Assembly (NCBI GenBank): GCA_944322855.1
Contig: CALUQG010000013.1
Coordinates: forward strand, 1-52,050
Source of the DNA: Candidatus Gastranaerophilales bacterium
GTDB lineage: Bacteria > Cyanobacteriota > Vampirovibrionia > Gastranaerophilales > Gastranaerophilaceae
DNA length: 52,050 nucleotides
Reading direction: 5' to 3'
Positions within the stretch are counted from its first letter, which is position 1; each line of letters begins with the position of its first letter. Position numbers and translations under genes: made by a program. Below, piece after piece: positions 1 through 52,050 of this stretch. Under the pieces are notes generated by a model. That model saw only the letters and a list, made by a program, of their open reading frames with translations. It was not told the DNA's origin and did not search any database.

Positions 1-446
1 AAAATTTTACTTATTGTCAATATATTTTTACAAAGTAATGTAAATACAAATTAACATTGCTTTTAATATCTAAATCTTAATGATAATTTGGTGTATCTCA
101 TTTTACAAGCAAAAATAAAATTGCACTTTTTGCACTTTATTGCACTGGGCTTATCTTTAAACACCAAGCCGATTTGAGCCAAATGTGGTCTTAAAATTTT
201 GCAAAATTAGTGCAAAAGAGTGCAAGAAAAGAGTAGTTGAGTGCAGCGGATTTTCGGTAGGGCGATGCGAGGCTAGCCGAGCAAGCCCGTAAGGTGTCAG
301 TCGGACGTAACTCCGCCGACACCCCGAATAATCCAAGACAAAAAGACCGGTACATCTCAATACTAAAAAACAGCCTCAATCGTGCTGTCTGTTTGATTTT
401 TTATTAAATTTTCTTTGTCTCAATGTCCCAGAAACCTATTAATAGA
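1..446. other. Non-coding stretch before the tRNA, possible dispersed repeat
   Basis: I see no convincing gene here. Bases 1-120 are plain A+T-rich sequence. From about 240 to 350 the base composition switches to clearly G+C-richer sequence than anything nearby. Short open frames cross this part on the minus strand, but they lack a ribosome binding site and have unusual residue use. The composition resembles a dispersed intergenic repeat or an RNA element rather than a gene. I cannot name it. Confidence 0.4.
121..246. repeat. Three TTGCACT plus three AGTGCA copies facing each other
   Basis: TTGCACT occurs at 121-127, 130-136 and 140-146, that is 9-10 bases apart. Its complement occurs as AGTGCAA at 209-215 and 219-225 and as AGTGCAG at 240-246. 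Near helical-turn spacing in two opposed clusters resembles a protein-binding array. Chance in a low-complexity region is not excluded. Confidence 0.4.
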
Positions 447-475
447 AAAGACAGGTATAAAACCTGTCTTTTTTA
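447..475 (-). terminator. Terminator downstream of tRNA-Ile
   Basis: Ten-base stem AAAGACAGGT (447-456) pairs with ACCTGTCTTT (462-471) around a five-base loop, with T-rich flanks on both strands. It lies just past the 3' end of the minus-strand tRNA. The GACAGG stem core recurs in the hairpin at 43222-43248. Confidence 0.8.
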
Positions 476-478
476 ATC

Positions 479-552
<74 letters not shown>

Positions 553-585
553 ATAAATCTTATTTAATTTTCACTTCTCAGGTTA

Positions 586-732
586 TTAGAGAGCTGTGCG
601 TAAATCTAATACCGAAAGCTCTGCTTTCTTAAGCACCTGAGCTTGATACTCATGACTTAGAAGCTTTAAATCCTCGAATTCATAGCCCTTAGCCAGTAAA
701 TATATTACACCATAGACAAAATTGGAAATCAA
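586..732 (-). pseudogene. Short unassigned reading frame, probable remnant
   Basis: A 48-codon minus-strand frame from a TTG at 732 to TAA at 586 encodes a helical, charged peptide containing GYEFEDLKLLSHEYQAQVLK. It has no ATG and no ribosome binding site, and an in-frame stop lies a few codons upstream. Its composition looks protein-like, so it may be the 3' end of a decayed gene or a very small gene. No family recognised. Confidence 0.25.
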
Positions 733-751
733 GTTTTTTATTTAATTTTTG

Positions 752-1678
752 TCACAGTCCTATTTTATTTTTGAGTTTTAATGCTTCTACCAGCTCTACA
801 GCCCGTTTTAACTCACTAAACAATTGAGTAAAAGTCTCTTCATCAGTAAGCGGTTTTGATAAATCAAGTTCAAATAAATCTTTACAGTCCTGCACACCAA
901 TAAAAACATTTCCATCTTCAAAAGAGCCTATTATTTGTCTCCTTTCTTTGCTCATAGCTTTCATAAGACGTTCCATAAATGCTGTTGTCAAAAGATACCT
1001 TGCCTCAATCTGGTTTGAAGAATAAACATCAAAACTTTCTTCAAAAAGATTGTCCTCAAAATTTACACGTTCATACATTGATGAAATATCAGCAGCAAAT
1101 TTTAATTTTTTATTTGCTTTTATCAAAGTCACACCTGAAAAGTTTTTAAAAGATGGTGCAACAATCAACATGCCCTCAAAAATTTTTTGAGTGATTTTGG
1201 TTTTATATCCTGTTGCAATATTATAAATTCCTATGTCGTAAATTTTAAAACTTATATCATTTGATTTGTACAAAAAACAATCGTCGCAAACTAACTTTGT
1301 AAAGCTGCCCAAAAAGTTCAATCGTTGCATTTTTTCAAAAAACTTTGACACTTCGTCTTCATCCATTGTAATATACTTGAAATCTGATGAACCTGAAAAT
1401 AAAAGCTTATAAACCTTTTGTTTAATCTCTTTTTTATACTTTAAAAGTTGTGAATATCTGCAAGTATCAATACTGCCGGCAGCAATCAAAAAAGCAAAAG
1501 CAAAAATAATAGAAGCGTACAGACTTTGCAAATTTAAAAATACACCGTAACATAAAATTACTGCACAGCACCAGAACAACACTTTGCATATAATTACAAA
1601 TATATACAATAAACGATTTTTGCTCCAAACTTTATAGCGTAAATTCTCTAATTCTGCTATATTATATTGATTAAGCAT
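752..1678 (-). CDS. DUF3137-type membrane protein
   Basis: This 308-residue protein has two hydrophobic segments near residues 24-50 and 55-75, then a long soluble part. The C-terminal half carries the pattern SFDVYSSNQIEARYLLT, followed by a mostly helical MERLMKAM stretch and GNVFIGV/DLFELDL. This is what I know of DUF3137 proteins, whose function is unknown. It is the last gene of the minus-strand run that starts with the PilP-like gene, only 11 bases after the DUF6812-like gene, so it is probably co-transcribed. A role in pilus or secretion function is inference from position only. Confidence 0.7.
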   Translation of the reverse strand: MLNQYNIAELENLRYKVWSKNRLLYIFVIICKVLFWCCAVILCYGVFLNLQSLYASIIFAFAFLIAAGSIDTCRYSQLLKYKKEIKQKVYKLLFSGSSDFKYITMDEDEVSKFFEKMQRLNFLGSFTKLVCDDCFLYKSNDISFKIYDIGIYNIATGYKTKITQKIFEGMLIVAPSFKNFSGVTLIKANKKLKFAADISSMYERVNFEDNLFEESFDVYSSNQIEARYLLTTAFMERLMKAMSKERRQIIGSFEDGNVFIGVQDCKDLFELDLSKPLTDEETFTQLFSELKRAVELVEALKLKNKIGL

Positions 1679-1689
1679 AATATAAACAG

Positions 1690-2001
1690 CTATTCTTCAT
1701 TGCATGTAGGACGCAATATAATAATAGAATTTATATTTAATTGCACAAAATCATGGAATTCTGTTCTTCTATTCGGCAGTTGTCTGTATGCAACTTCACA
1801 ATCTTTAATTGCGACAAATCTTTTTTTGCCGTTTAATATATCAGACAAAACACGGCTTCTTTTACCAATTTTGGGCATAAATACATAGCCCTTGATTTCA
1901 TAATCTTGAGTAATTACAAGGACACGTTCAGACCAAACACCGTTTGTAAAATCGTCGTTTCCCAACTCTTCAACTTCAAATGGTTCAAATTCTTCTGGCA
2001 T
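1690..2001 (-). CDS. Small DUF6812-like protein in the pilus operon
   Basis: A 103-residue soluble protein with no signal peptide. After an acidic leader it has the pattern ERVLVITQDYEIKGYVF, then RVLSDILNGKKRFVAI and a final beta strand. I associate this 'I-x-G ... RlsDlLN ... FvaltD' arrangement with the DUF6812 family, which has no known function. It lies 40 bases after pilC and just before the DUF3137 gene in the same direction. It may be a small regulatory or structural partner of the pilus machine; the sequence shows no catalytic motif. Confidence 0.6.
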   Translation of the reverse strand: MPEEFEPFEVEELGNDDFTNGVWSERVLVITQDYEIKGYVFMPKIGKRSRVLSDILNGKKRFVAIKDCEVAYRQLPNRRTEFHDFVQLNINSIIILRPTCNEE

Positions 2002-2041
2002 TTTTTCTCCTTGTAATTATTAATAACTTTACTATTTCTCT

Positions 2042-3244
2042 TTATGATAACTGGTATGACTGGAACAGTGGCAGATACAATGCCAATGCCAAAAACATAA
2101 CAATACTACCGATTACGATAAGCATTAAAGGCTCAATCATTTTTGTCAATGCATCAATAATATCATCAAGCTTTTTATCCAAAAATATTACTGACTGGTG
2201 CAACAATTCACCGAGCTTACCGGTTTGTTCACCTGTAGCAATCATAAATAACACCATTGACGGTATAATATTTGCACCCCTCAATGCTGTTGAAAGGTGA
2301 GTACCCTGCTGCACTTTATTAATTGCCTCAGTAATTTTGGTTTTTATTGTTCTATTATCAATTGTCAAATTTCCCAGGTGCAAACAATCTACAATCGGGA
2401 TACCGGCTTCATAGGCTACAAACATTACTGTTATAAAGTTAGAAAAGTTTGCATATTTCAACATATCACCGATTAATGGCACTTTCAAAAAGAAATCATC
2501 CAAAATTCTTCTTGATACAGGATTTTTGAATGCAATATAAATAATACCTGCAATAACAAAAGGCAGCATCAAGGTAATTGCCCAGTATTCTTTAAGAAAT
2601 TCACCTAGGTCAATACATATCTGTGTGAAAATAGGCAATTGTGCACCTGACTGGTCAAACATTTCTTTAAATGCCGGAAATACAAACATAAGCATGACTG
2701 TTACAACTATCGCTGCCAATATAATTACGAAACAAGGATAAATCAATGTACCGATAACTCTGCCCTTGATTGCAGCCTGTTTTTTCAAAAGATCTGACAA
2801 ACGTTCAAGGGTTTTTTCCATTTCCCCTGAATCTTCACCTGCTTTTGTCAAACCTACATAAATACTACCGAAAATTTCCTGGTATTTTGCAACCGTATCA
2901 GCAAATGTAGCACCGGCAATAACCTGTTTTCTTATCTCTCTTGCCAGCAATCTGATTCTTGAAGATACAGCATCTTTTTCAAGGAAAACTAATCCCTCAA
3001 TAATAGGTACGCCTGTTGATATCAGGGTTTTGAATGTTCCTGTAAAATCAATTAGTTCTTGCAAAGACAACGGACTGAGTCTGACTTTTGGAGCCGAAAC
3101 CTTTTGAGAATCTTCAAAAACTTTAGTCGGTACCAAACCAAGATTACGAATAGCTTCACGAGCAGATTTTACGTCTTCGGCTTCAATTTTTCCGTTAACT
3201 ACTTCTGATTGATTTTTTAATGCTATGTAATTATATATTGTCAT
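2042..3244 (-). CDS. pilC: Type IV pilus / type II secretion inner-membrane platform protein
   Basis: A 400-residue PilC/GspF protein. It has the usual two-fold repeat of a cytoplasmic helical GspF domain (about residues 65-190 and 270-390), each followed by membrane segments near 165-195, 215-240 and 370-395. The opening MTIYNYIALKNQSEVVNGKIEA is the family's standard N-terminus. It forms the inner-membrane platform on which the PilB ATPase acts to drive pilin or pseudopilin assembly. It lies 24 bases after pilB on the same strand. Pilus and type II secretion versions cannot be separated from this sequence alone. Confidence 0.92.
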   Translation of the reverse strand: MTIYNYIALKNQSEVVNGKIEAEDVKSAREAIRNLGLVPTKVFEDSQKVSAPKVRLSPLSLQELIDFTGTFKTLISTGVPIIEGLVFLEKDAVSSRIRLLAREIRKQVIAGATFADTVAKYQEIFGSIYVGLTKAGEDSGEMEKTLERLSDLLKKQAAIKGRVIGTLIYPCFVIILAAIVVTVMLMFVFPAFKEMFDQSGAQLPIFTQICIDLGEFLKEYWAITLMLPFVIAGIIYIAFKNPVSRRILDDFFLKVPLIGDMLKYANFSNFITVMFVAYEAGIPIVDCLHLGNLTIDNRTIKTKITEAINKVQQGTHLSTALRGANIIPSMVLFMIATGEQTGKLGELLHQSVIFLDKKLDDIIDALTKMIEPLMLIVIGSIVMFLALALYLPLFQSYQLS

Positions 3245-3268
3245 TCTCTATGTATCCATCTTATTATT

Positions 3269-5425
3269 TTATTCTGTAACAGGGCCTAATACACGGACAA
3301 ACTCACTGATTGTTGTTTCGCCTCTAAGTATATGCCCAAGGCAAGATGCCTGAAGTGTTTTCATACCCATTCCTACAGCCGCCTCTTCTAATTCAACATC
3401 ATGCGCCGAATGGGCAATCATTTTCTTTATTTCTTTATTTATCAACATTACTTCGTAACAACCTATACGGCCTTTATAACCTTCATTGTTACAGTCAAAA
3501 CATCCTTTAGGTTTATATACTGTTCGTTTCATAAATTCTTGCTGTTCATCAGGGTTTGCGACAACAAGACGAGCTTCCTCCAAAGATGGATGATAAGCTT
3601 CTTTGCATTTAGGACATAGTCTTCTTACAAGACGCTGTGCAATAATACCGGTCAATGTAGAAGAAATCAAATAATCCGCAGCTCCCATTTGAATCAAACG
3701 TGTTACGGTTGCCGCTGCAGAGTTTGTGTGAAGTGTACTCAACACAAGGTGACCTGTCAATGCAGCTGCAATAGCAGTCTCAAGTGTTTCAAAGTCACGA
3801 ATCTCACCTATCAATATAATATCAGGGTCTTGTCTTAAGATTGCCTTCATACAAGAAGCGAATGTAATACCGGCTTTAGGGTTAATTTGAGACTGATTTA
3901 AGCCATCAATCTTGATTTCAACAGGGTCTTCCAATGTAGTAATATTAACACCCTCATTATTCAAACTTTTTAATATTGAATAAAGCGTAGTTGTTTTACC
4001 TGAACCTGTAGGCCCAACAGCGAGTATAATCCCGTTCGGTGCAGCAACCATTTTGTTAATTCTTTCAAGATCCTCTTCCGTACCTCCGGCCAGTTTAATA
4101 ATTTTGTCTTCAGTTTTAATACTGGCTGCAGGAGCCAAAATACGGATAACCATCTTTTCTTTACCGGCAACAGGCAGTGTATTAATACGGAAATCATATG
4201 AAATACCGTTATACTTAACCGTAAACGTACCGTCTTGAGTACGTCTGTGTTCCGCAATATTCATTCTAGACAAAACTTTAAAACGTGCTATCAAAGAAGA
4301 CTCAACCTTGTTAGGTAAATCTAAAACACGTCTTAAAATACCGTCGACTCTATATCTAACGGTGTAACAATCCAATCTCGGCTCAATATGAATATCAGAT
4401 GCTTTCATATCTATAGCATCAGTAATAATCTTTGTAGCAAAATTAGCAACAGTACCGGAAGTGTCTTCAAGTTCTCTTTCAACCTGCTCCCATAAAGATT
4501 CCTCTACCTCAAATTCGAGAGCTTCCTGTTCTATTTTTCGGATGATTTCTTTTGTTTCTTTACGTGCACGGCCAAAATATTTGTTGATGCAGTTTTTAAA
4601 TTCCATATAGCTCATCAACAAAACTCTTGGTCGTAATCCAGTTAAATAAACAACTTCATTTAAAGCTTTCTTATTATCCGGATTAACCATACCAATATCA
4701 AGAAAACGTCCGTCAGAAGACAAAGGAATAAGTTTATTCTCTTTTATAAAATCTTCGGGCAAAATCTTAATAACACCCTCTGAAATATTAAGCTGCGCAG
4801 CTGTAACATGAGAATATCCCTGCTGATAAGACAATGCTTCTTTTAGTTGTTCTACTGTAATAAAACCTAAAGAAACAAGCATTGAACCTATAGGAGTTCC
4901 TGTTTTTTTACACTGAGTGAGAGCTTCTAATAGCTGCTCATCTGTAATCATGCCCATTTCAATAAGAATTTCACCTATTCTTTTCTTGGGGCCATGATGC
5001 TCATGCGGCAACTGTGGTGTATGAGATTTGTCATCAGCTATATTGCCATCAGTGCTGTTTACTTGAGACTCATCTACAGAAGATGTCTCATCAGAAGATT
5101 GCTCGCCAGTTGGCTCAATATCATCCTGCTTCTCATTATCAGATTGCTGTTCTAATTGTACATAGTAATTTGAAACATAATAAGATAAAAGTTCGTCAAA
5201 TGATTCATCGTCCAGCGTAATAAATTTTAAAGGCTCAGAATCTATAGTCGAAACATAATCACTCAATGCTGATTTATCTACATGACTATTTATCACTACA
5301 AAGAAAAAGCCAGCCTGTTTATTAATTGGAATAAAACCTTTTTCTTTTAGTACCTCTTTATCAAATAGTCCGGCAAATTTAGGATTAATATTACTTTTTA
5401 TTTTATTAACTGTTTCAATATTCAT
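3269..5425 (-). CDS. pilB: Pilus/secretion assembly ATPase with MshEN domain
   Basis: A 718-residue PilB/GspE ATPase that powers subunit assembly from the cytoplasmic face. Residues about 1-110 are a poorly conserved leader, followed by an acidic Ser/Glu-rich linker. Next comes an MshEN-type region (about 148-290, GEILIEMGMITDEQLLEAL), a fold that in relatives can bind cyclic di-GMP. The ATPase core has Walker A GPTGSGKTT near residue 470, the Asp box and Walker B (DPDIILIGEIRD, about 535-546), and two zinc cysteine pairs (CPKC near 605, CFDC near 643). The gene lies between the secretin and pilC genes. Regulation by cyclic di-GMP is possible but inferred. Confidence 0.94.
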   Translation of the reverse strand: MNIETVNKIKSNINPKFAGLFDKEVLKEKGFIPINKQAGFFFVVINSHVDKSALSDYVSTIDSEPLKFITLDDESFDELLSYYVSNYYVQLEQQSDNEKQDDIEPTGEQSSDETSSVDESQVNSTDGNIADDKSHTPQLPHEHHGPKKRIGEILIEMGMITDEQLLEALTQCKKTGTPIGSMLVSLGFITVEQLKEALSYQQGYSHVTAAQLNISEGVIKILPEDFIKENKLIPLSSDGRFLDIGMVNPDNKKALNEVVYLTGLRPRVLLMSYMEFKNCINKYFGRARKETKEIIRKIEQEALEFEVEESLWEQVERELEDTSGTVANFATKIITDAIDMKASDIHIEPRLDCYTVRYRVDGILRRVLDLPNKVESSLIARFKVLSRMNIAEHRRTQDGTFTVKYNGISYDFRINTLPVAGKEKMVIRILAPAASIKTEDKIIKLAGGTEEDLERINKMVAAPNGIILAVGPTGSGKTTTLYSILKSLNNEGVNITTLEDPVEIKIDGLNQSQINPKAGITFASCMKAILRQDPDIILIGEIRDFETLETAIAAALTGHLVLSTLHTNSAAATVTRLIQMGAADYLISSTLTGIIAQRLVRRLCPKCKEAYHPSLEEARLVVANPDEQQEFMKRTVYKPKGCFDCNNEGYKGRIGCYEVMLINKEIKKMIAHSAHDVELEEAAVGMGMKTLQASCLGHILRGETTISEFVRVLGPVTE

Positions 5426-5455
5426 AGTTATGTTTTCACAAGATATATTATTTTG

Positions 5456-5490
5456 TCAGAGTTCACCCCAAAAATCTGGGTGAACTCTGA
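5456..5490. promoter_or_regulatory. Strong hairpin between secretin and pilB genes
   Basis: A 12-13 bp stem (CAGAGTTCACCC at 5457-5468 with GGGTGAACTCTG at 5478-5489) lies just after the secretin stop and before pilB in transcription order. No T-tract follows on either strand. It is therefore more likely an mRNA-stabilising or attenuating hairpin that separates expression levels within the operon than a full terminator. Confidence 0.6.
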
Positions 5491-5497
5491 ACAAAAA

Positions 5498-7492
5498 CTA
5501 CAGACTTTCAGTATCGTTGTTTGCAACATCCTCGGTATCTTTTACAATATGAGGTGTAACCATTATTACAAGCTCAGATTTTGTATTTGTTGTGGTTGTA
5601 TTTCTAAATGCTGCACCGATTACCGGCAAATCTCCAAGGAACGGGAATTTAGCAATTTGCTTACGTTCTTCTTCTTGAATCATACCGCCAAGAACAAGGG
5701 TTTCTCCATCTTTTATTCTTACATTTGACAATTCCATATTTCTTCTCTGCAGTAATGTAGCAGCAACAATAGGAATACCTTGTCTGTTCGGGTCAACACT
5801 GTATGAAGTTACTTCTTCTTTCAAAGTTGCATAATTTGGTGCAAGATTCAAAGTAACATAACCATCCGGGCTGATAAACGGAGTAAACTCGATTGAAATA
5901 CCCATATCATCACCGATTTCGTATGTTCTTGTTACACCGGTAATCCAACCTGATGTACCTGACATAATTTCTTCATCAACAGATTTTACATAATCAGAAG
6001 TCAAGTCAATTAGTGATTTTTTACCATTCGTAACCAACAATTTCGGATTAGCAAGAATTCTGCCTTTGTTATTTTCTACAAGATAAGAAATTGTCCACCC
6101 TAACATATTTTTTCCGTGATAACGGTCAAAAGTTTTTGTTGTAACAGTTTGACCTGTAGAATCTACGGTAGTAGTTGTATAAGGACCGCCTGTAAAGAAC
6201 ATCGGATTTGTGTTTGTCAATGCCCCGTCTGAAAAACTACCGGCAAAGAATGGTGTCATGATATGCCAAGTGTTATTGAATTCTCTTGAGCCTTCTTCAG
6301 ACAATTCTACTATTTGCATTTCAATAAATGCCTGTGGTTGTTTTTTATCATTAGCTTTAATGAAGTCTTTAATCATTTCAGCCTGTGCATCAGAACCGCC
6401 TGTTATATTGATAGTACCTTTTTGCTGGAAGTAAGTAACAGTCAATGATGTACCGGCAAGAGATTTCAGTCTGTCATTTTCTACATCACCTTTAATTGAG
6501 CAAGCTACAACACCTTTACCAAGTGAAATATCTTCAGCTTTGTTACCTCCAGAAGAACCGGATGCGGAACCGCTTCCACCTGAACCACTTCCACCTGAAC
6601 CACTTCCACCTGAACCACCTTCGCCGGAGCCACCTGAAGAAGTAGCACCACCGGTCATTGTTCCAGCAGAAACTGAACCACCGGCTCCACCACCTTGCTT
6701 GTTGCCTTCACCGGCTGTACCGGCTTCACCTCCGACTGTAGCTGTCGGGAACAATGATTTACAAATTAATGTAGCCATTTCTTTCGGTGTAGTGTGGTTT
6801 ACTCTGTAAGAAATGGTTTTCGGTGCAACATCTATTTTGGCAACTACTTTTTGAGCCATTTTATAGTCATTCATTGTACCGAATAATATTAATTCATTTG
6901 TAACAGGGTTAGTTACAACAATTTTACTGTTTGACAATCCGGGCCTGTTAGTTGAGAAAACATTGCTGTTTAAAAAGTCGGCCACTTTTGATGCATCAGC
7001 AAATTTTACAGGTATAGTCATCATATTTTGTTTTGCAATGTCAGAAGTCAAACTGGCTTCCTTTGTCATTACAATCAATGTACCGTCTTCTATAACATAT
7101 GACAAATCACATGCCTGCATCACCATTTTGAACGCATCATTCAATGTAACATTTACAAGATCCAATGTAACAGTACTTCCCTCAACAGAACTGTGGAAGA
7201 TTACATTTAATCCTGCTTTATCCGCAATCATTCTAAGAGCAGACTTCAAGTCAGAATCTCTAAGGCTGACGCTTATTTTTTGATTTCCGTTTCTTAAATT
7301 TACAACACCGGAGAGGTCTAACATATCACTGCCTTTGTATTCTCCTCTTAACACCGGCTTTGAAACAGACGCTCTCATTTGTGCATCTGCAACAGTCGCA
7401 TATCCGAAAGTTAAAGCCATAGCTACTACAGCAGCTCCGGCTATTGCGGCTGTAAACTTCCCTCTTTTTTTGTTTGTTTTGTCATTAAACAT
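5498..7492 (-). CDS. Secretin of the type IV pilus / type II secretion family
   Basis: A 664-residue outer-membrane secretin (PilQ/GspD type) that forms the gated channel. An N-terminal signal peptide ends near ADAQ at residue 38. An STN/N0 domain (about 70-145) and N1-like domains follow, then a long Gly/Ser-rich linker (about 255-315), and the secretin core from about residue 390. The core ends with the hallmark ETLVLGGMIQEEE, FPFLGDLPVIGAAFR and LVIMVTPHIV. It begins just after the PilP-like gene. The Gly/Ser linker contains in-frame 15-base tandem repeats and probably varies in length between strains. Confidence 0.92.
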   Translation of the reverse strand: MFNDKTNKKRGKFTAAIAGAAVVAMALTFGYATVADAQMRASVSKPVLRGEYKGSDMLDLSGVVNLRNGNQKISVSLRDSDLKSALRMIADKAGLNVIFHSSVEGSTVTLDLVNVTLNDAFKMVMQACDLSYVIEDGTLIVMTKEASLTSDIAKQNMMTIPVKFADASKVADFLNSNVFSTNRPGLSNSKIVVTNPVTNELILFGTMNDYKMAQKVVAKIDVAPKTISYRVNHTTPKEMATLICKSLFPTATVGGEAGTAGEGNKQGGGAGGSVSAGTMTGGATSSGGSGEGGSGGSGSGGSGSGGSGSASGSSGGNKAEDISLGKGVVACSIKGDVENDRLKSLAGTSLTVTYFQQKGTINITGGSDAQAEMIKDFIKANDKKQPQAFIEMQIVELSEEGSREFNNTWHIMTPFFAGSFSDGALTNTNPMFFTGGPYTTTTVDSTGQTVTTKTFDRYHGKNMLGWTISYLVENNKGRILANPKLLVTNGKKSLIDLTSDYVKSVDEEIMSGTSGWITGVTRTYEIGDDMGISIEFTPFISPDGYVTLNLAPNYATLKEEVTSYSVDPNRQGIPIVAATLLQRRNMELSNVRIKDGETLVLGGMIQEEERKQIAKFPFLGDLPVIGAAFRNTTTTNTKSELVIMVTPHIVKDTEDVANNDTESL
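6570..6614 (-). repeat. 15-base tandem repeat coding a GSGGS linker
   Basis: Three back-to-back copies of a 15-base unit (6570-6584, 6585-6599, 6600-6614; one base differs in the first) encode GSGGS on the minus strand inside the secretin linker. Because 15 is a multiple of three, gain or loss of units would change linker length without breaking the frame. Confidence 0.85.
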
Positions 7493-7534
7493 TTATTGAT
7501 GACTCCTATTAATTATTTGTATTTTATTTTGTTC

Positions 7535-8647
7535 CTACTTATTAAACTGAATTACTTTCCCTGAAGGTGACGAATATGCGCCTCCAAATTGACTGGATAT
7601 AGTCGATACAGGATTTAGTTTAACATTTTCACCTATACTCTGTCCGGCTGTAATTTCGTATGTATTTGCATTGTATTTAATAAGCACAGAATTTTTAGTA
7701 ATATTCAAAACTTTGTATCCGTTTACAATATCACCTTTGTGAACAAGCTGATCATTACCCTCACCAAGACTGATTATTGCAGACGGCCTAACATCGTCAT
7801 ACATAATTCCTGATAATTTAATTGAAAACATGCCTTTTGTCATATCATCAAGCTCAGGAACTTCAAGCGGAGGAGCAACGAGATCAAATTTCGGCTTGTT
7901 TTTAGCCGCAATTTGAGCCCCATAAGGCATAAACGGATCAGGTCTGCCTCCAGCAGATACAGGAATAACTACAGAGTTACCAAGACCAACCTGAGATTCT
8001 TTCTTCTCATCAGCTTTTTTCTTTGCCATAGCTTTTTCAATTGCACTCATTTCCTTTTCAGGCTTTTGAGCATCAACAGCAGTCTTGTCGCCTGACTTTG
8101 CTTTTTCAACAGGTTTACTTACACCAGGCTCGAGATTAACATCAACAGTCGCCATATCACCTTGAGGTGCATTTACGTCCGGTGATGCATCACCGGAAGC
8201 ATTTCCTTCTGCATTTGATGATGCTTTATCATAAAAATAATCGCCTACAGATTGTTCACCTGTTGCTGCAGACTGTTCTTGATATTTTTTATAAAAGAAC
8301 ATGCCTGCTGCACCTGCAAAAAGCAAAATTAATATTAACACATACAGCAGACCCGAGCTTTTTTTAGGTTGAGGCTGAGATGTTGCCATACTCTGTGCAG
8401 CAGTGGCTTCATTATATGATGCTTGTTGCTGGTTTGAGCCTAATATACCGGAAGGCTGCGGCTGACCGCCGGTTTGTGCATTCCCTGTATAACCTGCATC
8501 GCTAAATGTATCTAAAAAATCATCAGATACAGATGCATTGGCATCATTCTGTGCATCAAATGCGAAATTTGTATCATTGTCGGACGTATCAAAACCGCCT
8601 CCACGATTGTTTTCATATATATCCGAATCGCCTAATTCTCCAAACAT
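7535..8647 (-). CDS. Membrane-anchored PilP/GspC-like protein
   Basis: A 370-residue protein with a long acidic, Asn/Gln-rich cytoplasmic leader (1-90), one membrane segment (about 97-120, SSGLLYVLILILLFAGAAG) and a disordered periplasmic stretch. It ends in a compact beta domain (about 275-350) containing KLSGIMYDDVRPSAIISLG and VHKGDIVNGYKVLNI. That domain resembles the PilP/GspC homology region that docks on secretins. It is the first gene of the operon, immediately before the secretin, and is preceded by GAAGAGAG as ribosome binding site. The assignment rests on layout and this short pattern. Confidence 0.65.
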   Translation of the reverse strand: MFGELGDSDIYENNRGGGFDTSDNDTNFAFDAQNDANASVSDDFLDTFSDAGYTGNAQTGGQPQPSGILGSNQQQASYNEATAAQSMATSQPQPKKSSGLLYVLILILLFAGAAGMFFYKKYQEQSAATGEQSVGDYFYDKASSNAEGNASGDASPDVNAPQGDMATVDVNLEPGVSKPVEKAKSGDKTAVDAQKPEKEMSAIEKAMAKKKADEKKESQVGLGNSVVIPVSAGGRPDPFMPYGAQIAAKNKPKFDLVAPPLEVPELDDMTKGMFSIKLSGIMYDDVRPSAIISLGEGNDQLVHKGDIVNGYKVLNITKNSVLIKYNANTYEITAGQSIGENVKLNPVSTISSQFGGAYSSPSGKVIQFNK

Positions 8648-8885
8648 TTACACTCTCTTCATACTTTCTTCTGCTAACATTTTAAGTTTAATTTAATATA
8701 AATCGTCTCATTACTTAACATACAAATGACCGATTTTAATATAATTTTATTACAGTATTGAAATTATGGCAAATATTAAAATTACTAATCAGAAATTCTC
8801 CTGTTTACAACTGCATAAGATAATTTTTAAGTTTTGTTATAATTCACAATCATTTACAATTTCTGCATGTCTTTAAAAAAAACTA

Positions 8886-8891
8886 TATAAT
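8886..8891 (+). promoter_or_regulatory. -10 box TATAAT for the U32 gene, 7 bases before ATG
   Basis: A perfect TATAAT at 8886-8891 lies 7 bases before the ATG at 8899, and no Shine-Dalgarno sequence is present. Transcription would begin at or next to the start codon, giving a leaderless mRNA. The same layout recurs at many accessory genes in the element. The rest of the 250-base gap up to the pilus operon shows no gene. Confidence 0.65.
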
Positions 8892-8898
8892 ATTCTAT

Positions 8899-10638
8899 AT
8901 GAGTGAGATTGTTCTAACAGCACCGATAAAGAAACCTGAGGATATTGAAAATTTTCTGCCTCATATAAAGTGCAGAAGTTTTTATGTTTATCATCACAAG
9001 TTTATGCCTAATGACGGCGGTAGTTTTGAGTATGTTAATGAGTTTATTCAAAAAGCGCACAAAAACAATTGTAAAATTTTTGTAAACTTTAAACATAACA
9101 TTACAGAAGAAGACTTAATCCAAATCAAAAAATTTATTAATTTTTTAAAGCAAACAGATATAGACGGCATCTTTATAAACAGTTTTGCTATACTTGAAGC
9201 GATAAAAACACATTCACTTCCCTTTAAAGTCATTGTTGACTCTTATTTTGATATACACAATCTTGCCGGAATTGATTTTGTAAATATGTTCCATAAAGCA
9301 GATCAGGTTATCATCACGGAAGAAATATATTTGAAAAATATTGCAAAGATAAAAAAATATAAGAATAACATTTCTCTTGCGATAGATTCTGATAACCTGC
9401 CGTGGTGCGCAGAAGATATAAAAAAGCTTAAAGCCATTGATGCTGTTGTAATAAAAGGAAAATTTGCATCTTCTGATGAAATTTTAGAAGGCATTGAGCT
9501 GGTTGAAAAAATTCTAGCAAAACCCAAGGTTTTCAAAAATCAAAAGCTTCCTTTTAAACATGTACGAAAAAGTATTTATCAAACTAACCATTTTTGCGGT
9601 GAAATGATGAGTGCACAGGGTTCAAACTTTAAATTTTCCCGAAATATACAAAAATTTGAATGGGAAAACAAACGACCAAGGTTGAAAAAAGAGTTTGATT
9701 ATTCTTGCTTGACGCTTCCTCGTATAAATTTGAGGCTATCTTCGTTGTCTCAGTTGGAAGACATCAAGAAGTTTATTTCCAAAATTGGTTTCAATCCCAT
9801 ATACAGCATTGAATACGGTGAAATTTTGAGTACCAGCGATCTTGCAAAAAGCAGTTTTCATCAGATTATAACAAAGGTTAAAAAGTTTTGTTTTAATTAT
9901 GGTATAAAATTGCAGCTGAGTACACCTAGAATACTCATAGAAAGAGATTTCGACAGAGTATATGAATATGTAAAGAACCTTTGTTTGATTGAGCCTTTGC
10001 CTTCATCTGTGATAGTAAACAATATCGGATATTTATGGGCATTTATAAACGATGATGAGCTTCACAGGCTTCCTGTAGAAATCGGGCAGGGAATAAACCT
10101 TTTGAATAGTATGTCTATCAAATGTTTGTACAATCTTCATCCGATAGACACGATTGATTTCAGCACATTTGACAACATAAATAATATAAAAAATTGTATA
10201 AAAAAAATAAAAAATATCATTCCAAACAAAAAGCTTACAATTGCAGGCAATGTAAGAGTTCCAAGCCTTGGTTTATGTCCGCTCAATAACGATTCTGCCA
10301 TAGTTTCCAGACTTTCTTGCAAAGCGCCGTGCCACAACGGAAACTATGCTTTAAAAGATCCTTCACTTAAAAAAGTTCTTCCGTTTGTAGTTGATGGTTT
10401 TTGCAGAATGCATATGTTTCAGGATTACATTTTACATATGTATGAATACATACCATTACTTGAGCAAATCGGCATAAATGAATTTGTTATTGATTTATCA
10501 GATTTGCCTGCAAAATATGTTTCAATACTTTTGACACACCTTTTTAATACGCTTGCAGGCTTTGAAAAGCCCTGTGAAAATAAGATAGATGAATATTGTA
10601 TTATGAGTTTAAAGAAGGGTTCAAAGGCGAACCTTTGA
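8899..10638 (+). CDS. U32-family peptidase-like protein
   Basis: A 579-residue soluble protein with TIM-barrel-like alternation in its N-terminal part. Its C-terminal part carries the U32 signature: CPLN near residue 460, a CxxxC pair near 472-477, then YALKD and DGFCRMHMF near 500. U32 family members include collagenase-like proteins and the UbiU/UbiV-type Fe-S proteins. The cysteines here fit a metal or Fe-S site, but the substrate is unknown. The gene is monocistronic, runs divergently from the pilus operon, appears leaderless, and ends in a double hairpin that overlaps its stop codon. Confidence 0.75.
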   Translation: MSEIVLTAPIKKPEDIENFLPHIKCRSFYVYHHKFMPNDGGSFEYVNEFIQKAHKNNCKIFVNFKHNITEEDLIQIKKFINFLKQTDIDGIFINSFAILEAIKTHSLPFKVIVDSYFDIHNLAGIDFVNMFHKADQVIITEEIYLKNIAKIKKYKNNISLAIDSDNLPWCAEDIKKLKAIDAVVIKGKFASSDEILEGIELVEKILAKPKVFKNQKLPFKHVRKSIYQTNHFCGEMMSAQGSNFKFSRNIQKFEWENKRPRLKKEFDYSCLTLPRINLRLSSLSQLEDIKKFISKIGFNPIYSIEYGEILSTSDLAKSSFHQIITKVKKFCFNYGIKLQLSTPRILIERDFDRVYEYVKNLCLIEPLPSSVIVNNIGYLWAFINDDELHRLPVEIGQGINLLNSMSIKCLYNLHPIDTIDFSTFDNINNIKNCIKKIKNIIPNKKLTIAGNVRVPSLGLCPLNNDSAIVSRLSCKAPCHNGNYALKDPSLKKVLPFVVDGFCRMHMFQDYILHMYEYIPLLEQIGINEFVIDLSDLPAKYVSILLTHLFNTLAGFEKPCENKIDEYCIMSLKKGSKANL

Positions 10639-10689
10639 ACCCACAGCAGAACTTAAACGGATAATACGGATTCTGCTGTTTAATTTTGC
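10617..10689 (+). terminator. Double hairpin terminator after the U32 gene
   Basis: The first stem is GGGTTCAAAGG (10617-10627) with CCTTTGAACCC (10632-10642) around CGAA, overlapping the last codons. It is followed directly by a second stem ACAGCAGAA (10643-10651) with TTCTGCTGT (10671-10679) and a TTTAATTTT tail. It also separates this gene from the convergent DUF308 gene. Confidence 0.85.
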
Positions 10690-11237
10690 TATGCTTTTGA
10701 AAGTCTGGTACAGCCTGCTCCTGTGTAAACAGATATCAAAGCAATACCTGAAAGCAGCATGTTAACACCGATTAGGATACCGACAGAATACAAAGCTGTT
10801 CCGGGGAGTCCGAAAAGAATCACAAATGCTAGCGCAAACTGTATTAATCCGGCTACAAGACCAACCCACCAGTGTTTCAACAGTCCTTTACTTTCAAAAG
10901 ATATAACCATTGAATTTATACCTTCCAATACAAAATATATACCAATACCCATTGTAAGAAGAAATATATTTAAAAGCGGCCTCACGGTTAAATACGCTCC
11001 AGAAACAACCATTAAAATCGCAATCAATGCACTAAGCCATGATTTTTCAATTTCATCTCTGCGGATAATTGAGCTTATTAGTTTATAAATACCTGCTAAT
11101 ATCAAAGCTACACTAATCATTACACTTAGAGCAAGTGTCGATAATTGAGGCAAAACCAACAACATAAGCCCAAGAAGCATTATAAATATACCTTCTATCA
11201 AAAATGTATTACAAAATCTTTTTACCATATCTGCCAT
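10689..11237 (-). CDS. DUF308 / HdeD-type membrane protein
   Basis: A 182-residue protein consisting almost entirely of six hydrophobic segments in three pairs, with short charged loops (RRDEIEKSW between pairs 1 and 2, SKGLLKHWW between pairs 2 and 3). This is the arrangement of the DUF308 family to which HdeD belongs; HdeD is linked to acid resistance in enterobacteria, but the general function is unknown. The repeated 'GIYFVLEGINSMV' and 'GILIGVNMLLSGIALI' helices are typical. It is the last host gene before the phage-like element and transcribes away from it. Confidence 0.85.
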   Translation of the reverse strand: MADMVKRFCNTFLIEGIFIMLLGLMLLVLPQLSTLALSVMISVALILAGIYKLISSIIRRDEIEKSWLSALIAILMVVSGAYLTVRPLLNIFLLTMGIGIYFVLEGINSMVISFESKGLLKHWWVGLVAGLIQFALAFVILFGLPGTALYSVGILIGVNMLLSGIALISVYTGAGCTRLSKA

Positions 11238-11386
11238 GTTAATAACTCCTATTTTTCTTAATACTTCTTAATGTTAATCAATAAAATTCACATTTTCATT
11301 ACCTGAATTGTTAATTTTTGCTTAAACTTTGCGATTACAATCCTTTGCAAAAGCATGTTTTCAAAAGTCAATAGTTTTCGGGCAAG

Positions 11387-11412
11387 AAATTGTACCCGAA
11401 TGGGTACAATTT
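11387..11412. promoter_or_regulatory. Perfect 11-bp dyad, candidate operator of the element
   Basis: AAATTGTACCC (11387-11397) and its exact complement GGGTACAATTT (11402-11412) are separated by GAAT. No T-tract follows, so a terminator is unlikely. The symmetry fits a dimeric repressor or activator site that controls the first element promoter. A TATATA sits about ten bases downstream. No matching regulator gene is in the window. Confidence 0.6.
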
Positions 11413-11429
11413 ATGTGCTATATATAAAA

Positions 11430-11451
11430 ATGCGAGAGGTTGAAATCGCAT
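11430..11451. promoter_or_regulatory. Second short inverted repeat in the element leader
   Basis: ATGCGA (11430-11435) and TCGCAT (11446-11451) flank a 10-base spacer, immediately after the TATATA stretch. It could be a second regulator site or a small 5' leader hairpin. Confidence 0.35.
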
Positions 11452-11555
11452 GGAAATAAAAAATTCCTGCACGACATTTCCGCCCACCTTGCACAAAAGG
11501 GTGTATTATGCCCTAGCGATGATATGTACTTCAATTTACTTCAGGAGAAAAAATC

Positions 11556-12029
11556 ATGAAATTCCACTGTTGTGGGCTGGATTACAGCACAAACGACCCC
11601 GAAACATACTGGTGCATTGAGACCTACAATATGAAACAGCCATCTTTAAAAAAGATTGGGATGTACAAAGTTGACAAAGAGATCGTATATGCCCTTTTCT
11701 GCAAGAAAAATCACTGCTGTCAGGTGAAAATAATCCGTTATGGAAACATTGACGGTGTATCTAAAATTCTTGAAATTAAAAAGCTCAATAAAGTAAATTC
11801 TCAATCATTTTTGGAAAGGACAAAAGACATGAGAATAAGACAACCTCAATGCTGCCCAATAAAAAGTGTTCCGACAGCAAAAAACATTCCCTGGGTTTAT
11901 GGAAAAACAATAGATGCACATACACAGGTAGCCCGGTATCTTGATGAATCAGGAAACAGAGATGTTTTTAAGAATAACAAATGGGTTCCTGAAATTATAA
12001 AATCTACTTTAAAAATGTATAAACTTTAA
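11556..12029 (+). CDS. Cysteine-rich element protein of unknown function
   Basis: A 157-residue soluble protein without signal peptide or membrane segment. Cysteine pairs occur at the start (HCCGLDYS), near residue 55 (CKKNHCC) and near 107 (QCCPIK), suggesting metal binding, possibly zinc. The C-terminal third is basic and polar (YLDESGNRDVFKNNKWVPEI). It is the first gene of the phage-like element, with a good ribosome binding site (TTCAGGAG), and is followed by its own terminator. I do not recognise a family. A regulator or morphogenesis factor is conceivable, but nothing in the sequence proves either. Confidence 0.6.
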   Translation: MKFHCCGLDYSTNDPETYWCIETYNMKQPSLKKIGMYKVDKEIVYALFCKKNHCCQVKIIRYGNIDGVSKILEIKKLNKVNSQSFLERTKDMRIRQPQCCPIKSVPTAKNIPWVYGKTIDAHTQVARYLDESGNRDVFKNNKWVPEIIKSTLKMYKL

Positions 12030-12046
12030 CTCTCTATTTAGCCTCC

Positions 12047-12082
12047 GGGGGAGAAACAACTCCCGTACTCCCCCTTTTCTTT
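12047..12082 (+). terminator. Terminator after the first element gene
   Basis: GGGGGAG (12047-12053) pairs with CTCCCCC (12068-12074), followed by TTTTCTTT. It separates the cysteine-rich gene from the tail-chaperone gene. Confidence 0.75.
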
Positions 12083-12123
12083 AAGCAAAATAATTAATAT
12101 TCATAAAAAAGAAAGGACAACTA

Positions 12124-12486
12124 ATGATTACAGAAATTTTAACAAAACCTGCAGAAATACGGATTGAAAACAATTCATACAAAATAGAATATGACAACAA
12201 GGCTTATGCACAGCTGGAAATGATGACAGGCAAAGGTGTTTTTCAAATCTATGAAGGGCTTTTAAAAGGAACGCTGAAGCTTTCAGAATACAATGATATC
12301 GTTTGTTGTGCATTAGAAAAACACAATGATTCAAAACAAATCAAAGAAATAAAAAAATATATAGATAAAAATCCGTCATTCATAACCCAAAACATGGTAA
12401 ATATATCATCTGCTTTTGTTACTCCGTTGGTACCGCCTGAACAGGTTCAGCAAAATCAGGAGAAAAAAGCTTTAAAAAAAAAGTAG
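12124..12486 (+). CDS. Tail assembly chaperone 1, short form (gpG-like)
   Basis: A 120-residue protein with a beta-rich N-terminus (IRIENNSYKIEYDNKAYAQLE) and a helical remainder including MTGKGVFQIYEGLLKG. This matches phage and gene-transfer-agent tail assembly chaperones. It ends in a lysine tail encoded by an A-rich slippery stretch, directly before a second frame in -1 register. A minority of ribosomes should therefore make the longer G-T form, as in lambda. The chaperone binds tape-measure and tube protein during tail assembly. Ribosome binding site is AAGAAAGGA. A second, diverged copy lies at 32396. Confidence 0.8.
   Translation: MITEILTKPAEIRIENNSYKIEYDNKAYAQLEMMTGKGVFQIYEGLLKGTLKLSEYNDIVCCALEKHNDSKQIKEIKKYIDKNPSFITQNMVNISSAFVTPLVPPEQVQQNQEKKALKKK
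12472..12483 (+). promoter_or_regulatory. -1 ribosomal frameshift site of chaperone 1
   Basis: In the chaperone frame the codons read TTA AAA AAA AAG TAG, preceded by GCT. This contains two canonical -1 heptamers, T_TTA_AAA and A_AAA_AAG. The -1 frame is open from here through the next reading frame to 12716, giving a fusion of about 197 residues. Confidence 0.8.
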
Positions 12487-12518
12487 ATAATAAAAATAAA
12501 GATTTTGATTGGCTTGGA

Positions 12519-12716
12519 ATGTATACAACAGCAAGATATATATTAGGATGGAGCGAAGATGAATTCTGGAAGGCTTGTCCCAAAAAATATTTTGCTGTTT
12601 TATTCAAACTCGGGGAAATAAAAAGCTCATTGTTCCCAGCTGAAAACAAACAGGAGGTACTTGTAGGACGCAATGCCCTGAAAGCATTGTCATATATTGC
12701 ACAAAAAACAAGATGA
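12519..12716 (+). CDS. Tail assembly chaperone 1, T-domain reached by frameshift
   Basis: This frame is open upstream to the slippery site and has no ribosome binding site of its own at the ATG at 12519. Translation as the C-terminal part of a -1 frameshift fusion is therefore more likely than independent initiation. It encodes YTTARYILGWSEDEFWKACP and ends VGRNALKALSYIAQKTR. The same two patterns recur in the second chaperone extension (VGRDAIKALSYVAQRIR). In lambda the T domain recruits tail-tube subunits to the tape measure. Confidence 0.75.
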   Translation: MYTTARYILGWSEDEFWKACPKKYFAVLFKLGEIKSSLFPAENKQEVLVGRNALKALSYIAQKTR

Positions 12717-12795
12717 CAAAAAATTGTGCCACATTTGATTATTGTTATAGGTGGTTGAATTTTATATAAACAATTTACTTACAGAAAGGATTCTT

Positions 12796-14127
12796 ATGAA
12801 ATATCCTGTTTTTAAAATTCCTTATCAAGAAGCTTATACAACTTCTATTGAATTTAAAACACAAATTAACGAAAAAATGAAAGGGCTTGAACAGCGTTAT
12901 CCGGTCTGGACATACCCGAAAAGAACATTTCATCTGCGATTTGACAAAAATTTTAAAGGCCGCAAAAGACTCGAAAACTTTTTTGTATCTGTTATGGGGA
13001 AATCCGGAAAATTTGAATTTGTCTGGGAAAAAGAAAAAGGCGGCAATGGTAAAACATATCTTTGTTCTTTTAATTCCGACAGTTTCCAGCAGACTATCAA
13101 AGAGCTCGGTTTTAGCGAAACAGAACTCGAGTTGGAATGCATTGACGACTCTCCTGTTGAACAGGTTAACGAATTGGATTTTTACCACAATGCTGAATGT
13201 GATTTTTCTCTAAACTTTTCTACTATTATCGACAAAATACTTACCGCCCAAAATAACAGAAAGGCTTACTGGGACAAACCACAAAAAAGCTGGACTCTTA
13301 AATTTGAAAAGTCTGCAAAAGTCAGAAAAAAACTCGAAGATTTTTTTATTGCCAAAAGAGGAATGTTTCGTTCTTTTGAATGGACATGGAAAGAAGAACT
13401 CGGCGGTGACGGCAACACATATACAGTACGCTTTGACAGTGATATTCTTGATGTAAACATTGATGCTTATGGTTTTGGAAGTTTTGAGATAAAGCTTAGA
13501 GAAGTTTTTCCAAATTCAAATCCTATGAGTGAAGTTGAAAAAGATGAAATAATCCCGAGAAAGCTTTTAAAAATTGAAATTGAAGGCGGTTCTATTTTTA
13601 TACTCGACAACGAGACACTCTCTTCGCTTGTGTACAACGGGGAAAATTATATTGGTGCACCTTTAACAATTGATGAAATAAAAAAAGATGACAATTCAAG
13701 TGTATCTAAGCTCAACATTAAACTCTCCAATGTCGCACTTGCCATATCAGGCATTATCGGAAACAGAGGGGATGTTATCACAAATGCACCTGCTGTTTTA
13801 ACTCTTGTATTTTTGGACATAAACACAAATTCAATTCTTTCAAATTATACGCAAATACTTTATGCCGGACGATGCAACAATTTGAAACTGGATTATGAAG
13901 AAGCGGAAATGGATATTGAGACTTCTCTCGGTGGATATGAAATTCAGGCCCCTGTTATGAAATACCGGACGACATGTCAGGTTAGACGTTTCAAAGATTG
14001 CCGCTGCGGCTATACAGGAACAGAAACTTCATGTGACAGAACACTCACAAGATGTAAAGAACTTGGCAACGAACAAAATTTTAGGGGATTTCCGCAAATG
14101 TACAACGAACTCGTAATCAGAGTTTAA
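12796..14127 (+). CDS. Tail tip protein: duplicated DUF2460/gpM-like part plus gpL/BR0599-like part
   Basis: I use the ATG at 12796 (ribosome binding site AAAGGA); an upstream start at 12751 lacks one. The 443-residue protein contains a tandem repeat of a distal-tail-like domain at about 1-125 and 135-250; compare KTFHLRF...GGNGKTYLCSF with KSWTLKF...GGDGNTYTVRF. A gpL/BR0599-like domain follows, ending with cysteines typical of that family (CQVRRFKDCRCGYTG, CDRTLTRCKEL, FRGFPQM), which may hold an Fe-S or metal centre. In lambda-like tails, gpM and gpL cap the tape measure and precede gpK. Here the gpK-like gene lies 20 kb away. Confidence 0.7.
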   Translation: MKYPVFKIPYQEAYTTSIEFKTQINEKMKGLEQRYPVWTYPKRTFHLRFDKNFKGRKRLENFFVSVMGKSGKFEFVWEKEKGGNGKTYLCSFNSDSFQQTIKELGFSETELELECIDDSPVEQVNELDFYHNAECDFSLNFSTIIDKILTAQNNRKAYWDKPQKSWTLKFEKSAKVRKKLEDFFIAKRGMFRSFEWTWKEELGGDGNTYTVRFDSDILDVNIDAYGFGSFEIKLREVFPNSNPMSEVEKDEIIPRKLLKIEIEGGSIFILDNETLSSLVYNGENYIGAPLTIDEIKKDDNSSVSKLNIKLSNVALAISGIIGNRGDVITNAPAVLTLVFLDINTNSILSNYTQILYAGRCNNLKLDYEEAEMDIETSLGGYEIQAPVMKYRTTCQVRRFKDCRCGYTGTETSCDRTLTRCKELGNEQNFRGFPQMYNELVIRV

Positions 14128-14219
14128 TTTTTGAGTTTAAATTATTGTCGCAATTATTCAGTATTGCGGTCTGTAAACAGTCAAATCTTATACAGCTTAA
14201 CACAGAAAATGAGGTAACT

Positions 14220-15599
14220 ATGATAACTAATTTTGATATAAAAAACATAAAGAATGATTCTGATACACTAGAAAGATTTTCCAGATACTCTCAATATAAG
14301 GATCTTTATGACGGGGATTTTAACAGAGCTTTTAATTCTACTGTCCTAAAAATCAGAAAGCGCTATCCGCTTGACAATACAACAGCCCAATCACTCATCA
14401 ACATAAATCTGTTCTGGGCTTTGACAGATTTTTTCAAGGGTTTTATAACAAATCAAGGTATTCAGGTTAATGTTGATGACAGCAAACAAAAAATATGGGA
14501 TGAAATATCAGCCAAGAACAATTTTGTTTCTGTTTTGAAAGAAGTCTATATTGACAATTCACGTTTCGGAAACGGAATTTTTAAAGTTGCACGTGAAAAC
14601 AATGAAGTAAAAATTTTCTCAATTTCTCCTGACTGCTGGATACCGGTTTTCAACAACGGAAACCTCAATGATATAGAAGGGCATATACTTGTTTATCCTC
14701 TGAAAATTATTGAAAACGGTGTAAAAAAACAGTTCAAAAAAATAGAAAAGCACCACAGAGGTTACATCGAAAATGAGATATGGACATGTGTAAACAATGA
14801 AATCGGCAGACAACTTGATACTGAAGAATTAGAACAATTCAATATTGAAGCAGTAGAAGACTATTCGACATATTGGAATGATTTTCTTGTTTTTCCTGTA
14901 AAAAACACAACAGAAAGTGATTCTTATTTTGGAGAAAGTGATTATAAAAGATGCAAATCTATTGTTGAAGAAATTATGCTAACTATCAGCCAGAATTCAA
15001 AAATTATAAACAGGCATGCAAACCCCAAACTTTCAGGAAGCGAACAAAATCTGGAGCTTGATCCTGTTACAAATATCAGGATGTTTCCTAACACAGATTT
15101 TATCAAAGTAGGAACTGACGGCATAAAACCTGAATATCTCACTGCAGATCTGCAGGCTGATGCTATCCAGAGACATATCGATACACTATTAAACTTTTTC
15201 TATATTCTGACCAAAACTCCTCCTCAAGCATACGGATTAAATATTGCAGGAAATATGTCAGGAGAAAGCCTGAGAAAAATTTTCTTAGCAGCACTTGCCA
15301 AAGTTGATGATATAAAACAGGTTTCTTTCAATTCTTCTATCCAAAAAGTAGCGCAATGCGCAATGGCATTGAATTTCACTCCGATAAAAAGTGCAAACGT
15401 ATCATGGGGTGAGCCTATTCCTGCAGATTATTCGGAAATGGTCACAACTGAAAACAGCAGAGTCTCAGCCGGAACCCAAAGCAAACTAACAACTATTATG
15501 ACTCTTGATAATGTATCAGAAGAAGATGCAAAAAAAGAACTGGACAGAATAAATCAAGAACAAAAACCAATACAGGAAGAAAAAACTCCTCTTTTATAA
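14220..15599 (+). CDS. Phage portal protein (SPP1 gp6-like)
   Basis: A 459-residue portal protein, read from the ATG at 14220 with GAGGTAACT as ribosome binding site; an upstream TTG at 14145 is less likely. Recognisable stretches are RFSRYSQYKDLYDGDF at the start, an internal stem/clip part, and the C-terminal crown with TKTPPQAYGLNIAGNMSGESLRK, which is typical of the SPP1 gp6 group. Portals form the dodecameric DNA channel at one capsid vertex and bind TerL. Unusually, the gene is followed by a terminator and lies 16 kb upstream of the terminase genes. The -1 frame stays open about 35 codons past its stop. Confidence 0.82.
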   Translation: MITNFDIKNIKNDSDTLERFSRYSQYKDLYDGDFNRAFNSTVLKIRKRYPLDNTTAQSLININLFWALTDFFKGFITNQGIQVNVDDSKQKIWDEISAKNNFVSVLKEVYIDNSRFGNGIFKVARENNEVKIFSISPDCWIPVFNNGNLNDIEGHILVYPLKIIENGVKKQFKKIEKHHRGYIENEIWTCVNNEIGRQLDTEELEQFNIEAVEDYSTYWNDFLVFPVKNTTESDSYFGESDYKRCKSIVEEIMLTISQNSKIINRHANPKLSGSEQNLELDPVTNIRMFPNTDFIKVGTDGIKPEYLTADLQADAIQRHIDTLLNFFYILTKTPPQAYGLNIAGNMSGESLRKIFLAALAKVDDIKQVSFNSSIQKVAQCAMALNFTPIKSANVSWGEPIPADYSEMVTTENSRVSAGTQSKLTTIMTLDNVSEEDAKKELDRINQEQKPIQEEKTPLL

Positions 15600-15653
15600 C
15601 TAATAATGAAGCCGAAGAAAGTCTTGTTCAAAATTTATCTGAAGAGACTACAG

Positions 15654-15684
15654 GCAGCGGTATATTAAATACCGCTGCTGTTTT
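15654..15684 (+). terminator. Strong terminator after the portal gene
   Basis: GCAGCGGTAT (15654-15663) pairs perfectly with ATACCGCTGC (15669-15678) around ATTAA, followed by TGTTTTATT. It would end late transcription before the cassette array and the capsid genes. Confidence 0.88.
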
Positions 15685-15726
15685 ATTATATTGAAAAAAA
15701 GATATGTATAATAGAACAAAACACGG

Positions 15727-16248
15727 TTACTCTCGTGTCATAATTAACTCACCTTTTTCATTATAGCAATTATTTTTTATCCAGTGACCAATTAATTTTT
15801 TATCTGCATCAAAAACAAATTGTTCTTTATCAGATAGCTCTATAGCCACATCTGATAATATTCCTTTTATATCATATTTTATTGTTCTTTTGGGATAATC
15901 AGGTGAGCTGCTTATTCCTATATTTTCCAAATCCCCTTCATCAGTGTAATAATAGGCTACTGTCTTTGCTTTTTTATATGCATATGCATATCCTCCGATT
16001 GAAAATCCAATTATATATCTATTATCTGCTTCATTTTTTCCAAGTTTCAGCAACATTTTATTTTCTTCATAAAATGGATCTTTTAAGACTTTTCCATATT
16101 TATTTATATTTATTTTTTTTGATACACCTTTAAAGGCATCTCTTTTTGCATCTGCAAAAGTATACGTTACACCAGCCTTTATCGTACGTGCGTCAGCTGT
16201 TGACATAAAAAATAAAAATATAAATAAAATTACTAAATATTTTTTCAT
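15727..16248 (-). CDS. Exported paralogue A of the array
   Basis: A 173-residue protein, read from the ATG at 16248 because MKKYLVILFIFLFFMSTADA is a clean signal peptide; an upstream ATG at 16311 adds only non-signal residues. The mature part has the family pattern GVTYTFADAKRDAF, then INKYGKVLKDPFYEENK, then three 'Y-Y-x-x-x-G-x-L' style beta segments (YYYTDEGDLENI, IKYDIKGILSDV, FVFDADKKLIGHW), and ends NEKGELIMTRE. The segments faintly recall MORN-2 or YD-type repeats; no family is assigned. TATAAT ends 6 bases before ATG, so a leaderless mRNA is likely. It is nearly identical to paralogues F and H. Confidence 0.75.
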   Translation of the reverse strand: MKKYLVILFIFLFFMSTADARTIKAGVTYTFADAKRDAFKGVSKKININKYGKVLKDPFYEENKMLLKLGKNEADNRYIIGFSIGGYAYAYKKAKTVAYYYTDEGDLENIGISSSPDYPKRTIKYDIKGILSDVAIELSDKEQFVFDADKKLIGHWIKNNCYNEKGELIMTRE

Positions 16249-16281
16249 ACTTACATTATAACAAAGAAAGGGGTGTATTAT

Positions 16282-16377
16282 ATGGTAAACCCAGAAACAT
16301 TCATAAATCATTCACAAGACAAAGACAAAGAAAAAGAATTTGACAAAGAGCTCAAAAAATACTACGAGAGGAAATGA
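16282..16377 (+). pseudogene. Tape-measure 5' fragment 1 (31 codons)
   Basis: ATG with AAAGGGG ribosome binding site; peptide leader MVNPETFINH followed by the conserved SQDK...KKYYER block and a stop. It contains a duplicated QDK (6 extra bases). It reads in the same direction and frame as the start of the intact tape-measure gene at 20715. Confidence 0.75.
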
Positions 16378-16383
16378 ATACGG

Positions 16384-16905
16384 TTACTTCCGCATTTTAA
16401 CTAACTCACCTTTTTTATTATAACAATTTTCTTTTATCCAGTGGAACTGCATTTCTTTATTTTTATCAAACATATATTGTTCATTTGCTGAAATTACTAA
16501 ACTAACCGAATCCAAATGTCCTTTAGCATCATACATAATATATTTTTTAGGATATACATCTCCATACATGAAACCCATTGACACAAGTTTTCCATTTTTA
16601 TCATAGTAAAAACAAGGGTTAACCAGCTTTTTATATCTAATGGAATAACCTCCATCTGAAAATTTTGTTAAATACCTATTCCAAACATTAAACTTTTCTT
16701 TTAACAATAATTTTTTATTCTTGCAGTAGTTTTTATCTTTCATATATTTTGAATATTCGTCCATATTAATAGACATACGAGTATTTTCAAATGAAAGTTT
16801 TCTCGCATTTTCGACATTATATACAATACCGCCAATTAATGTATCAGCTTGGACTGTTAACTTAAAACAACATATTATACAAATTAAAATTAAAAATTTA
16901 TACAT
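16384..16905 (-). CDS. Exported paralogue B of the array
   Basis: A 173-residue protein with an N-terminal hydrophobic signal (MYKFLILICIICCFKLTVQA). It has the same layout as paralogue A but is strongly diverged: GGIVYNVENARKLSF, MKDKNYCKNK, YYDKNGKLVSM, YMFDKNKEMQFHW, ending NKKGELVKMRK. It has two extra cysteines in the mature part. TATTAT ends 6 bases before ATG, with no ribosome binding site. The protein and gene are identical to paralogue D because the whole unit is duplicated. Probable periplasmic or envelope protein; function unknown. Confidence 0.75.
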   Translation of the reverse strand: MYKFLILICIICCFKLTVQADTLIGGIVYNVENARKLSFENTRMSINMDEYSKYMKDKNYCKNKKLLLKEKFNVWNRYLTKFSDGGYSIRYKKLVNPCFYYDKNGKLVSMGFMYGDVYPKKYIMYDAKGHLDSVSLVISANEQYMFDKNKEMQFHWIKENCYNKKGELVKMRK

Positions 16906-16938
16906 AATTCAATAATAACATATTAAAAAGGAGGAAAA

Positions 16939-17046
16939 ATGCAAAATAATTTTGAAAATTCACAAGACAAAGAAAAAGAATTTGACAAAGAGCTCAAAAA
17001 ATACTACGAGAGGAACAAAATATTGTTACTCTCGTGTCATAATTAA
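16939..17046 (+). pseudogene. Tape-measure 5' fragment 2 (35 codons)
   Basis: Ribosome binding site AAGGAGG, ATG, leader MQNNFEN, then the conserved block. It continues NKILLLSCHN into the 3' end of reverse gene C and stops there. The junction with the reverse gene is therefore after the codons for YYERNK, further into the tape-measure gene than in fragments 1, 3 and 5. Confidence 0.75.
17006..17035 (-). terminator. Hairpin at a cassette junction (also at 18300-18329)
   Basis: ACGAGAG (17006-17012) pairs with CTCTCGT (17029-17035) and AACAA with TTGTT inside it, leaving one G/A mismatch. One arm comes from the tape-measure fragment, the other from the last codons of the reverse gene. On the minus strand a TTTTTT run follows, so the junction can terminate the reverse gene. 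Other junctions form a similar GGAAGT/ATTTCC hairpin. Confidence 0.6.
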
Positions 17047-17553
17047 CTCACCTTTTTCATTATAGCAATTTTCACCTATCCATACCCCAGCAAAGTAACC
17101 CCTGTTATCAAACATATATACTTTATTGTATTCTGTATACAGGCCTACTCCTTCAAGTGTGCCGTTATTTTTATATTTGATAGTTCTGAATGGATATTCA
17201 TTATGTTTTCTTTCGTCAATTGTTATATATATTAAATGTCCATTTTTATCATAATAAAAATTCTCATTTGGATTTTCTTTATAGAAAACAGAATAACAAC
17301 CATTTGAAAATTTTGTTAAGTAACGATTTCTATATTTGTACCTTCCTTTCTCCATTAATCTTTTATTAGAGATATAATAAGGATCATTTAAATTTTTTTT
17401 ATACAAATACATATCTAAATTATTATTTAGATTTTTAAACGCAAGCTCTTTTGCAATATCAATACTATATGAAATACCACCTTTTATTGTTTCAGCATTT
17501 ACCGGAGTAACTAACAAAAATATTAATATTAAAATATATAATCTTATTTTCAT
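17026..17553 (-). CDS. Exported paralogue C of the array
   Basis: A 175-residue protein with a signal peptide (MKIRLYILILIFLLVTPVNA). The mature part follows the family plan: KGGISYSIDIAKELAF, YKKNLNDPYYISNKRL, FYYDKNGHLIYI, YKNNGTLEGVGLY, YMFDNRGYFAGVW, ending NEKGELIMTRE. It is the most diverged member apart from its C-terminal tail, which is nearly identical to that of A and E. A TAAAAT lies 8 bases before the ATG. The contrast between a diverged body and conserved 3' end fits recombination at the tape-measure fragment next to the stop codon. Confidence 0.75.
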   Translation of the reverse strand: MKIRLYILILIFLLVTPVNAETIKGGISYSIDIAKELAFKNLNNNLDMYLYKKNLNDPYYISNKRLMEKGRYKYRNRYLTKFSNGCYSVFYKENPNENFYYDKNGHLIYITIDERKHNEYPFRTIKYKNNGTLEGVGLYTEYNKVYMFDNRGYFAGVWIGENCYNEKGELIMTRE

Positions 17554-17587
17554 TTGTCTTTATTTTAGCATGAAAGGAGAATTACCT

Positions 17588-17671
17588 ATGGATACATTAT
17601 TTAATAAAAAAACTCAAGACAAAGAAAAAGAATTTGACAAAGAGCTCAAAAAATACTACGAGAGGAAATGA
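17588..17671 (+). pseudogene. Tape-measure 5' fragment 3 (27 codons)
   Basis: Ribosome binding site AAAGGAG, ATG, leader MDTLFNKKT, conserved block, stop directly after YYERK. The leader is unlike those of the other copies. Confidence 0.75.
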
Positions 17672-17677
17672 ATACGG

Positions 17678-18199
17678 TTACTTCCGCATTTTAACTAACT
17701 CACCTTTTTTATTATAACAATTTTCTTTTATCCAGTGGAACTGCATTTCTTTATTTTTATCAAACATATATTGTTCATTTGCTGAAATTACTAAACTAAC
17801 CGAATCCAAATGTCCTTTAGCATCATACATAATATATTTTTTAGGATATACATCTCCATACATGAAACCCATTGACACAAGTTTTCCATTTTTATCATAG
17901 TAAAAACAAGGGTTAACCAGCTTTTTATATCTAATGGAATAACCTCCATCTGAAAATTTTGTTAAATACCTATTCCAAACATTAAACTTTTCTTTTAACA
18001 ATAATTTTTTATTCTTGCAGTAGTTTTTATCTTTCATATATTTTGAATATTCGTCCATATTAATAGACATACGAGTATTTTCAAATGAAAGTTTTCTCGC
18101 ATTTTCGACATTATATACAATACCGCCAATTAATGTATCAGCTTGGACTGTTAACTTAAAACAACATATTATACAAATTAAAATTAAAAATTTATACAT
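17678..18199 (-). CDS. Exported paralogue D of the array (identical to B)
   Basis: The encoded 173-residue protein is identical to paralogue B residue for residue, and by eye the DNA is identical too. Signal peptide, cysteine positions, -10 box and spacing to ATG are as in B. The copy arose by tandem duplication of a unit bounded by tape-measure fragments. Perfect identity means either a very recent event or ongoing gene conversion. An assembly artefact is less likely, because the flanking units differ. Confidence 0.75.
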   Translation of the reverse strand: MYKFLILICIICCFKLTVQADTLIGGIVYNVENARKLSFENTRMSINMDEYSKYMKDKNYCKNKKLLLKEKFNVWNRYLTKFSDGGYSIRYKKLVNPCFYYDKNGKLVSMGFMYGDVYPKKYIMYDAKGHLDSVSLVISANEQYMFDKNKEMQFHWIKENCYNKKGELVKMRK

Positions 18200-18232
18200 A
18201 ATTCAATAATAACATATTAAAAAGGAGGAAAA

Positions 18233-18340
18233 ATGCAAAATAATTTTGAAAATTCACAAGACAAAGAAAAAGAATTTGACAAAGAGCTCAAAAAATACTA
18301 CGAGAGGAACAAAATATTGTTACTCTCGTGTCATAATTAA
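18233..18340 (+). pseudogene. Tape-measure 5' fragment 4 (copy of fragment 2)
   Basis: Same sequence and reading frame as fragment 2, offset by 1294 bases, because it lies in the duplicated block. It overlaps the 3' end of reverse gene E. Confidence 0.75.
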
Positions 18341-18838
18341 CTCACCTTTTTCATTATAGCAATTATTTTTTATCCAGTGACCAATTAATTTTTTATCTGT
18401 GTCAAAAACAAATTGTTCTTTTATTGATAATTCCAGTATTACGCTCTGCCATACTCCTGATGAATCATATTTTATTGTTCTTCTTGGATAATCAGGTGAG
18501 CTGCTTATTCCTATATTTTCCAAATCACCTTCATCAGTGTAATAATAGGCTACTGTCATTGCTTTTTTATATGCATATGCATATTTGCGGCTCGAAAACC
18601 CAATTATATTTCTATTATCTGCTTCATTTTTCCCAAGTTTCAACAACATTTTATTTTCTTTATAAAATGGATCTTTTAAGACTTTTCCATATTTATTTAT
18701 ATTTATTTTTTTTGATACACCTTTAAAGGCATCTCTTTTTGCATCTGCTACTGTGTATGATACACTTCCTCTCAATGTAAAGGAGGTCATCATCACTGCT
18801 GCTATTATTATCGATACTATCTTTACATACTTTTTCAT
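18320..18838 (-). CDS. Exported paralogue E of the array
   Basis: A 172-residue protein whose signal peptide differs from its close relatives (MKKYVKIVSIIIAAVMMTSF), while the mature part is almost the same as in A, F and H. It is therefore a chimera: its 5' end comes from another family member. It starts only 13 bases after the stop of gene F, with no tape-measure fragment between. F and E are thus probably co-transcribed, and I see no clear promoter or ribosome binding site for E itself. The C-terminal IMTRE tail matches A and C. Confidence 0.72.
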   Translation of the reverse strand: MKKYVKIVSIIIAAVMMTSFTLRGSVSYTVADAKRDAFKGVSKKININKYGKVLKDPFYKENKMLLKLGKNEADNRNIIGFSSRKYAYAYKKAMTVAYYYTDEGDLENIGISSSPDYPRRTIKYDSSGVWQSVILELSIKEQFVFDTDKKLIGHWIKNNCYNEKGELIMTRE

Positions 18839-18851
18839 TTCTATTAAAAAA

Positions 18852-19373
18852 TTATTTTCTGGTATTTATTAACTTACCATTTTCATCATAACAATTATTT
18901 TTTATCCAGTGGCCTATCAGTTTTTTGTCTGCATCAAAAACAAATTGTTCTTTATCAGATGGCTCTATAATCACATTTGATAATATTCCTTTTGTATCAT
19001 ATTTTATTGTTCTTCTTGGATAATCAGGCGAGTTGCTTATTCCTATATCTTCCAAATCTCCTTCATCTGTGTAATAATAGGCTACTGTCATTGCTTTTTT
19101 ATATGCATATGCATAGCTGCCTCTTGAAAATCCAATTATATATCTATTATCTGCTTCATTTTTTCCAAGTTTCAACAACATTTTATTTTCTTTATAAAAT
19201 GGATCTTTTAAGACTTTTCCATATTTATTTATATTTATTTTTTTTGATACACCTTTAAAGGCATCTCTTTTTGCATCTGCAAAAGTATACGTTACACCAG
19301 CCTTTATCGTACGTGCGTCAGCTGTTGACATAAAAAATAAAAATATAAATAAAATTACTAAATATTTTTTCAT
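18852..19373 (-). CDS. Exported paralogue F of the array
   Basis: A 173-residue protein with signal peptide MKKYLVILFIFLFFMSTADA, nearly identical to A and H over its length. Differences cluster in the middle (FSRGSYAYAYKKAMT) and at the end, which reads DENGKLINTRK instead of the common tail. It is the one member whose 3' end does not adjoin a tape-measure fragment, and the only one with an unusual tail. This supports the idea that the fragment boundary homogenises the 3' ends of the others. TATAAT lies 6 bases before ATG. Confidence 0.75.
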   Translation of the reverse strand: MKKYLVILFIFLFFMSTADARTIKAGVTYTFADAKRDAFKGVSKKININKYGKVLKDPFYKENKMLLKLGKNEADNRYIIGFSRGSYAYAYKKAMTVAYYYTDEGDLEDIGISNSPDYPRRTIKYDTKGILSNVIIEPSDKEQFVFDADKKLIGHWIKNNCYDENGKLINTRK

Positions 19374-19406
19374 ACTTACATTATAACAAAGAAAGGGGTG
19401 TATTAT

Positions 19407-19496
19407 ATGGTAAGTTCAGAAACATTCATAAATCATTCACAAGACAAAGAAAAAGAATTTGACAAAGAGCTCAAAAAATACTACGAAAGGAAATGA
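19407..19496 (+). pseudogene. Tape-measure 5' fragment 5 (29 codons)
   Basis: AAAGGGG ribosome binding site, ATG, leader MVSSETFINH (close to fragment 1), conserved block with one synonymous change (GAAAGG for GAGAGG), then stop. Confidence 0.75.
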
Positions 19497-19502
19497 ATAC
19501 GG

Positions 19503-20027
19503 TTACTTCCGTGTATAAATTAACTCACCTTTTTCATTATAATAATTATCATCCTTCCAATGTCCTACAAATTCCCCATTTGTACGAAATACATATTGCT
19601 CAGCTCCAGAAATATATAAACACACAGACACTAAATTCCCCGACATGTCATATTTAAAAGCCTTTTGAGGATATCTGATCCTATCATATTTTTCTATATA
19701 AACAAGATTTCCATTATCATAATAGAAACTTATCATCGGCATATTTTTATAGCATACAGCATATTCTCTACCATCAAAATAAGTTATATAATAATCTTTA
19801 TATTTATTTTTTTTATTTTTATCAAAATTACAATTTCTCTTTATATTTGGATCTTTAAAATACAATTCATATTGACTTACATCAATCTTATAAGGAACAT
19901 TTAAAAATGCATCATGTCTTGCATTTTCTACAGTATATTCCACTTTCCCTTTAATTGTGTATGCTAAAGCATTTTGAAAAATCATTGTATAAACAATAAT
20001 CAATACATATATAAATAAGTTTTTCAT
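19503..20027 (-). CDS. Exported paralogue G of the array
   Basis: A 174-residue protein with a signal peptide (MKNLFIYVLIIVYTMIFQNA). Mature part: GKVEYTVENARHDAF, YELYFKDPNIKRN, ITYFDGREYAVCYK, FYYDNGNLVYI, FKYDMSGNLVSVCLY, YVFRTNGEFVGHW, ending NEKGELIYTRK. It is a diverged subtype with the same order of motifs as the other members. TAAAAT ends 6 bases before the ATG and there is no ribosome binding site. The last codons are shared with H rather than with A, C and E, giving two tail classes in the array. Confidence 0.75.
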   Translation of the reverse strand: MKNLFIYVLIIVYTMIFQNALAYTIKGKVEYTVENARHDAFLNVPYKIDVSQYELYFKDPNIKRNCNFDKNKKNKYKDYYITYFDGREYAVCYKNMPMISFYYDNGNLVYIEKYDRIRYPQKAFKYDMSGNLVSVCLYISGAEQYVFRTNGEFVGHWKDDNYYNEKGELIYTRK

Positions 20028-20062
20028 TTTTGTATTTTAACATTAGAAAGGAATAATAAAAT

Positions 20063-20152
20063 ATAGAATCTTTAAAACAAATTAACAAAAATTCTCAAGA
20101 CAAAGAAAAAGAATTTGACAAAGAGCTCAAAAAATACTACGAGAGGAAATGA
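20063..20152 (+). pseudogene. Tape-measure 5' fragment 6, start codon lost
   Basis: The frame and ribosome binding site (AGAAAGGAAT) are kept, but the codon in the start position is ATA, not ATG (20063). A stop lies two codons upstream. Without initiation this copy cannot be translated normally, which argues that the fragments are not needed as peptides. Confidence 0.7.
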
Positions 20153-20158
20153 ATACGG

Positions 20159-20680
20159 TTACTTCCGTGTATAAATTAACTCACCTTTTTCATCATAACA
20201 ATTATTTTTTATCCAGTAACCTATCAGTTTTTTGTCTGCATCAAAAACAAATTGTTCTTTATCAGATAGCTCTATAATCACATTTGATAATATTCCTTTT
20301 GTATCATATTTTATTGTTCTTTTGGGATAATCAGGCGAGCTGCTTATTCCTATATGTTCCAAATCTCCTTCATCAGTGTAATAATAGGCTACTGTCTTTG
20401 CTTTTTTATATGCATATGCATATCCTCCGATTGAAAATCCAATTATATATCTATTATCTGCTTCATTTTTTCCAAGTTTCAGCAACATTTTATTTTCTTC
20501 ATAAAATGGATCTTTTAAGACTTTTCCATATTTATTTATATTTATTTTTTTTGATACACCTTTAAAGGCATCTCTTTTTGCATCTGCAAAAGTATACGTT
20601 ACACCAGCCTTTATCGTACGTGCTTCAGCTGTTGACATAAAAAATACAAATATAAATAAAATTACTAAATATTTTTTCAT
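20159..20680 (-). CDS. Exported paralogue H, adjacent to tape-measure gene 1
   Basis: A 173-residue protein read from the ATG at 20680, where MKKYLVILFIFVFFMSTAEA forms the signal peptide; a longer frame to 20782 would overlap the tape-measure gene. The body is almost the same as A (FSIGGYAYAYKKAKT, YYYTDEGDLEHI, IKYDTKGILSNV), with tail DEKGELIYTRK. TATAAT lies 6 bases before ATG. It diverges from tape-measure gene 1 across only 34 bases, the arrangement each older unit repeats. Probably an envelope protein; I infer a role tied to the tape measure from position only. Confidence 0.75.
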   Translation of the reverse strand: MKKYLVILFIFVFFMSTAEARTIKAGVTYTFADAKRDAFKGVSKKININKYGKVLKDPFYEENKMLLKLGKNEADNRYIIGFSIGGYAYAYKKAKTVAYYYTDEGDLEHIGISSSPDYPKRTIKYDTKGILSNVIIELSDKEQFVFDADKKLIGYWIKNNCYDEKGELIYTRK

Positions 20681-20714
20681 ACTTACATTATAACAAAGAA
20701 AGGGGTACATTAAT

Positions 20715-21662
20715 ATGAGAAATATGAACACATACATAGAAAATTCACAAGACAAAGAAAAAGAATTTGACAAAGAGCTCAAAAAATACTACGAGAGGAA
20801 CAAAGATTTTTTTGACAGCATTAAAAATATCACAGATTCTCTTTACAAACAAAACAAAGACTATGTCGCTCTCATCAAAAATGCAAAACAATACCATTCA
20901 AAAATCTTTGCTCTTCGTAATTTTCTCTTCGGGGCTTCTGACGAACAAATCGCCAATTCCGAAATCGAATTCAATGAAACTACTGAAAAAATCAGCTCAT
21001 CTTCTCTTTCTGAACCCGAAAAAAAAGCAGCTTACCGCATGGCATACAATGACAAAGAAGTTCAGGATCAAAAAAATTATGCTGATGGTTTCATTGACAA
21101 AACTTTTAAAACCGCCGGTGATGAAGCTGCTGAAAGTCTCAAAAATGTTCTTTTAGGCTATCAAAGTTTCTCTGAAGGGATGAAAAGTGTCGGTGTTGAA
21201 TTGAGCGAGTTTATGCTTCAACAGTTGACACAGACTCTCACTCAAATGCTTTTTAGTGCTCAAACTGCTCAACTTGCAGCAAAAGGGTTCAAGTCTCTTA
21301 TTGGCTCCGGCAAAGGAGTTTTTAGTTCTATTGGCGGAGCTTTGAGTCGTGTTTTCACCAGGCATTCGGGCGGTATTATCCCTAACGGCGCCAATTATGA
21401 AATCCCGGGCACTGATGAACAGCTTGCGCTTTTGAAAGGCGGTGAAAGAATTCTCAGTCCCGGTGAAAATGCCGGTTACAATTCTTCTGCAGGCTACAAT
21501 TCCGCTTCTCCTGTTGTTTTCAACAATTTCAATATCAAAGCCTGGGATTCCAAAGATGTTAAAAAATATCTCCTTGAAAACAGAAATCTTTTGAACACAA
21601 TTACTTTTCAGGGAATTAAAGACAACCACTCTCAGCTAAGAACCATGGTCAGAAATGCTTGA
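20715..21662 (+). CDS. Tail tape-measure protein 1
   Basis: A 315-residue protein with AAAGGGG ribosome binding site. The N-terminus holds the leader and QDKEKEFDKELKKYYER block copied through the array. A helical coiled-coil-like region (30-180) follows, then a small-residue hydrophobic stretch (185-225, LAAKGFKSLIGSGKGVFSSIGG). The C-terminal domain starts HSGGIIPNGANYEIPGTDEQLALLKGGERILSPGE, typical of tape-measure C-termini. Tape measures set tail length and enter the cell envelope at DNA ejection. Its last ~100 residues almost match tape measure 2 at 33550, whereas the N-terminal parts are unrelated by eye. Confidence 0.78.
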   Translation: MRNMNTYIENSQDKEKEFDKELKKYYERNKDFFDSIKNITDSLYKQNKDYVALIKNAKQYHSKIFALRNFLFGASDEQIANSEIEFNETTEKISSSSLSEPEKKAAYRMAYNDKEVQDQKNYADGFIDKTFKTAGDEAAESLKNVLLGYQSFSEGMKSVGVELSEFMLQQLTQTLTQMLFSAQTAQLAAKGFKSLIGSGKGVFSSIGGALSRVFTRHSGGIIPNGANYEIPGTDEQLALLKGGERILSPGENAGYNSSAGYNSASPVVFNNFNIKAWDSKDVKKYLLENRNLLNTITFQGIKDNHSQLRTMVRNA

Positions 21663-21679
21663 AGAATAGGTTTTATCAC

Positions 21680-21713
21680 TTTTGCAGGAGAGTATTATTT
21701 CTCTCCGGCAAAA
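21680..21713. terminator. Bidirectional hairpin between tape-measure 1 and membrane-protein operon
   Basis: TTTTGC (21680-21685) pairs with GCAAAA (21708-21713) and GGAGAG with CTCTCC inside it. It lies between two converging transcription units and can serve both. Confidence 0.7.
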
Positions 21714-21738
21714 TTAAACAAAACTAAAAACAAAAAAT

Positions 21739-22161
21739 CTACAAGCGTTTCTCCATTTTTCTTTGCACATATTTCAGCAGTCTTATGAAGATGAAAAGAA
21801 ATGGAATTATTAAAAATAATAAATATTTATCGAAATATATCGTTATACATACAATAAGAGTTAACGGCAAAAATGATATGCCAATATCAAAGAAATAATC
21901 ATACAAATTATTTTTTAATAAAATTTCATTTTTTATTTTTTTATTAAACACCCATCCATATATATACAGCATTATTGAAAATAACAGCAGCCACAAAAAT
22001 AACGGAATGACTATCAGCATCAAATACAATTCGAGAGTAGTACCCAGTGTACTAGTTTTTGGTAACACGATAAATAAAAAAATCACAAACAAAATCCAAC
22101 CTGTATATGACAATGCATGCGTTCCATAATATTTTTTTGGTGCATAAAAATCAATTTTCAT
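21739..22161 (-). CDS. Membrane protein, paralogue 3 of a trio (candidate immunity protein)
   Basis: A 140-residue protein from the ATG at 22161 (ribosome binding site AGAGGTG). It begins MKIDFYAPKKYYGTHALSY, has four hydrophobic segments, and ends with the tail FIRLLKYVQRKMEKRL shared by the trio. The start overlaps the stop of the preceding paralogue by 11 bases, showing a tight operon. Multipass membrane proteins beside lipase-type effectors are often their immunity proteins. That is inference; no family is recognised. Confidence 0.7.
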   Translation of the reverse strand: MKIDFYAPKKYYGTHALSYTGWILFVIFLFIVLPKTSTLGTTLELYLMLIVIPLFLWLLLFSIMLYIYGWVFNKKIKNEILLKNNLYDYFFDIGISFLPLTLIVCITIYFDKYLLFLIIPFLFIFIRLLKYVQRKMEKRL

Positions 22162-22582
22162 TTTTACACCTCTTATCCATTTTTCTTTGCACATATTTCA
22201 GCAGTCTTATAAAAATGAAAAGAAACACTAAACATAAAACGGGTACAAGTTTAAATTTGCATACTTCATAATACCAGACAATAGGAATAAAAACAAACAC
22301 AATTCCCATATCATAAATAAAATCATACAAACAATTTTTAACAATAAATTTATTTCTGATTTTTGATTTAAAGATAATTTGGAACACTAAAATCAAAACA
22401 GCTAATAATAAAAAATCTATAGGAATTAATGTAATTAAAAAATACCATATGGCCATACCCTGGCTGCAGTTATCTTTTCCTAGCGGAAGAAAAATATTAT
22501 ATACAAATAGATTAACCCAACCACTTAATACAAGGATATGGGTAAAATAATATTTTTTCGGTGCATAAAAATCAATTTTCAT
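22151..22582 (-). CDS. Membrane protein, paralogue 2 of a trio (candidate immunity protein)
   Basis: A 143-residue protein from the ATG at 22582 with AGAGGTG as ribosome binding site. The first residues (MKIDFYAPKKYYFTH) and last residues (FIRLLKYVQRKMDKRCKNEN) match the flanking paralogues, while the four membrane segments between them are strongly diverged. Conserved ends with a variable middle suggest repeated duplication followed by diversification, as expected if each copy recognises a different partner. It overlaps its neighbours by about 11 bases on both sides. Confidence 0.7.
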   Translation of the reverse strand: MKIDFYAPKKYYFTHILVLSGWVNLFVYNIFLPLGKDNCSQGMAIWYFLITLIPIDFLLLAVLILVFQIIFKSKIRNKFIVKNCLYDFIYDMGIVFVFIPIVWYYEVCKFKLVPVLCLVFLFIFIRLLKYVQRKMDKRCKNEN

Positions 22583-22994
22583 TTTTACACCTCTTCTCCA
22601 TTTTTCTTTGCACATATTTCAGCAGTCTTATGAAGATGAAAAGAATTAATAAAGGCAACAAATCTTTAATTTCCGTATCACACCACCAAAATAAAGGAAT
22701 AAAATTCAAAACAAAACCAATGTCTAAGAATATATCGTAAAAAATATTTTTCAGCATAAAATAATTTTTCAATTTGAATTTAAAAATTAAATCCATCACA
22801 TAAATAACAACAACACAACCTAAACCCACGAAAACAGCATTATATAAAAAAAGGATAAAAACAAAATATCCTTCTAAACATTGAGTTTTGCCTATAGGAG
22901 AAAATATTTCATACAAAAATAGAATAATCCATCCACATATACCTAACGCATGCGTTCCATAATATTTTTTCGGTGCATAAAAATCAATTTTCAT
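22572..22994 (-). CDS. Membrane protein, paralogue 1 of a trio (candidate immunity protein)
   Basis: A 140-residue protein from the ATG at 22994; an upstream start at 23021 is less likely. It has the same plan as the other two: MKIDFYAPKKYYGTHALGI, four hydrophobic segments, and a tail FIRLLKYVQRKMEKRCKNEN. It is the promoter-proximal gene of the trio. TATATT lies 7 bases before the ATG with no ribosome binding site, so this transcript is probably leaderless and made independently of the phage operon. It is divergent from the lipase gene, with only 40 bases between start codons. Confidence 0.7.
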   Translation of the reverse strand: MKIDFYAPKKYYGTHALGICGWIILFLYEIFSPIGKTQCLEGYFVFILFLYNAVFVGLGCVVVIYVMDLIFKFKLKNYFMLKNIFYDIFLDIGFVLNFIPLFWWCDTEIKDLLPLLILFIFIRLLKYVQRKMEKRCKNEN

Positions 22995-23034
22995 AAAAAA
23001 CAATATAACACATTTAACCAAAAAGGATAAAACT

Positions 23035-24189
23035 ATGACTCAAAATTTGAATGACGACTTGAAAAAACTATCAATATATGTCTATGATAACAAAAAAAAT
23101 TCGCTCCCATCAGGATGGGAAAAAATATATACTCAAAAAAATACCCAAAATGGTTTCTATGGTGAAGCTTACAAAAAAAACAATGAAATTGTTATTGTTT
23201 ACAGAGGAACTGATACAAATAAAATTTCATTGCCTGATAAACAAGATTTTATAATAGGTGATTTACCAATGTGGTTTGGGCTTAACTCAGGTCAATACGA
23301 TGATGCAAAAAAAATGTTTGATACAATAAACAAAAAATATGGTTCAAAAAGAATTATACTCACCGGACATTCTCTCGGCGGAAGCCTTGCTCAAATTGTT
23401 TCTGCTGACACAGGAAGAAAAGCTGTTACATTCAATGCATTCGGCACAGGTGAAATTTTAAACAGAATGGGATATAAAAACCAAAATCTGCTTGATATAA
23501 CAAATTATGGAAATGAAAATGATTATGTTTTTACTTCCAAAATAAATCATCAACCCGGAACTACTTACCTGACAAATACAAACCTCAACCCGGATACCGA
23601 AGCTGCTGCAAAATACATGCCTCATATTCAAATGTTTAAAGCAAACAATCACAAACTTGAAAATATGAATGAACTTGAAAAGGCAGTTAAACTAACAAAT
23701 CAGAACAATTCTTATAAATATTCTGACACATTACTCAAAGGTTCTGTATCATATGATGATTTTGACGATATTTCAGAAGATGAATTGGCGGAATTATTAT
23801 TTAATGAAAATGATACAGACTCTTATACTATAAAAAGCCAAATTCTTGCAGAACTAAAAAAGCCTCAGGAAAACAAAGTTAAACAAGCAATACAAAATCT
23901 TTTCGGAAAAGAACATTCTACTGATAAAAAAGATTTTGATGAAAACAAAGATTACAGTAACTATATCAATGAAGTTACAAAAACGAATATTATCTATACC
24001 CAAGAAGATATAGATAATATGAGCAAAGAAGATTATAAAAAAAATCAAAAAACTATTGAATACCAAAAAGAAAAAATTGGCATTCCAACAAAGAAACAAG
24101 CAAAAGAATCCGGACTGGTATACGTTTCGGGTTATACAAGATCTGACGGAACAAAAGTTAAAAGCTACTATAGAGCAAGACCGGCATAA
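23035..24189 (+). CDS. Lipase-type putative effector with shared C-terminal module
   Basis: A 384-residue protein with no signal peptide. Residues about 10-200 form an alpha/beta-hydrolase of the class-3 lipase / DUF2974 type: IVIVYRGTD, then ILTGHSLGGSLAQIV with the nucleophile serine near 113, then VTFNAFGTGE. Candidate acid and His residues follow (NENDYVFT, MPHIQMF). Residues about 280-384 are a separate module ending VYVSGYTRSDGTKVKSYYRA, shared with the protein at 29651. Ribosome binding site is AAAAAGGATAAAA. Phospholipase effectors attack membranes. Paired with the divergent membrane-protein trio, this looks like an effector/immunity set, but a virion or lysis enzyme is also possible. 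Confidence 0.72.
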   Translation: MTQNLNDDLKKLSIYVYDNKKNSLPSGWEKIYTQKNTQNGFYGEAYKKNNEIVIVYRGTDTNKISLPDKQDFIIGDLPMWFGLNSGQYDDAKKMFDTINKKYGSKRIILTGHSLGGSLAQIVSADTGRKAVTFNAFGTGEILNRMGYKNQNLLDITNYGNENDYVFTSKINHQPGTTYLTNTNLNPDTEAAAKYMPHIQMFKANNHKLENMNELEKAVKLTNQNNSYKYSDTLLKGSVSYDDFDDISEDELAELLFNENDTDSYTIKSQILAELKKPQENKVKQAIQNLFGKEHSTDKKDFDENKDYSNYINEVTKTNIIYTQEDIDNMSKEDYKKNQKTIEYQKEKIGIPTKKQAKESGLVYVSGYTRSDGTKVKSYYRARPA

Positions 24190-24246
24190 CAAAAATTAGC
24201 TTTCCGGTGACTTGCCCGATGTTTTTTAATACTGTATCATTTATGT

Positions 24247-24756
24247 ATGAAGAAGTTTTTGTTCACAATTTTGGCAGTATCTGTTTACTTTATTTCAATC
24301 TGTTTTGTTCAGGCAGAAGAAGTCTACATCCATCCGATTGACAGGCAGGAAAGCGAATGCAAACAAAAAGCCTCAACCATGGAAGAATGGACAAGATGCA
24401 CTTATATTGCAACAAAAGCCTGGAACAACGAGGTTGACAAATATTATTCGCTTTTATACAAAAAGCTTAGCGGCGATGCAAAAACAAATTTTTATGATGA
24501 CCAGAAATACTGGAATTTATACAAAAATTGTGAAATAAAACTGCTGAATGCCCTCTATGACAAAGATCAGGAAACTAAAGAAAAGCTTATGTTCCGCTCA
24601 AACCAGAAAAGAAATATTGTAAAAAGCAGGGCTGAAGCTTTGAGAATGTATTATATCCACACTTTCCCCGACGATGACAAAGAAAAAATTAAACTTAATT
24701 CTGAATACAGCCCTGATAATATTCTTATCCGCTGCTTGCACTACATCGGGCTTTGA
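24247..24756 (+). CDS. Exported LprI / DUF1311-like protein
   Basis: A 169-residue protein with a signal peptide (MKKFLFTILAVSVYFISICFVQA). The mature part holds the DUF1311 pattern: ECKQKASTMEEWTRCTYIATKAW, then NEVDKYYSLLYKKL, then DDQKYWNLYKNCEIK, with paired cysteines. This domain is found in LprI-type lysozyme inhibitors. Inhibition has been shown only for some family members. TATCAT lies 6 bases before the ATG, so it is probably expressed on its own from a leaderless mRNA. The same element encodes a GH108 muramidase, so protection against lysozyme-like activity is a reasonable guess. Confidence 0.65.
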   Translation: MKKFLFTILAVSVYFISICFVQAEEVYIHPIDRQESECKQKASTMEEWTRCTYIATKAWNNEVDKYYSLLYKKLSGDAKTNFYDDQKYWNLYKNCEIKLLNALYDKDQETKEKLMFRSNQKRNIVKSRAEALRMYYIHTFPDDDKEKIKLNSEYSPDNILIRCLHYIGL

Positions 24757-25207
24757 TTTCAAAAGGCAGGATGATGAAATTCAATCTTTTTGCATAACAA
24801 AGGCAAAAAATTCTGATGAAGCATCCATTCTTTTCTGGAACTGGCTTATGTATCAAACAAGGCTGACCCCAAAAACTGCTGCTTTACACAATATTTATCA
24901 GCAGGACAGTGCTGCATTCTTCTATGACCTTGACGGCGACGGCAAAAGAGAAATTCTCGGTACTCATTATTCATCCGCTCTTTCAGGGATGGGAGATTGT
25001 TTATTATATATTCTAAAATACGATGAAAAAAATCCTTCGAAATACAAAAAAATTTCAGATTACATATATTTTGATGCAGCATCGCCGTTGTATATTCTTG
25101 AGGAAAAATCCACGCAATATCATAAAATAAAAGTACATTCTGCAGATGACAACAACATAAAGTATTTTTCTTTTGATAAGAGAAAAAATTTGTATACTGA
25201 AAACTAA
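24674..25207 (+). CDS. Putative lipoprotein with a DxDxDG-type motif
   Basis: A 177-residue protein. The N-terminus is basic and hydrophobic and ends in a lipobox (LSAAC, cysteine at about residue 22). The mature part contains FFYDLDGDGKREILG, a calcium-binding-like D-x-D-x-D-G loop seen in FG-GAP/VCBS-like beta domains, and a beta-rich C-terminal half. Its first 83 bases overlap the end of the LprI-like gene in another frame, so the two are translationally linked. No family recognised. I infer an envelope role jointly with the LprI-like protein. Confidence 0.62.
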   Translation: MTKKKLNLILNTALIIFLSAACTTSGFDFKRQDDEIQSFCITKAKNSDEASILFWNWLMYQTRLTPKTAALHNIYQQDSAAFFYDLDGDGKREILGTHYSSALSGMGDCLLYILKYDEKNPSKYKKISDYIYFDAASPLYILEEKSTQYHKIKVHSADDNNIKYFSFDKRKNLYTEN

Positions 25208-25314
25208 AATATTTAACAAACCAATCATTTTTTCTAACTAACATTATTACAACCATCAGGCTGCAGTCCTTTGAACAGGGCTTTGTGCAGCCGCAAAAAC
25301 AGAAAGGAGTTCCT

Positions 25315-25872
25315 ATGTCAGGCACACAGGACATTATTCCGGCTGAGCAAAATTCTTCTGAAATTGTTCAGTCCGATCAAACAGGTATTGATGAAAACGA
25401 AAAGCAGCAGGTAACACAAAATCCGGAACAACTCACTCCTGCTCAAAAGATGGACAACCTGCTTCGAGGTTCTTCATCAGGGTATTTGAGAAAAGAAATT
25501 GAAAAATTAAGAAAAGAATCGGCAAGATACCGTATAGCATCAAAAACCGAAGCAGCACAAAAGCTTGAAGTCATGAAAAAAGCAGCAGAAGTTCAAAAAG
25601 AACTGGATATGCTCAAAGAATCAAACAGAAATCTTAAAATAATGAGAGCGCTTGACAAAGCCGGCTGCATCAAAAGCGATCTTGTCTCAAAAGATATCCC
25701 CTTAGATTGCGAAGATATTGATGAATTTATTAAAAATTACAAAGATGCAAACCAATTTCTTTTCAAAAATCCTCCGGAAAGTATCGGAAGCACCTTCAAG
25801 ACTTCCGGTACAAAAAACTTAACCCCTGCACAGCGAATGGATGCATTCATTCGTGCGGCTGCAGGCAGATAA
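25315..25872 (+). CDS. Phage scaffolding protein
   Basis: A 185-residue protein from the ATG at 25315 (AGAAAGGAG); an upstream frame start at 25285 lacks a site. It is acidic and Gln-rich at the start. A long coiled coil (about 55-115, KEIEKLRKESARYRIASKTE through QKELDMLKESNRNLK) follows, with a helical C-terminal part. The segment LTPAQKMDNLLRG recurs near the end as LTPAQRMDAFIRA. Length, coiled coil and position immediately before the capsid gene fit a Gp20-type scaffold, which guides capsid assembly and is then removed. Confidence 0.75.
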   Translation: MSGTQDIIPAEQNSSEIVQSDQTGIDENEKQQVTQNPEQLTPAQKMDNLLRGSSSGYLRKEIEKLRKESARYRIASKTEAAQKLEVMKKAAEVQKELDMLKESNRNLKIMRALDKAGCIKSDLVSKDIPLDCEDIDEFIKNYKDANQFLFKNPPESIGSTFKTSGTKNLTPAQRMDAFIRAAAGR

Positions 25873-25903
25873 AGATTACTCAGTTTAATTGAAAGGACAA
25901 AAC

Positions 25904-26851
25904 ATGACATTAGATGCAAAAATTATTTCACGTACAAATGCAGAAGCTCTTATTCCTGTTGAAACATCTACTGAAATTATCAAAAATGTTCCTCAGGCTT
26001 CAGCTGCATTATCTCTATTCAAGCAGCTTCCAAATATGAGTGCAAAACAAAAAACTCTTCCGATTGCCTCAACTTTGCCGACTGCATATTTCTTAAACGG
26101 TGACACAGATATGAAAAAGACAACAAACGCAGAATGGGATAAATTGACTCTTACTGCAGAAGAAATCGCCGTAATTGTTCCTATTCCGGAAGCTGTATTT
26201 GAAGATTCACAATACAGCATGTGGTCAGAAATTCAGCCTCAAATTGTTGAAGCATTTGGTGTTGCAATTGATGAAGCTATTTTCTTTGGGGTGAACAAAC
26301 CGGCTTCATACCCTGATGCAATTGTTACTACAGCAATTTCTAAAAACAACAAAGTGGAATTGGGTACAAATGAAGACATAGCAGGCGATATAATCGGAGA
26401 AGGCGGTGTTATGTCTAAAGTTGAAGATTGCGGATATAAAGTTACCGGTTTTTATGCTGACAGCAAACTTGAAGCAAAATTCAGAAACCTCAGAGACAAA
26501 AACAATCAGCTTCTCTACACTCCCGGATTAACCTCAGAAATGCCTGTAAGTCTTGTTGGAAGACCTATGAAATACGATGAAACAGGTATTTTTGACAGCA
26601 CAAAAGCTTTATTGGTTGCAGGTGATTTTACAAAAGCTGTTTATTCAATACGTCAGGATATAACTTACAAAGTTCTTGATCAGGCAATTATCCAAAATAC
26701 TGACGGTACTATTGCATATAACCTCGCACAGCAAGATATGCTCGCTTTGCGCTGTGTTATGAGACTAGGTATTCAGATTGCAAACCCTGTAAGCAGAAAA
26801 GGCAGCACCAACCGTTATCCGTTTGCTGTTCTTACACCTGCAGCAGCATAA
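25904..26851 (+). CDS. HK97-fold major capsid protein
   Basis: A 315-residue protein from the ATG at 25904 with GAAAGGA; the TTG at 25889 is an upstream alternative. It follows the HK97-fold layout: an N-terminal arm (LIPVETSTEIIKNVPQASAAL), an extended loop region (TEAEWDKL-like: NAEWDKLTLTAEEIAVIVPIPEA), a spine helix (IQPQIVEAFGVAIDEAIFFG), and a C-terminal beta/P domain with RQDITYKVLDQA and MRLGIQIANP. There is no protease domain or long delta domain. The separate scaffold gene upstream takes that role. A hairpin with a T-tract follows the gene and may reduce downstream expression. Confidence 0.85.
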   Translation: MTLDAKIISRTNAEALIPVETSTEIIKNVPQASAALSLFKQLPNMSAKQKTLPIASTLPTAYFLNGDTDMKKTTNAEWDKLTLTAEEIAVIVPIPEAVFEDSQYSMWSEIQPQIVEAFGVAIDEAIFFGVNKPASYPDAIVTTAISKNNKVELGTNEDIAGDIIGEGGVMSKVEDCGYKVTGFYADSKLEAKFRNLRDKNNQLLYTPGLTSEMPVSLVGRPMKYDETGIFDSTKALLVAGDFTKAVYSIRQDITYKVLDQAIIQNTDGTIAYNLAQQDMLALRCVMRLGIQIANPVSRKGSTNRYPFAVLTPAAA

Positions 26852-26884
26852 TAAAAAAAATAACTATTTAGTACAACACTTACT

Positions 26885-26915
26885 CAGGCGGAGGTTTTGC
26901 CTCCGTCTGTTTCTT
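26885..26915 (+). terminator. Attenuator-like hairpin after the capsid gene
   Basis: CAGGCGGAGG (26885-26894) pairs with CCTCCGTCTG (26900-26909), one G-T pair, followed by TTTCTT. It probably lowers transcription from the highly expressed capsid gene into the connector genes. Confidence 0.75.
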
Positions 26916-26926
26916 AAGGAGACAAG

Positions 26927-27373
26927 ATGGCTATTGAATTATACAAAAACTCCTTTATTACGCTGGAAGATGCCCAAAACTACTTTGATGAAAGATATGA
27001 TTCTGAGGAATGGCTGAATCTTGATGAAAAAAATCAGGAAAAACTGCTTATTACTGCCAGCAAAAAAATAAATTCTTTTGATTTTATAGGCAGTCCTTTA
27101 GAAGAAAATCAACCTATGGCTTTTCCGAGAAATTTTGATATGCCTCAAGACATAAAAGATGCTGTCTGTGAAGAAGCTATTTGTTTGATAAACAAATCTC
27201 AAAATGTTCATTACAAAAATCAACAGGACAACATTACATCAATTAGTCTCGGTGCCGGTTCAGTTTCTTACGGAACATCGTCTTTCAGCGAAGAATCAAA
27301 GCAGCTTATATCTTCAACTGCACTATATTTAATAAAAAAATGGATAAAAAAAGGGTACAATACCCCTTCATAA
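26927..27373 (+). CDS. Head-tail connector (adaptor) protein
   Basis: A 148-residue, mainly helical protein. It opens ITLEDAQNYFDERYDSEEWLNL, followed by EKLLITASKKINSFDFIG, a PFPR-like segment (MAFPRNFDMPQDIKDAVCEEA) and SISLGAGSVSYG near the end. I associate this arrangement with phage DnaT-like/gp6-type adaptor proteins that sit under the portal. Position directly after the capsid gene and before other small connectors supports this. Ribosome binding site is TTAAGGAGAC. Confidence 0.72.
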   Translation: MAIELYKNSFITLEDAQNYFDERYDSEEWLNLDEKNQEKLLITASKKINSFDFIGSPLEENQPMAFPRNFDMPQDIKDAVCEEAICLINKSQNVHYKNQQDNITSISLGAGSVSYGTSSFSEESKQLISSTALYLIKKWIKKGYNTPS

Positions 27374-27391
27374 AAACACAGGAGAATACTT

Positions 27392-27700
27392 ATGGGATAT
27401 TATACAAATTTGCTGAAAGACACAGCAGTCTTAAAAACAGTCAACGGTACTGACAAAGACGGAAGACCAAATATAATTGCTCTCGATGAAATAGATTGCA
27501 AAATTGAAATGAAACATTCTATTACCACTTCTCCAACCGGAGAAGAACTATCTTCCGCAGGAAGATTATATACAGAATCAACAGTAAAAACAGGTGACAT
27601 AATTGAGCTAAAAAACAAGGCATATAAGGTATTAAACGTAAATCCGTATTACCCCATCGACAGTTCCTTGTTTGTTATCAATGAAGTCAACTTTGGATAA
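27392..27700 (+). CDS. Head closure / stopper-type protein
   Basis: A 102-residue beta-rich protein: AVLKTVNGTDKDGRPNIIALDEIDCKIE, a middle strand pair, TGDIIELKNKAYKVLNVNPYY. This resembles small head-closure proteins (SPP1 gp16 / HK97 gp7 group), which plug the portal after packaging. It lies 19 bases after the adaptor gene. The assignment is mostly from size and order within the connector block. Confidence 0.6.
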   Translation: MGYYTNLLKDTAVLKTVNGTDKDGRPNIIALDEIDCKIEMKHSITTSPTGEELSSAGRLYTESTVKTGDIIELKNKAYKVLNVNPYYPIDSSLFVINEVNFG

Positions 27701-27720
27701 ACAAGAAAGTTTAGAGAAAA

Positions 27721-28092
27721 ATGATTTTAGACGATATTAAAAATTTTATTGTTCAAAACAATATTGCTCAAGAAGAATGCATAAAATATGACTATGATTC
27801 TTCTAAAGGCTCTGATACTGTTCTTTTACAGCTGTATGACAATACACCCTGTGATCTGGCAATGCGCTCGGGTATTAATATTTCAATAAAATTCAGCGAC
27901 TTAAAACTTGCCAGAGACACGGCCTTCATACTGTATGACAAACTTATTCCGGAAGATAATTTTCAAAAGTCTGTCGCCATAAATGGAAAGACAATGCATA
28001 CAAAGCTTGTAAAAGGCCCGTATTACCAGGGACTTGATGCTTCAAAGCGTCATAACTACATTCTAAATATTTTAATCACATACAACAGATAG
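27721..28092 (+). CDS. Tail completion / minor capsid-type protein
   Basis: A 123-residue protein with alpha/beta composition: ILDDIKNFIVQNNIAQEE at the start, VLLQLYDNTPCDLAMRSGINISIKFSDLKLARDTAFILYDKLI in the middle, and a basic end with YYQGLDASKRHNYILNILITYNR. This fits the 'minor capsid' / tail terminator group that caps the tail tube. It sits between the stopper and the tail tube gene, the canonical place for such a protein. Confidence 0.65.
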   Translation: MILDDIKNFIVQNNIAQEECIKYDYDSSKGSDTVLLQLYDNTPCDLAMRSGINISIKFSDLKLARDTAFILYDKLIPEDNFQKSVAINGKTMHTKLVKGPYYQGLDASKRHNYILNILITYNR

Positions 28093-28100
28093 GAGAAAAT

Positions 28101-28697
28101 ATGGCACTAACCACAGTCACAAAACTTTTTGGTGTCGATGATGCAAAACTGTTTCCGGTTACAGAAGATTCCGAAGACAAATTCACTTGCGGCAGCGGCA
28201 TTGATTTACCCGGTGTAAGACAAATCTCTTTGACATATGAAATTGAAGAAAAGTCTTTGACAGGTGATGAAAAAGTTTTAGAAATTTCAAACAAAATTAA
28301 ATCAGTATCATTCAATATCGAATATGCAAAACTCAGTCTGGAAGTGTTGGCTCAATTGACGGGCGGAAGTTTTACGAAATCAGGTACCGACGATACCGAA
28401 GTGGGTACATTCAGCTTCGGAGGCGGACATTTGCCAAATTACTTCCAGCTAAAAGCACAAATTCTTGATACCAGCAATGACGGGGGCGATGTACATTTTT
28501 GTATTTACAAAGCAAAAGCTACCGCTATTCCTTTGAACGGTGTTCAGGATGATTTTGCTACTCTCACTTTCGACGGAAAAGGTGTTTATACTGAACACGA
28601 ATTTGGTGAAGAAGGAAATAAACAAACAAAACTGATTGACATTGAAATTCATGCGAAAGCAAAAGAACTCAGTGCAACAACAGAAACTTCTGCATAA
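28101..28697 (+). CDS. Major tail tube protein
   Basis: A 198-residue beta-rich, acidic protein without signal peptide. It contains VTKLFGVDDAKLFPVTEDSED, then VRQISLTYEIEEKSLTGDE, and a C-terminal half LPNYFQLKAQILDTSNDGGDVHFCIYKAKATAIPLNGVQDDF with a ribbon of strands, a layout common in siphophage tube proteins. Ribosome binding site is TAGGAGAAA, 8 bases after the previous gene. It is the last gene of the head-to-tail block before the second cargo insertion, and a large hairpin follows. Confidence 0.72.
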   Translation: MALTTVTKLFGVDDAKLFPVTEDSEDKFTCGSGIDLPGVRQISLTYEIEEKSLTGDEKVLEISNKIKSVSFNIEYAKLSLEVLAQLTGGSFTKSGTDDTEVGTFSFGGGHLPNYFQLKAQILDTSNDGGDVHFCIYKAKATAIPLNGVQDDFATLTFDGKGVYTEHEFGEEGNKQTKLIDIEIHAKAKELSATTETSA

Positions 28698-28713
28698 TAC
28701 AGCACCCGATATA

Positions 28714-28745
28714 GTCCGAAACGGCACATTTGTTGCCTTTCGGAC
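28714..28745 (+). promoter_or_regulatory. 12-bp hairpin after the tail tube gene
   Basis: GTCCGAAA (28714-28721) pairs with TTTCGGAC (28738-28745) and, after one unpaired C, GGCA pairs with TGCC. No T-tract follows, so it is more likely an mRNA 3' stabiliser or processing point than a terminator. The 28746-28908 stretch after it holds no gene I can support. Confidence 0.6.
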
Positions 28746-28908
28746 ACAGGGTTACTCTTAAAGAAAATAGGAAAGGAGTGGTGGCTTAACAAATTAAATT
28801 GCAAAACAGTAAATGTAATATTTAAAAACAAGATGAAGAAAAAAGACTAAACAGAATTATACGAAAGACGATTGTATCTAAAGGTATTGCAGCAAGTATA
28901 ATTCCTGT

Positions 28909-29256
28909 TTACTTTAGCTGCATTGCCTGTTCGTAAAAATAATACGGAATATAAAAAGACAAAATCATATATATTGCCCAGAAGAAAAAAGATAACGCTA
29001 TTACACCTATTGCAAAATCTTTTACCGGAAAATATTTTTTGGGAATTAATAAAAATATCACAAGAATTGACGGAAGCAAAATGCAGTCTATAAAACACCC
29101 TGTGAAATAAACAACTATCTGACTAAAGGAAGAACCTTTTGAAAACAGAATATATAATCCGCCCAAAACAGGCAAAAATGCAGCAATAGATATCGCAAGC
29201 AATATTTTTTTTAATTTTGGATTATTTAATTTTTTTAATCTGTCAAAAAACAACAT
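28909..29256 (-). CDS. Four-helix membrane protein, candidate immunity protein
   Basis: A 115-residue protein from the ATG at 29256 (AAAAGGGAATAAAA before it); an earlier start at 29289 is possible. It begins MLFFDRLKKLNNPKLKK and has four hydrophobic segments. It is the second gene of a two-gene minus-strand unit that faces the putative effector at 29651. No family recognised. The opposite orientation to the phage genes and pairing with an effector-like gene suggest immunity, without direct proof. Confidence 0.62.
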   Translation of the reverse strand: MLFFDRLKKLNNPKLKKILLAISIAAFLPVLGGLYILFSKGSSFSQIVVYFTGCFIDCILLPSILVIFLLIPKKYFPVKDFAIGVIALSFFFWAIYMILSFYIPYYFYEQAMQLK

Positions 29257-29279
29257 TTTTATTCCCTTTTGTTTGCCGG

Positions 29280-29546
29280 TTAAAAACATCTTAATAAAAT
29301 TATCTGGATAACAAGTGATGCAACTATTGTAAATATTGCCTCACGTGAATTTAGAAATCTGTTTTCCGGAATAAAATAAGCAACTGATAAAAAAGGGCCA
29401 AATAAAAAGAATAAATAAAATAAAAAATAGAATAATAAATAAGCCGGTTCTTCATATTTGACGCTGGAATTGTAAATATATACCGGAAAAAGTGCGGCTA
29501 TAACTATAAGTAATATTATTTTTAAAAATTTTATCATCAGTTTCAT
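29280..29546 (-). CDS. Three-helix membrane protein, candidate immunity protein
   Basis: An 88-residue protein made of three hydrophobic segments (residues about 5-24, 33-55 and 68-86) with a short charged loop (NSSVKYEEPAY). AATAAT lies 6 bases before the ATG and there is no ribosome binding site, so the unit is probably transcribed constitutively as a leaderless message. The two genes overlap slightly if the upstream start of the second is used. It is divergent from the effector at 29651 with about 100 bases between. No family recognised. Confidence 0.6.
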   Translation of the reverse strand: MKLMIKFLKIILLIVIAALFPVYIYNSSVKYEEPAYLLFYFLFYLFFLFGPFLSVAYFIPENRFLNSREAIFTIVASLVIQIILLRCF

Positions 29547-29650
29547 ATAGCTATTATTAACCGTATTTCAAAATAAATAATTATTATATTTTCCGTTTAC
29601 TTAATTTTTTAAATTTTTATTCAAAATGTAACCCCAAGAAAGGATAAAAA

Positions 29651-30679
29651 ATGCAAAATAAAAAAAATAACCCAATAAATCCGCTCGAAGCAAAAGATTA
29701 CTATATGTATGAAGCGTGGGAATATTTTAAGAAAAAAGAAAATTTACCGGAAACTCTTTCTTTAAGCTCTTTCAATTCAAAATGGAAAGATAAAAATCTG
29801 GTTGAAAAATGGGGAGCTTTCAGACACACATACACCAGTGCCGCTTTTACACAAAAATATGGCAGAGCAATGGCGAAAGTTTTTGGTGATGCGAATGAGT
29901 TAATACAACTCGGAACAGTAAGAAAAACACAGAAAAAATCTACAGAATATTCTCCGGGAAACGAACCGCAGGACAGAAGAATGGATCTGAAAAATAATCA
30001 GGCAGGAAGAGATATTGCACAGAGTTCTTCACCTGAAAATCTATTAGATACAGTTTACGAACAACTCGAAAAAAACAAAAATATTATACTTAACCAGTAC
30101 GAAAATAATGATGAACCATATAATGATTTTTTACCCGGTAATAACTTAATATGGTATTTAGCTGATAAAGGATATGAAAATAAAGAGTCTATTAATAAAG
30201 TATTACAAGGTATTGTTGAATACACAGACCCCCTATCTCTTAAAGAAAAATTACAGCGTTTCAGAGATGAAAAAATCGCAAAATACACTCAAAGATTAGC
30301 TGAAGTACCTGAAAAAGTTGCACAACGTGAAGCAAAACACGTTACGCTGGAAGAACTCAAAGCACCGCAGGAAGCCCGAAAACAAAAAATTCGGAACATC
30401 ATTGAAGGAAAAGTTGAATTCGATGAAAATGCAGATCTTTCGGGTTATCAAAATAAAAAATCAAAAAACAACCAGATTTTCACTACGGAAGACATTGAAG
30501 AAATGACCACTCAAGAGCGTGAAAAAAATAAAGAAGCAATTATTTATCAGAAACAAACCATAGGAGTCCCAACAAGAAAACAGGCACAAAGAGCTGTTGA
30601 AAAAGGTGGGATGGTTCACGTTTCTGCTTATACACGTTCTGACGGAACAAAAGTAAGAAGTTATTACAGATCGAGATAA
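29651..30679 (+). CDS. DUF6973-like putative effector with shared C-terminal module
   Basis: A 342-residue soluble protein; ribosome binding site AAGAAAGGATAAAAA. Residues about 15-125 contain KWGAFRHTYTSAAFTQKYG, KVFGDANEL and DRRMDLKNNQAGRDIA. The 'AFRHaY ... MDLxNNxxGR' pattern is one I associate with DUF6973-type domains in polymorphic toxins, whose activity is not established. Residues about 200-260 are charged and coiled-coil-like. Residues about 240-342 match the C-terminal module of the lipase-type protein, ending VHVSAYTRSDGTKVRSYYRS. The divergent membrane-protein pair fits an immunity role. Confidence 0.65.
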   Translation: MQNKKNNPINPLEAKDYYMYEAWEYFKKKENLPETLSLSSFNSKWKDKNLVEKWGAFRHTYTSAAFTQKYGRAMAKVFGDANELIQLGTVRKTQKKSTEYSPGNEPQDRRMDLKNNQAGRDIAQSSSPENLLDTVYEQLEKNKNIILNQYENNDEPYNDFLPGNNLIWYLADKGYENKESINKVLQGIVEYTDPLSLKEKLQRFRDEKIAKYTQRLAEVPEKVAQREAKHVTLEELKAPQEARKQKIRNIIEGKVEFDENADLSGYQNKKSKNNQIFTTEDIEEMTTQEREKNKEAIIYQKQTIGVPTRKQAQRAVEKGGMVHVSAYTRSDGTKVRSYYRSR

Positions 30680-30687
30680 TTAATAAT

Positions 30688-31089
30688 ATGCAAAAAAAGA
30701 AAATCACAAAAACAAAATACAAAAAACTGGAAAATGATTGTATTGAAGTAATCAAAAAAAACGATATAACGTTTTTGGACGAGATATTTGCTTTTTTAGA
30801 AATCTCACCTGCAGAATTTTATGACTATGAGCTTGATAAATCCACTAATATTAAAGATTTAATAACCATCAACAGAGCAAAATTCAAAAGAGAACTGCGT
30901 CTCAAATGGTTTGACAGCACAAATGCAACATTGAATGCAGCTTTGTACAAACTAATATGTACAGATGAAGAAAAACAATCACTTTCATCTTCTTCAAACA
31001 AAAACCAGCAGCAAAATGATATTTGTACACAGGAAGAATACTTGAAAAGTCTTAAAGAAATGAGTGAGGGACTGGAAAATGCCGATTGA
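30688..31089 (+). CDS. Small terminase-like protein
   Basis: A 133-residue, highly charged helical protein. It opens with a lysine-rich KITKTKYKKLENDCIEVIKK, followed by a helix-turn-helix-like part (LDEIFAFLEISPAEFYDYEL), a central KFKRELRLKWFDSTNATLNAALYKLI and an acidic tail. It directly precedes and overlaps the TerL gene, the normal place for TerS, which recognises the packaging start. No ribosome binding site is obvious. It starts 9 bases after the effector gene, so translation may be coupled. Confidence 0.65.
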   Translation: MQKKKITKTKYKKLENDCIEVIKKNDITFLDEIFAFLEISPAEFYDYELDKSTNIKDLITINRAKFKRELRLKWFDSTNATLNAALYKLICTDEEKQSLSSSSNKNQQQNDICTQEEYLKSLKEMSEGLENAD

Positions 31090-32374
31090 TTGGACTAAAT
31101 CAAAATACAGCAAAAAGCACAGACTGTTTTTAAGCAAAAAGCCGGAAGATATGAAATTTTTCACACTCTGTGACGGTGCGGTCAGATCAGCAAAAACTCT
31201 CTCTATCATCTACAAAATACCGCAGATTTTTAACTTTGTGGGAAATGAATACCTGAAAGTTTTTTCTGGATATTCAAAGAATACCGTAAGAAATAATGTG
31301 CTTGTGGAACTTTTACCCTATTTAAAAAACTACCATGGAGCAAAAGTGAAATTTAACTCGGCAAGCGGTGAACTTGATATCAATCTGTGGGGTAAACTAT
31401 ACAACTGTCTTGTTGTCGGAGGAGGAAAATCCGACAGCGATTCTAATATTCAGGGTGCAACCTGGGATTTTTGGTATGCTAACGAGCTGCCAAAACACCA
31501 CTATTGTTTCTACAATATGGCTCTGTCACGATTAACACCGGAAAATGCCAGAGCAATTGCGGACAGCAATCCTGAGAGTTCGAACCACTGGTTGTATAGA
31601 GAAAGAATTAAACCATACCTTGAAAATAATCAAAATATACGGAGTATTTTTGATTACTGGCATTTTACGATGGAAGACAATGCAAACCTTTCAAAATCTT
31701 TTATCGAAAATCAAAAAAAGTTATACAGCGGTGTTTTTGAAGCAAGAAAAATAAAAGGTCTATGGGTTGTTGCACACGGGCTTGTTTATGACACTTTTTC
31801 AATTGAAAAACATACTTGCACTCACAAAAAAATATTAGAAAAAATCCAAAATAATGAATTTATTGAGTATTTTCTCGGTCTTGACTGGGGATGGATACAT
31901 CCTCTTTCGTGCGGACTTTATGGTGTAACAGCAAAAGGCAAATATTACAAAATAGATGAACTTTACGGCTCAAAAATTTCTGAAGATAGTGTAATCAAAT
32001 GGATTTTGGACAAACAGGAAGAATACAAACGATACTTCCGTTTCATAAACTGCGACAATGCCAGACCGGAACAAAATCACAAATTGAGGCAGGCTCTGGG
32101 AGGAATTATTGTGCATGAAAAAAAGCCCAAAGTCATTGACAGTATTGCTATCGTTCGTTCAATTATAAATTATGACAGACTCATAATAAACAAAGACCGG
32201 TGTAAAAATACAATAAGAGAATTTGGATTGTACCGCTATCCGCAAGAAAATGATGATGAAAATTTTTTGTCGTCAGATTCCGACATGCCTCTGAAAGAAA
32301 ACGATGACACAATGGATGAAACAAGATATGCGCTCAATTTTTATGAGACAAATTACGGTTACAGATTTATTTAA
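31079..32374 (+). CDS. Terminase large subunit
   Basis: A 431-residue packaging motor from the ATG at 31079 (GAGGGACTGGAAA); a start at 31064 is also open. The ATPase part has Walker A GAVRSAKT (33-40), a variant used in PBSX-type terminases, and a Walker B-like segment ATWDFWYANELP near 128 with the catalytic Glu. The nuclease part shows GLDWGWIHP near 265, INCDNARPEQ near 320 and DETRYAL near the end. All key residues are present, so the protein could package DNA. It is followed by the second chaperone gene instead of the portal gene. Confidence 0.88.
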   Translation: MPIDWTKSKYSKKHRLFLSKKPEDMKFFTLCDGAVRSAKTLSIIYKIPQIFNFVGNEYLKVFSGYSKNTVRNNVLVELLPYLKNYHGAKVKFNSASGELDINLWGKLYNCLVVGGGKSDSDSNIQGATWDFWYANELPKHHYCFYNMALSRLTPENARAIADSNPESSNHWLYRERIKPYLENNQNIRSIFDYWHFTMEDNANLSKSFIENQKKLYSGVFEARKIKGLWVVAHGLVYDTFSIEKHTCTHKKILEKIQNNEFIEYFLGLDWGWIHPLSCGLYGVTAKGKYYKIDELYGSKISEDSVIKWILDKQEEYKRYFRFINCDNARPEQNHKLRQALGGIIVHEKKPKVIDSIAIVRSIINYDRLIINKDRCKNTIREFGLYRYPQENDDENFLSSDSDMPLKENDDTMDETRYALNFYETNYGYRFI

Positions 32375-32395
32375 TAAAAAGGAGAAACGATAACT

Positions 32396-32785
32396 ATGTT
32401 AAAAGATATTTTTAACTCACCTCAAATAGCAACTATTGACGGCAAAGATTATAAATTTGAATATAATCATGCTGCATATGCAATACTTGAAAATAAAACA
32501 CAAAAAAGTGCATATGACTTTTATGATTTGTTTATGTCTAATAAAGAAATTATGATAAAAGATGCACTTGTTATTGTAACGTGTGCAATGCAAAAACATC
32601 ATAAACCAAAAGATATTTTGAAGTTTGAAGAAAATTTACGAAATTATCCGGGATTATGGCAAGAAATAAAAGAAGCAGTAATATCAGCATTTATAATTCC
32701 GTTACTGCCGCCGCAAATTTTAAAAGAGTCAAAGTTATTTGAAAATTCTAAAAAAAAAATACTGACGAAATCTCAGGAAAAATAG
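32396..32785 (+). CDS. Tail assembly chaperone 2, short form (gpG-like)
   Basis: A 129-residue protein with the same layout as chaperone 1 (ATIDGKDYKFEYNHAAYAILE and VSAFIIPLLPPQ parallel IRIENNSYKIEYDNKAYAQLE and SSAFVTPLVPPE), so the two are paralogues that have diverged considerably. Ribosome binding site is AAAAAGGAGAAACG. It has a run of ten A residues near the 3' end, from which the -1 frame continues into the T-like domain. Two chaperones in one element, each near a different tape-measure gene, is unusual. Confidence 0.8.
   Translation: MLKDIFNSPQIATIDGKDYKFEYNHAAYAILENKTQKSAYDFYDLFMSNKEIMIKDALVIVTCAMQKHHKPKDILKFEENLRNYPGLWQEIKEAVISAFIIPLLPPQILKESKLFENSKKKILTKSQEK
32750..32759 (+). 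promoter_or_regulatory. -1 frameshift site of chaperone 2
   Basis: Ten A residues are read as AAA AAA AAA A in the chaperone frame, giving an A_AAA_AAA heptamer. The -1 frame is open from here to the stop at 33000, which yields a fusion of about 201 residues. Confidence 0.75.
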
Positions 32786-33000
32786 AATATGATTGGGTAA
32801 AAAACTATGTTTGCGCAAAAACTATACTCAATTGGAGTGACCAAGATTTTTGGGAAGCAACACCCAAAATGTTCTATGCCTGTTTTTGTACATATACAGA
32901 AATGCATGTAGAAGCAAATAAAAAAATTGAAACACCGGAACCTCTTGTCGGACGTGATGCAATAAAAGCCCTAAGCTATGTTGCTCAAAGAATAAGATAA
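32758..33000 (+). CDS. Tail assembly chaperone 2, T-domain reached by frameshift
   Basis: This frame has no usable start of its own until an internal ATG at 32869, so automated gene callers will miss it. It encodes YDWVKNYVCAKTILNWSDQDF, WEATPKMFYACF, and ends PLVGRDAIKALSYVAQRIR. The WS-x-x-x-FW and VGRxAxKALSYxAQ patterns match the T-domain of chaperone 1 at 12519. Conservation of a -1 extension in both paralogues is good evidence that both frameshifts are real and functional. Confidence 0.78.
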   Translation, partial: NTDEISGKIEYDWVKNYVCAKTILNWSDQDFWEATPKMFYACFCTYTEMHVEANKKIETPEPLVGRDAIKALSYVAQRIR

Positions 33001-33024
33001 CCTATTACATGGTATAATTGTTCT

Positions 33025-33540
33025 ATGAAATTTCTGATTTGTTTATTTATTCTTTGTTTTTCCGTCTTGTCAACAAATGCAGTGACTCTGAAAGGAGGTA
33101 TTGCATACACTGTTGAACAGGCTAGGACAGAAGCGTTTGATGGTATTGAATATTCATTGCCGGCAAAAATTATCAAAAAGAACAAAACTGATCCAAACTA
33201 CGATATCAACAAGATGCTTATAGAAAACGATGTTGATGAAGTTGCTGACAGGTTTATTCAATTGTTTAATGATGGTTATTGTATAGTATACAAACAAAAC
33301 CTTAATTATGGATATTACTATAAATTCAATGGAGAACTTGAACATATAGAAAAGATAAGCAACGCAAGCTATCCATATAAAGGCGCAAAGTATAATTTAA
33401 ACGGGAAATTAATTAGAGTTGTCATATCGCCGCAAAAAGATAATTCGTATATCTTTTTTCCTGATGGTACTTTAGATACACATTGGGTTGGTAATAAAGA
33501 ATATGACAAAAATGGAAAAATTATTAACCAACGATATTAA
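33025..33540 (+). CDS. Exported paralogue I, upstream of tape-measure gene 2
   Basis: A 171-residue member of the array family: signal peptide MKFLICLFILCFSVLSTNA, then KGGIAYTVEQARTEAF, KKNKTDPNYDINKML, YYYKFNGELEHI, AKYNLNGKLIRV, YIFFPDGTLDTHW, ending KEYDKNGKIINQRY. It lies between the chaperone-2 and tape-measure-2 genes and, unlike the array members, is on the plus strand. An extended -10 (TGGTATAAT) sits 6 bases before ATG with no ribosome binding site, so it has its own leaderless promoter inside the structural operon. This ties the family to tape-measure genes at two separate sites. Confidence 0.75.
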   Translation: MKFLICLFILCFSVLSTNAVTLKGGIAYTVEQARTEAFDGIEYSLPAKIIKKNKTDPNYDINKMLIENDVDEVADRFIQLFNDGYCIVYKQNLNYGYYYKFNGELEHIEKISNASYPYKGAKYNLNGKLIRVVISPQKDNSYIFFPDGTLDTHWVGNKEYDKNGKIINQRY

Positions 33541-33549
33541 GGAGTATTT

Positions 33550-34521
33550 ATGAATAATAGAACAGTTGGTCTTTCAAATTCAAAGACCATAGATGAGCTG
33601 CAAAATTTATACAACAATATCCCTAAAATAAAATCTGCATTTCAAGATTTTTTTGATGCTCTTATTGATTTGAACAAAAATTACACACAAAATGTAAAAA
33701 AAGAAACCCCATATGCAATTTTACTAAAAGAAATGCAGCAGAATGAAGAAAATCTTTCTGCCGATGTTGAACATTACAGAAATGCATATCAAAGCCGGCT
33801 AGAAATAGACAACTGGTATCTCAAAGAATACAAAAAAATACAAAGCAACAAAGCAAAGCTTTCCAAACAAGATCAAAGTATTGCTTTTGCTGACCTGAAT
33901 ACACTTTATGAAGAAAGAGCCAAACAAGCTGATGAACAGGTATGGCAAGAACGGGGACAAGAGCTTGGAAGCATTGTCGGAGATGGTTTGAAAGATATTT
34001 TAAAAGAATACGACAATTTTGACGGAAATATGAGAAATATGTCAAAAAAGCTCTATGATTTTCTAATTGATGAAGCAATGAATGCAATGCTTCAACAGCT
34101 TCTCGGTGTAAAACAAATGCAAAAGCTGGCTGCAGCCCTTAATGCTGGTTCCCAAAAGGGTGGGTTTATCGGTGCTGCTTCAGGAATTATCAAAGGTATA
34201 GGAAGCTTTTTCGGCTACAAATTCCATTCCGGAGGAATAGTCCCTCGCGGTGCAAATTCACAAATCCCGGGAACAGAAGAACAACTCGCTTTACTTAAAG
34301 GAGGAGAACGCATTCTCAGCCCCGGAGAAAACACAAACTACAATTCAGGATTTTCTAACCAGAAATCGCCTGTTCTTTTTAACAATTTCAACATAAAAGC
34401 CTGGGATTCAAAAGATGTCAAAAGATGCTTGCTTGAAAACAGAAATCTATTAAACACTATTACTTTTCAAGGCATAAAAGACAATCATGCCCAGCTTAGA
34501 ACAATGGTAAGAAATGCTTAA
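33550..34521 (+). CDS. Tail tape-measure protein 2
   Basis: A 323-residue protein with ribosome binding site TAAGGAG. The N-terminal two thirds are charged helices (about 10-190) that share no visible similarity with tape measure 1. A glycine/alanine-rich hydrophobic stretch follows (IGAASGIIKGIGSFFG). The last ~100 residues from HSGGIVPRGANSQIPG are almost the same as tape measure 1 and end DNHAQLRTMVRNA. The C-terminal domain binds the tail tip, so both versions could dock on the same tip proteins. About 320 residues predicts a short tail, near 50 nm by the usual 0.15 nm per residue. Confidence 0.78.
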   Translation: MNNRTVGLSNSKTIDELQNLYNNIPKIKSAFQDFFDALIDLNKNYTQNVKKETPYAILLKEMQQNEENLSADVEHYRNAYQSRLEIDNWYLKEYKKIQSNKAKLSKQDQSIAFADLNTLYEERAKQADEQVWQERGQELGSIVGDGLKDILKEYDNFDGNMRNMSKKLYDFLIDEAMNAMLQQLLGVKQMQKLAAALNAGSQKGGFIGAASGIIKGIGSFFGYKFHSGGIVPRGANSQIPGTEEQLALLKGGERILSPGENTNYNSGFSNQKSPVLFNNFNIKAWDSKDVKRCLLENRNLLNTITFQGIKDNHAQLRTMVRNA

Positions 34522-34551
34522 GTAAATAATAACAACTTAATGACAGGTTTA

Positions 34552-34585
34552 AACACGTATGAGCTTTAATATACGTGTTGTTTTT
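34552..34585 (+). terminator. Terminator after tape-measure gene 2
   Basis: AACACGTAT (34552-34560) pairs with ATACGTGTT (34571-34579), followed by GTTTTT. It precedes the gpK-like gene. Confidence 0.75.
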
Positions 34586-34604
34586 ATGCACAAAAGGAGA
34601 AATC

Positions 34605-34976
34605 ATGAAAAAAGAACTTCAAATCAAAAAACTTTTAGAACAAATCGGCCGTCCCTATGAAATGTTTAATGATGACGGAACATATCAGGGATGTTTTTAT
34701 CCCTTGCAATTCTTATATCCTGAACTGCCAAAATATAATCTTCCGGAAAATGAAAATCAATTTGAATTCGGAATGCAAAAGATAAAAGAACATTGCAAAC
34801 CTGTGCATCCTGCAAATTTAGAAACAGGAGATATTATTGCTCTGAATTTTAAGGGTGTTTTACACATTGCAATATACTTTGAATACGGAAAAATTATTCA
34901 CGTATTCAAAAATCATACATTAGAGATAGGGAGATTGAAAATGTTTAAAAATTTTCAATCTTTTAGGGTGATATAA
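34605..34976 (+). CDS. NlpC/P60-type tail peptidase (gpK-like)
   Basis: A 123-residue protein from the ATG at 34605 (AAAAGGAGAAATC). It is a compact papain-like fold with candidate catalytic cysteine at residue 30 (YQGCFYP) and histidine near 87 (VLHIAIYFEYGKIIHVF), as in the C-terminal peptidase of lambda gpK and the RcGTA tail peptidase. It would cut peptide cross-links of the target cell wall during DNA entry. It sits directly before the gpJ-like gene. The partner gpM/L-like gene that usually precedes it is 20 kb upstream. Confidence 0.72.
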   Translation: MKKELQIKKLLEQIGRPYEMFNDDGTYQGCFYPLQFLYPELPKYNLPENENQFEFGMQKIKEHCKPVHPANLETGDIIALNFKGVLHIAIYFEYGKIIHVFKNHTLEIGRLKMFKNFQSFRVI

Positions 34977-37427
34977 ATGGGTATTTTTGAAACAATTGGT
35001 GCAGTAGTCCTTGCTTCTGTCGGCGGTGCAATTTCCGGTTCCGCAGCTGCCGGTGCTGCTATTTTTACAGTAAGTGCAACTGTTGCAACTGTAATAGGTG
35101 TTGGCGCAACAATCTGTACATTCGGCGGTATTGCATTATCCATAATTGGTGCGGTAAAGTCAAAAGATTTTGGTTCTTCTTCTCCTACATACAAAGGACT
35201 GCTGCAAACACAAACAGACCAGAATCTTCCTATACCGCTTTTATACGGCACATGCAAACTTGCCGGAAACAGAATATGGCAGGATGAAAATTATACAACA
35301 ACTGTCAGAAGAATTGTTGCCTTTTCAGAAGGTGAAATCTGCGGTTATTCCGATGTCAGACTAAATGATATTCCGTTATCTGACATTGCCGGTGTAAATA
35401 TCGGATATTACCTGGGAACACAATATCAGGAAATTGATCCGATTATAGCCGGAGCAAATCATAAAGAACGAGCTTCAAAAGTAGGTTCTCTAAAAAATCT
35501 GGCATATATTGCCATTGCTGTTCCCAGAAGTCAAAAAATCGACGCAAATTACAACCTTACAGCCATTGTAAAAGGCCGAAAAATAAGAGTTTACGAAAAC
35601 AAATATGAATATGAAATAAAATATTCAGAAAATCCGGCCTGGGTTATGTTTGACTTTCTGACTTGCTATAACGGGCTTGGGCTCGCTATAAACAACTATG
35701 GAAATATTTCAGATGATTTAATCAATGACCTTTTTGACCTTGACAGTTTTATTGAATCAGCAGCATATTGTGATGAGTTGCTGGACTGTACGGAAACTGA
35801 TGCCAACGGCAATAGTTCAACTGTAAAAAAACCTAGATTTACGTTCAACATGGTTTTCGATTCACAGACATCTGCAAGAACTATTCTGGATGAAATTTAC
35901 AGGTGCTGCCGCGGCGGTTTGTTTTTGAAAAACGGGAAACTCCAATTTAAAATAGACAAACCCGAGGTTTTAAGCAAAATATTCACCCAAAATGATATAA
36001 TTAAAGGTTCTGAAACCTTTCAGACAATACCAAAAGAGGAGCACTATGACATACTGAAGTGCTCCTTTATTTCGCCGTCACATCAATACCAGAAAGTCGA
36101 AGCAACTGCTGAATTACCGGAGTATAGAGACGGTATTCCTATTGAACACACAGTTAATATGTATTCTGTCACCAATTTTCATCAAGCTTCCAGATTAGCC
36201 TGGTATTATATTAATTCCAAAAGGCTTCAACCTTATTTTGGAAGTTTCCAAACAAATTACAAAGCCTATGATATAGAAGTCGGAGATGTTATATCTTTTG
36301 ACAGTATATTAATGGGGCTTGATAATTACAAAGTAAAAGTAACCAGTATAAGTGACAACGGCTGCGGCATTTTTACTATAAACTGGAGGACTTATGATGA
36401 AAGATTGTATTCTGATGAACTCGGAAGCAAAGAACCAACCGTCCTTATAAGCAGTTTAGAAGATATTGCCAAATATCCGGATGATGTAAAAAACTTCAAT
36501 GTTGTTCAATCAAACAACCTGTTCAACTTTGTTTGGCAGCCAAATACAAATAAATCTGACACTTATGAAATAAGAATGGGAGATCAATGGGAAAACAGCA
36601 GTGTCATAAAATCAGGGATTACTGACAATAATTTTTCTATTGAAATTCCGACAAACGGATTATTCAAATTCTGGATAAAAGCATTTAACTCATACAATTA
36701 TTCTCAAAATGCCACACTGGATGTTATCAGTGTGGATAGTGTACCGAGTATGAATGAAATCGTTAAATTAGATATTCTGGAAAATATCGAAGGAAAAGCT
36801 GATGATAATATAAAAATTTATCATCATACTTTAAAACTAAAAGAGCAGGAAATTTTCTGGCGGACAACCGAAAATTTCTGGGATGGTAATTCAGGAAATT
36901 ACCAGCATTGTGGAAGATGGGGCGCATCAGTATTAAATACAGGTGTTTACGAAAGTCAGGTATATGACATCGGAGCTGTTTTGGAAAGTATTGTATCATT
37001 TGATTACAATTATACCAGCGCTGATGAACAAAACCATATCAATATTGAATGGGCATATTCTGAAGACGGAGAAAACTATACAGATTGGAAACTGGTTAAT
37101 CCCGGCACATATACTTTCAGATATTGCAAATTTAAAATAACACTCAACGCAATAAATAATGTACAAACAGTACTAACACATTTTGTAGTCGGGGTGGATG
37201 TCCCTGACAAAGATCTTGATATGGAACTTGAAATTACAGACCCGGATGGTCTCAGGATTGATTACAATTTTATAAATGTTCCATCTATCGTTGCAACAGT
37301 CAATGACAACAACGATGCATATGTTGTAATTACAGAAAAAACAAATACCTATGCTTTCTTAAAAGCATATACAAACTCTGGCGAACTTACAACTTGCAAA
37401 GTAAGCTTGAGGGCAAAAGGGTATTAA
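34977..37427 (+). CDS. Tail tip / host-specificity protein (gpJ/TipJ-like)
   Basis: An 816-residue protein starting directly after the gpK-like stop. Residues about 1-60 are a Gly/Ala-rich hydrophobic part like that of gpI, so gpI and gpJ appear fused. The hub follows, with QTDQNLPIPLLYGTCKLAGNRIW near 80 and SEGEICGYSDVRLNDIPL near 115, typical of TipJ proteins. Later parts are beta sandwich domains (about 500-590, fibronectin-like, and a C-terminal one with FDYNYTSADEQNHINIEWAY near 680). The protein forms the central tail tip that contacts the receptor. Confidence 0.78.
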   Translation: MGIFETIGAVVLASVGGAISGSAAAGAAIFTVSATVATVIGVGATICTFGGIALSIIGAVKSKDFGSSSPTYKGLLQTQTDQNLPIPLLYGTCKLAGNRIWQDENYTTTVRRIVAFSEGEICGYSDVRLNDIPLSDIAGVNIGYYLGTQYQEIDPIIAGANHKERASKVGSLKNLAYIAIAVPRSQKIDANYNLTAIVKGRKIRVYENKYEYEIKYSENPAWVMFDFLTCYNGLGLAINNYGNISDDLINDLFDLDSFIESAAYCDELLDCTETDANGNSSTVKKPRFTFNMVFDSQTSARTILDEIYRCCRGGLFLKNGKLQFKIDKPEVLSKIFTQNDIIKGSETFQTIPKEEHYDILKCSFISPSHQYQKVEATAELPEYRDGIPIEHTVNMYSVTNFHQASRLAWYYINSKRLQPYFGSFQTNYKAYDIEVGDVISFDSILMGLDNYKVKVTSISDNGCGIFTINWRTYDERLYSDELGSKEPTVLISSLEDIAKYPDDVKNFNVVQSNNLFNFVWQPNTNKSDTYEIRMGDQWENSSVIKSGITDNNFSIEIPTNGLFKFWIKAFNSYNYSQNATLDVISVDSVPSMNEIVKLDILENIEGKADDNIKIYHHTLKLKEQEIFWRTTENFWDGNSGNYQHCGRWGASVLNTGVYESQVYDIGAVLESIVSFDYNYTSADEQNHINIEWAYSEDGENYTDWKLVNPGTYTFRYCKFKITLNAINNVQTVLTHFVVGVDVPDKDLDMELEITDPDGLRIDYNFINVPSIVATVNDNNDAYVVITEKTNTYAFLKAYTNSGELTTCKVSLRAKGY

Positions 37428-37446
37428 GAAAGGATTTATAATTATT

Positions 37447-39666
37447 ATGACAAATGAAACTTACAGTTGGACTGATAATCCGACCGTATCAGGAGTTTCT
37501 ATTTGTGACACGGATATACTTAACGATTGTTTAATGCATTTGAAATATAACCACAATCCCGGTGACGGTTTCAATCTTTTTGATACAAAAATTTCTGATC
37601 ATATTTTACAGGGAAATGAAGCTCTTGGCTGGGCATTACAAGGGTCTATTGTCACAAATATCTATCCTGATGCTGTCGAAAAAATTAAAACATTATATGA
37701 AGAAGGTGTAGAAACAACATATAGAGACATTTCATGCAAACGTTCAATTGACGGAAGATACATTGCCGATATTTCAAAATATACAGAAATAGATCAACTC
37801 TTTGAACAAAGCGGTGTAGCTGATTTCTATATCCTTGATACGGAAAACAATCAATTTTATCTGCCTAAAACAAAATGGTTTAACCAGTATACACTTGATA
37901 CAAGCCTTGTTAACAAATTTAATGAAGCAGGTTTGCCCAATATTACAGGAAGCACAAGAAATATAGCCGGAATTTTTAACGGTGCCAGCGGAGCTTTATC
38001 TATGGCATATGTAGATTCTTGCGGTATACCCGGAAAAGAACATGCTCAATTTAACCTTAATTTTAATGCGGCAAGTTCAAATCCCATATACGGAAAATCT
38101 AGTACAGTACAGCCAATTTCAAGCAACAAGCTCCTTTATTATAAAGTTGGCAGTGTAATCGTAAATTCTGACAAAGCATTGATTGATGCTCAAGAATTGC
38201 TTTCTGATGGCTTAGAAGAGCTTGAGCAAAAAATTTCTGAAGGAATTTCCGGTATAAATAGTGTTTCTAACTCGCTCAGGTACAATATTCTCACCAACCG
38301 CATACTTGAGGCGCCGAATGGTACGGCTGAGTATTCGAATGTAGGGATAGTCGGCAGTTTAACATGTTCTGACGGAGTTTTAAGTGATTTTGCCAACACA
38401 AGCTGTGCTGTTTTACCTGAAAAGTTCCAGCCGGGTTCAAATTCCTGGGAGGCTCTCTTTAAAGTTACAACGGGTGAAGATATTACTTCCTCTCAACGAA
38501 TTTTCGCTTTTAATATAAATATTTCAAATAACAGCACAATTGAGTCCGGTTATGGTATCCCTGTTTCTGTATTCAATTCTAAATTTACCTGGGCTTTATC
38601 CACAAATGGTACATCATGGAACCTTGCAAGTACTGAACAAGGTTCTTATACTGTACTCCCAAATACAACTTATTGGGTCAAAGTAAACTGGGACGGAACA
38701 AAATACACTCTTGCTTATTCTCTGACAGGAGAAACTGACAGTTTTGTTACTGATATTACTCACAATAGCACAACTCCTCTTAAATTTACCGGAAACAGTG
38801 CTGTTATCGGTAATACTGCTGCATCCAGACCCTGGAAAGGTTCTATTGACCTCAATTCTTCTTACATCAAAGTCAACGATGAGATATGGTGGGAGTTTAA
38901 CGGTACTAACCCCAATCAGGTTGTTTTGAAAGAGGGATTGAAGCTTCTTTCTGCGGTAGGAAGAAACTCTGACGGAACTTTAAACAGCACTGAATATACT
39001 CTTTCTGAAGACATCCCCTGCACTGTTTCTTCGTCTGATGTGGGATACAAATACATTGCGCTGGATACATCCTCTTCTGATGTTACTGTTTACGAGAACT
39101 ATTTTTCGCAGGAAGAAACACCAGAAGTTTCAAATGCCGTATGGTTCAAGCCTTCTGAAAACAGGTTCTATGTTTCGGATGCTGAAGGGGAATTTTCTCA
39201 GGCTAATATTGCTTTGTTTCAGGTATTCAAAGACAAATACGGATTTTTCAAGGGGTTATATCCTGATACAGCTGTAAACCTTGCCACTATGGATAATGTG
39301 GATGGAGATTGGGAAGTCAATCAGGTTGTAAACCTTGCAAATGGCAGCAGTATTCCTGTCAATATAAACCAAGGCGGTACCGTTTATACTTATGATGTTT
39401 CAAATTACTTTCCGGATGACGGGTGCGAATACGAAATTGCTTTAAGTATTGAGATTAACAACAGTGCATTTGTTATCTGTTATTTCTGGTATCCGCAGAC
39501 AAACAACACAATAACTTTTGCCAAAGGAGGAAACCCAACAGGCGGAGCAATGACTGCTATTGTCGGGCCGGACAGGCAGATAAAGATTTCCGTTGCAAGT
39601 TCTCAAGCCGCTCAGATGTGGCTTAATATCGATGCGAGAAAAAGGCTGGCAAGAAAAGGAGCTTAA
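37447..39666 (+). CDS. Tail fibre protein with LamG-like domain
   Basis: A 739-residue protein. The N-terminal part (1-280) carries attachment-like motifs and a Tyr-rich segment (TENNQFYLPKTKWFNQYTLD). A lectin-like LamG/concanavalin beta domain spans about 290-500 (NTTYWVKVNWDGTKYTLAYS and a final DLNSSYIKVNDEIWWEF). A C-terminal beta domain follows (about 610-735). This is the most likely receptor- or glycan-binding fibre. It follows the gpJ-like gene by 19 bases and is followed by the probable fibre accessory gene. Confidence 0.7.
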   Translation: MTNETYSWTDNPTVSGVSICDTDILNDCLMHLKYNHNPGDGFNLFDTKISDHILQGNEALGWALQGSIVTNIYPDAVEKIKTLYEEGVETTYRDISCKRSIDGRYIADISKYTEIDQLFEQSGVADFYILDTENNQFYLPKTKWFNQYTLDTSLVNKFNEAGLPNITGSTRNIAGIFNGASGALSMAYVDSCGIPGKEHAQFNLNFNAASSNPIYGKSSTVQPISSNKLLYYKVGSVIVNSDKALIDAQELLSDGLEELEQKISEGISGINSVSNSLRYNILTNRILEAPNGTAEYSNVGIVGSLTCSDGVLSDFANTSCAVLPEKFQPGSNSWEALFKVTTGEDITSSQRIFAFNINISNNSTIESGYGIPVSVFNSKFTWALSTNGTSWNLASTEQGSYTVLPNTTYWVKVNWDGTKYTLAYSLTGETDSFVTDITHNSTTPLKFTGNSAVIGNTAASRPWKGSIDLNSSYIKVNDEIWWEFNGTNPNQVVLKEGLKLLSAVGRNSDGTLNSTEYTLSEDIPCTVSSSDVGYKYIALDTSSSDVTVYENYFSQEETPEVSNAVWFKPSENRFYVSDAEGEFSQANIALFQVFKDKYGFFKGLYPDTAVNLATMDNVDGDWEVNQVVNLANGSSIPVNINQGGTVYTYDVSNYFPDDGCEYEIALSIEINNSAFVICYFWYPQTNNTITFAKGGNPTGGAMTAIVGPDRQIKISVASSQAAQMWLNIDARKRLARKGA

Positions 39667-39672
39667 CTACAA

Positions 39673-40332
39673 ATGATTACATACTATGCTTTTATACAAG
39701 ACGAAAAAATCCAGGGCTCCGGGAACTGCCCGATGCTTAACAAAGAGATTAAAAATATACTCATATCAAAAGATGTCTTTGAAAATTTAGACAAATACAT
39801 CTATTCAGAAGGTGAAGTTGTTCTTGACCCTGACTATGACCAAAAACAACTGGACAAGGCCCGGGAAGAAAAGATAAAAGAAGCCACGGACAAGGCTTAT
39901 TCTTTTGAAGAAAAAGATGCTTTGATTACAGTGAATGCCACAAACATGAAAAGCAGAGCCTCAGGGATTTATCATATTGAAGGAAATCTTACAAACAACA
40001 TCAAGCTTTCTGCCTATGCTTCATCTATCACAGAAACAGACGTTGTTCCGTGGAATACAAAAGAAAACGTCAATGTTTTGTTGAACAAAACCGCTTGTTT
40101 AGAGCTTACGTCTTTGATGAGCCAATTAAACGCAAAGCTCTGGACTGTTGATTTTCCGGCTTACCTTGCACAGATTGAAGCCTGTGAAACAAAAGAAGAT
40201 GTTGAAGCAATTGAGATTGAATACCAGAACCCGGCAGAAATTGTGGATGTGAACATTCCACCCGAAGAAGGAGAAACCGCAGAGCCGCAGGAAGATGCTG
40301 ACACAAGCGGTGATGATTTGTCACAAACTTAA
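39673..40332 (+). CDS. Fibre-associated protein (DUF4376-like)
   Basis: A 219-residue protein. The first 45 residues form a small beta domain, then a highly charged helix (DPDYDQKQLDKAREEKIKEA). The middle region (KAYSFEEKDALITVNATNMKSRASGI) and the helical VLLNKTACLELTSLMSQL resemble DUF4376 proteins encoded beside tail fibres. The last 35 residues are acidic and disordered. It lies 6 bases after the fibre gene; fibre folding or attachment is the likely role. Confidence 0.62.
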   Translation: MITYYAFIQDEKIQGSGNCPMLNKEIKNILISKDVFENLDKYIYSEGEVVLDPDYDQKQLDKAREEKIKEATDKAYSFEEKDALITVNATNMKSRASGIYHIEGNLTNNIKLSAYASSITETDVVPWNTKENVNVLLNKTACLELTSLMSQLNAKLWTVDFPAYLAQIEACETKEDVEAIEIEYQNPAEIVDVNIPPEEGETAEPQEDADTSGDDLSQT

Positions 40333-40422
40333 AACGAGGTAACAGATGAAAATCTAAAGACAATAAAAACAGAAAGCAATTTAAATTAATTGTTTTCAAA
40401 ACTATATTTAAGGAGATTTATT

Positions 40423-40641
40423 ATGGATGAAAATACAAAAAATAAATTGAAAAAAGAAGGTCTTGAATATGCGGAAAAAATCACAAAAGAAAGTGTTGAA
40501 TGCATATTTAATTTGATAGAAATCATTATCAAAGACAGTCAAAATAAAATAGATGATTTATTTTTGGGAATACTTAACCCGTTAAAAGCTCTTGTAATTG
40601 AATATGTTGATAACATAGACGGAGAAAAATCTAATGTATAA
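40423..40641 (+). CDS. Small helical protein before the lysis genes
   Basis: A 72-residue protein from the ATG at 40423 (AAGGAGATTTATT). It is amphipathic and mostly helical (MDENTKNKLKKEGLEYAEKI, then ESVECIFNLIEIIIKD). There is no signal peptide and no clear membrane segment. It overlaps the next gene by 8 bases. No family recognised; part of the fibre-to-lysis block. Confidence 0.55.
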   Translation: MDENTKNKLKKEGLEYAEKITKESVECIFNLIEIIIKDSQNKIDDLFLGILNPLKALVIEYVDNIDGEKSNV

Positions 40642-40873
40642 ATCAATTATAGAAAGCATAAGCCGGGTATTGTACAAATTTTTTGACTGGAGAAAAACAG
40701 AAACACAAAACCAATCAGAAACAGAAATTATCCACGACAAGCGAGACTACAAAAAAGCAACTGATATTGCAGAAGAAATAATTAATACTACAGAAAAATA
40801 CAAAAACAAAATGAGTTTTGCAGACAGACTTAGATTTTCTCATCTTGTGGAAAAATTTCAAAAATTTAACTAA
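40634..40873 (+). CDS. Small charged protein in the lysis block
   Basis: A 79-residue protein that overlaps the previous gene. An N-terminal amphipathic stretch (YKSIIESISRVLYKFFDW) is followed by a hydrophilic helical part (YKKATDIAEEIINTTEKYKNK). No membrane segment long enough for a holin is visible. Position suggests a lysis accessory or structural protein. No family recognised. Confidence 0.5.
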   Translation: MYKSIIESISRVLYKFFDWRKTETQNQSETEIIHDKRDYKKATDIAEEIINTTEKYKNKMSFADRLRFSHLVEKFQKFN

Positions 40874-40890
40874 TTATACAGGAGATATTT

Positions 40891-41133
40891 ATGACACAAT
40901 TTTTAGAATATGCGCCTGTTATCCTTGTTGTTATGGGCTTTTTCGTTGCATACAAAATATTTGTTACACCGGAAGAGCTCGGCAATATCAAATCAGAGCT
41001 TATAGAATACATTGCCGATCACTATGTATCGGATAAAACTTATCGTGAAAATCACAGAAATCTTCAAGAACAGCTTGCTTTGATTCATCAGGATATTAGT
41101 GATGTAAAAAATCTGCTGATTAAAAAAGGATAA
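40891..41133 (+). CDS. Single-span membrane protein, candidate holin or spanin-like
   Basis: An 80-residue protein with one hydrophobic segment at about 9-27 (PVILVVMGFFVAYKIFV) and a soluble, coiled-coil-like remainder (NHRNLQEQLALIHQDISDV). Ribosome binding site is CAGGAGATAT. It lies immediately before the muramidase gene. This is the layout of a lysis membrane partner, but a single span with a long helix also fits a spanin or tail accessory protein. Confidence 0.55.
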   Translation: MTQFLEYAPVILVVMGFFVAYKIFVTPEELGNIKSELIEYIADHYVSDKTYRENHRNLQEQLALIHQDISDVKNLLIKKG

Positions 41134-41138
41134 CAACA

Positions 41139-41615
41139 ATGAATACAGAATTAACCAGAGAAAAGCAATATTTTCAAAAAGCATTATCTTTTGTTCTCAA
41201 ATGGGAAGGAGGATACGTAAATAACCCGAACGACAAAGGAGGAGCCACAAACAAAGGAATTACTCAAAACACATACAATTCTTGGCTCAAAAGCAAAGGA
41301 CTCAAAACAAAAGATGTTAAAAATATATCAAATTTTGAAGTCGAACAAATATACTACAAAAACTACTGGCTTGCTGCCGGCTGCGACAAAATGTCACCCG
41401 AGTTTGCGATACTGGCTTTTGACACAGCTGTCAATATGGGTTTAGCCAGAGTATCACAATTTATGAAAACTGCACAATGGAAATATCCGGAAAAATTTAT
41501 TGCCGCCCGTGAAGCAAAATACAAAGAGTTTGCTGAGTACGGTAATCAAAAAATTTTCCTTCAAGGCTGGCTAAACAGACTAAAAGACCTTGAAAAATTT
41601 ATTGCAGACTTATAG
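41139..41615 (+). CDS. GH108 endolysin (muramidase)
   Basis: A 158-residue glycoside hydrolase family 108 protein. Residues 15-110 hold the catalytic part: SFVLKWEGGYVNNPNDKGG with the catalytic Glu at residue 23, then TNKGITQNTYNSW. The C-terminal part (about 80-155) matches the peptidoglycan-binding domain usually fused to it (FAILAFDTAVNMG, FIAAREAKYKEFA). It cleaves the glycan strand of peptidoglycan for lysis. No signal peptide is present, so release needs a holin-type partner. It is the last gene of the element. Confidence 0.85.
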   Translation: MNTELTREKQYFQKALSFVLKWEGGYVNNPNDKGGATNKGITQNTYNSWLKSKGLKTKDVKNISNFEVEQIYYKNYWLAAGCDKMSPEFAILAFDTAVNMGLARVSQFMKTAQWKYPEKFIAAREAKYKEFAEYGNQKIFLQGWLNRLKDLEKFIADL

Positions 41616-41649
41616 ATATTTTTTCATAAATTTATTTTACCTGATTTTT

Positions 41650-41690
41650 AAAAGCCCTTTTCGAATTATCGAAAAGGGCTTTTCTTTTGT
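41650..41690. terminator. 15-bp bidirectional terminator closing the element
   Basis: AAAAGCCCTTTTCGA (41650-41664) pairs perfectly with TCGAAAAGGGCTTTT (41669-41683) around ATTA, with T-rich ends in both directions. It separates the endolysin gene from the convergent host yjbQ gene. Confidence 0.92.
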
Positions 41691-41701
41691 AATTTATAAG
41701 T

Positions 41702-42118
41702 TCAGGTAATTATCTGAACATAAACATTTCTTGAGCGCGGTTTGTTATCAAAATCGATAAGAACAATTTGCTGCCACGTTCCAAGAAGCAGTGCCCCGTC
41801 TATCAAAGGAACAGATATTGAGCTTCCGAGTATAGCCGCTCTGATATGTGCATAACCGTTTCCGTCATGCCAGGTGTCATCGTGATGATACATTTTGTCC
41901 ATTGGAGCTATTTCATCCAATATATCGGGCAAATCCTTAATCAAACCCGGTTCATACTCAATTGTTGTGATAGAAGCAGTGCTTCCGGCAATCGCAACTA
42001 CGACATTCCCATTTCTGATATTGTGATTATAAACAGCAGATTTTACTTTCTGTGTAATATCTATAATATCCGTATAACCTTTTGTATTTATCAAAAAATG
42101 TTCGGTATAAACTGTCAT
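41702..42118 (-). CDS. YjbQ-family protein (UPF0047)
   Basis: A 138-residue small soluble protein with all conserved family stretches: MTVYTEHFLINTKGYTDIIDIT, VAIAGSTASITTIEYEPGL, HHDDTWHDGNGYAHIRAA, PLIDGALLLGTWQQIVLIDF and a final RSRNVYVQII. Family members have shown weak thiamin-phosphate-synthase-like activity; the physiological role is unclear. His and Asp residues in the DDTWHDGNGYAH stretch form the metal site. It lies 5 bases after the secreted-protein gene and is probably co-transcribed with it. Confidence 0.9.
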   Translation of the reverse strand: MTVYTEHFLINTKGYTDIIDITQKVKSAVYNHNIRNGNVVVAIAGSTASITTIEYEPGLIKDLPDILDEIAPMDKMYHHDDTWHDGNGYAHIRAAILGSSISVPLIDGALLLGTWQQIVLIDFDNKPRSRNVYVQIIT

Positions 42119-42123
42119 TAGAG

Positions 42124-43191
42124 CTATTTCACCTCGCCTGTATATTTAAACAACTCCATGTCATCAACACGCAGAGCAAAATACGGCATTGATTTATCTT
42201 TTTCTTTCATAAAGAGATAAAATGTCTTGTTAAAGAATAAATTTCTGCCTTTTTCTTTGACTGTTAACGGCATAGACATTGTCATAATATTCATAACAGC
42301 TTCGCTTTTTAGTTTTACACCGGTATTATTCATATTAAAATCAACTGTCTGCATAGCCTGAGCAATATAAAGTCTTTTCATTTTTTTGGGTGTAATTATT
42401 TCTTTACCGCACAGTTCATCGTAATTTGTATAATTTTTAAATGACATAAAAGGTACTTTCAGTTTGTCACCTGCAACAAACTTTTTTTCACCTTTGTATT
42501 TTTGAGAATTTTTGTTTAGGTTTTTGTATATCTCATCAAAATCTTTATTGGAATTTGTACGGTATAAAATGACGTCATCTTTTTCTGATTTCAATACTAC
42601 AGCATAATCAAAAGGATTTTTGTAAAACAAAACATCAACACTATCGTACATAGAAGAGCGGCTGTTTTTGTCTATACCAAAATAATTGTATTTTTCTTTA
42701 CTGTTATTAAAACTTTCTTTTTTTAAGATATCAAATCTGGATGTATAAGAAAAATCTTTCTTGAGCATTGCATATAACAAATAAGCATTATTGGGGTCAT
42801 TCCAGTTAATTTTATCCAAAAGCTCACTTTTTTCATTAAATTTTTCTAAAATAGCTTTTTCAATCTGTTCTTTTAATTCCGGTGAAGTTTCTCCATATGC
42901 AGTGTAATAAGAATCTTCTGACAGCATTGATTTGGTAAATTCTTGTTTATTCAATATTTTAGCTAGTTGCGATTTTTCTTTTTTAAATTTTATCGGGCCT
43001 TTCAGGATATTATCCATAAAATCATTCCATACAAGTTGAAAAGTACCAACCCAAAGTCTGTTAGCATTTTCTGTTTTTACAGAAAATGCAGGCAGCATAG
43101 AAACAGACTCCTGTTTGATGTTTTTTGCCAGCACATTTGAGCCGATAAACATAATAGAAATCAACATTCCAAGTGCAATAATTTTTTTCAT
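42124..43191 (-). CDS. Secreted protein with serpin-like C-terminal pattern
   Basis: A 355-residue protein with a signal peptide (MKKIIALGMLISIMFIGSNVLA). It has a conserved block ANRLWVGTFQLVWNDFMDNI, then DVLFYKNPFDYAVVLKSEKD, TNYDELCGKEI, and a C-terminal part GVKLKSEAVMNIMTMSMP...NLFFNKTFYLFMKEKD...PYFALRVDD. The ending recalls the shutter and hinge strands of serpins, after a short loop where a reactive-centre loop would sit. I cannot confirm serpin homology without a structure prediction. A single hairpin separates it from the small protein upstream. Confidence 0.6.
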   Translation of the reverse strand: MKKIIALGMLISIMFIGSNVLAKNIKQESVSMLPAFSVKTENANRLWVGTFQLVWNDFMDNILKGPIKFKKEKSQLAKILNKQEFTKSMLSEDSYYTAYGETSPELKEQIEKAILEKFNEKSELLDKINWNDPNNAYLLYAMLKKDFSYTSRFDILKKESFNNSKEKYNYFGIDKNSRSSMYDSVDVLFYKNPFDYAVVLKSEKDDVILYRTNSNKDFDEIYKNLNKNSQKYKGEKKFVAGDKLKVPFMSFKNYTNYDELCGKEIITPKKMKRLYIAQAMQTVDFNMNNTGVKLKSEAVMNIMTMSMPLTVKEKGRNLFFNKTFYLFMKEKDKSMPYFALRVDDMELFKYTGEVK

Positions 43192-43221
43192 ATTTTCTCC
43201 TAATTTTCCCTTGTCTACAAA

Positions 43222-43255
43222 AAAGACAGGCGATATATACCTGTCTTTAATCTTA
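43222..43255 (-). terminator. Terminator of the small-protein gene
   Basis: AAAGACAGG (43222-43230) pairs with CCTGTCTTT (43240-43248). On the minus strand the hairpin is followed by a T-run. The stem matches the tRNA-Ile terminator at 447-475 in its GACAGG core. Confidence 0.75.
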
Positions 43256-43266
43256 ACTTATAAAGA

Positions 43267-43512
43267 TTAAACTTCAAGAAAGAGTCGTCTTCCCACAATA
43301 TTAGGCTTTCCATTATAATAGCCTGCAAAATAACCGCCCCTTACCGGATTATTTTTACCATAAAAATTTGAATTAACTGACAAGTTTGACATAAAAGGAT
43401 TTGTTGATTGAGAAGAAAAAGGATTTACCGATGCAGGTCTTACAGAACTAATAGCTGTAGATCTTGATGGAGTAAGTGCTTTTGAAATAAATCCTACGAG
43501 ATTTTCAATCAT
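43267..43512 (-). CDS. Small Ser/Asn/Pro-rich protein, unknown function
   Basis: An 81-residue protein. The first 14 residues are weakly hydrophobic (MIENLVGFISKALT). The centre is low-complexity, with STxSSVRPASVNPFSSQSTNPFMSN, and the end is glycine/tyrosine-rich (RGGYFAGYYNGKPN). Ribosome binding site is AAAGGTTAAATT. It has its own terminator. No family recognised; it may be surface-associated or an intrinsically disordered factor. Confidence 0.5.
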   Translation of the reverse strand: MIENLVGFISKALTPSRSTAISSVRPASVNPFSSQSTNPFMSNLSVNSNFYGKNNPVRGGYFAGYYNGKPNIVGRRLFLEV

Positions 43513-43727
43513 AATTTAACCTTTCTTAAGACGTTTATTGTTATGGGGAGCGTCTCACTAGACCTAATTTATTAACAATTTAAAATATACTAATGGATTC
43601 TGAATAGTCATGATTATTATAATACAATATTACAATTTGTTAAGCCCTTTCTGAAAAAAATCACCTATAATGCGTATGAAATATCATATACAAAGTGGCA
43701 AAATAAAAAATGAAAGAGGAAAGAATA

Positions 43728-43931
43728 ATGAAAAAATGCCCGTTTAATTTTGATGTATGTACACAGGAATGCGCTTTATTTATTGCACCAGCAGATATAA
43801 ATGACCTTGTTGCAAGCAGACTTACAAGCATTGGAGTTTATGACAAACAAAACGGAATGTGCTCATTAAAAAATCATGCTCTTGCTAAAAGCAGAGAAAT
43901 TTTTGAAAAAAGCCAGGCTAACAAATTCTAG
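43728..43931 (+). CDS. Small cysteine-cluster protein
   Basis: A 67-residue protein read from the ATG at 43728, which has AGAGGAAAGAATA before it; an upstream ATG at 43710 is less likely. It opens MKKCPFNFDVCTQECALFIA with cysteines spaced C-x6-C-x3-C, plus a fourth in NGMCSLKNHA near residue 48. Four cysteines could form a zinc or Fe-S site. No family recognised. It transcribes into the next gene across about 57 bases. Confidence 0.6.
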   Translation: MKKCPFNFDVCTQECALFIAPADINDLVASRLTSIGVYDKQNGMCSLKNHALAKSREIFEKSQANKF

Positions 43932-43988
43932 TTTTTTTCAAAAAATCTATTATACTTGTAATATATAAAATCAAGTCAAGAGTATGTA

Positions 43989-44987
43989 ATGAGCGAAATC
44001 AGTCTCGGACAATTTTTTAAAAATGTGTTTGATTACAGCACAGGAAAACAGCCGGCGCAGCAGCCCGGTAAAGTTGTCAATGAAAATTTTCAAAAAGCCC
44101 AAAACGAAGCAATAAAACAGGTAAATCAGACTGTTCAAAACATTACCCAAAATCTTGCCAGACAGCAGGATATTTTATACACTCAAATGCAGCTTAAAGA
44201 GCTGACAAATTTTGAAAGATCAATGCTTTTAAAAAATCTCTTTGATTTTCCTGCCAGTATAAAAGATATAGTTGCTTTTCTTTCATCAGAAAGCAAAGTT
44301 CTGACGGCAAAAGAGCTGCAGCTGCTTATGACACAGCCAATTGACATGTCAAAACTCCTTGTTCTTTTACAGACACACGGAAAAACAGCTCTTGAGAAAA
44401 TAACAAAAATGATTGCCACATTAAACCAATCCGGTATATACAATACCCAGCAGCTTAAAGAAATGACTGTGTTAATAAATGCCTGCATTCCGGCAAATGA
44501 TGCAACACAATCACAAATACTAAAAAGTTTTATGTTAATGTATCTGCCCTGGCTTCCTATTAATGGAGCAATGGATTTTAATATCGGAACAGAAAACGGT
44601 GAAGAAGAGAAAAAATCAAAAGATGAAGATACAATAACGATAATAATCACAACAAAAAATTACGGCATTGTAAAAATACTTTTGTATAAAGAAGAAAATT
44701 TATACAACATTGATGTAAACTGCAGTGAAGATTTTCCTAAAGAAAAATTTAATGTGCTTATTCAAAACAAAAGCGAAGATGCCTCACTGAATATTAAACC
44801 CAAAGTTCTTTATACAACAAGAAAAACATCAGATAATGAAAAAAATAGCGAAGCAAAAGTAGATTTTTCAAAATCTACAAAAATTTCACCTCAGCTTTTA
44901 ATAGTTATCCACTCTCTAATAAAAATGGTAATGGATATCGATACTCAGGGGCAAATTGAAGAAGCAAGAAAAGAAAATCTTACTTAG
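43989..44987 (+). CDS. Unknown protein with FliK-like C-terminal pattern
   Basis: A 332-residue soluble protein. The N-terminal half is Gln-rich and helical (QKAQNEAIKQVNQTVQNITQ), followed by LLKNLFDFPASIKDIVAFLS. In the middle, MLMYLPWLPINGAMDF precedes a beta-rich acidic part (TITIIITTKNYGIVKILLY). 'LPWLPL ... T.nyG.v.i.L' resembles C-terminal parts of flagellar hook-length control-like proteins, but no flagellar gene is nearby, so the likeness may be misleading. It is convergent with pheA and ends 10 bases from it. Confidence 0.55.
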   Translation: MSEISLGQFFKNVFDYSTGKQPAQQPGKVVNENFQKAQNEAIKQVNQTVQNITQNLARQQDILYTQMQLKELTNFERSMLLKNLFDFPASIKDIVAFLSSESKVLTAKELQLLMTQPIDMSKLLVLLQTHGKTALEKITKMIATLNQSGIYNTQQLKEMTVLINACIPANDATQSQILKSFMLMYLPWLPINGAMDFNIGTENGEEEKKSKDEDTITIIITTKNYGIVKILLYKEENLYNIDVNCSEDFPKEKFNVLIQNKSEDASLNIKPKVLYTTRKTSDNEKNSEAKVDFSKSTKISPQLLIVIHSLIKMVMDIDTQGQIEEARKENLT

Positions 44988-44996
44988 AAGATAAAA

Positions 44997-45854
44997 TTAA
45001 AATCTTCTGTAAGAACCTAAAAGCTTAATATAATTGGTATTCAATTTAATCAAATCGAGCACTTTTTTTGCAGGTTCATCATTGATGTGCCCTTCAAAAT
45101 CTACAAAAAATACATATTCACCGAGATTTTTCTTAGACGGACGTGAATCAATATATAAAAGATTTATATTCAAACTATCAAAAACATTCAAAACCTTAAC
45201 AAGCGCTCCGGGTTGATTTTTGGTGACAAAAGCAATACTTGTTTTATCTTCACCTGTCGCAGTTGTTGTTGAACGAGAAATTAGCACGAATCTGGTTTTG
45301 TTATCAAGTTCATCATTGATATTTTTAGCCAGAATATTCAGCTTAAAAAGTTCTGCAGTCCGTTTGTTTGCTATAGCCGCATAGCTTTCATCGAGTGTTG
45401 ACAGTTCCTGAGCAGCTCTGCCTGTCGAAGCCTTTTCGATTTGTTCAACATCCGTACCAAATGTTTTTGATACAAAGTTCTGGCACTGAGCAAGAGCCTG
45501 AGGATGAGAAATTATCTTCTTTATTTTTTTTATATCCTTTGCTTTTGAAACAAGGCAATGATTTACAGGGATAACTGTTTCAGCGGTAATTTTCAGATTT
45601 TCATCTTTTACATTTAAAAGATTGTCCATTGTTTCTCTGACGATACCTTCTATAGAATTTTCAATCGGTATAATTCCTGCAGCATGCTCATTTTTGTCAA
45701 CATATTCAATGATACTTTTGACAGTTGAAAAAGTAGTTTGTTTTAAATCTGAAGAGGGAATAAGGCTTATAAACTGATTTTTTGCAATTTCACAGTAAGT
45801 CCCCTCCGGCCCTAAATACAAAATCTCATTAATATCTTTATTTATCTCAATCAT
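44997..45854 (-). CDS. pheA: Prephenate dehydratase
   Basis: A 285-residue monofunctional enzyme that converts prephenate to phenylpyruvate in phenylalanine synthesis. The catalytic part (about 10-190) has YLGPEGTYCEIA, GIIPIENSIEGIVRETMDNL, ISHPQALAQC, AAIANKRTAELF and NKTRFVLISR-like NKTRFVLIS. The ACT domain (about 205-285) has IAFVTKNQPGALVKVLNVF and YIDSRPSKKNLGEYVFFVD, the usual phenylalanine feedback site. It is divergent from the phosphohexomutase gene and convergent with the preceding one. Confidence 0.93.
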   Translation of the reverse strand: MIEINKDINEILYLGPEGTYCEIAKNQFISLIPSSDLKQTTFSTVKSIIEYVDKNEHAAGIIPIENSIEGIVRETMDNLLNVKDENLKITAETVIPVNHCLVSKAKDIKKIKKIISHPQALAQCQNFVSKTFGTDVEQIEKASTGRAAQELSTLDESYAAIANKRTAELFKLNILAKNINDELDNKTRFVLISRSTTTATGEDKTSIAFVTKNQPGALVKVLNVFDSLNINLLYIDSRPSKKNLGEYVFFVDFEGHINDEPAKKVLDLIKLNTNYIKLLGSYRRF

Positions 45855-45957
45855 TTTGCTGCTAACCGTTTATCTGATAAAATACAATAATGTCAGCCTG
45901 AATTTTTACAGGATGATACAAATATTTATAAAAACATTTTACAAAAAGGCAGGGGAA

Positions 45958-47373
45958 ATGACAAATAGTGAATCGAGTATAAAATTCGGAACAGACGGAT
46001 GGAGAGCTATAGTCGGTAAAGACTTCAACAAAGAGAATGTAAAAAAAGTAACGAACGCTATAGCAAAATATGTTTTGGAAAAAGATGGTATTAAAAAGCC
46101 GATTATCATAGGCTATGACCCGAGAAATATGGCAAAAGAGTTTGCAAAATATTCTTCAGAACTTTTGTCAGAAGCAGGATTTAAAGTTTCGATGTCTGCA
46201 GAAATCATTCCTACACCGGTACTTGCATACAATGCCAAAATTCTTAATGCAAATGCATTAATGTTCACTGCTTCGCACAATCCGCCGGAATACCTCGGTA
46301 TAAAATTCATCCCCGATTACGCAGGCCCGGCTACTACCGAAATAACTAATGCCATTGTAAAAAATCTTGATGATGCGGAAAATATTAAATTTTCACCATC
46401 AAAAATTTATGAAGTTGAAGAAAAATCTTTTAAAGAACCTTATTTTTCTCACATAGAAAAAATAATCGATTTTGAAAAAATAAGAGAATATTTCACTCGT
46501 GAAGACGACGATGGAGAAATTATATACGACGCTTTATACAGTGCAAGCATCGGGTATTTTGATGAACTGTTGCAAAGAAATTCTATAAGCTGTGAAAAAC
46601 TTCATATGCATCACGACCCGAATTTTGGCGGCGGTATGCCCGAGCCAAAGGCAAAATATCTTCAAGAACTCATCGAATTGATAGCAAGAAGGACAAATGC
46701 TATCGGGCTTAGCAACGACGGCGACGGAGACCGTTTTGGGGTTATTAACGAAAAAGCCGAATATGTTACACCAAATGAAATAATAGCCTTGCTGCTCGGA
46801 CATTTGATTAAAAACAAACATTTTGACGGAAAACTTGTAAAAACTGTCGGAGCAAGTCAGATGCTTGATATAATTGCAAAGCAGTACGGCATAGATGTTG
46901 TGGAAACACCTGTCGGCTTTAAATGGGTAGGCGCTGCAATGAGAGAATATGAAACTATAATCGGCGGTGAAGAATCAGGTGGGCTTAGCATAAAAGGACA
47001 TATTCCTGAAAAAGACGGTATACTCGCAGATTTGCTTGTTCTTGAAATGCTTGCCTATGAAGACAAACCGCTATGGGAGCTTCAAGAAGAGCTTCATCAA
47101 AAAGCAGGCTGTACTTTTGTAAATGAAAGAATTGATGTAAAACTTGAAGACAACCATCAGCTTCAAATTTTGATGAAAAAATATTCAGAACTTGACAAAA
47201 TTGACGAATATAAAATTTTGAAACGTGACACAAAAGACGGTGTAAAATATTATCTCGATGATGAAAAGACCTGGGTGCTCATCCGTCCAAGCGGAACTGA
47301 GCCTCTTTTGAGAATTTATTTTGAGTCTGATTCAAAAAATAAAATTGAAAAACTAAAAACATTTTTTCAATAA
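45958..47373 (+). CDS. Phosphohexomutase (phosphoglucomutase/phosphomannomutase family)
   Basis: A 471-residue enzyme from the ATG at 45958 (AGGGGA just before it); longer starts from 45856 add a non-conserved leader. It carries all four family motifs: catalytic serine in TASHNPPEYLG near 105, metal loop NDGDGDRFG near 254, sugar loop GGEESGG near 335 and phosphate loop RPSGTEPLLR near 443. It moves phosphate between C1 and C6 of hexose or hexosamine phosphates. The exact sugar cannot be fixed from sequence. Terminator follows. Confidence 0.9.
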   Translation: MTNSESSIKFGTDGWRAIVGKDFNKENVKKVTNAIAKYVLEKDGIKKPIIIGYDPRNMAKEFAKYSSELLSEAGFKVSMSAEIIPTPVLAYNAKILNANALMFTASHNPPEYLGIKFIPDYAGPATTEITNAIVKNLDDAENIKFSPSKIYEVEEKSFKEPYFSHIEKIIDFEKIREYFTREDDDGEIIYDALYSASIGYFDELLQRNSISCEKLHMHHDPNFGGGMPEPKAKYLQELIELIARRTNAIGLSNDGDGDRFGVINEKAEYVTPNEIIALLLGHLIKNKHFDGKLVKTVGASQMLDIIAKQYGIDVVETPVGFKWVGAAMREYETIIGGEESGGLSIKGHIPEKDGILADLLVLEMLAYEDKPLWELQEELHQKAGCTFVNERIDVKLEDNHQLQILMKKYSELDKIDEYKILKRDTKDGVKYYLDDEKTWVLIRPSGTEPLLRIYFESDSKNKIEKLKTFFQ

Positions 47374-47385
47374 GAATTTATCAGC

Positions 47386-47424
47386 AAAAAGCGGACTGAT
47401 TTTTTAAAACAGTCCGCTTTTTTT
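47386..47424. terminator. Bidirectional terminator between phosphohexomutase and metK
   Basis: AAAAAGCGGACTG (47386-47398) pairs perfectly with CAGTCCGCTTTTT (47410-47422) with long T/A flanks on both sides, serving both convergent genes. Confidence 0.92.
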
Positions 47425-47448
47425 ATCAAAAGTTAAACTTTGAGTTTA

Positions 47449-48726
47449 CTAAGATTTACATCCGCAAAAACTCAAACCTGCCTGTTCTTTCAACAAAGCT
47501 GCTTTATCAGTTTTTTCCCATGGAACATCTATGTCACTGCGTCCCATGTGACCGTATGCAGCGAGTAGTTGATAGAATTTGCCGCCATTTTTTGCCGGCA
47601 AACCTCTGAGGTCAAATTGCTTAATGATAGCAGCAGGTCTCAAATCAAAGTTTTTCTTCACGAGTGCAGAAATCTCATCATCAGATATTACACCTGTACC
47701 GAATGTCTCAACCATAACAGATACAGGTTCTGCAACACCAATTGCATAACCGAGTTCAACTTCACATTTTTGAGCCAAACCTGCTTTGACAATGTTTTTT
47801 GCAACATATCTTGTTGCATAAGCAGCTGAGCGGTCAACTTTTGTCGGATCTTTACCTGAGAAAGCACCGCCGCCGTGACGTGAATAACCGCCGTATGTGT
47901 CAACAATGATTTTTCTTCCTGTCAAACCGGCATCGCCTTGAGGGCCGCCGATAACAAATCTTCCTGACGGGTTAATTAAATATTTTGTATTTTCATCAGG
48001 CTTAATCGCATCGTTTTCAAAAACAGGCTTAATGACATATTCAATCAAGTCTTCTCTAATTATTGATTGAATTTTTTCATTGTCAGAAATTCCGTTAATT
48101 TCAGGATCGTGTTGTGTAGACAAGACAATCGTATCAATTCTGGATGGTCTTCCGTCTACATATTCAACAGTAACCTGAGATTTTCCGTCAGGTCTCAAGT
48201 ATCCGAGTGTACCGTCTTTTCTAACCTGTGCTAGTTTGTGAGCCAATCTGTGAGCAAGGCTAATCGGCAAAGGCATAAGTTCAGGTGTTTCATCACATGC
48301 AAAACCAAACATAATACCCTGATCGCCTGCACCAACATCTTCTGTTTCACTTGTTGAAGTATCTGCATTACTGTTTCTAGCTTCGAGAGCTTTATTTACA
48401 CCGCCTGCAATATCAGAAGACTGCTCATCTATTGATGTTAATACAGCACAGTTTTTGTAATCAAAACCGCCACCTTCTGCTCCTGCATAACCGATGTTTT
48501 TAATAGTATTTCTTACGACTGCCGGAATATCAACATAGCAGTCAGATGTAATTTCTCCGCAAACCAGAGCCATACCTGTAGTTACGGTAGTTTCTGCAGC
48601 TACTCTTGAGCCCGGATCTTTTGTAAGAAATTCATCCAAAATTGCATCCGAAATCTGATCGCATACTTTGTCAGGATGACCTTCTGTTACAGACTCTGAT
48701 GTAAAAAGAAATCTTTTTGATGCCAT
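47449..48726 (-). CDS. metK: S-adenosylmethionine synthetase
   Basis: A 425-residue enzyme making S-adenosylmethionine from methionine and ATP. All signature parts are present: [20 protein letters not shown] at the start, [42 protein letters not shown] and [18 protein letters not shown]. Ribosome binding site is AAAGGGAAAA. The length is slightly above the usual ~380-400, with small insertions between motifs. I find no SAM riboswitch motif in its leader. The intergenic region upstream folds strongly on the opposite strand. Confidence 0.95.
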
Positions 48727-48864
48727 TTTCTAATTTTCCCTTTCATATATACCTGAGTGACTCTTCAGGATTAAGGACATGTTAAAACAAAGGAAAATCA
48801 GCGTCAAATAAAGTATTCCATAGCTTTACAATGCTTAATCTATATTTCAATATAGTCAATGGTA

Positions 48865-49140
48865 GAAACTTTATAACACTAAAAATTATTCCATTTTACA
48901 GAAAAAACACTAATACTCTCAGTCTATAAGACATGATTAGGCTAAAGACTAACTCTTCGGAGTTTAATTATTACATCTCTCCATCGGGAAATATAATTAT
49001 CTGACAATATTAACAGCAAGGGGTTCGGAGACAGCATGTCCCTGATGGCATAGTCTATGGATTAGAGCTTTTTAGCATTTGAAGAAAATTTACTCAGTCC
49101 TGTGCTGAGAAATTTTCGCAAAAAGGCTCACTATAGTTTC
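48865..49140 (+). ncRNA. Structured RNA candidate between metK and clpC
   Basis: About 275 bases with nested pairings. GAAACT (48865-48870) pairs with AGTTTC (49135-49140), GCTAAA (48941-48946) with TTTAGC (49071-49076), and AGACTA (48946-48951) with TAGTCT (49051-49056). CCATCGGG (48981-48988) pairs with CCCTGATGG (49040-49048, one bulge). A perfect AACTC-TTCG-GAGTT hairpin (48951-48964) has a cUUCGg loop in plus orientation. A long 3' hairpin (49084-49117) has a 13-pair stem. The UUCG loop favours the plus strand. It lacks tmRNA, RNase P or SRP RNA signatures; a 6S-like RNA is not excluded. Confidence 0.5.
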
Positions 49141-49159
49141 CCCCCCCCCCAAAAAAAAA
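49140..49159. repeat. C11-A9 homopolymer tract
   Basis: Eleven C residues (49140-49150) are followed directly by nine A residues. In this A+T-rich background a C11 run is striking. It lies between the RNA candidate and the clpC terminator, whose T-run on the minus strand is the A9 tract. Length variation by slippage or a sequencing artefact is possible. Confidence 0.9.
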
Positions 49160-49192
49160 GAAAAGAGAAATTTTAATCAATTTCTCTTTTCT
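49151..49192 (-). terminator. Terminator of clpC
   Basis: AGAAAAGAGAAATT (49159-49172) pairs with AATTTCTCTTTTCT (49179-49192). On the minus strand a run of eight T (49151-49158) follows directly. It may also stop the RNA candidate from the other side. Confidence 0.88.
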
Positions 49193-49216
49193 TCTATTAC
49201 TATATAGCTTTTATTT

Positions 49217-51697
49217 CTACTTAACAGTTTCTGTTTCAACTTTAGCGGCATCATTATGACCGGCTTTTTCAAAAACAATCTTTTTGTCTTCAAGTTTTGC
49301 AGAAATAACATCTCCAGCCACATATTTGCCATTAAGAATTTCTTCGGCAAGAGTATCCTCTATTTTCTTTTGAATTACTCTTCTAAGAGGTCTGGCACCA
49401 TATGCCTCAGAATAACCTTCATCTGCAAGATAATCTTTAACCTCATCTGAAACCTCAATAGTAAAGTCATGTGACTGAATACGTTTAACAAGGTCTTTAA
49501 ACATAAGGTCAACAATTTCTCTAATTTCAGGTTTGCTAAGATGAGAGAACACGATAATATCATCAATTCTGTTAAGGAATTCCGGTCTGAATGCCTTTTT
49601 CATTTCTTCCATAACAGTATCTTTAAGGTGTTCATATTTGTCTTTTGACTCATCGTTTGAAACAGAGAAGCCGAGTTTTGATGAAGTTGTAATCATGCTG
49701 GCACCAACGTTACTTGTCATAATAATAATAGTATTTTTAAAGTTAACGTGTCTGCCTTTTGCATCTGTCAAACGTCCGTCATCAAGTATTTGCAGCATGA
49801 TATTGAACACATCAGGGTGAGCTTTTTCAATTTCATCAAAAAGAATAACTGAATACGGTTTTTTTCTGATTGTCTCAGTTAAATGTCCGCCATCATCATA
49901 TCCGACGTAGCCCGGAGGAGAGCCGATAAGTTTTGATGTTGAATGTTTTTCCATAAACTCTGACATATCAACTCTTATCATATTTTCTTCAGAGCCAAAT
50001 ACAGCTTCTGCAAGAGCTTTTGCAAGTTCTGTTTTACCGACACCGGTAGGGCCAGCAAAGATAAAGCTTCCGATTGGCCTGTTCGGAGATTTTAGCCCGA
50101 CTCTGGCACGTCTAATTGCTTTTGCCAGAGATACAACAGCCTGATCCTGACCAATTACCCTCTGATGAAGAGTATCTTCGAGTTTCAAAAGTCTTTCGGA
50201 TTCTTTTTCAGTAATCTTTGTAGTTGGAATACCGGTCATTGTACTGACAACCTCTGCTACGTGTTCAGCTGTAACTACCGGTTTATTGGCATCATGTTCT
50301 TCTTTCCATTGTTGTGACATTTCTCTGATTTTTTCTTTCAAATCAGCCTCTTTGTCACGAAGATTGGATGCATGTTCAAACTCTTGATTACGAATTGCAT
50401 CTTCTTTTTGTTTGATAATACTTTTTAGCTCTTTTTCAAGCTCTTTTCCTTCCGGTGGCAGCGAGCTTACATTCAATCGGACTTTTGAGCTTGCTTCATC
50501 AATAATGTCTATCGCCTTATCAGGAAGAAATCTGTCAGTAATATACTTATCAGACAATGAAACTGCAGCAATAATCGCTTCATCAGATATTTTCAATCTG
50601 TGGTGTTCTTCATATTTTGACTTAAGTCCTCTTATAATCTCGATAGATTCGTCAATTGAAGGTTCTTCAATGATTACCGGCTGAAATCTTCTTTCAAGAG
50701 CAGCATCTTTTTCAACATATTTTCTGTATTCATCCAGAGTAGTTGCGCCAATAACCTGAATTTCACCTCTGGATAAAGCCGGTTTCAATATATTGGCAGC
50801 GTCAATAGCACCTTCTGCAGCGCCAGCACCAATCAAAGTATGCATTTCATCAATAACAAGAATTACATTTCCGGCTTGCCTGATTTCATCCATAATCTTT
50901 TTGAGACGTTCTTCAAATTCACCTCTATATTTTGTACCTGCAACAAGCAATCCCATATCAAGCTGAATGATTTTTTTGCCTTCCAAAATATCAGGAACAT
51001 CAGAATTAACAATTCTTATAGCAAGTCCTTCTGCAACAGCAGTTTTGCCGACACCCGGTTCACCTATCAAAACAGGATTATTTTTTGTTCTTCTTGCCAG
51101 TATTTGTATTACACGTTCAATTTCTTTTTCTCTGCCTACAACAGGATCAAGTCTTTGCTCTTGAGCTGCAAGAGTAAGGTCTGTGCCAAATTCATCTAAA
51201 GAAGGAGTTTTTGTTTTACCGCCTGAAGCAGTACCGGCAGTCGCTGTCTGAGCAGTGGGTTTTGATTCGCCAAGCATTTTTATAACATTGCTTCTGAGCT
51301 TGTTTAAATCAACACCGAGATTTTCAAGAACTCTTGCAGCAACACCTTCGCCTTCTCTTATTAAGCCGAGAAGAAGATGTTCTGTACCGATATAATTGTG
51401 ACCCAGCTGTCTTGCTTCATCCCAGGAAAGCTCCAAAACTCTCTTGGCTCTGGGGGTAAACGGTATTTCAACAGCAACAAAGCCTGAGCCTCTGCCTATT
51501 ATTTTTTCAACTTCAGCTCTTGCATCTTTGAGGGTTATCCCCATAGATTTCAATGTTTTTGATGCAACACCGGTGCCTTCACCGATTAAGCCAAGCAGAA
51601 CCTGTTCTGTACCGACAAAATTATGTCCTAATCTTCTCGCCTCTTCTTGAGCGAGCATGATTACCTTTATCGCTTTTTCTGTAAAACGTTCAAACAT
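49217..51697 (-). CDS. clpC: ClpC protease ATPase subunit
   Basis: An 826-residue Hsp100 unfoldase that feeds substrates to ClpP. Order of parts: two Clp_N repeats (about 1-150, [20 protein letters not shown] and the second beginning [17 protein letters not shown]), AAA-1 with Walker [10 protein letters not shown] near 212, a UVR-type coiled middle domain near 425-465, AAA-2 with Walker [14 protein letters not shown] near 551, and a C-terminal D2 small domain ([20 protein letters not shown]). The UVR-containing layout is that of ClpC rather than ClpA or ClpB. It is monocistronic with its own terminator. Confidence 0.96.
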
Positions 51698-51811
51698 TAT
51701 TAACTCCTGTCCGTATGTTTTGGTAAAGATTATGAACCTATTTTACCTTTGTATTTATTTTACCTCATAACATACATTTGTTTCAACTTAAATTTTTTCT
51801 CAATACACAAC

Positions 51812-52050
51812 TTAATGCATTGTTTCAAGTTCTTTTAACATTTTTCTTGCCGGATAATAGCCGTATCCTTTTTCCATACTAACTAACAAAGACTCTTTTG
51901 CCTTTTTAATTTCATTGTTGTGTATATGGCATTTTGCTATCATAAAATGAACCTCAGGGTCAATGTAACAAACATCCTTTGCCTTTTGGAGAAACAACCG
52001 GGCTAAATCATAATAGCCGTTATTGATAAAAACTCTGCCTATGAATTTAT
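51812..52050 (-). CDS. C-terminal end of a TPR protein (cut by the window edge)
   Basis: The minus-strand frame is open to the window end and encodes at least 79 residues. It shows tetratricopeptide-like helix pairs: NNGYYDLARLFLQKAKDVCYI, EVHFMIAKCHIHNNEIKKAKESLLVSMEKG and a short final helix (PARKMLKELETMH). The spacing of about 34 residues fits TPR repeats, which mediate protein binding. The start lies beyond the window, so the full length and partners are unknown. Confidence 0.65.
   Translation of the reverse strand, partial: KFIGRVFINNGYYDLARLFLQKAKDVCYIDPEVHFMIAKCHIHNNEIKKAKESLLVSMEKGYGYYPARKMLKELETMH

Follow-up and report, generated by a model that had tools for sequence, protein, structure and literature searches.

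How does a phage tape-measure gene come to be preceded by a row of genes for exported proteins, and what might such a row be for? The question is raised by a window of 52,050 nucleotides, meaning the whole stretch of DNA that was analysed, which forms contig 13 in a draft metagenome genome (2.0 Mb, 98% complete) whose closest relatives are metagenome genomes of Gastranaerophilales. As the original prediction described, eight minus-strand paralogues (hereinafter exp) are interspersed here with plus-strand 5' ends of a tape-measure gene (TMP). The exp genes encode proteins of 172–175 aa, each with an N-terminal Sec-type signal peptide as judged by eye, and the proteins are predicted from these signal peptides to be exported. 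Exp 8 (20159–20680) is adjacent to the TMP gene and is hereinafter designated active, while exp 1 (15727–16248), exp 2 (16384–16905), exp 3 (17026–17553), exp 4 (17678–18199), exp 5 (18320–18838), exp 6 (18852–19373), and exp 7 (19503–20027) are designated orphans. Exp 2 and exp 4 are identical. The TMP gene itself (TMP-A, 20715–21662, plus strand) encodes a product of 315 aa that matches phage TMPs weakly (phrog_339, E 1.5e-6).

Six TMP 5' fragments, all on the plus strand, lie in the gaps between exp genes. Specifically, fragment 1 (16282–16377) has an ATG, a ribosome-binding site (RBS), the leader MVNPETFINHS, the core, and a stop. Fragment 2 (16939–17018; leader MQNNFENS), fragment 3 (17588–17671; leader MDTLFNKKT), and fragment 5 (19407–19496; leader MVSSETFINHS) also have an ATG and an RBS, fragment 4 (18233–18312) is identical to fragment 2, and fragment 6 (20063–20152) has ATA where ATG is expected. 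Hence the claim that every fragment has its own leader is borne out for all six, and an ATG with an RBS is confirmed in five of them. The proposed alternation of exp genes and fragments stands for six gaps and is imperfect at the seventh, because the 13 nt between exp 5 and exp 6 (18839–18851) hold no fragment. Many of the fragments are short frames whose ends have decayed, and we read them as scars, that is, vestiges of displaced TMP starts.

A 44-mer of the TMP 5' block is present in seven copies, at 16324, 16966, 17618, 18260, 19443, 20099, and 20751, the last of which falls inside the real TMP-A gene. Outside the array, it is absent from the 2.0-Mb genome at three or fewer mismatches, with a reversed-pattern control of 0. 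A generic dispersed repeat was rejected on this confinement, and also on a search of 23 genomes with a 111-nt TMP 5' query from genome G015, which returned exp/TMP arrays only, besides 21-nt chance matches; no fragment was found as a generic repeat away from TMP genes. An exp gene with a fragment at G002:C6 was considered as a TMP-distant copy and rejected, as the contig stops after MTP-TerL-tail2115. It is most likely a broken-off piece of the same array.

In the genus sample of 23 genomes, TMP relatives are present in 21, often at two loci, and the exp family is present in all 23, with some members adjoining TMP genes and others being conserved genes of the chromosome. At 27 TMP loci (20 genomes), TMP is immediately preceded at its 5' side by exp, in arrays of one to eight exp genes that differ in length and contents and do not represent one fixed array. 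Two architectures are found: in type I, to which the window array belongs, exp is on the strand opposite to TMP, while in type II the two are on the same strand. The window also holds the type II form at 33025–34521, where exp 9 (33025–33540, plus strand) is followed by TMP-B (33550–34521, plus strand), a second tape-measure-like gene that is 44% identical to TMP-A. All gaps within arrays but three, namely the 13-nt gap of the window and two in G014, hold an RBS, a start, a leader that varies, and the 5' block of the local TMP in truncated form. Type II arrays are also found in two other genera (g18 and g31), while most members of g17 have terminase and TMP with no exp in between. A search of INPHARED returned no relative of TMP or exp, and a search of IMG/VR returned one distant contig for TMP.

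Comparison of related loci defines the exchanged segment. In two comparisons, G015:C55 with G022:C43 and one G008 locus with the other, most comparison windows along TMP, starting at the conserved block and running to the stop, are 96–100% identical, while identity in the leader is 43–60% and the TMP-proximal half of exp is different. Within arrays, type II exp proteins are 90–100% identical at the N-terminal end and about 21–60% identical in the C-terminal half; within most arrays, type I exp proteins are about 70–100% identical at the C-terminal end and about 25–55% identical in the N-terminal half. In other words, the TMP-proximal half of exp is variable and the distal half is near-uniform within arrays, whichever strand exp occupies. 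Because the variable half follows TMP proximity in both orientations, geometry, not protein function, decides which half of exp varies. For three transferred type II cassettes, dS is 0–0.02 in the C-terminal half versus 0.19–0.75 in the N-terminal half, which argues that the proximal half recently moved into a resident distal half. These comparisons show that the exchanged cassette consists of the TMP-proximal half of exp and the short TMP leader, and that recombination is anchored at two places, in the 5' block of TMP and in the distal half of exp, which is homogenised within arrays.

The original prediction took the array to be a record of past combinations of tape measure and exported protein. 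This part has to be revised, as near-identical TMP bodies adjoin different exp genes, and in type II the exp variable half does not covary with TMP (Mantel r of 0.00 with the TMP N-part and −0.05 with the TMP C-part). The distal half in type II does covary with it (r 0.73). For type I exp, the variable half correlates modestly with TMP, and then only with its C-part (r 0.36). Exp genes 7991 and 8879 of G008 are 89% identical, yet their leader classes differ. The idea that the exp variable half is partnered with the TMP body was rejected on the type II Mantel tests together with examples in both types. Since the TMP body is constant and the exp variable half does not follow it, the recorded combination is narrowed to the exp variable half plus the TMP leader, and any action of exp on TMP must go through a leader of roughly 7–25 residues.

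Comparison among genomes also suggests how the arrays grow. Several orphan exp genes of one genome correspond to TMP-adjacent exp genes of another, with amino-acid identities of 86–97%: orphan 6568 of G015 and active 17758 of G012 (88%), orphan 6186 of G021 and active 8466 of G008 (locus G008a; 96%), orphan 10646 of G016 and active 8892 of G018 (97%), and orphan 7098 of G008 (locus G008b) and active 1053 of G011 (86%). Similarly, a scar of G016 matches the live TMP start of G018, and a scar of G021 matches that of G008. The array of G012 consists of a 5228-like unit followed by the active 6568-like unit; G015 has the same two units in the same order, with one extra unit between them and four more on the TMP side. 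G020 has a mixed array, in which a type II orphan and a scar are followed by a type I active unit, and at the single-unit loci G022:C51 and G009:C112 a displaced TMP 5' scar persists beyond exp. Because of the orphan/active pairs, the extra units on the TMP side, and the scars that match live starts, new units are placed at the TMP 5' block. This is consistent with the original prediction, which had modules entering at the conserved TMP block, leaving the older 5' end behind, and being added at the tape-measure end. We conclude with high confidence that the arrays grew by sequential displacement at the TMP 5' end. The polarity of growth is drawn from a few genome pairs and is a reading of comparisons rather than an observed event. 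The comparisons show that a unit comprises exp together with the RBS, start codon, variable leader, and conserved 5' block of TMP, and that its arrival gives the resident TMP a new start, with the former TMP 5' end persisting as a truncated scar.

CDI and Rhs loci carry orphan toxin-immunity cassettes, in which displaced gene ends lie in tandem beside small genes and recombination proceeds through conserved flanks. The exp arrays share these features and differ in being anchored on a 5' end, in having no toxin domain, and in being built on a phage structural gene. They are also unlike an integron-like cassette array, since there is no tyrosine integrase on the contig and the breakpoints are in homologous coding sequence. 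The closest parallel in growth is with the T6SS orphan immunity arrays of Vibrio cholerae, which arise by sequential displacement (PMC5361080). There too, the place where a new module displaces the old one is conserved, earlier immunity genes are retained, the orphans correspond to genes that are active in other strains, and displaced ends of the old gene persist. In V. cholerae, however, it is an effector gene that is displaced at its 3' end, whereas in the exp arrays a virion tape-measure gene is displaced at its 5' end; no effector domain moves together with exp (the TMP body is constant while exp changes), and exp may occupy either strand, its variable half being in every case the one nearer to TMP. 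Orphan-immunity arrays are thus known for toxin loci, and the same growth is seen here at a virion structural gene and in both orientations. No description of a system of this form was found in the open-access literature searched, in agreement with what had been claimed at the outset. From the array, the succession of cassette exchanges in these uncultured gut bacteria can be read in order.

Most exp genes appear to carry their own promoter and terminator, as morons do. An extended −10 sequence motif is present near the ATG in 72 of 81 exp genes, compared with 8% in shuffles, and is absent from three chromosomal exp copies inspected. It lies most often 6 nt from the start codon, so the transcript would be almost leaderless. 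Terminator-like hairpins, likewise sequence motifs, overlap exp stops in the window: one at 15720–15739 (minus strand) lies over the exp 1 stop codon, and similar ones are at 16377–16396 and 17671–17690. In a scan for a late-operon promoter, consensus −35/−10 sites were not commoner than in shuffles. The resemblance to phage morons extends to being an extra late-operon gene; unlike morons, exp is multi-copy, with cassette exchange and virion-gene scars.

Orphan exp genes are mostly intact, and substitution rates show them to be under purifying selection. For cassettes shared between genomes as orphan in one and active in the other, omega (dN/dS) is 0.08–0.16, for close paralogues within the window array 0.25–0.39, and for one within-array pair of G022 0.13. 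The low omega indicates that the orphans are mostly functional genes. At least one is decayed, an orphan of G002 with an in-frame TAA.

Both TMP loci are held by a phage-like element (11556–41615, plus strand) with genes for a DUF2460 tail protein, portal, HK97 capsid, major tail protein, terminase, J-like tail fibre, and endolysin. A tyrosine integrase was not found on the contig (serine recombinases and very small ORFs were only partly covered), and the ORFs scanned included none recognisable as a repressor or replication gene. A terminase relative is present in 22 of the 23 genus genomes, mostly in single copy, with 85–93% identity in 21 and only 65% in G006. Terminase dS is saturated, as it is for flanking host genes, and dN of capsid, terminase, and major tail protein is 0.04–0.10. 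The T4P-U32 peptidase flank is common to the window, G007, and G008 (with the element inverted in G008), and a U32 gene also adjoins the element in G003, G014, and G021. Divergences of the element and of host PilB agree moderately in rank (Spearman 0.52, p 0.02), and the identity of the element drops genus by genus across the family. On these grounds the carrier appears to be a phage-like element that has been domesticated and is inherited vertically, rather than an ordinary prophage; alternatively, it may be a phage that always uses one site. Its intact structural genes, copy number of about one per genome, similar site, divergence on the scale of host genes, and lack of a detected integrase are reminiscent of gene-transfer agents and PBSX-like defective prophages. 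It is a candidate domesticated phage-like particle in Gastranaerophilales.

The structure of exp 8, predicted with good confidence (pLDDT 88), contains a helical start and a beta-meander. A fold search with the predicted exp structure returned no solved structure at E 0.001 and no significant viral structure, and there was no Pfam family above cut-off and no PADLOC match. A YwqK/MORN antitoxin was rejected; MORN_2 matches are weak and below cut-off, and the predicted fold is only weakly MORN/OspA-like. TMP has been proposed or shown to be a target of exclusion for Ltp of TP-J34 (PMC3952083) and gp15 of HK97 (PMC10883804), and SNIPE (PMC13190303) is a further lead in the literature. Ltp and gp15 are prophage-encoded envelope proteins that act at DNA entry, to which exp is likened as a candidate; unlike exp, they are single genes, not arrays, and no sequence relation to exp was found.

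The best explanation is a polymorphic repertoire for exclusion or immunity that grew by sequential displacement; the function itself is tentative, at somewhat below an even chance. Exclusion at DNA entry is the best guess because of the linkage of exp to TMP genes and the known exclusion systems that act on TMP. Specifically, exp would be expressed from its own promoter and exported, and would act at the envelope while DNA enters, shielding the cell against phages or particles from related lineages. Specificity would reside in the variable half, possibly directed at the short leader of TMP that moves along with this half, and orphans would be retained for still protecting against variants no longer carried, as is thought for T6SS and CDI orphan immunity genes. 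Because the carrier resembles a domesticated phage-like particle, this would be kin or rival exclusion, and not only superinfection immunity of a temperate phage. The lack of covariation between the exp variable half and the TMP body speaks against exclusion, as do the differing leader classes of the two similar G008 exp genes, the lack of a PADLOC or fold match, the conserved chromosomal members of the family, and the decayed orphan of G002. An extension that we regard as unlikely is that the N-terminal leader of TMP is a polymorphic tag on the domesticated particle and the exp array the matching exclusion repertoire and ordered record of earlier tags, which would amount to kin recognition and immunity through a virion protein. 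Either way, the loci offer natural allele swaps for probing the role of the tape-measure N-terminus at DNA entry.

The main rival, which is somewhat less likely than exclusion, is that exp is a diversifying exported accessory protein of the moron kind with a target unrelated to TMP, e.g., the host surface or receptors of other phages, and that the TMP 5' end is merely a handy anchor with the leader carried along. It accounts for the exp variable half not following the TMP body, for leaders that are short and apparently unconstrained, and for the promoter and terminator motifs of exp. It is also consistent with the chromosomal exp paralogues, which are conserved in the order rplT-exp-birA without any TMP and which demonstrate a further role for the family away from TMP loci; their neighbourhoods (rplT-birA; flippase) gave no clue to function. 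However, nearly all element-borne exp genes of the genus adjoin TMP, which holds for either TMP locus and either orientation, and in an unrelated phage in G146, from another genus, exp adjoins the 3' end of a full-length 924-aa TMP.

A further alternative to exclusion is that exp is an envelope factor that particles need for DNA delivery, so that arrays widen the range of donors. Entry of HK97 and lambda uses host envelope proteins together with TMP (PMC13190303, PMC10883804), and the element, with its domesticated appearance, might act as a gene-transfer agent. However, opening the cell to a broader set of foreign particles would usually be costly, and we consider this alternative improbable.

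Plain tandem duplication with drift, in which local copies of one exp-TMP start unit accumulate with no imported information, is quite improbable as an alternative to sequential displacement. Several copies in the window are 87–100% identical at the DNA level, and exp 5 and exp 6, as well as a trio in G014, adjoin without scars. However, type I units of one array are mostly 35–56% identical to each other, whereas some match units of other genomes at 85–98%; moreover, leaders differ and omega is low, so tandem duplication is disfavoured for most arrays. It is highly improbable that the array is an artefact of assembly or binning, for although the genomes are draft metagenome assemblies, contigs frequently terminate within arrays, and the window contains a perfect repeat, the organisation recurs across 20 genomes from different species, and in further genera as well, its units being non-identical and their reading frames intact. 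The repeat in question, unit 16322–17070, recurs letter for letter at 17616–18364 (749 bp), and in a draft metagenome assembly this makes the copy number of the window array provisional. The array of G015 contains eight non-identical units, so that doubt does not apply to it.

The phage-like element at 11556-41615 of the window, a candidate domesticated, gene-transfer-agent-like element, is present in almost all genomes of one Gastranaerophilales genus and also in several further genera of the same family. This single element carries two plus-strand tape-measure paralogues (20715-21662 and 33550-34521), each with its own exported-protein gene, and the same two-locus layout is found again in relatives, for example on contig 15 of genome G012 and contig 11 of genome G008.

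The DUF2460 and portal genes of the window (12751-15599) lie upstream of the exported-protein array, whereas in most relatives they lie downstream of the tape-measure gene. A terminator-like hairpin is located on the plus strand before the array (15653-15679). On contig 11 of G008 (12001-55700, loci L106 and L107), the entire element is inverted with respect to the U32 peptidase flank that this contig has in common with the window. In genome G013, the scar between two exported-protein genes (locus L119, 363-1506) is larger than usual; the tape-measure 5' fragment there extends to approximately codon 73 and is accompanied, between the same two genes, by unrelated DNA several hundred bases long.

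Members of the exported family are also conserved on the chromosome, two of them (L097 and L099) in the order rplT-exported gene-birA and another at L098, and relatives occur in 30 of the 40 sampled genera of the order. In genus g36, an exported-protein gene (locus L160, 6021-6698) and a full-length 924-aa tape-measure gene that belongs to a different phage are convergent, with the exported-protein gene running across the stop codon of the tape-measure gene.

Follow-up and report, generated by a model that had tools for sequence, protein, structure and literature searches.

A structured segment between metK and clpC of a Gastranaerophilales genome is probably a truncated copy of a dispersed modular palindromic repeat

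Pneumococcal BOX elements are modular intergenic repeats of 67–637 bp with a fixed order of modules, MITE-like in design and having terminal inverted repeats; they fold into stem-loops if transcribed, and are reported to cause target-site duplications (excerpts of PMC3049150). In the GTAG REP/BIME and RAYT/TIRYT systems the repeats are dispersed extragenic palindromes, with REPs nested in longer palindromes and intergenic regions that are mosaics (excerpts of PMC3733652). The repeat described below is comparable with both, and with bacterial MITEs. We found no description of such a repeat in those parts of the open-access literature on Gastranaerophilales and Melainabacteria that were consulted, and the family appears to be undescribed.

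The window, that is the whole stretch of 52,050 nucleotides that was analysed, contains metK and clpC on the minus strand. The 490-base gap between them is free of genes from the end of metK at 48726 to the start of clpC at 49217, as a preliminary description had stated, and to this gap that description had assigned a single structured RNA of ~270 bases (48865–49140). We conclude instead, with a probability of roughly 0.85, that what stands here is an incomplete copy of a modular palindromic repeat, non-coding and dispersed in the Gastranaerophilales, which is MITE- or BOX-like in kind. When the gap was searched against its own genome (2.01 Mb in 33 contigs) and 29 relatives, the segment 48986–49129 was found in seven further own-genome copies matching at 87–96%, giving at least eight dispersed copies, and copies were also found in congeners. 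In four of the seven other copies the right end coincides with that of the window copy or differs from it by up to three bases (a contig end cuts one), and this edge at 49128/49129 is common to several other copies. The left edge lies at 48986 in the genome search and at 48982 with short-word blastn, by which the rest of the gap has no significant copy among the loci compared. A longer copy, the 681-base mosaic L032, used as the query gave 81 own-genome matches including itself, falling into blocks. The features of the locus are collected in Table 1.

Table 1. Features of the metK–clpC region, in window coordinates.
Feature	Position	Strand	Basis or remark
metK	47449-48726	-	
metK promoter-like site TTGACG-N17-TAACAT	48779-48807	-	kept upstream of metK in 5 congener loci (by eye)
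Dispersed repeat, window copy (modules A + B of a composite intergenic element)	48982-49129	+	own-genome matches
Module A	49015-49059	+	short G+C-rich palindrome of GGGGTTCGGRGACNGCAYGTCCCTGATGGCRTAGTCTATGG type, decayed in the window; alignment of copies
Module B, 3'-truncated long hairpin	49062-49129	+	copy alignment, folds, covariance model
Homopolymer junction, C11 then A9	49140-49150, 49151-49159		past the truncated repeat, before the clpC terminator
clpC intrinsic terminator	49156-49195	-	17-pair stem and T run
clpC	49217-51697	-	

The module B of the window tracks the other copies up to its right edge and then diverges. The outer 3′ arm TAAAAGCTCTTTTG is absent, and in the stem that is left GAGCUUUUU pairs with AAAAAGGCUC. 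The covariance model R1 scores the window copy at 70 bits, compared with 97–111 bits for five intact copies of the same genome. The window copy has neither module C nor termini, and abuts the C11A9 run ahead of the clpC terminator. This C11 is the sole run of C or G of at least seven bases in the 52-kb window; the homopolymer could slip during replication, or could mark a weak point of the assembly. A long G run is present at a comparable module junction in the copy L035. The window copy has lost the outer 3′ arm and module C, and the junction at which it sits is not shared with the congeners examined. We take this copy to be inert, and see no sign that it serves either metK or clpC.

By eye, other genes precede metK in five congeners, and the sequence after clpC differs in ten congeners, where it is mostly a stem-loop with a T run. 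The pairing of metK with clpC was not seen in these congeners, among which the gap thus has no orthologous counterpart. The region directly upstream of metK (48727–48850, minus strand) is kept in the congener metK loci inspected, despite the differing genes beyond. Besides the promoter-like site it holds the motif GATTAAGC..TGTAAA and a CCGGGTGACTCTCCGGG-type leader hairpin, and it has no Rfam match.

How widespread is the repeat? Of 23 congeneric genomes searched with model R1, 19 carry module B, with up to 20 matches each and 13 to 20 in four of them, some of the matches being antisense double hits at one place. Under stricter filters at least 13 of the order's 286 genomes carry it; three of these belong to another genus within the family and one to a different family. 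This is a lower bound, since the own genus accounts for only nine there. The exact core pattern occurs among named genomes in seven stretches from five MAGs only, of which three are titled Candidatus Gastranaerophilales, one ‘uncultured Clostridia bacterium’ and one ‘uncultured bacterium’. Module B overlaps no open reading frame of at least 90 codons in any of 17 loci scanned, and the genes flanking its copies have mixed orientations. No match to the repeat was found in plasmid, phage or viral collections, and carriage by such agents was rejected on that ground.

In most of the copies inspected by eye the modules follow the order A-B-C in one orientation, with differing flanks. Module A is a short G+C-rich hairpin to the left of B, and module C is an A+T-rich hairpin with arms GGTTCGTTT..AAATGAAC that lies to the right of B after a linker. 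Module A is absent from some copies, and some copies are truncated. A-B-C is one of several module sets within intergenic islands that are devoid of open reading frames. In several congeners the module set is placed between inverted terminal repeats with the core TGATAATATTTATTATGTA. Allowing up to two mismatches, this core is found 38 times in genome G001, 63 in G014, 18 in G011, 16 in G017, 13 in G004, and 5 in each of G031 and G000; the reversed sequence used as a control gives two matches in G011 and otherwise none. The core is nearly missing from the genome of the window (5 mostly weak matches), most of whose copies have no terminal repeat, and it was not found in the window itself.

Inverted pairs of TGATAATATTTATTATGTA enclose islands of 146–846 bp, together with one pair at 1266 bp (L186). 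The latter was considered as an autonomous element and rejected, as by eye its interior resembles more palindromic modules. Orthologous sites can be occupied by different islands. At one site the island measures 422 bp in G001 and 660 bp in G011, between flanks of 87–91% identity, and at another 527 bp in G001 and 696 bp in G014, between flanks of 87–94% identity. In both pairs little besides the terminal repeats matches inside, the exception being an inverted match of 126 bp (73%) in the G001/G014 pair. In a third pair, L182/L189, the interiors are the same but for one indel. At orthologous sites the islands L176/L187 and L177/L041 keep flanks and terminal repeats and have different palindromic interiors. 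No target-site duplication was visible in the island flanks inspected. A search for empty sites of two G001 islands, L180 and L181, found no clean example, as the left and right flanks match different places in relatives; the loci matching the left flank of L181 (L202–L206) have no terminal repeat. In most relatives the flanks of these two islands match different contigs or places, and the islands may sit at points of rearrangement.

A transposase linked to the element was not found, PF01797 (Y1_Tnp) being the family tested. This domain is absent from the genome of the window and present in 10 of the 30 genomes searched, and neither module B nor the terminal repeat lies beside the six Y1 loci examined. 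In 19 genomes, using counts of B after removal of antisense double matches, the association of copy number with the presence of Y1 was not significant (one-sided rank p 0.08, Fisher p 0.26). A RAYT as the mobiliser was rejected, given a host genome without PF01797 and a copy number not significantly linked to Y1. Integron attC sites, IS200/IS605 ends and a TnpB guide RNA were also considered as candidates, to the extent of this PF01797 search. A different palindrome, GTTGGGCAGGTATGCCCAAC, is found near or in three of the six Y1 loci (L088, L089 and L090, RAYT-like genes of congeners), with a second copy inside the open reading frame (1477–2013) in L088 and L090. Some copies of GTTGGGCAGGTATGCCCAAC, for example that in L037, are preceded by GTAG as in GTAG-tagged REPs.

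The element shares with BOX the modular, stem-loop-bearing, MITE-like intergenic design, a comparison made on architecture (excerpts of PMC3049150), but its hairpins are larger at 84–102 nt, there are several interchangeable module sets, its terminal repeats enclose differing interiors at one site, and target-site duplications were not seen in the Gastranaerophilales islands. Dispersed palindromes and mosaic intergenic regions are features in common with REP/BIME (excerpts of PMC3733652), and the own-genome copy L037 has a GTAG-preceded palindrome GTAGGTTGGGCATACC..TGCCCAAC beside module A. Yet a GTAG REP is a tagged palindrome of 20–40 bp associated with a RAYT, while module B measures 84–102 nt, has no GTAG tag and was not found beside the six Y1 loci examined, and we do not count it among them. 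The repeat is short, multi-copy, intergenic and free of open reading frames, as are bacterial MITEs, and has inverted termini in congeners (compared with excerpts of PMC2229807); it differs from them in that neither a parent transposon (in the PF01797 search) nor a target-site duplication was found, and in that the window copy has no termini.

In its intact form module B is an 84-nt hairpin of 30 pairs, and lengths range over 84–102 nt for what is an imperfect hairpin; that of L032 folds at –30.6 kcal/mol (z –5.8), matched by none of 200 shuffles. A set of 14 copies has 92% mean column identity in the alignment, and the first alignment of B gave slight covariation, with two pairs changed on both sides. 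The signal is far stronger in 62 distinct copies, taken from 65 matches in 52 chosen loci that are only part of those available (L125, L144 and L169 were excluded as repeats of L082, L085 and L130). Here 95.1% of 1780 cells are paired compared with 75.3% when shuffled, 24 of 30 pairs have changes on both sides compared with 18.2 (none of 500 shuffles reached 24), and the covariation score is 0.476 compared with 0.154 shuffled and 0.11 when slid by one column, all in an alignment that was fitted to R1 and is hence biased towards its structure, and in which cells are not events. Module B keeps its pairing although the sequence has changed, and the margin over shuffles is wide. Several of the stems have turned over completely, and the sequence type differs between genomes (64 of 87 matches, after removal of antisense double hits and identical sequences). 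Modules can also nest within modules: in two G004 copies, L047 and L048, the loop of B is replaced by another palindrome of ~110 bases, a relative of which abuts B in L044.

Such covariation would be expected if module B were a functional RNA (it might stabilise 3′ UTRs, act as an attenuator or be a multi-copy small RNA), where the paired changes reflect selection on RNA and the window copy is a broken example. The conserved segments TTTAC and CTCTTTTG within B are in keeping with that reading, as is an excess of G-U over A-C cells on the strand modelled (67 to 13, in 14 and 8 columns). Two columns supply 42 of the 67 G-U cells, however, in an alignment fitted to the model, so that the excess favours action as RNA or single-stranded DNA only weakly. 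Moreover the number of matches varies from 0 to 20 between congeners, the type of sequence varies with the genome, the flanking genes are in mixed orientations, and the repeat has no match in Rfam. Template switching in quasi-palindromes can yield paired changes without selection on RNA, and by eye the own-genome copy L037 has swapped arms in B. We consider a function as RNA to be possible but unlikely. Still less probable, and to our mind very doubtful, is that the hairpin provides clpC with an additional terminator or a 3′ end element. The hairpin lies 27 bases past the stem of the clpC terminator, and a weak terminator-like site was called on the minus strand at 49109–49093; but clpC already has its 17-pair terminator, other copies of the hairpin adjoin unrelated genes, and by eye it is absent for up to 600 bases after all 10 congener clpC genes.

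The reading from which the analysis started, one stable ~270-base non-coding RNA closed by a helix of 48865–48870 with 49135–49140, fares worst of all. Both of its well-formed hairpins are real. The cUUCGg hairpin (AACUC-UUCG-GAGUU, 48951–48964, plus strand) can be read from the sequence, and is unique sequence outside the repeat with no significant copy found; the 13-pair 3′ hairpin (49084–49091/49110–49117 and 49093–49097/49105–49109, with one bulged A) is the apical part of module B by sequence and fold. The 276 nt as a whole fold little better than shuffled sequence (z –2.1 or –2.3 in two runs), and this excess comes entirely from the 3′ hairpin 49062–49129, which alone has z –4.18 with none of 200 shuffles folding as well. 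Once it is removed, the remaining 48865–49061 climbs to z +0.46 and is equalled or bettered by 131 of 200 shuffles, and the 5′ part 48865–48985 has z –0.35. The nested long-range pairing that had been proposed is thus at the level of chance. The six-pair closing helix belongs to no conserved unit, since its arms pair unique sequence on either side of the repeat. Compensatory changes are seen in relatives, but for the 3′ hairpin alone. The edges of the repeat run through the proposed structure, the right half of which is the 3′-truncated repeat. Its left half has neither significant copies nor unusual folding; other copies have different sequence in its place, and homology of 48850–48985 to other mosaic copies was rejected on a local alignment score of 34, where the null reached 37. 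With the gap itself not orthologous in the congeners examined, the reading is already largely refuted, and we give it next to no chance. Its description of the structured sequence as unassigned does hold. With the Rfam 15 covariance models at gathering score the window has one tRNA elsewhere and no other match, the gap at E up to 10 has sub-threshold matches only, and 11 loci with other copies of the repeat gave nothing but an L10 leader, which falls outside the repeat. On the same evidence 6S, tmRNA, RNase P, SRP RNA and SAM riboswitches were rejected.

The many copies, the intergenic position, the modular palindromes and the inverted termini in congeners together argue for non-autonomous mobile DNA, and the window copy is best read as a dead fragment of an element family of this kind that we have not found in print. 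Such an element would spread at the DNA level, its copying being the work of a trans-acting enzyme that may recognise the hairpins or the terminal repeats. The hairpin may be retained because mobility needs it; alternatively, template switching within the palindrome might keep correcting its arms. More speculatively, the Gastranaerophilales might carry an undescribed class of modular intergenic island, in which terminal inverted repeats, fixed at one place in the chromosome, bound interchangeable interiors of long palindromes that are exchanged or re-inserted there between species, perhaps through single-stranded DNA, and of which module B would be one strongly covarying hairpin superfamily. 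We put this forward as a tentative proposal, with the odds against it.

Our analysis replaces a false candidate for a non-coding RNA with a small mobile repeat family that can be tested, in an uncultured gut lineage. It also warns that a covariance signal is by itself no proof of RNA function, as an equal signal can arise from palindromic mobile DNA. With islands whose ends are equal and whose interiors differ, the spread of palindromic modules could be put to a direct test.
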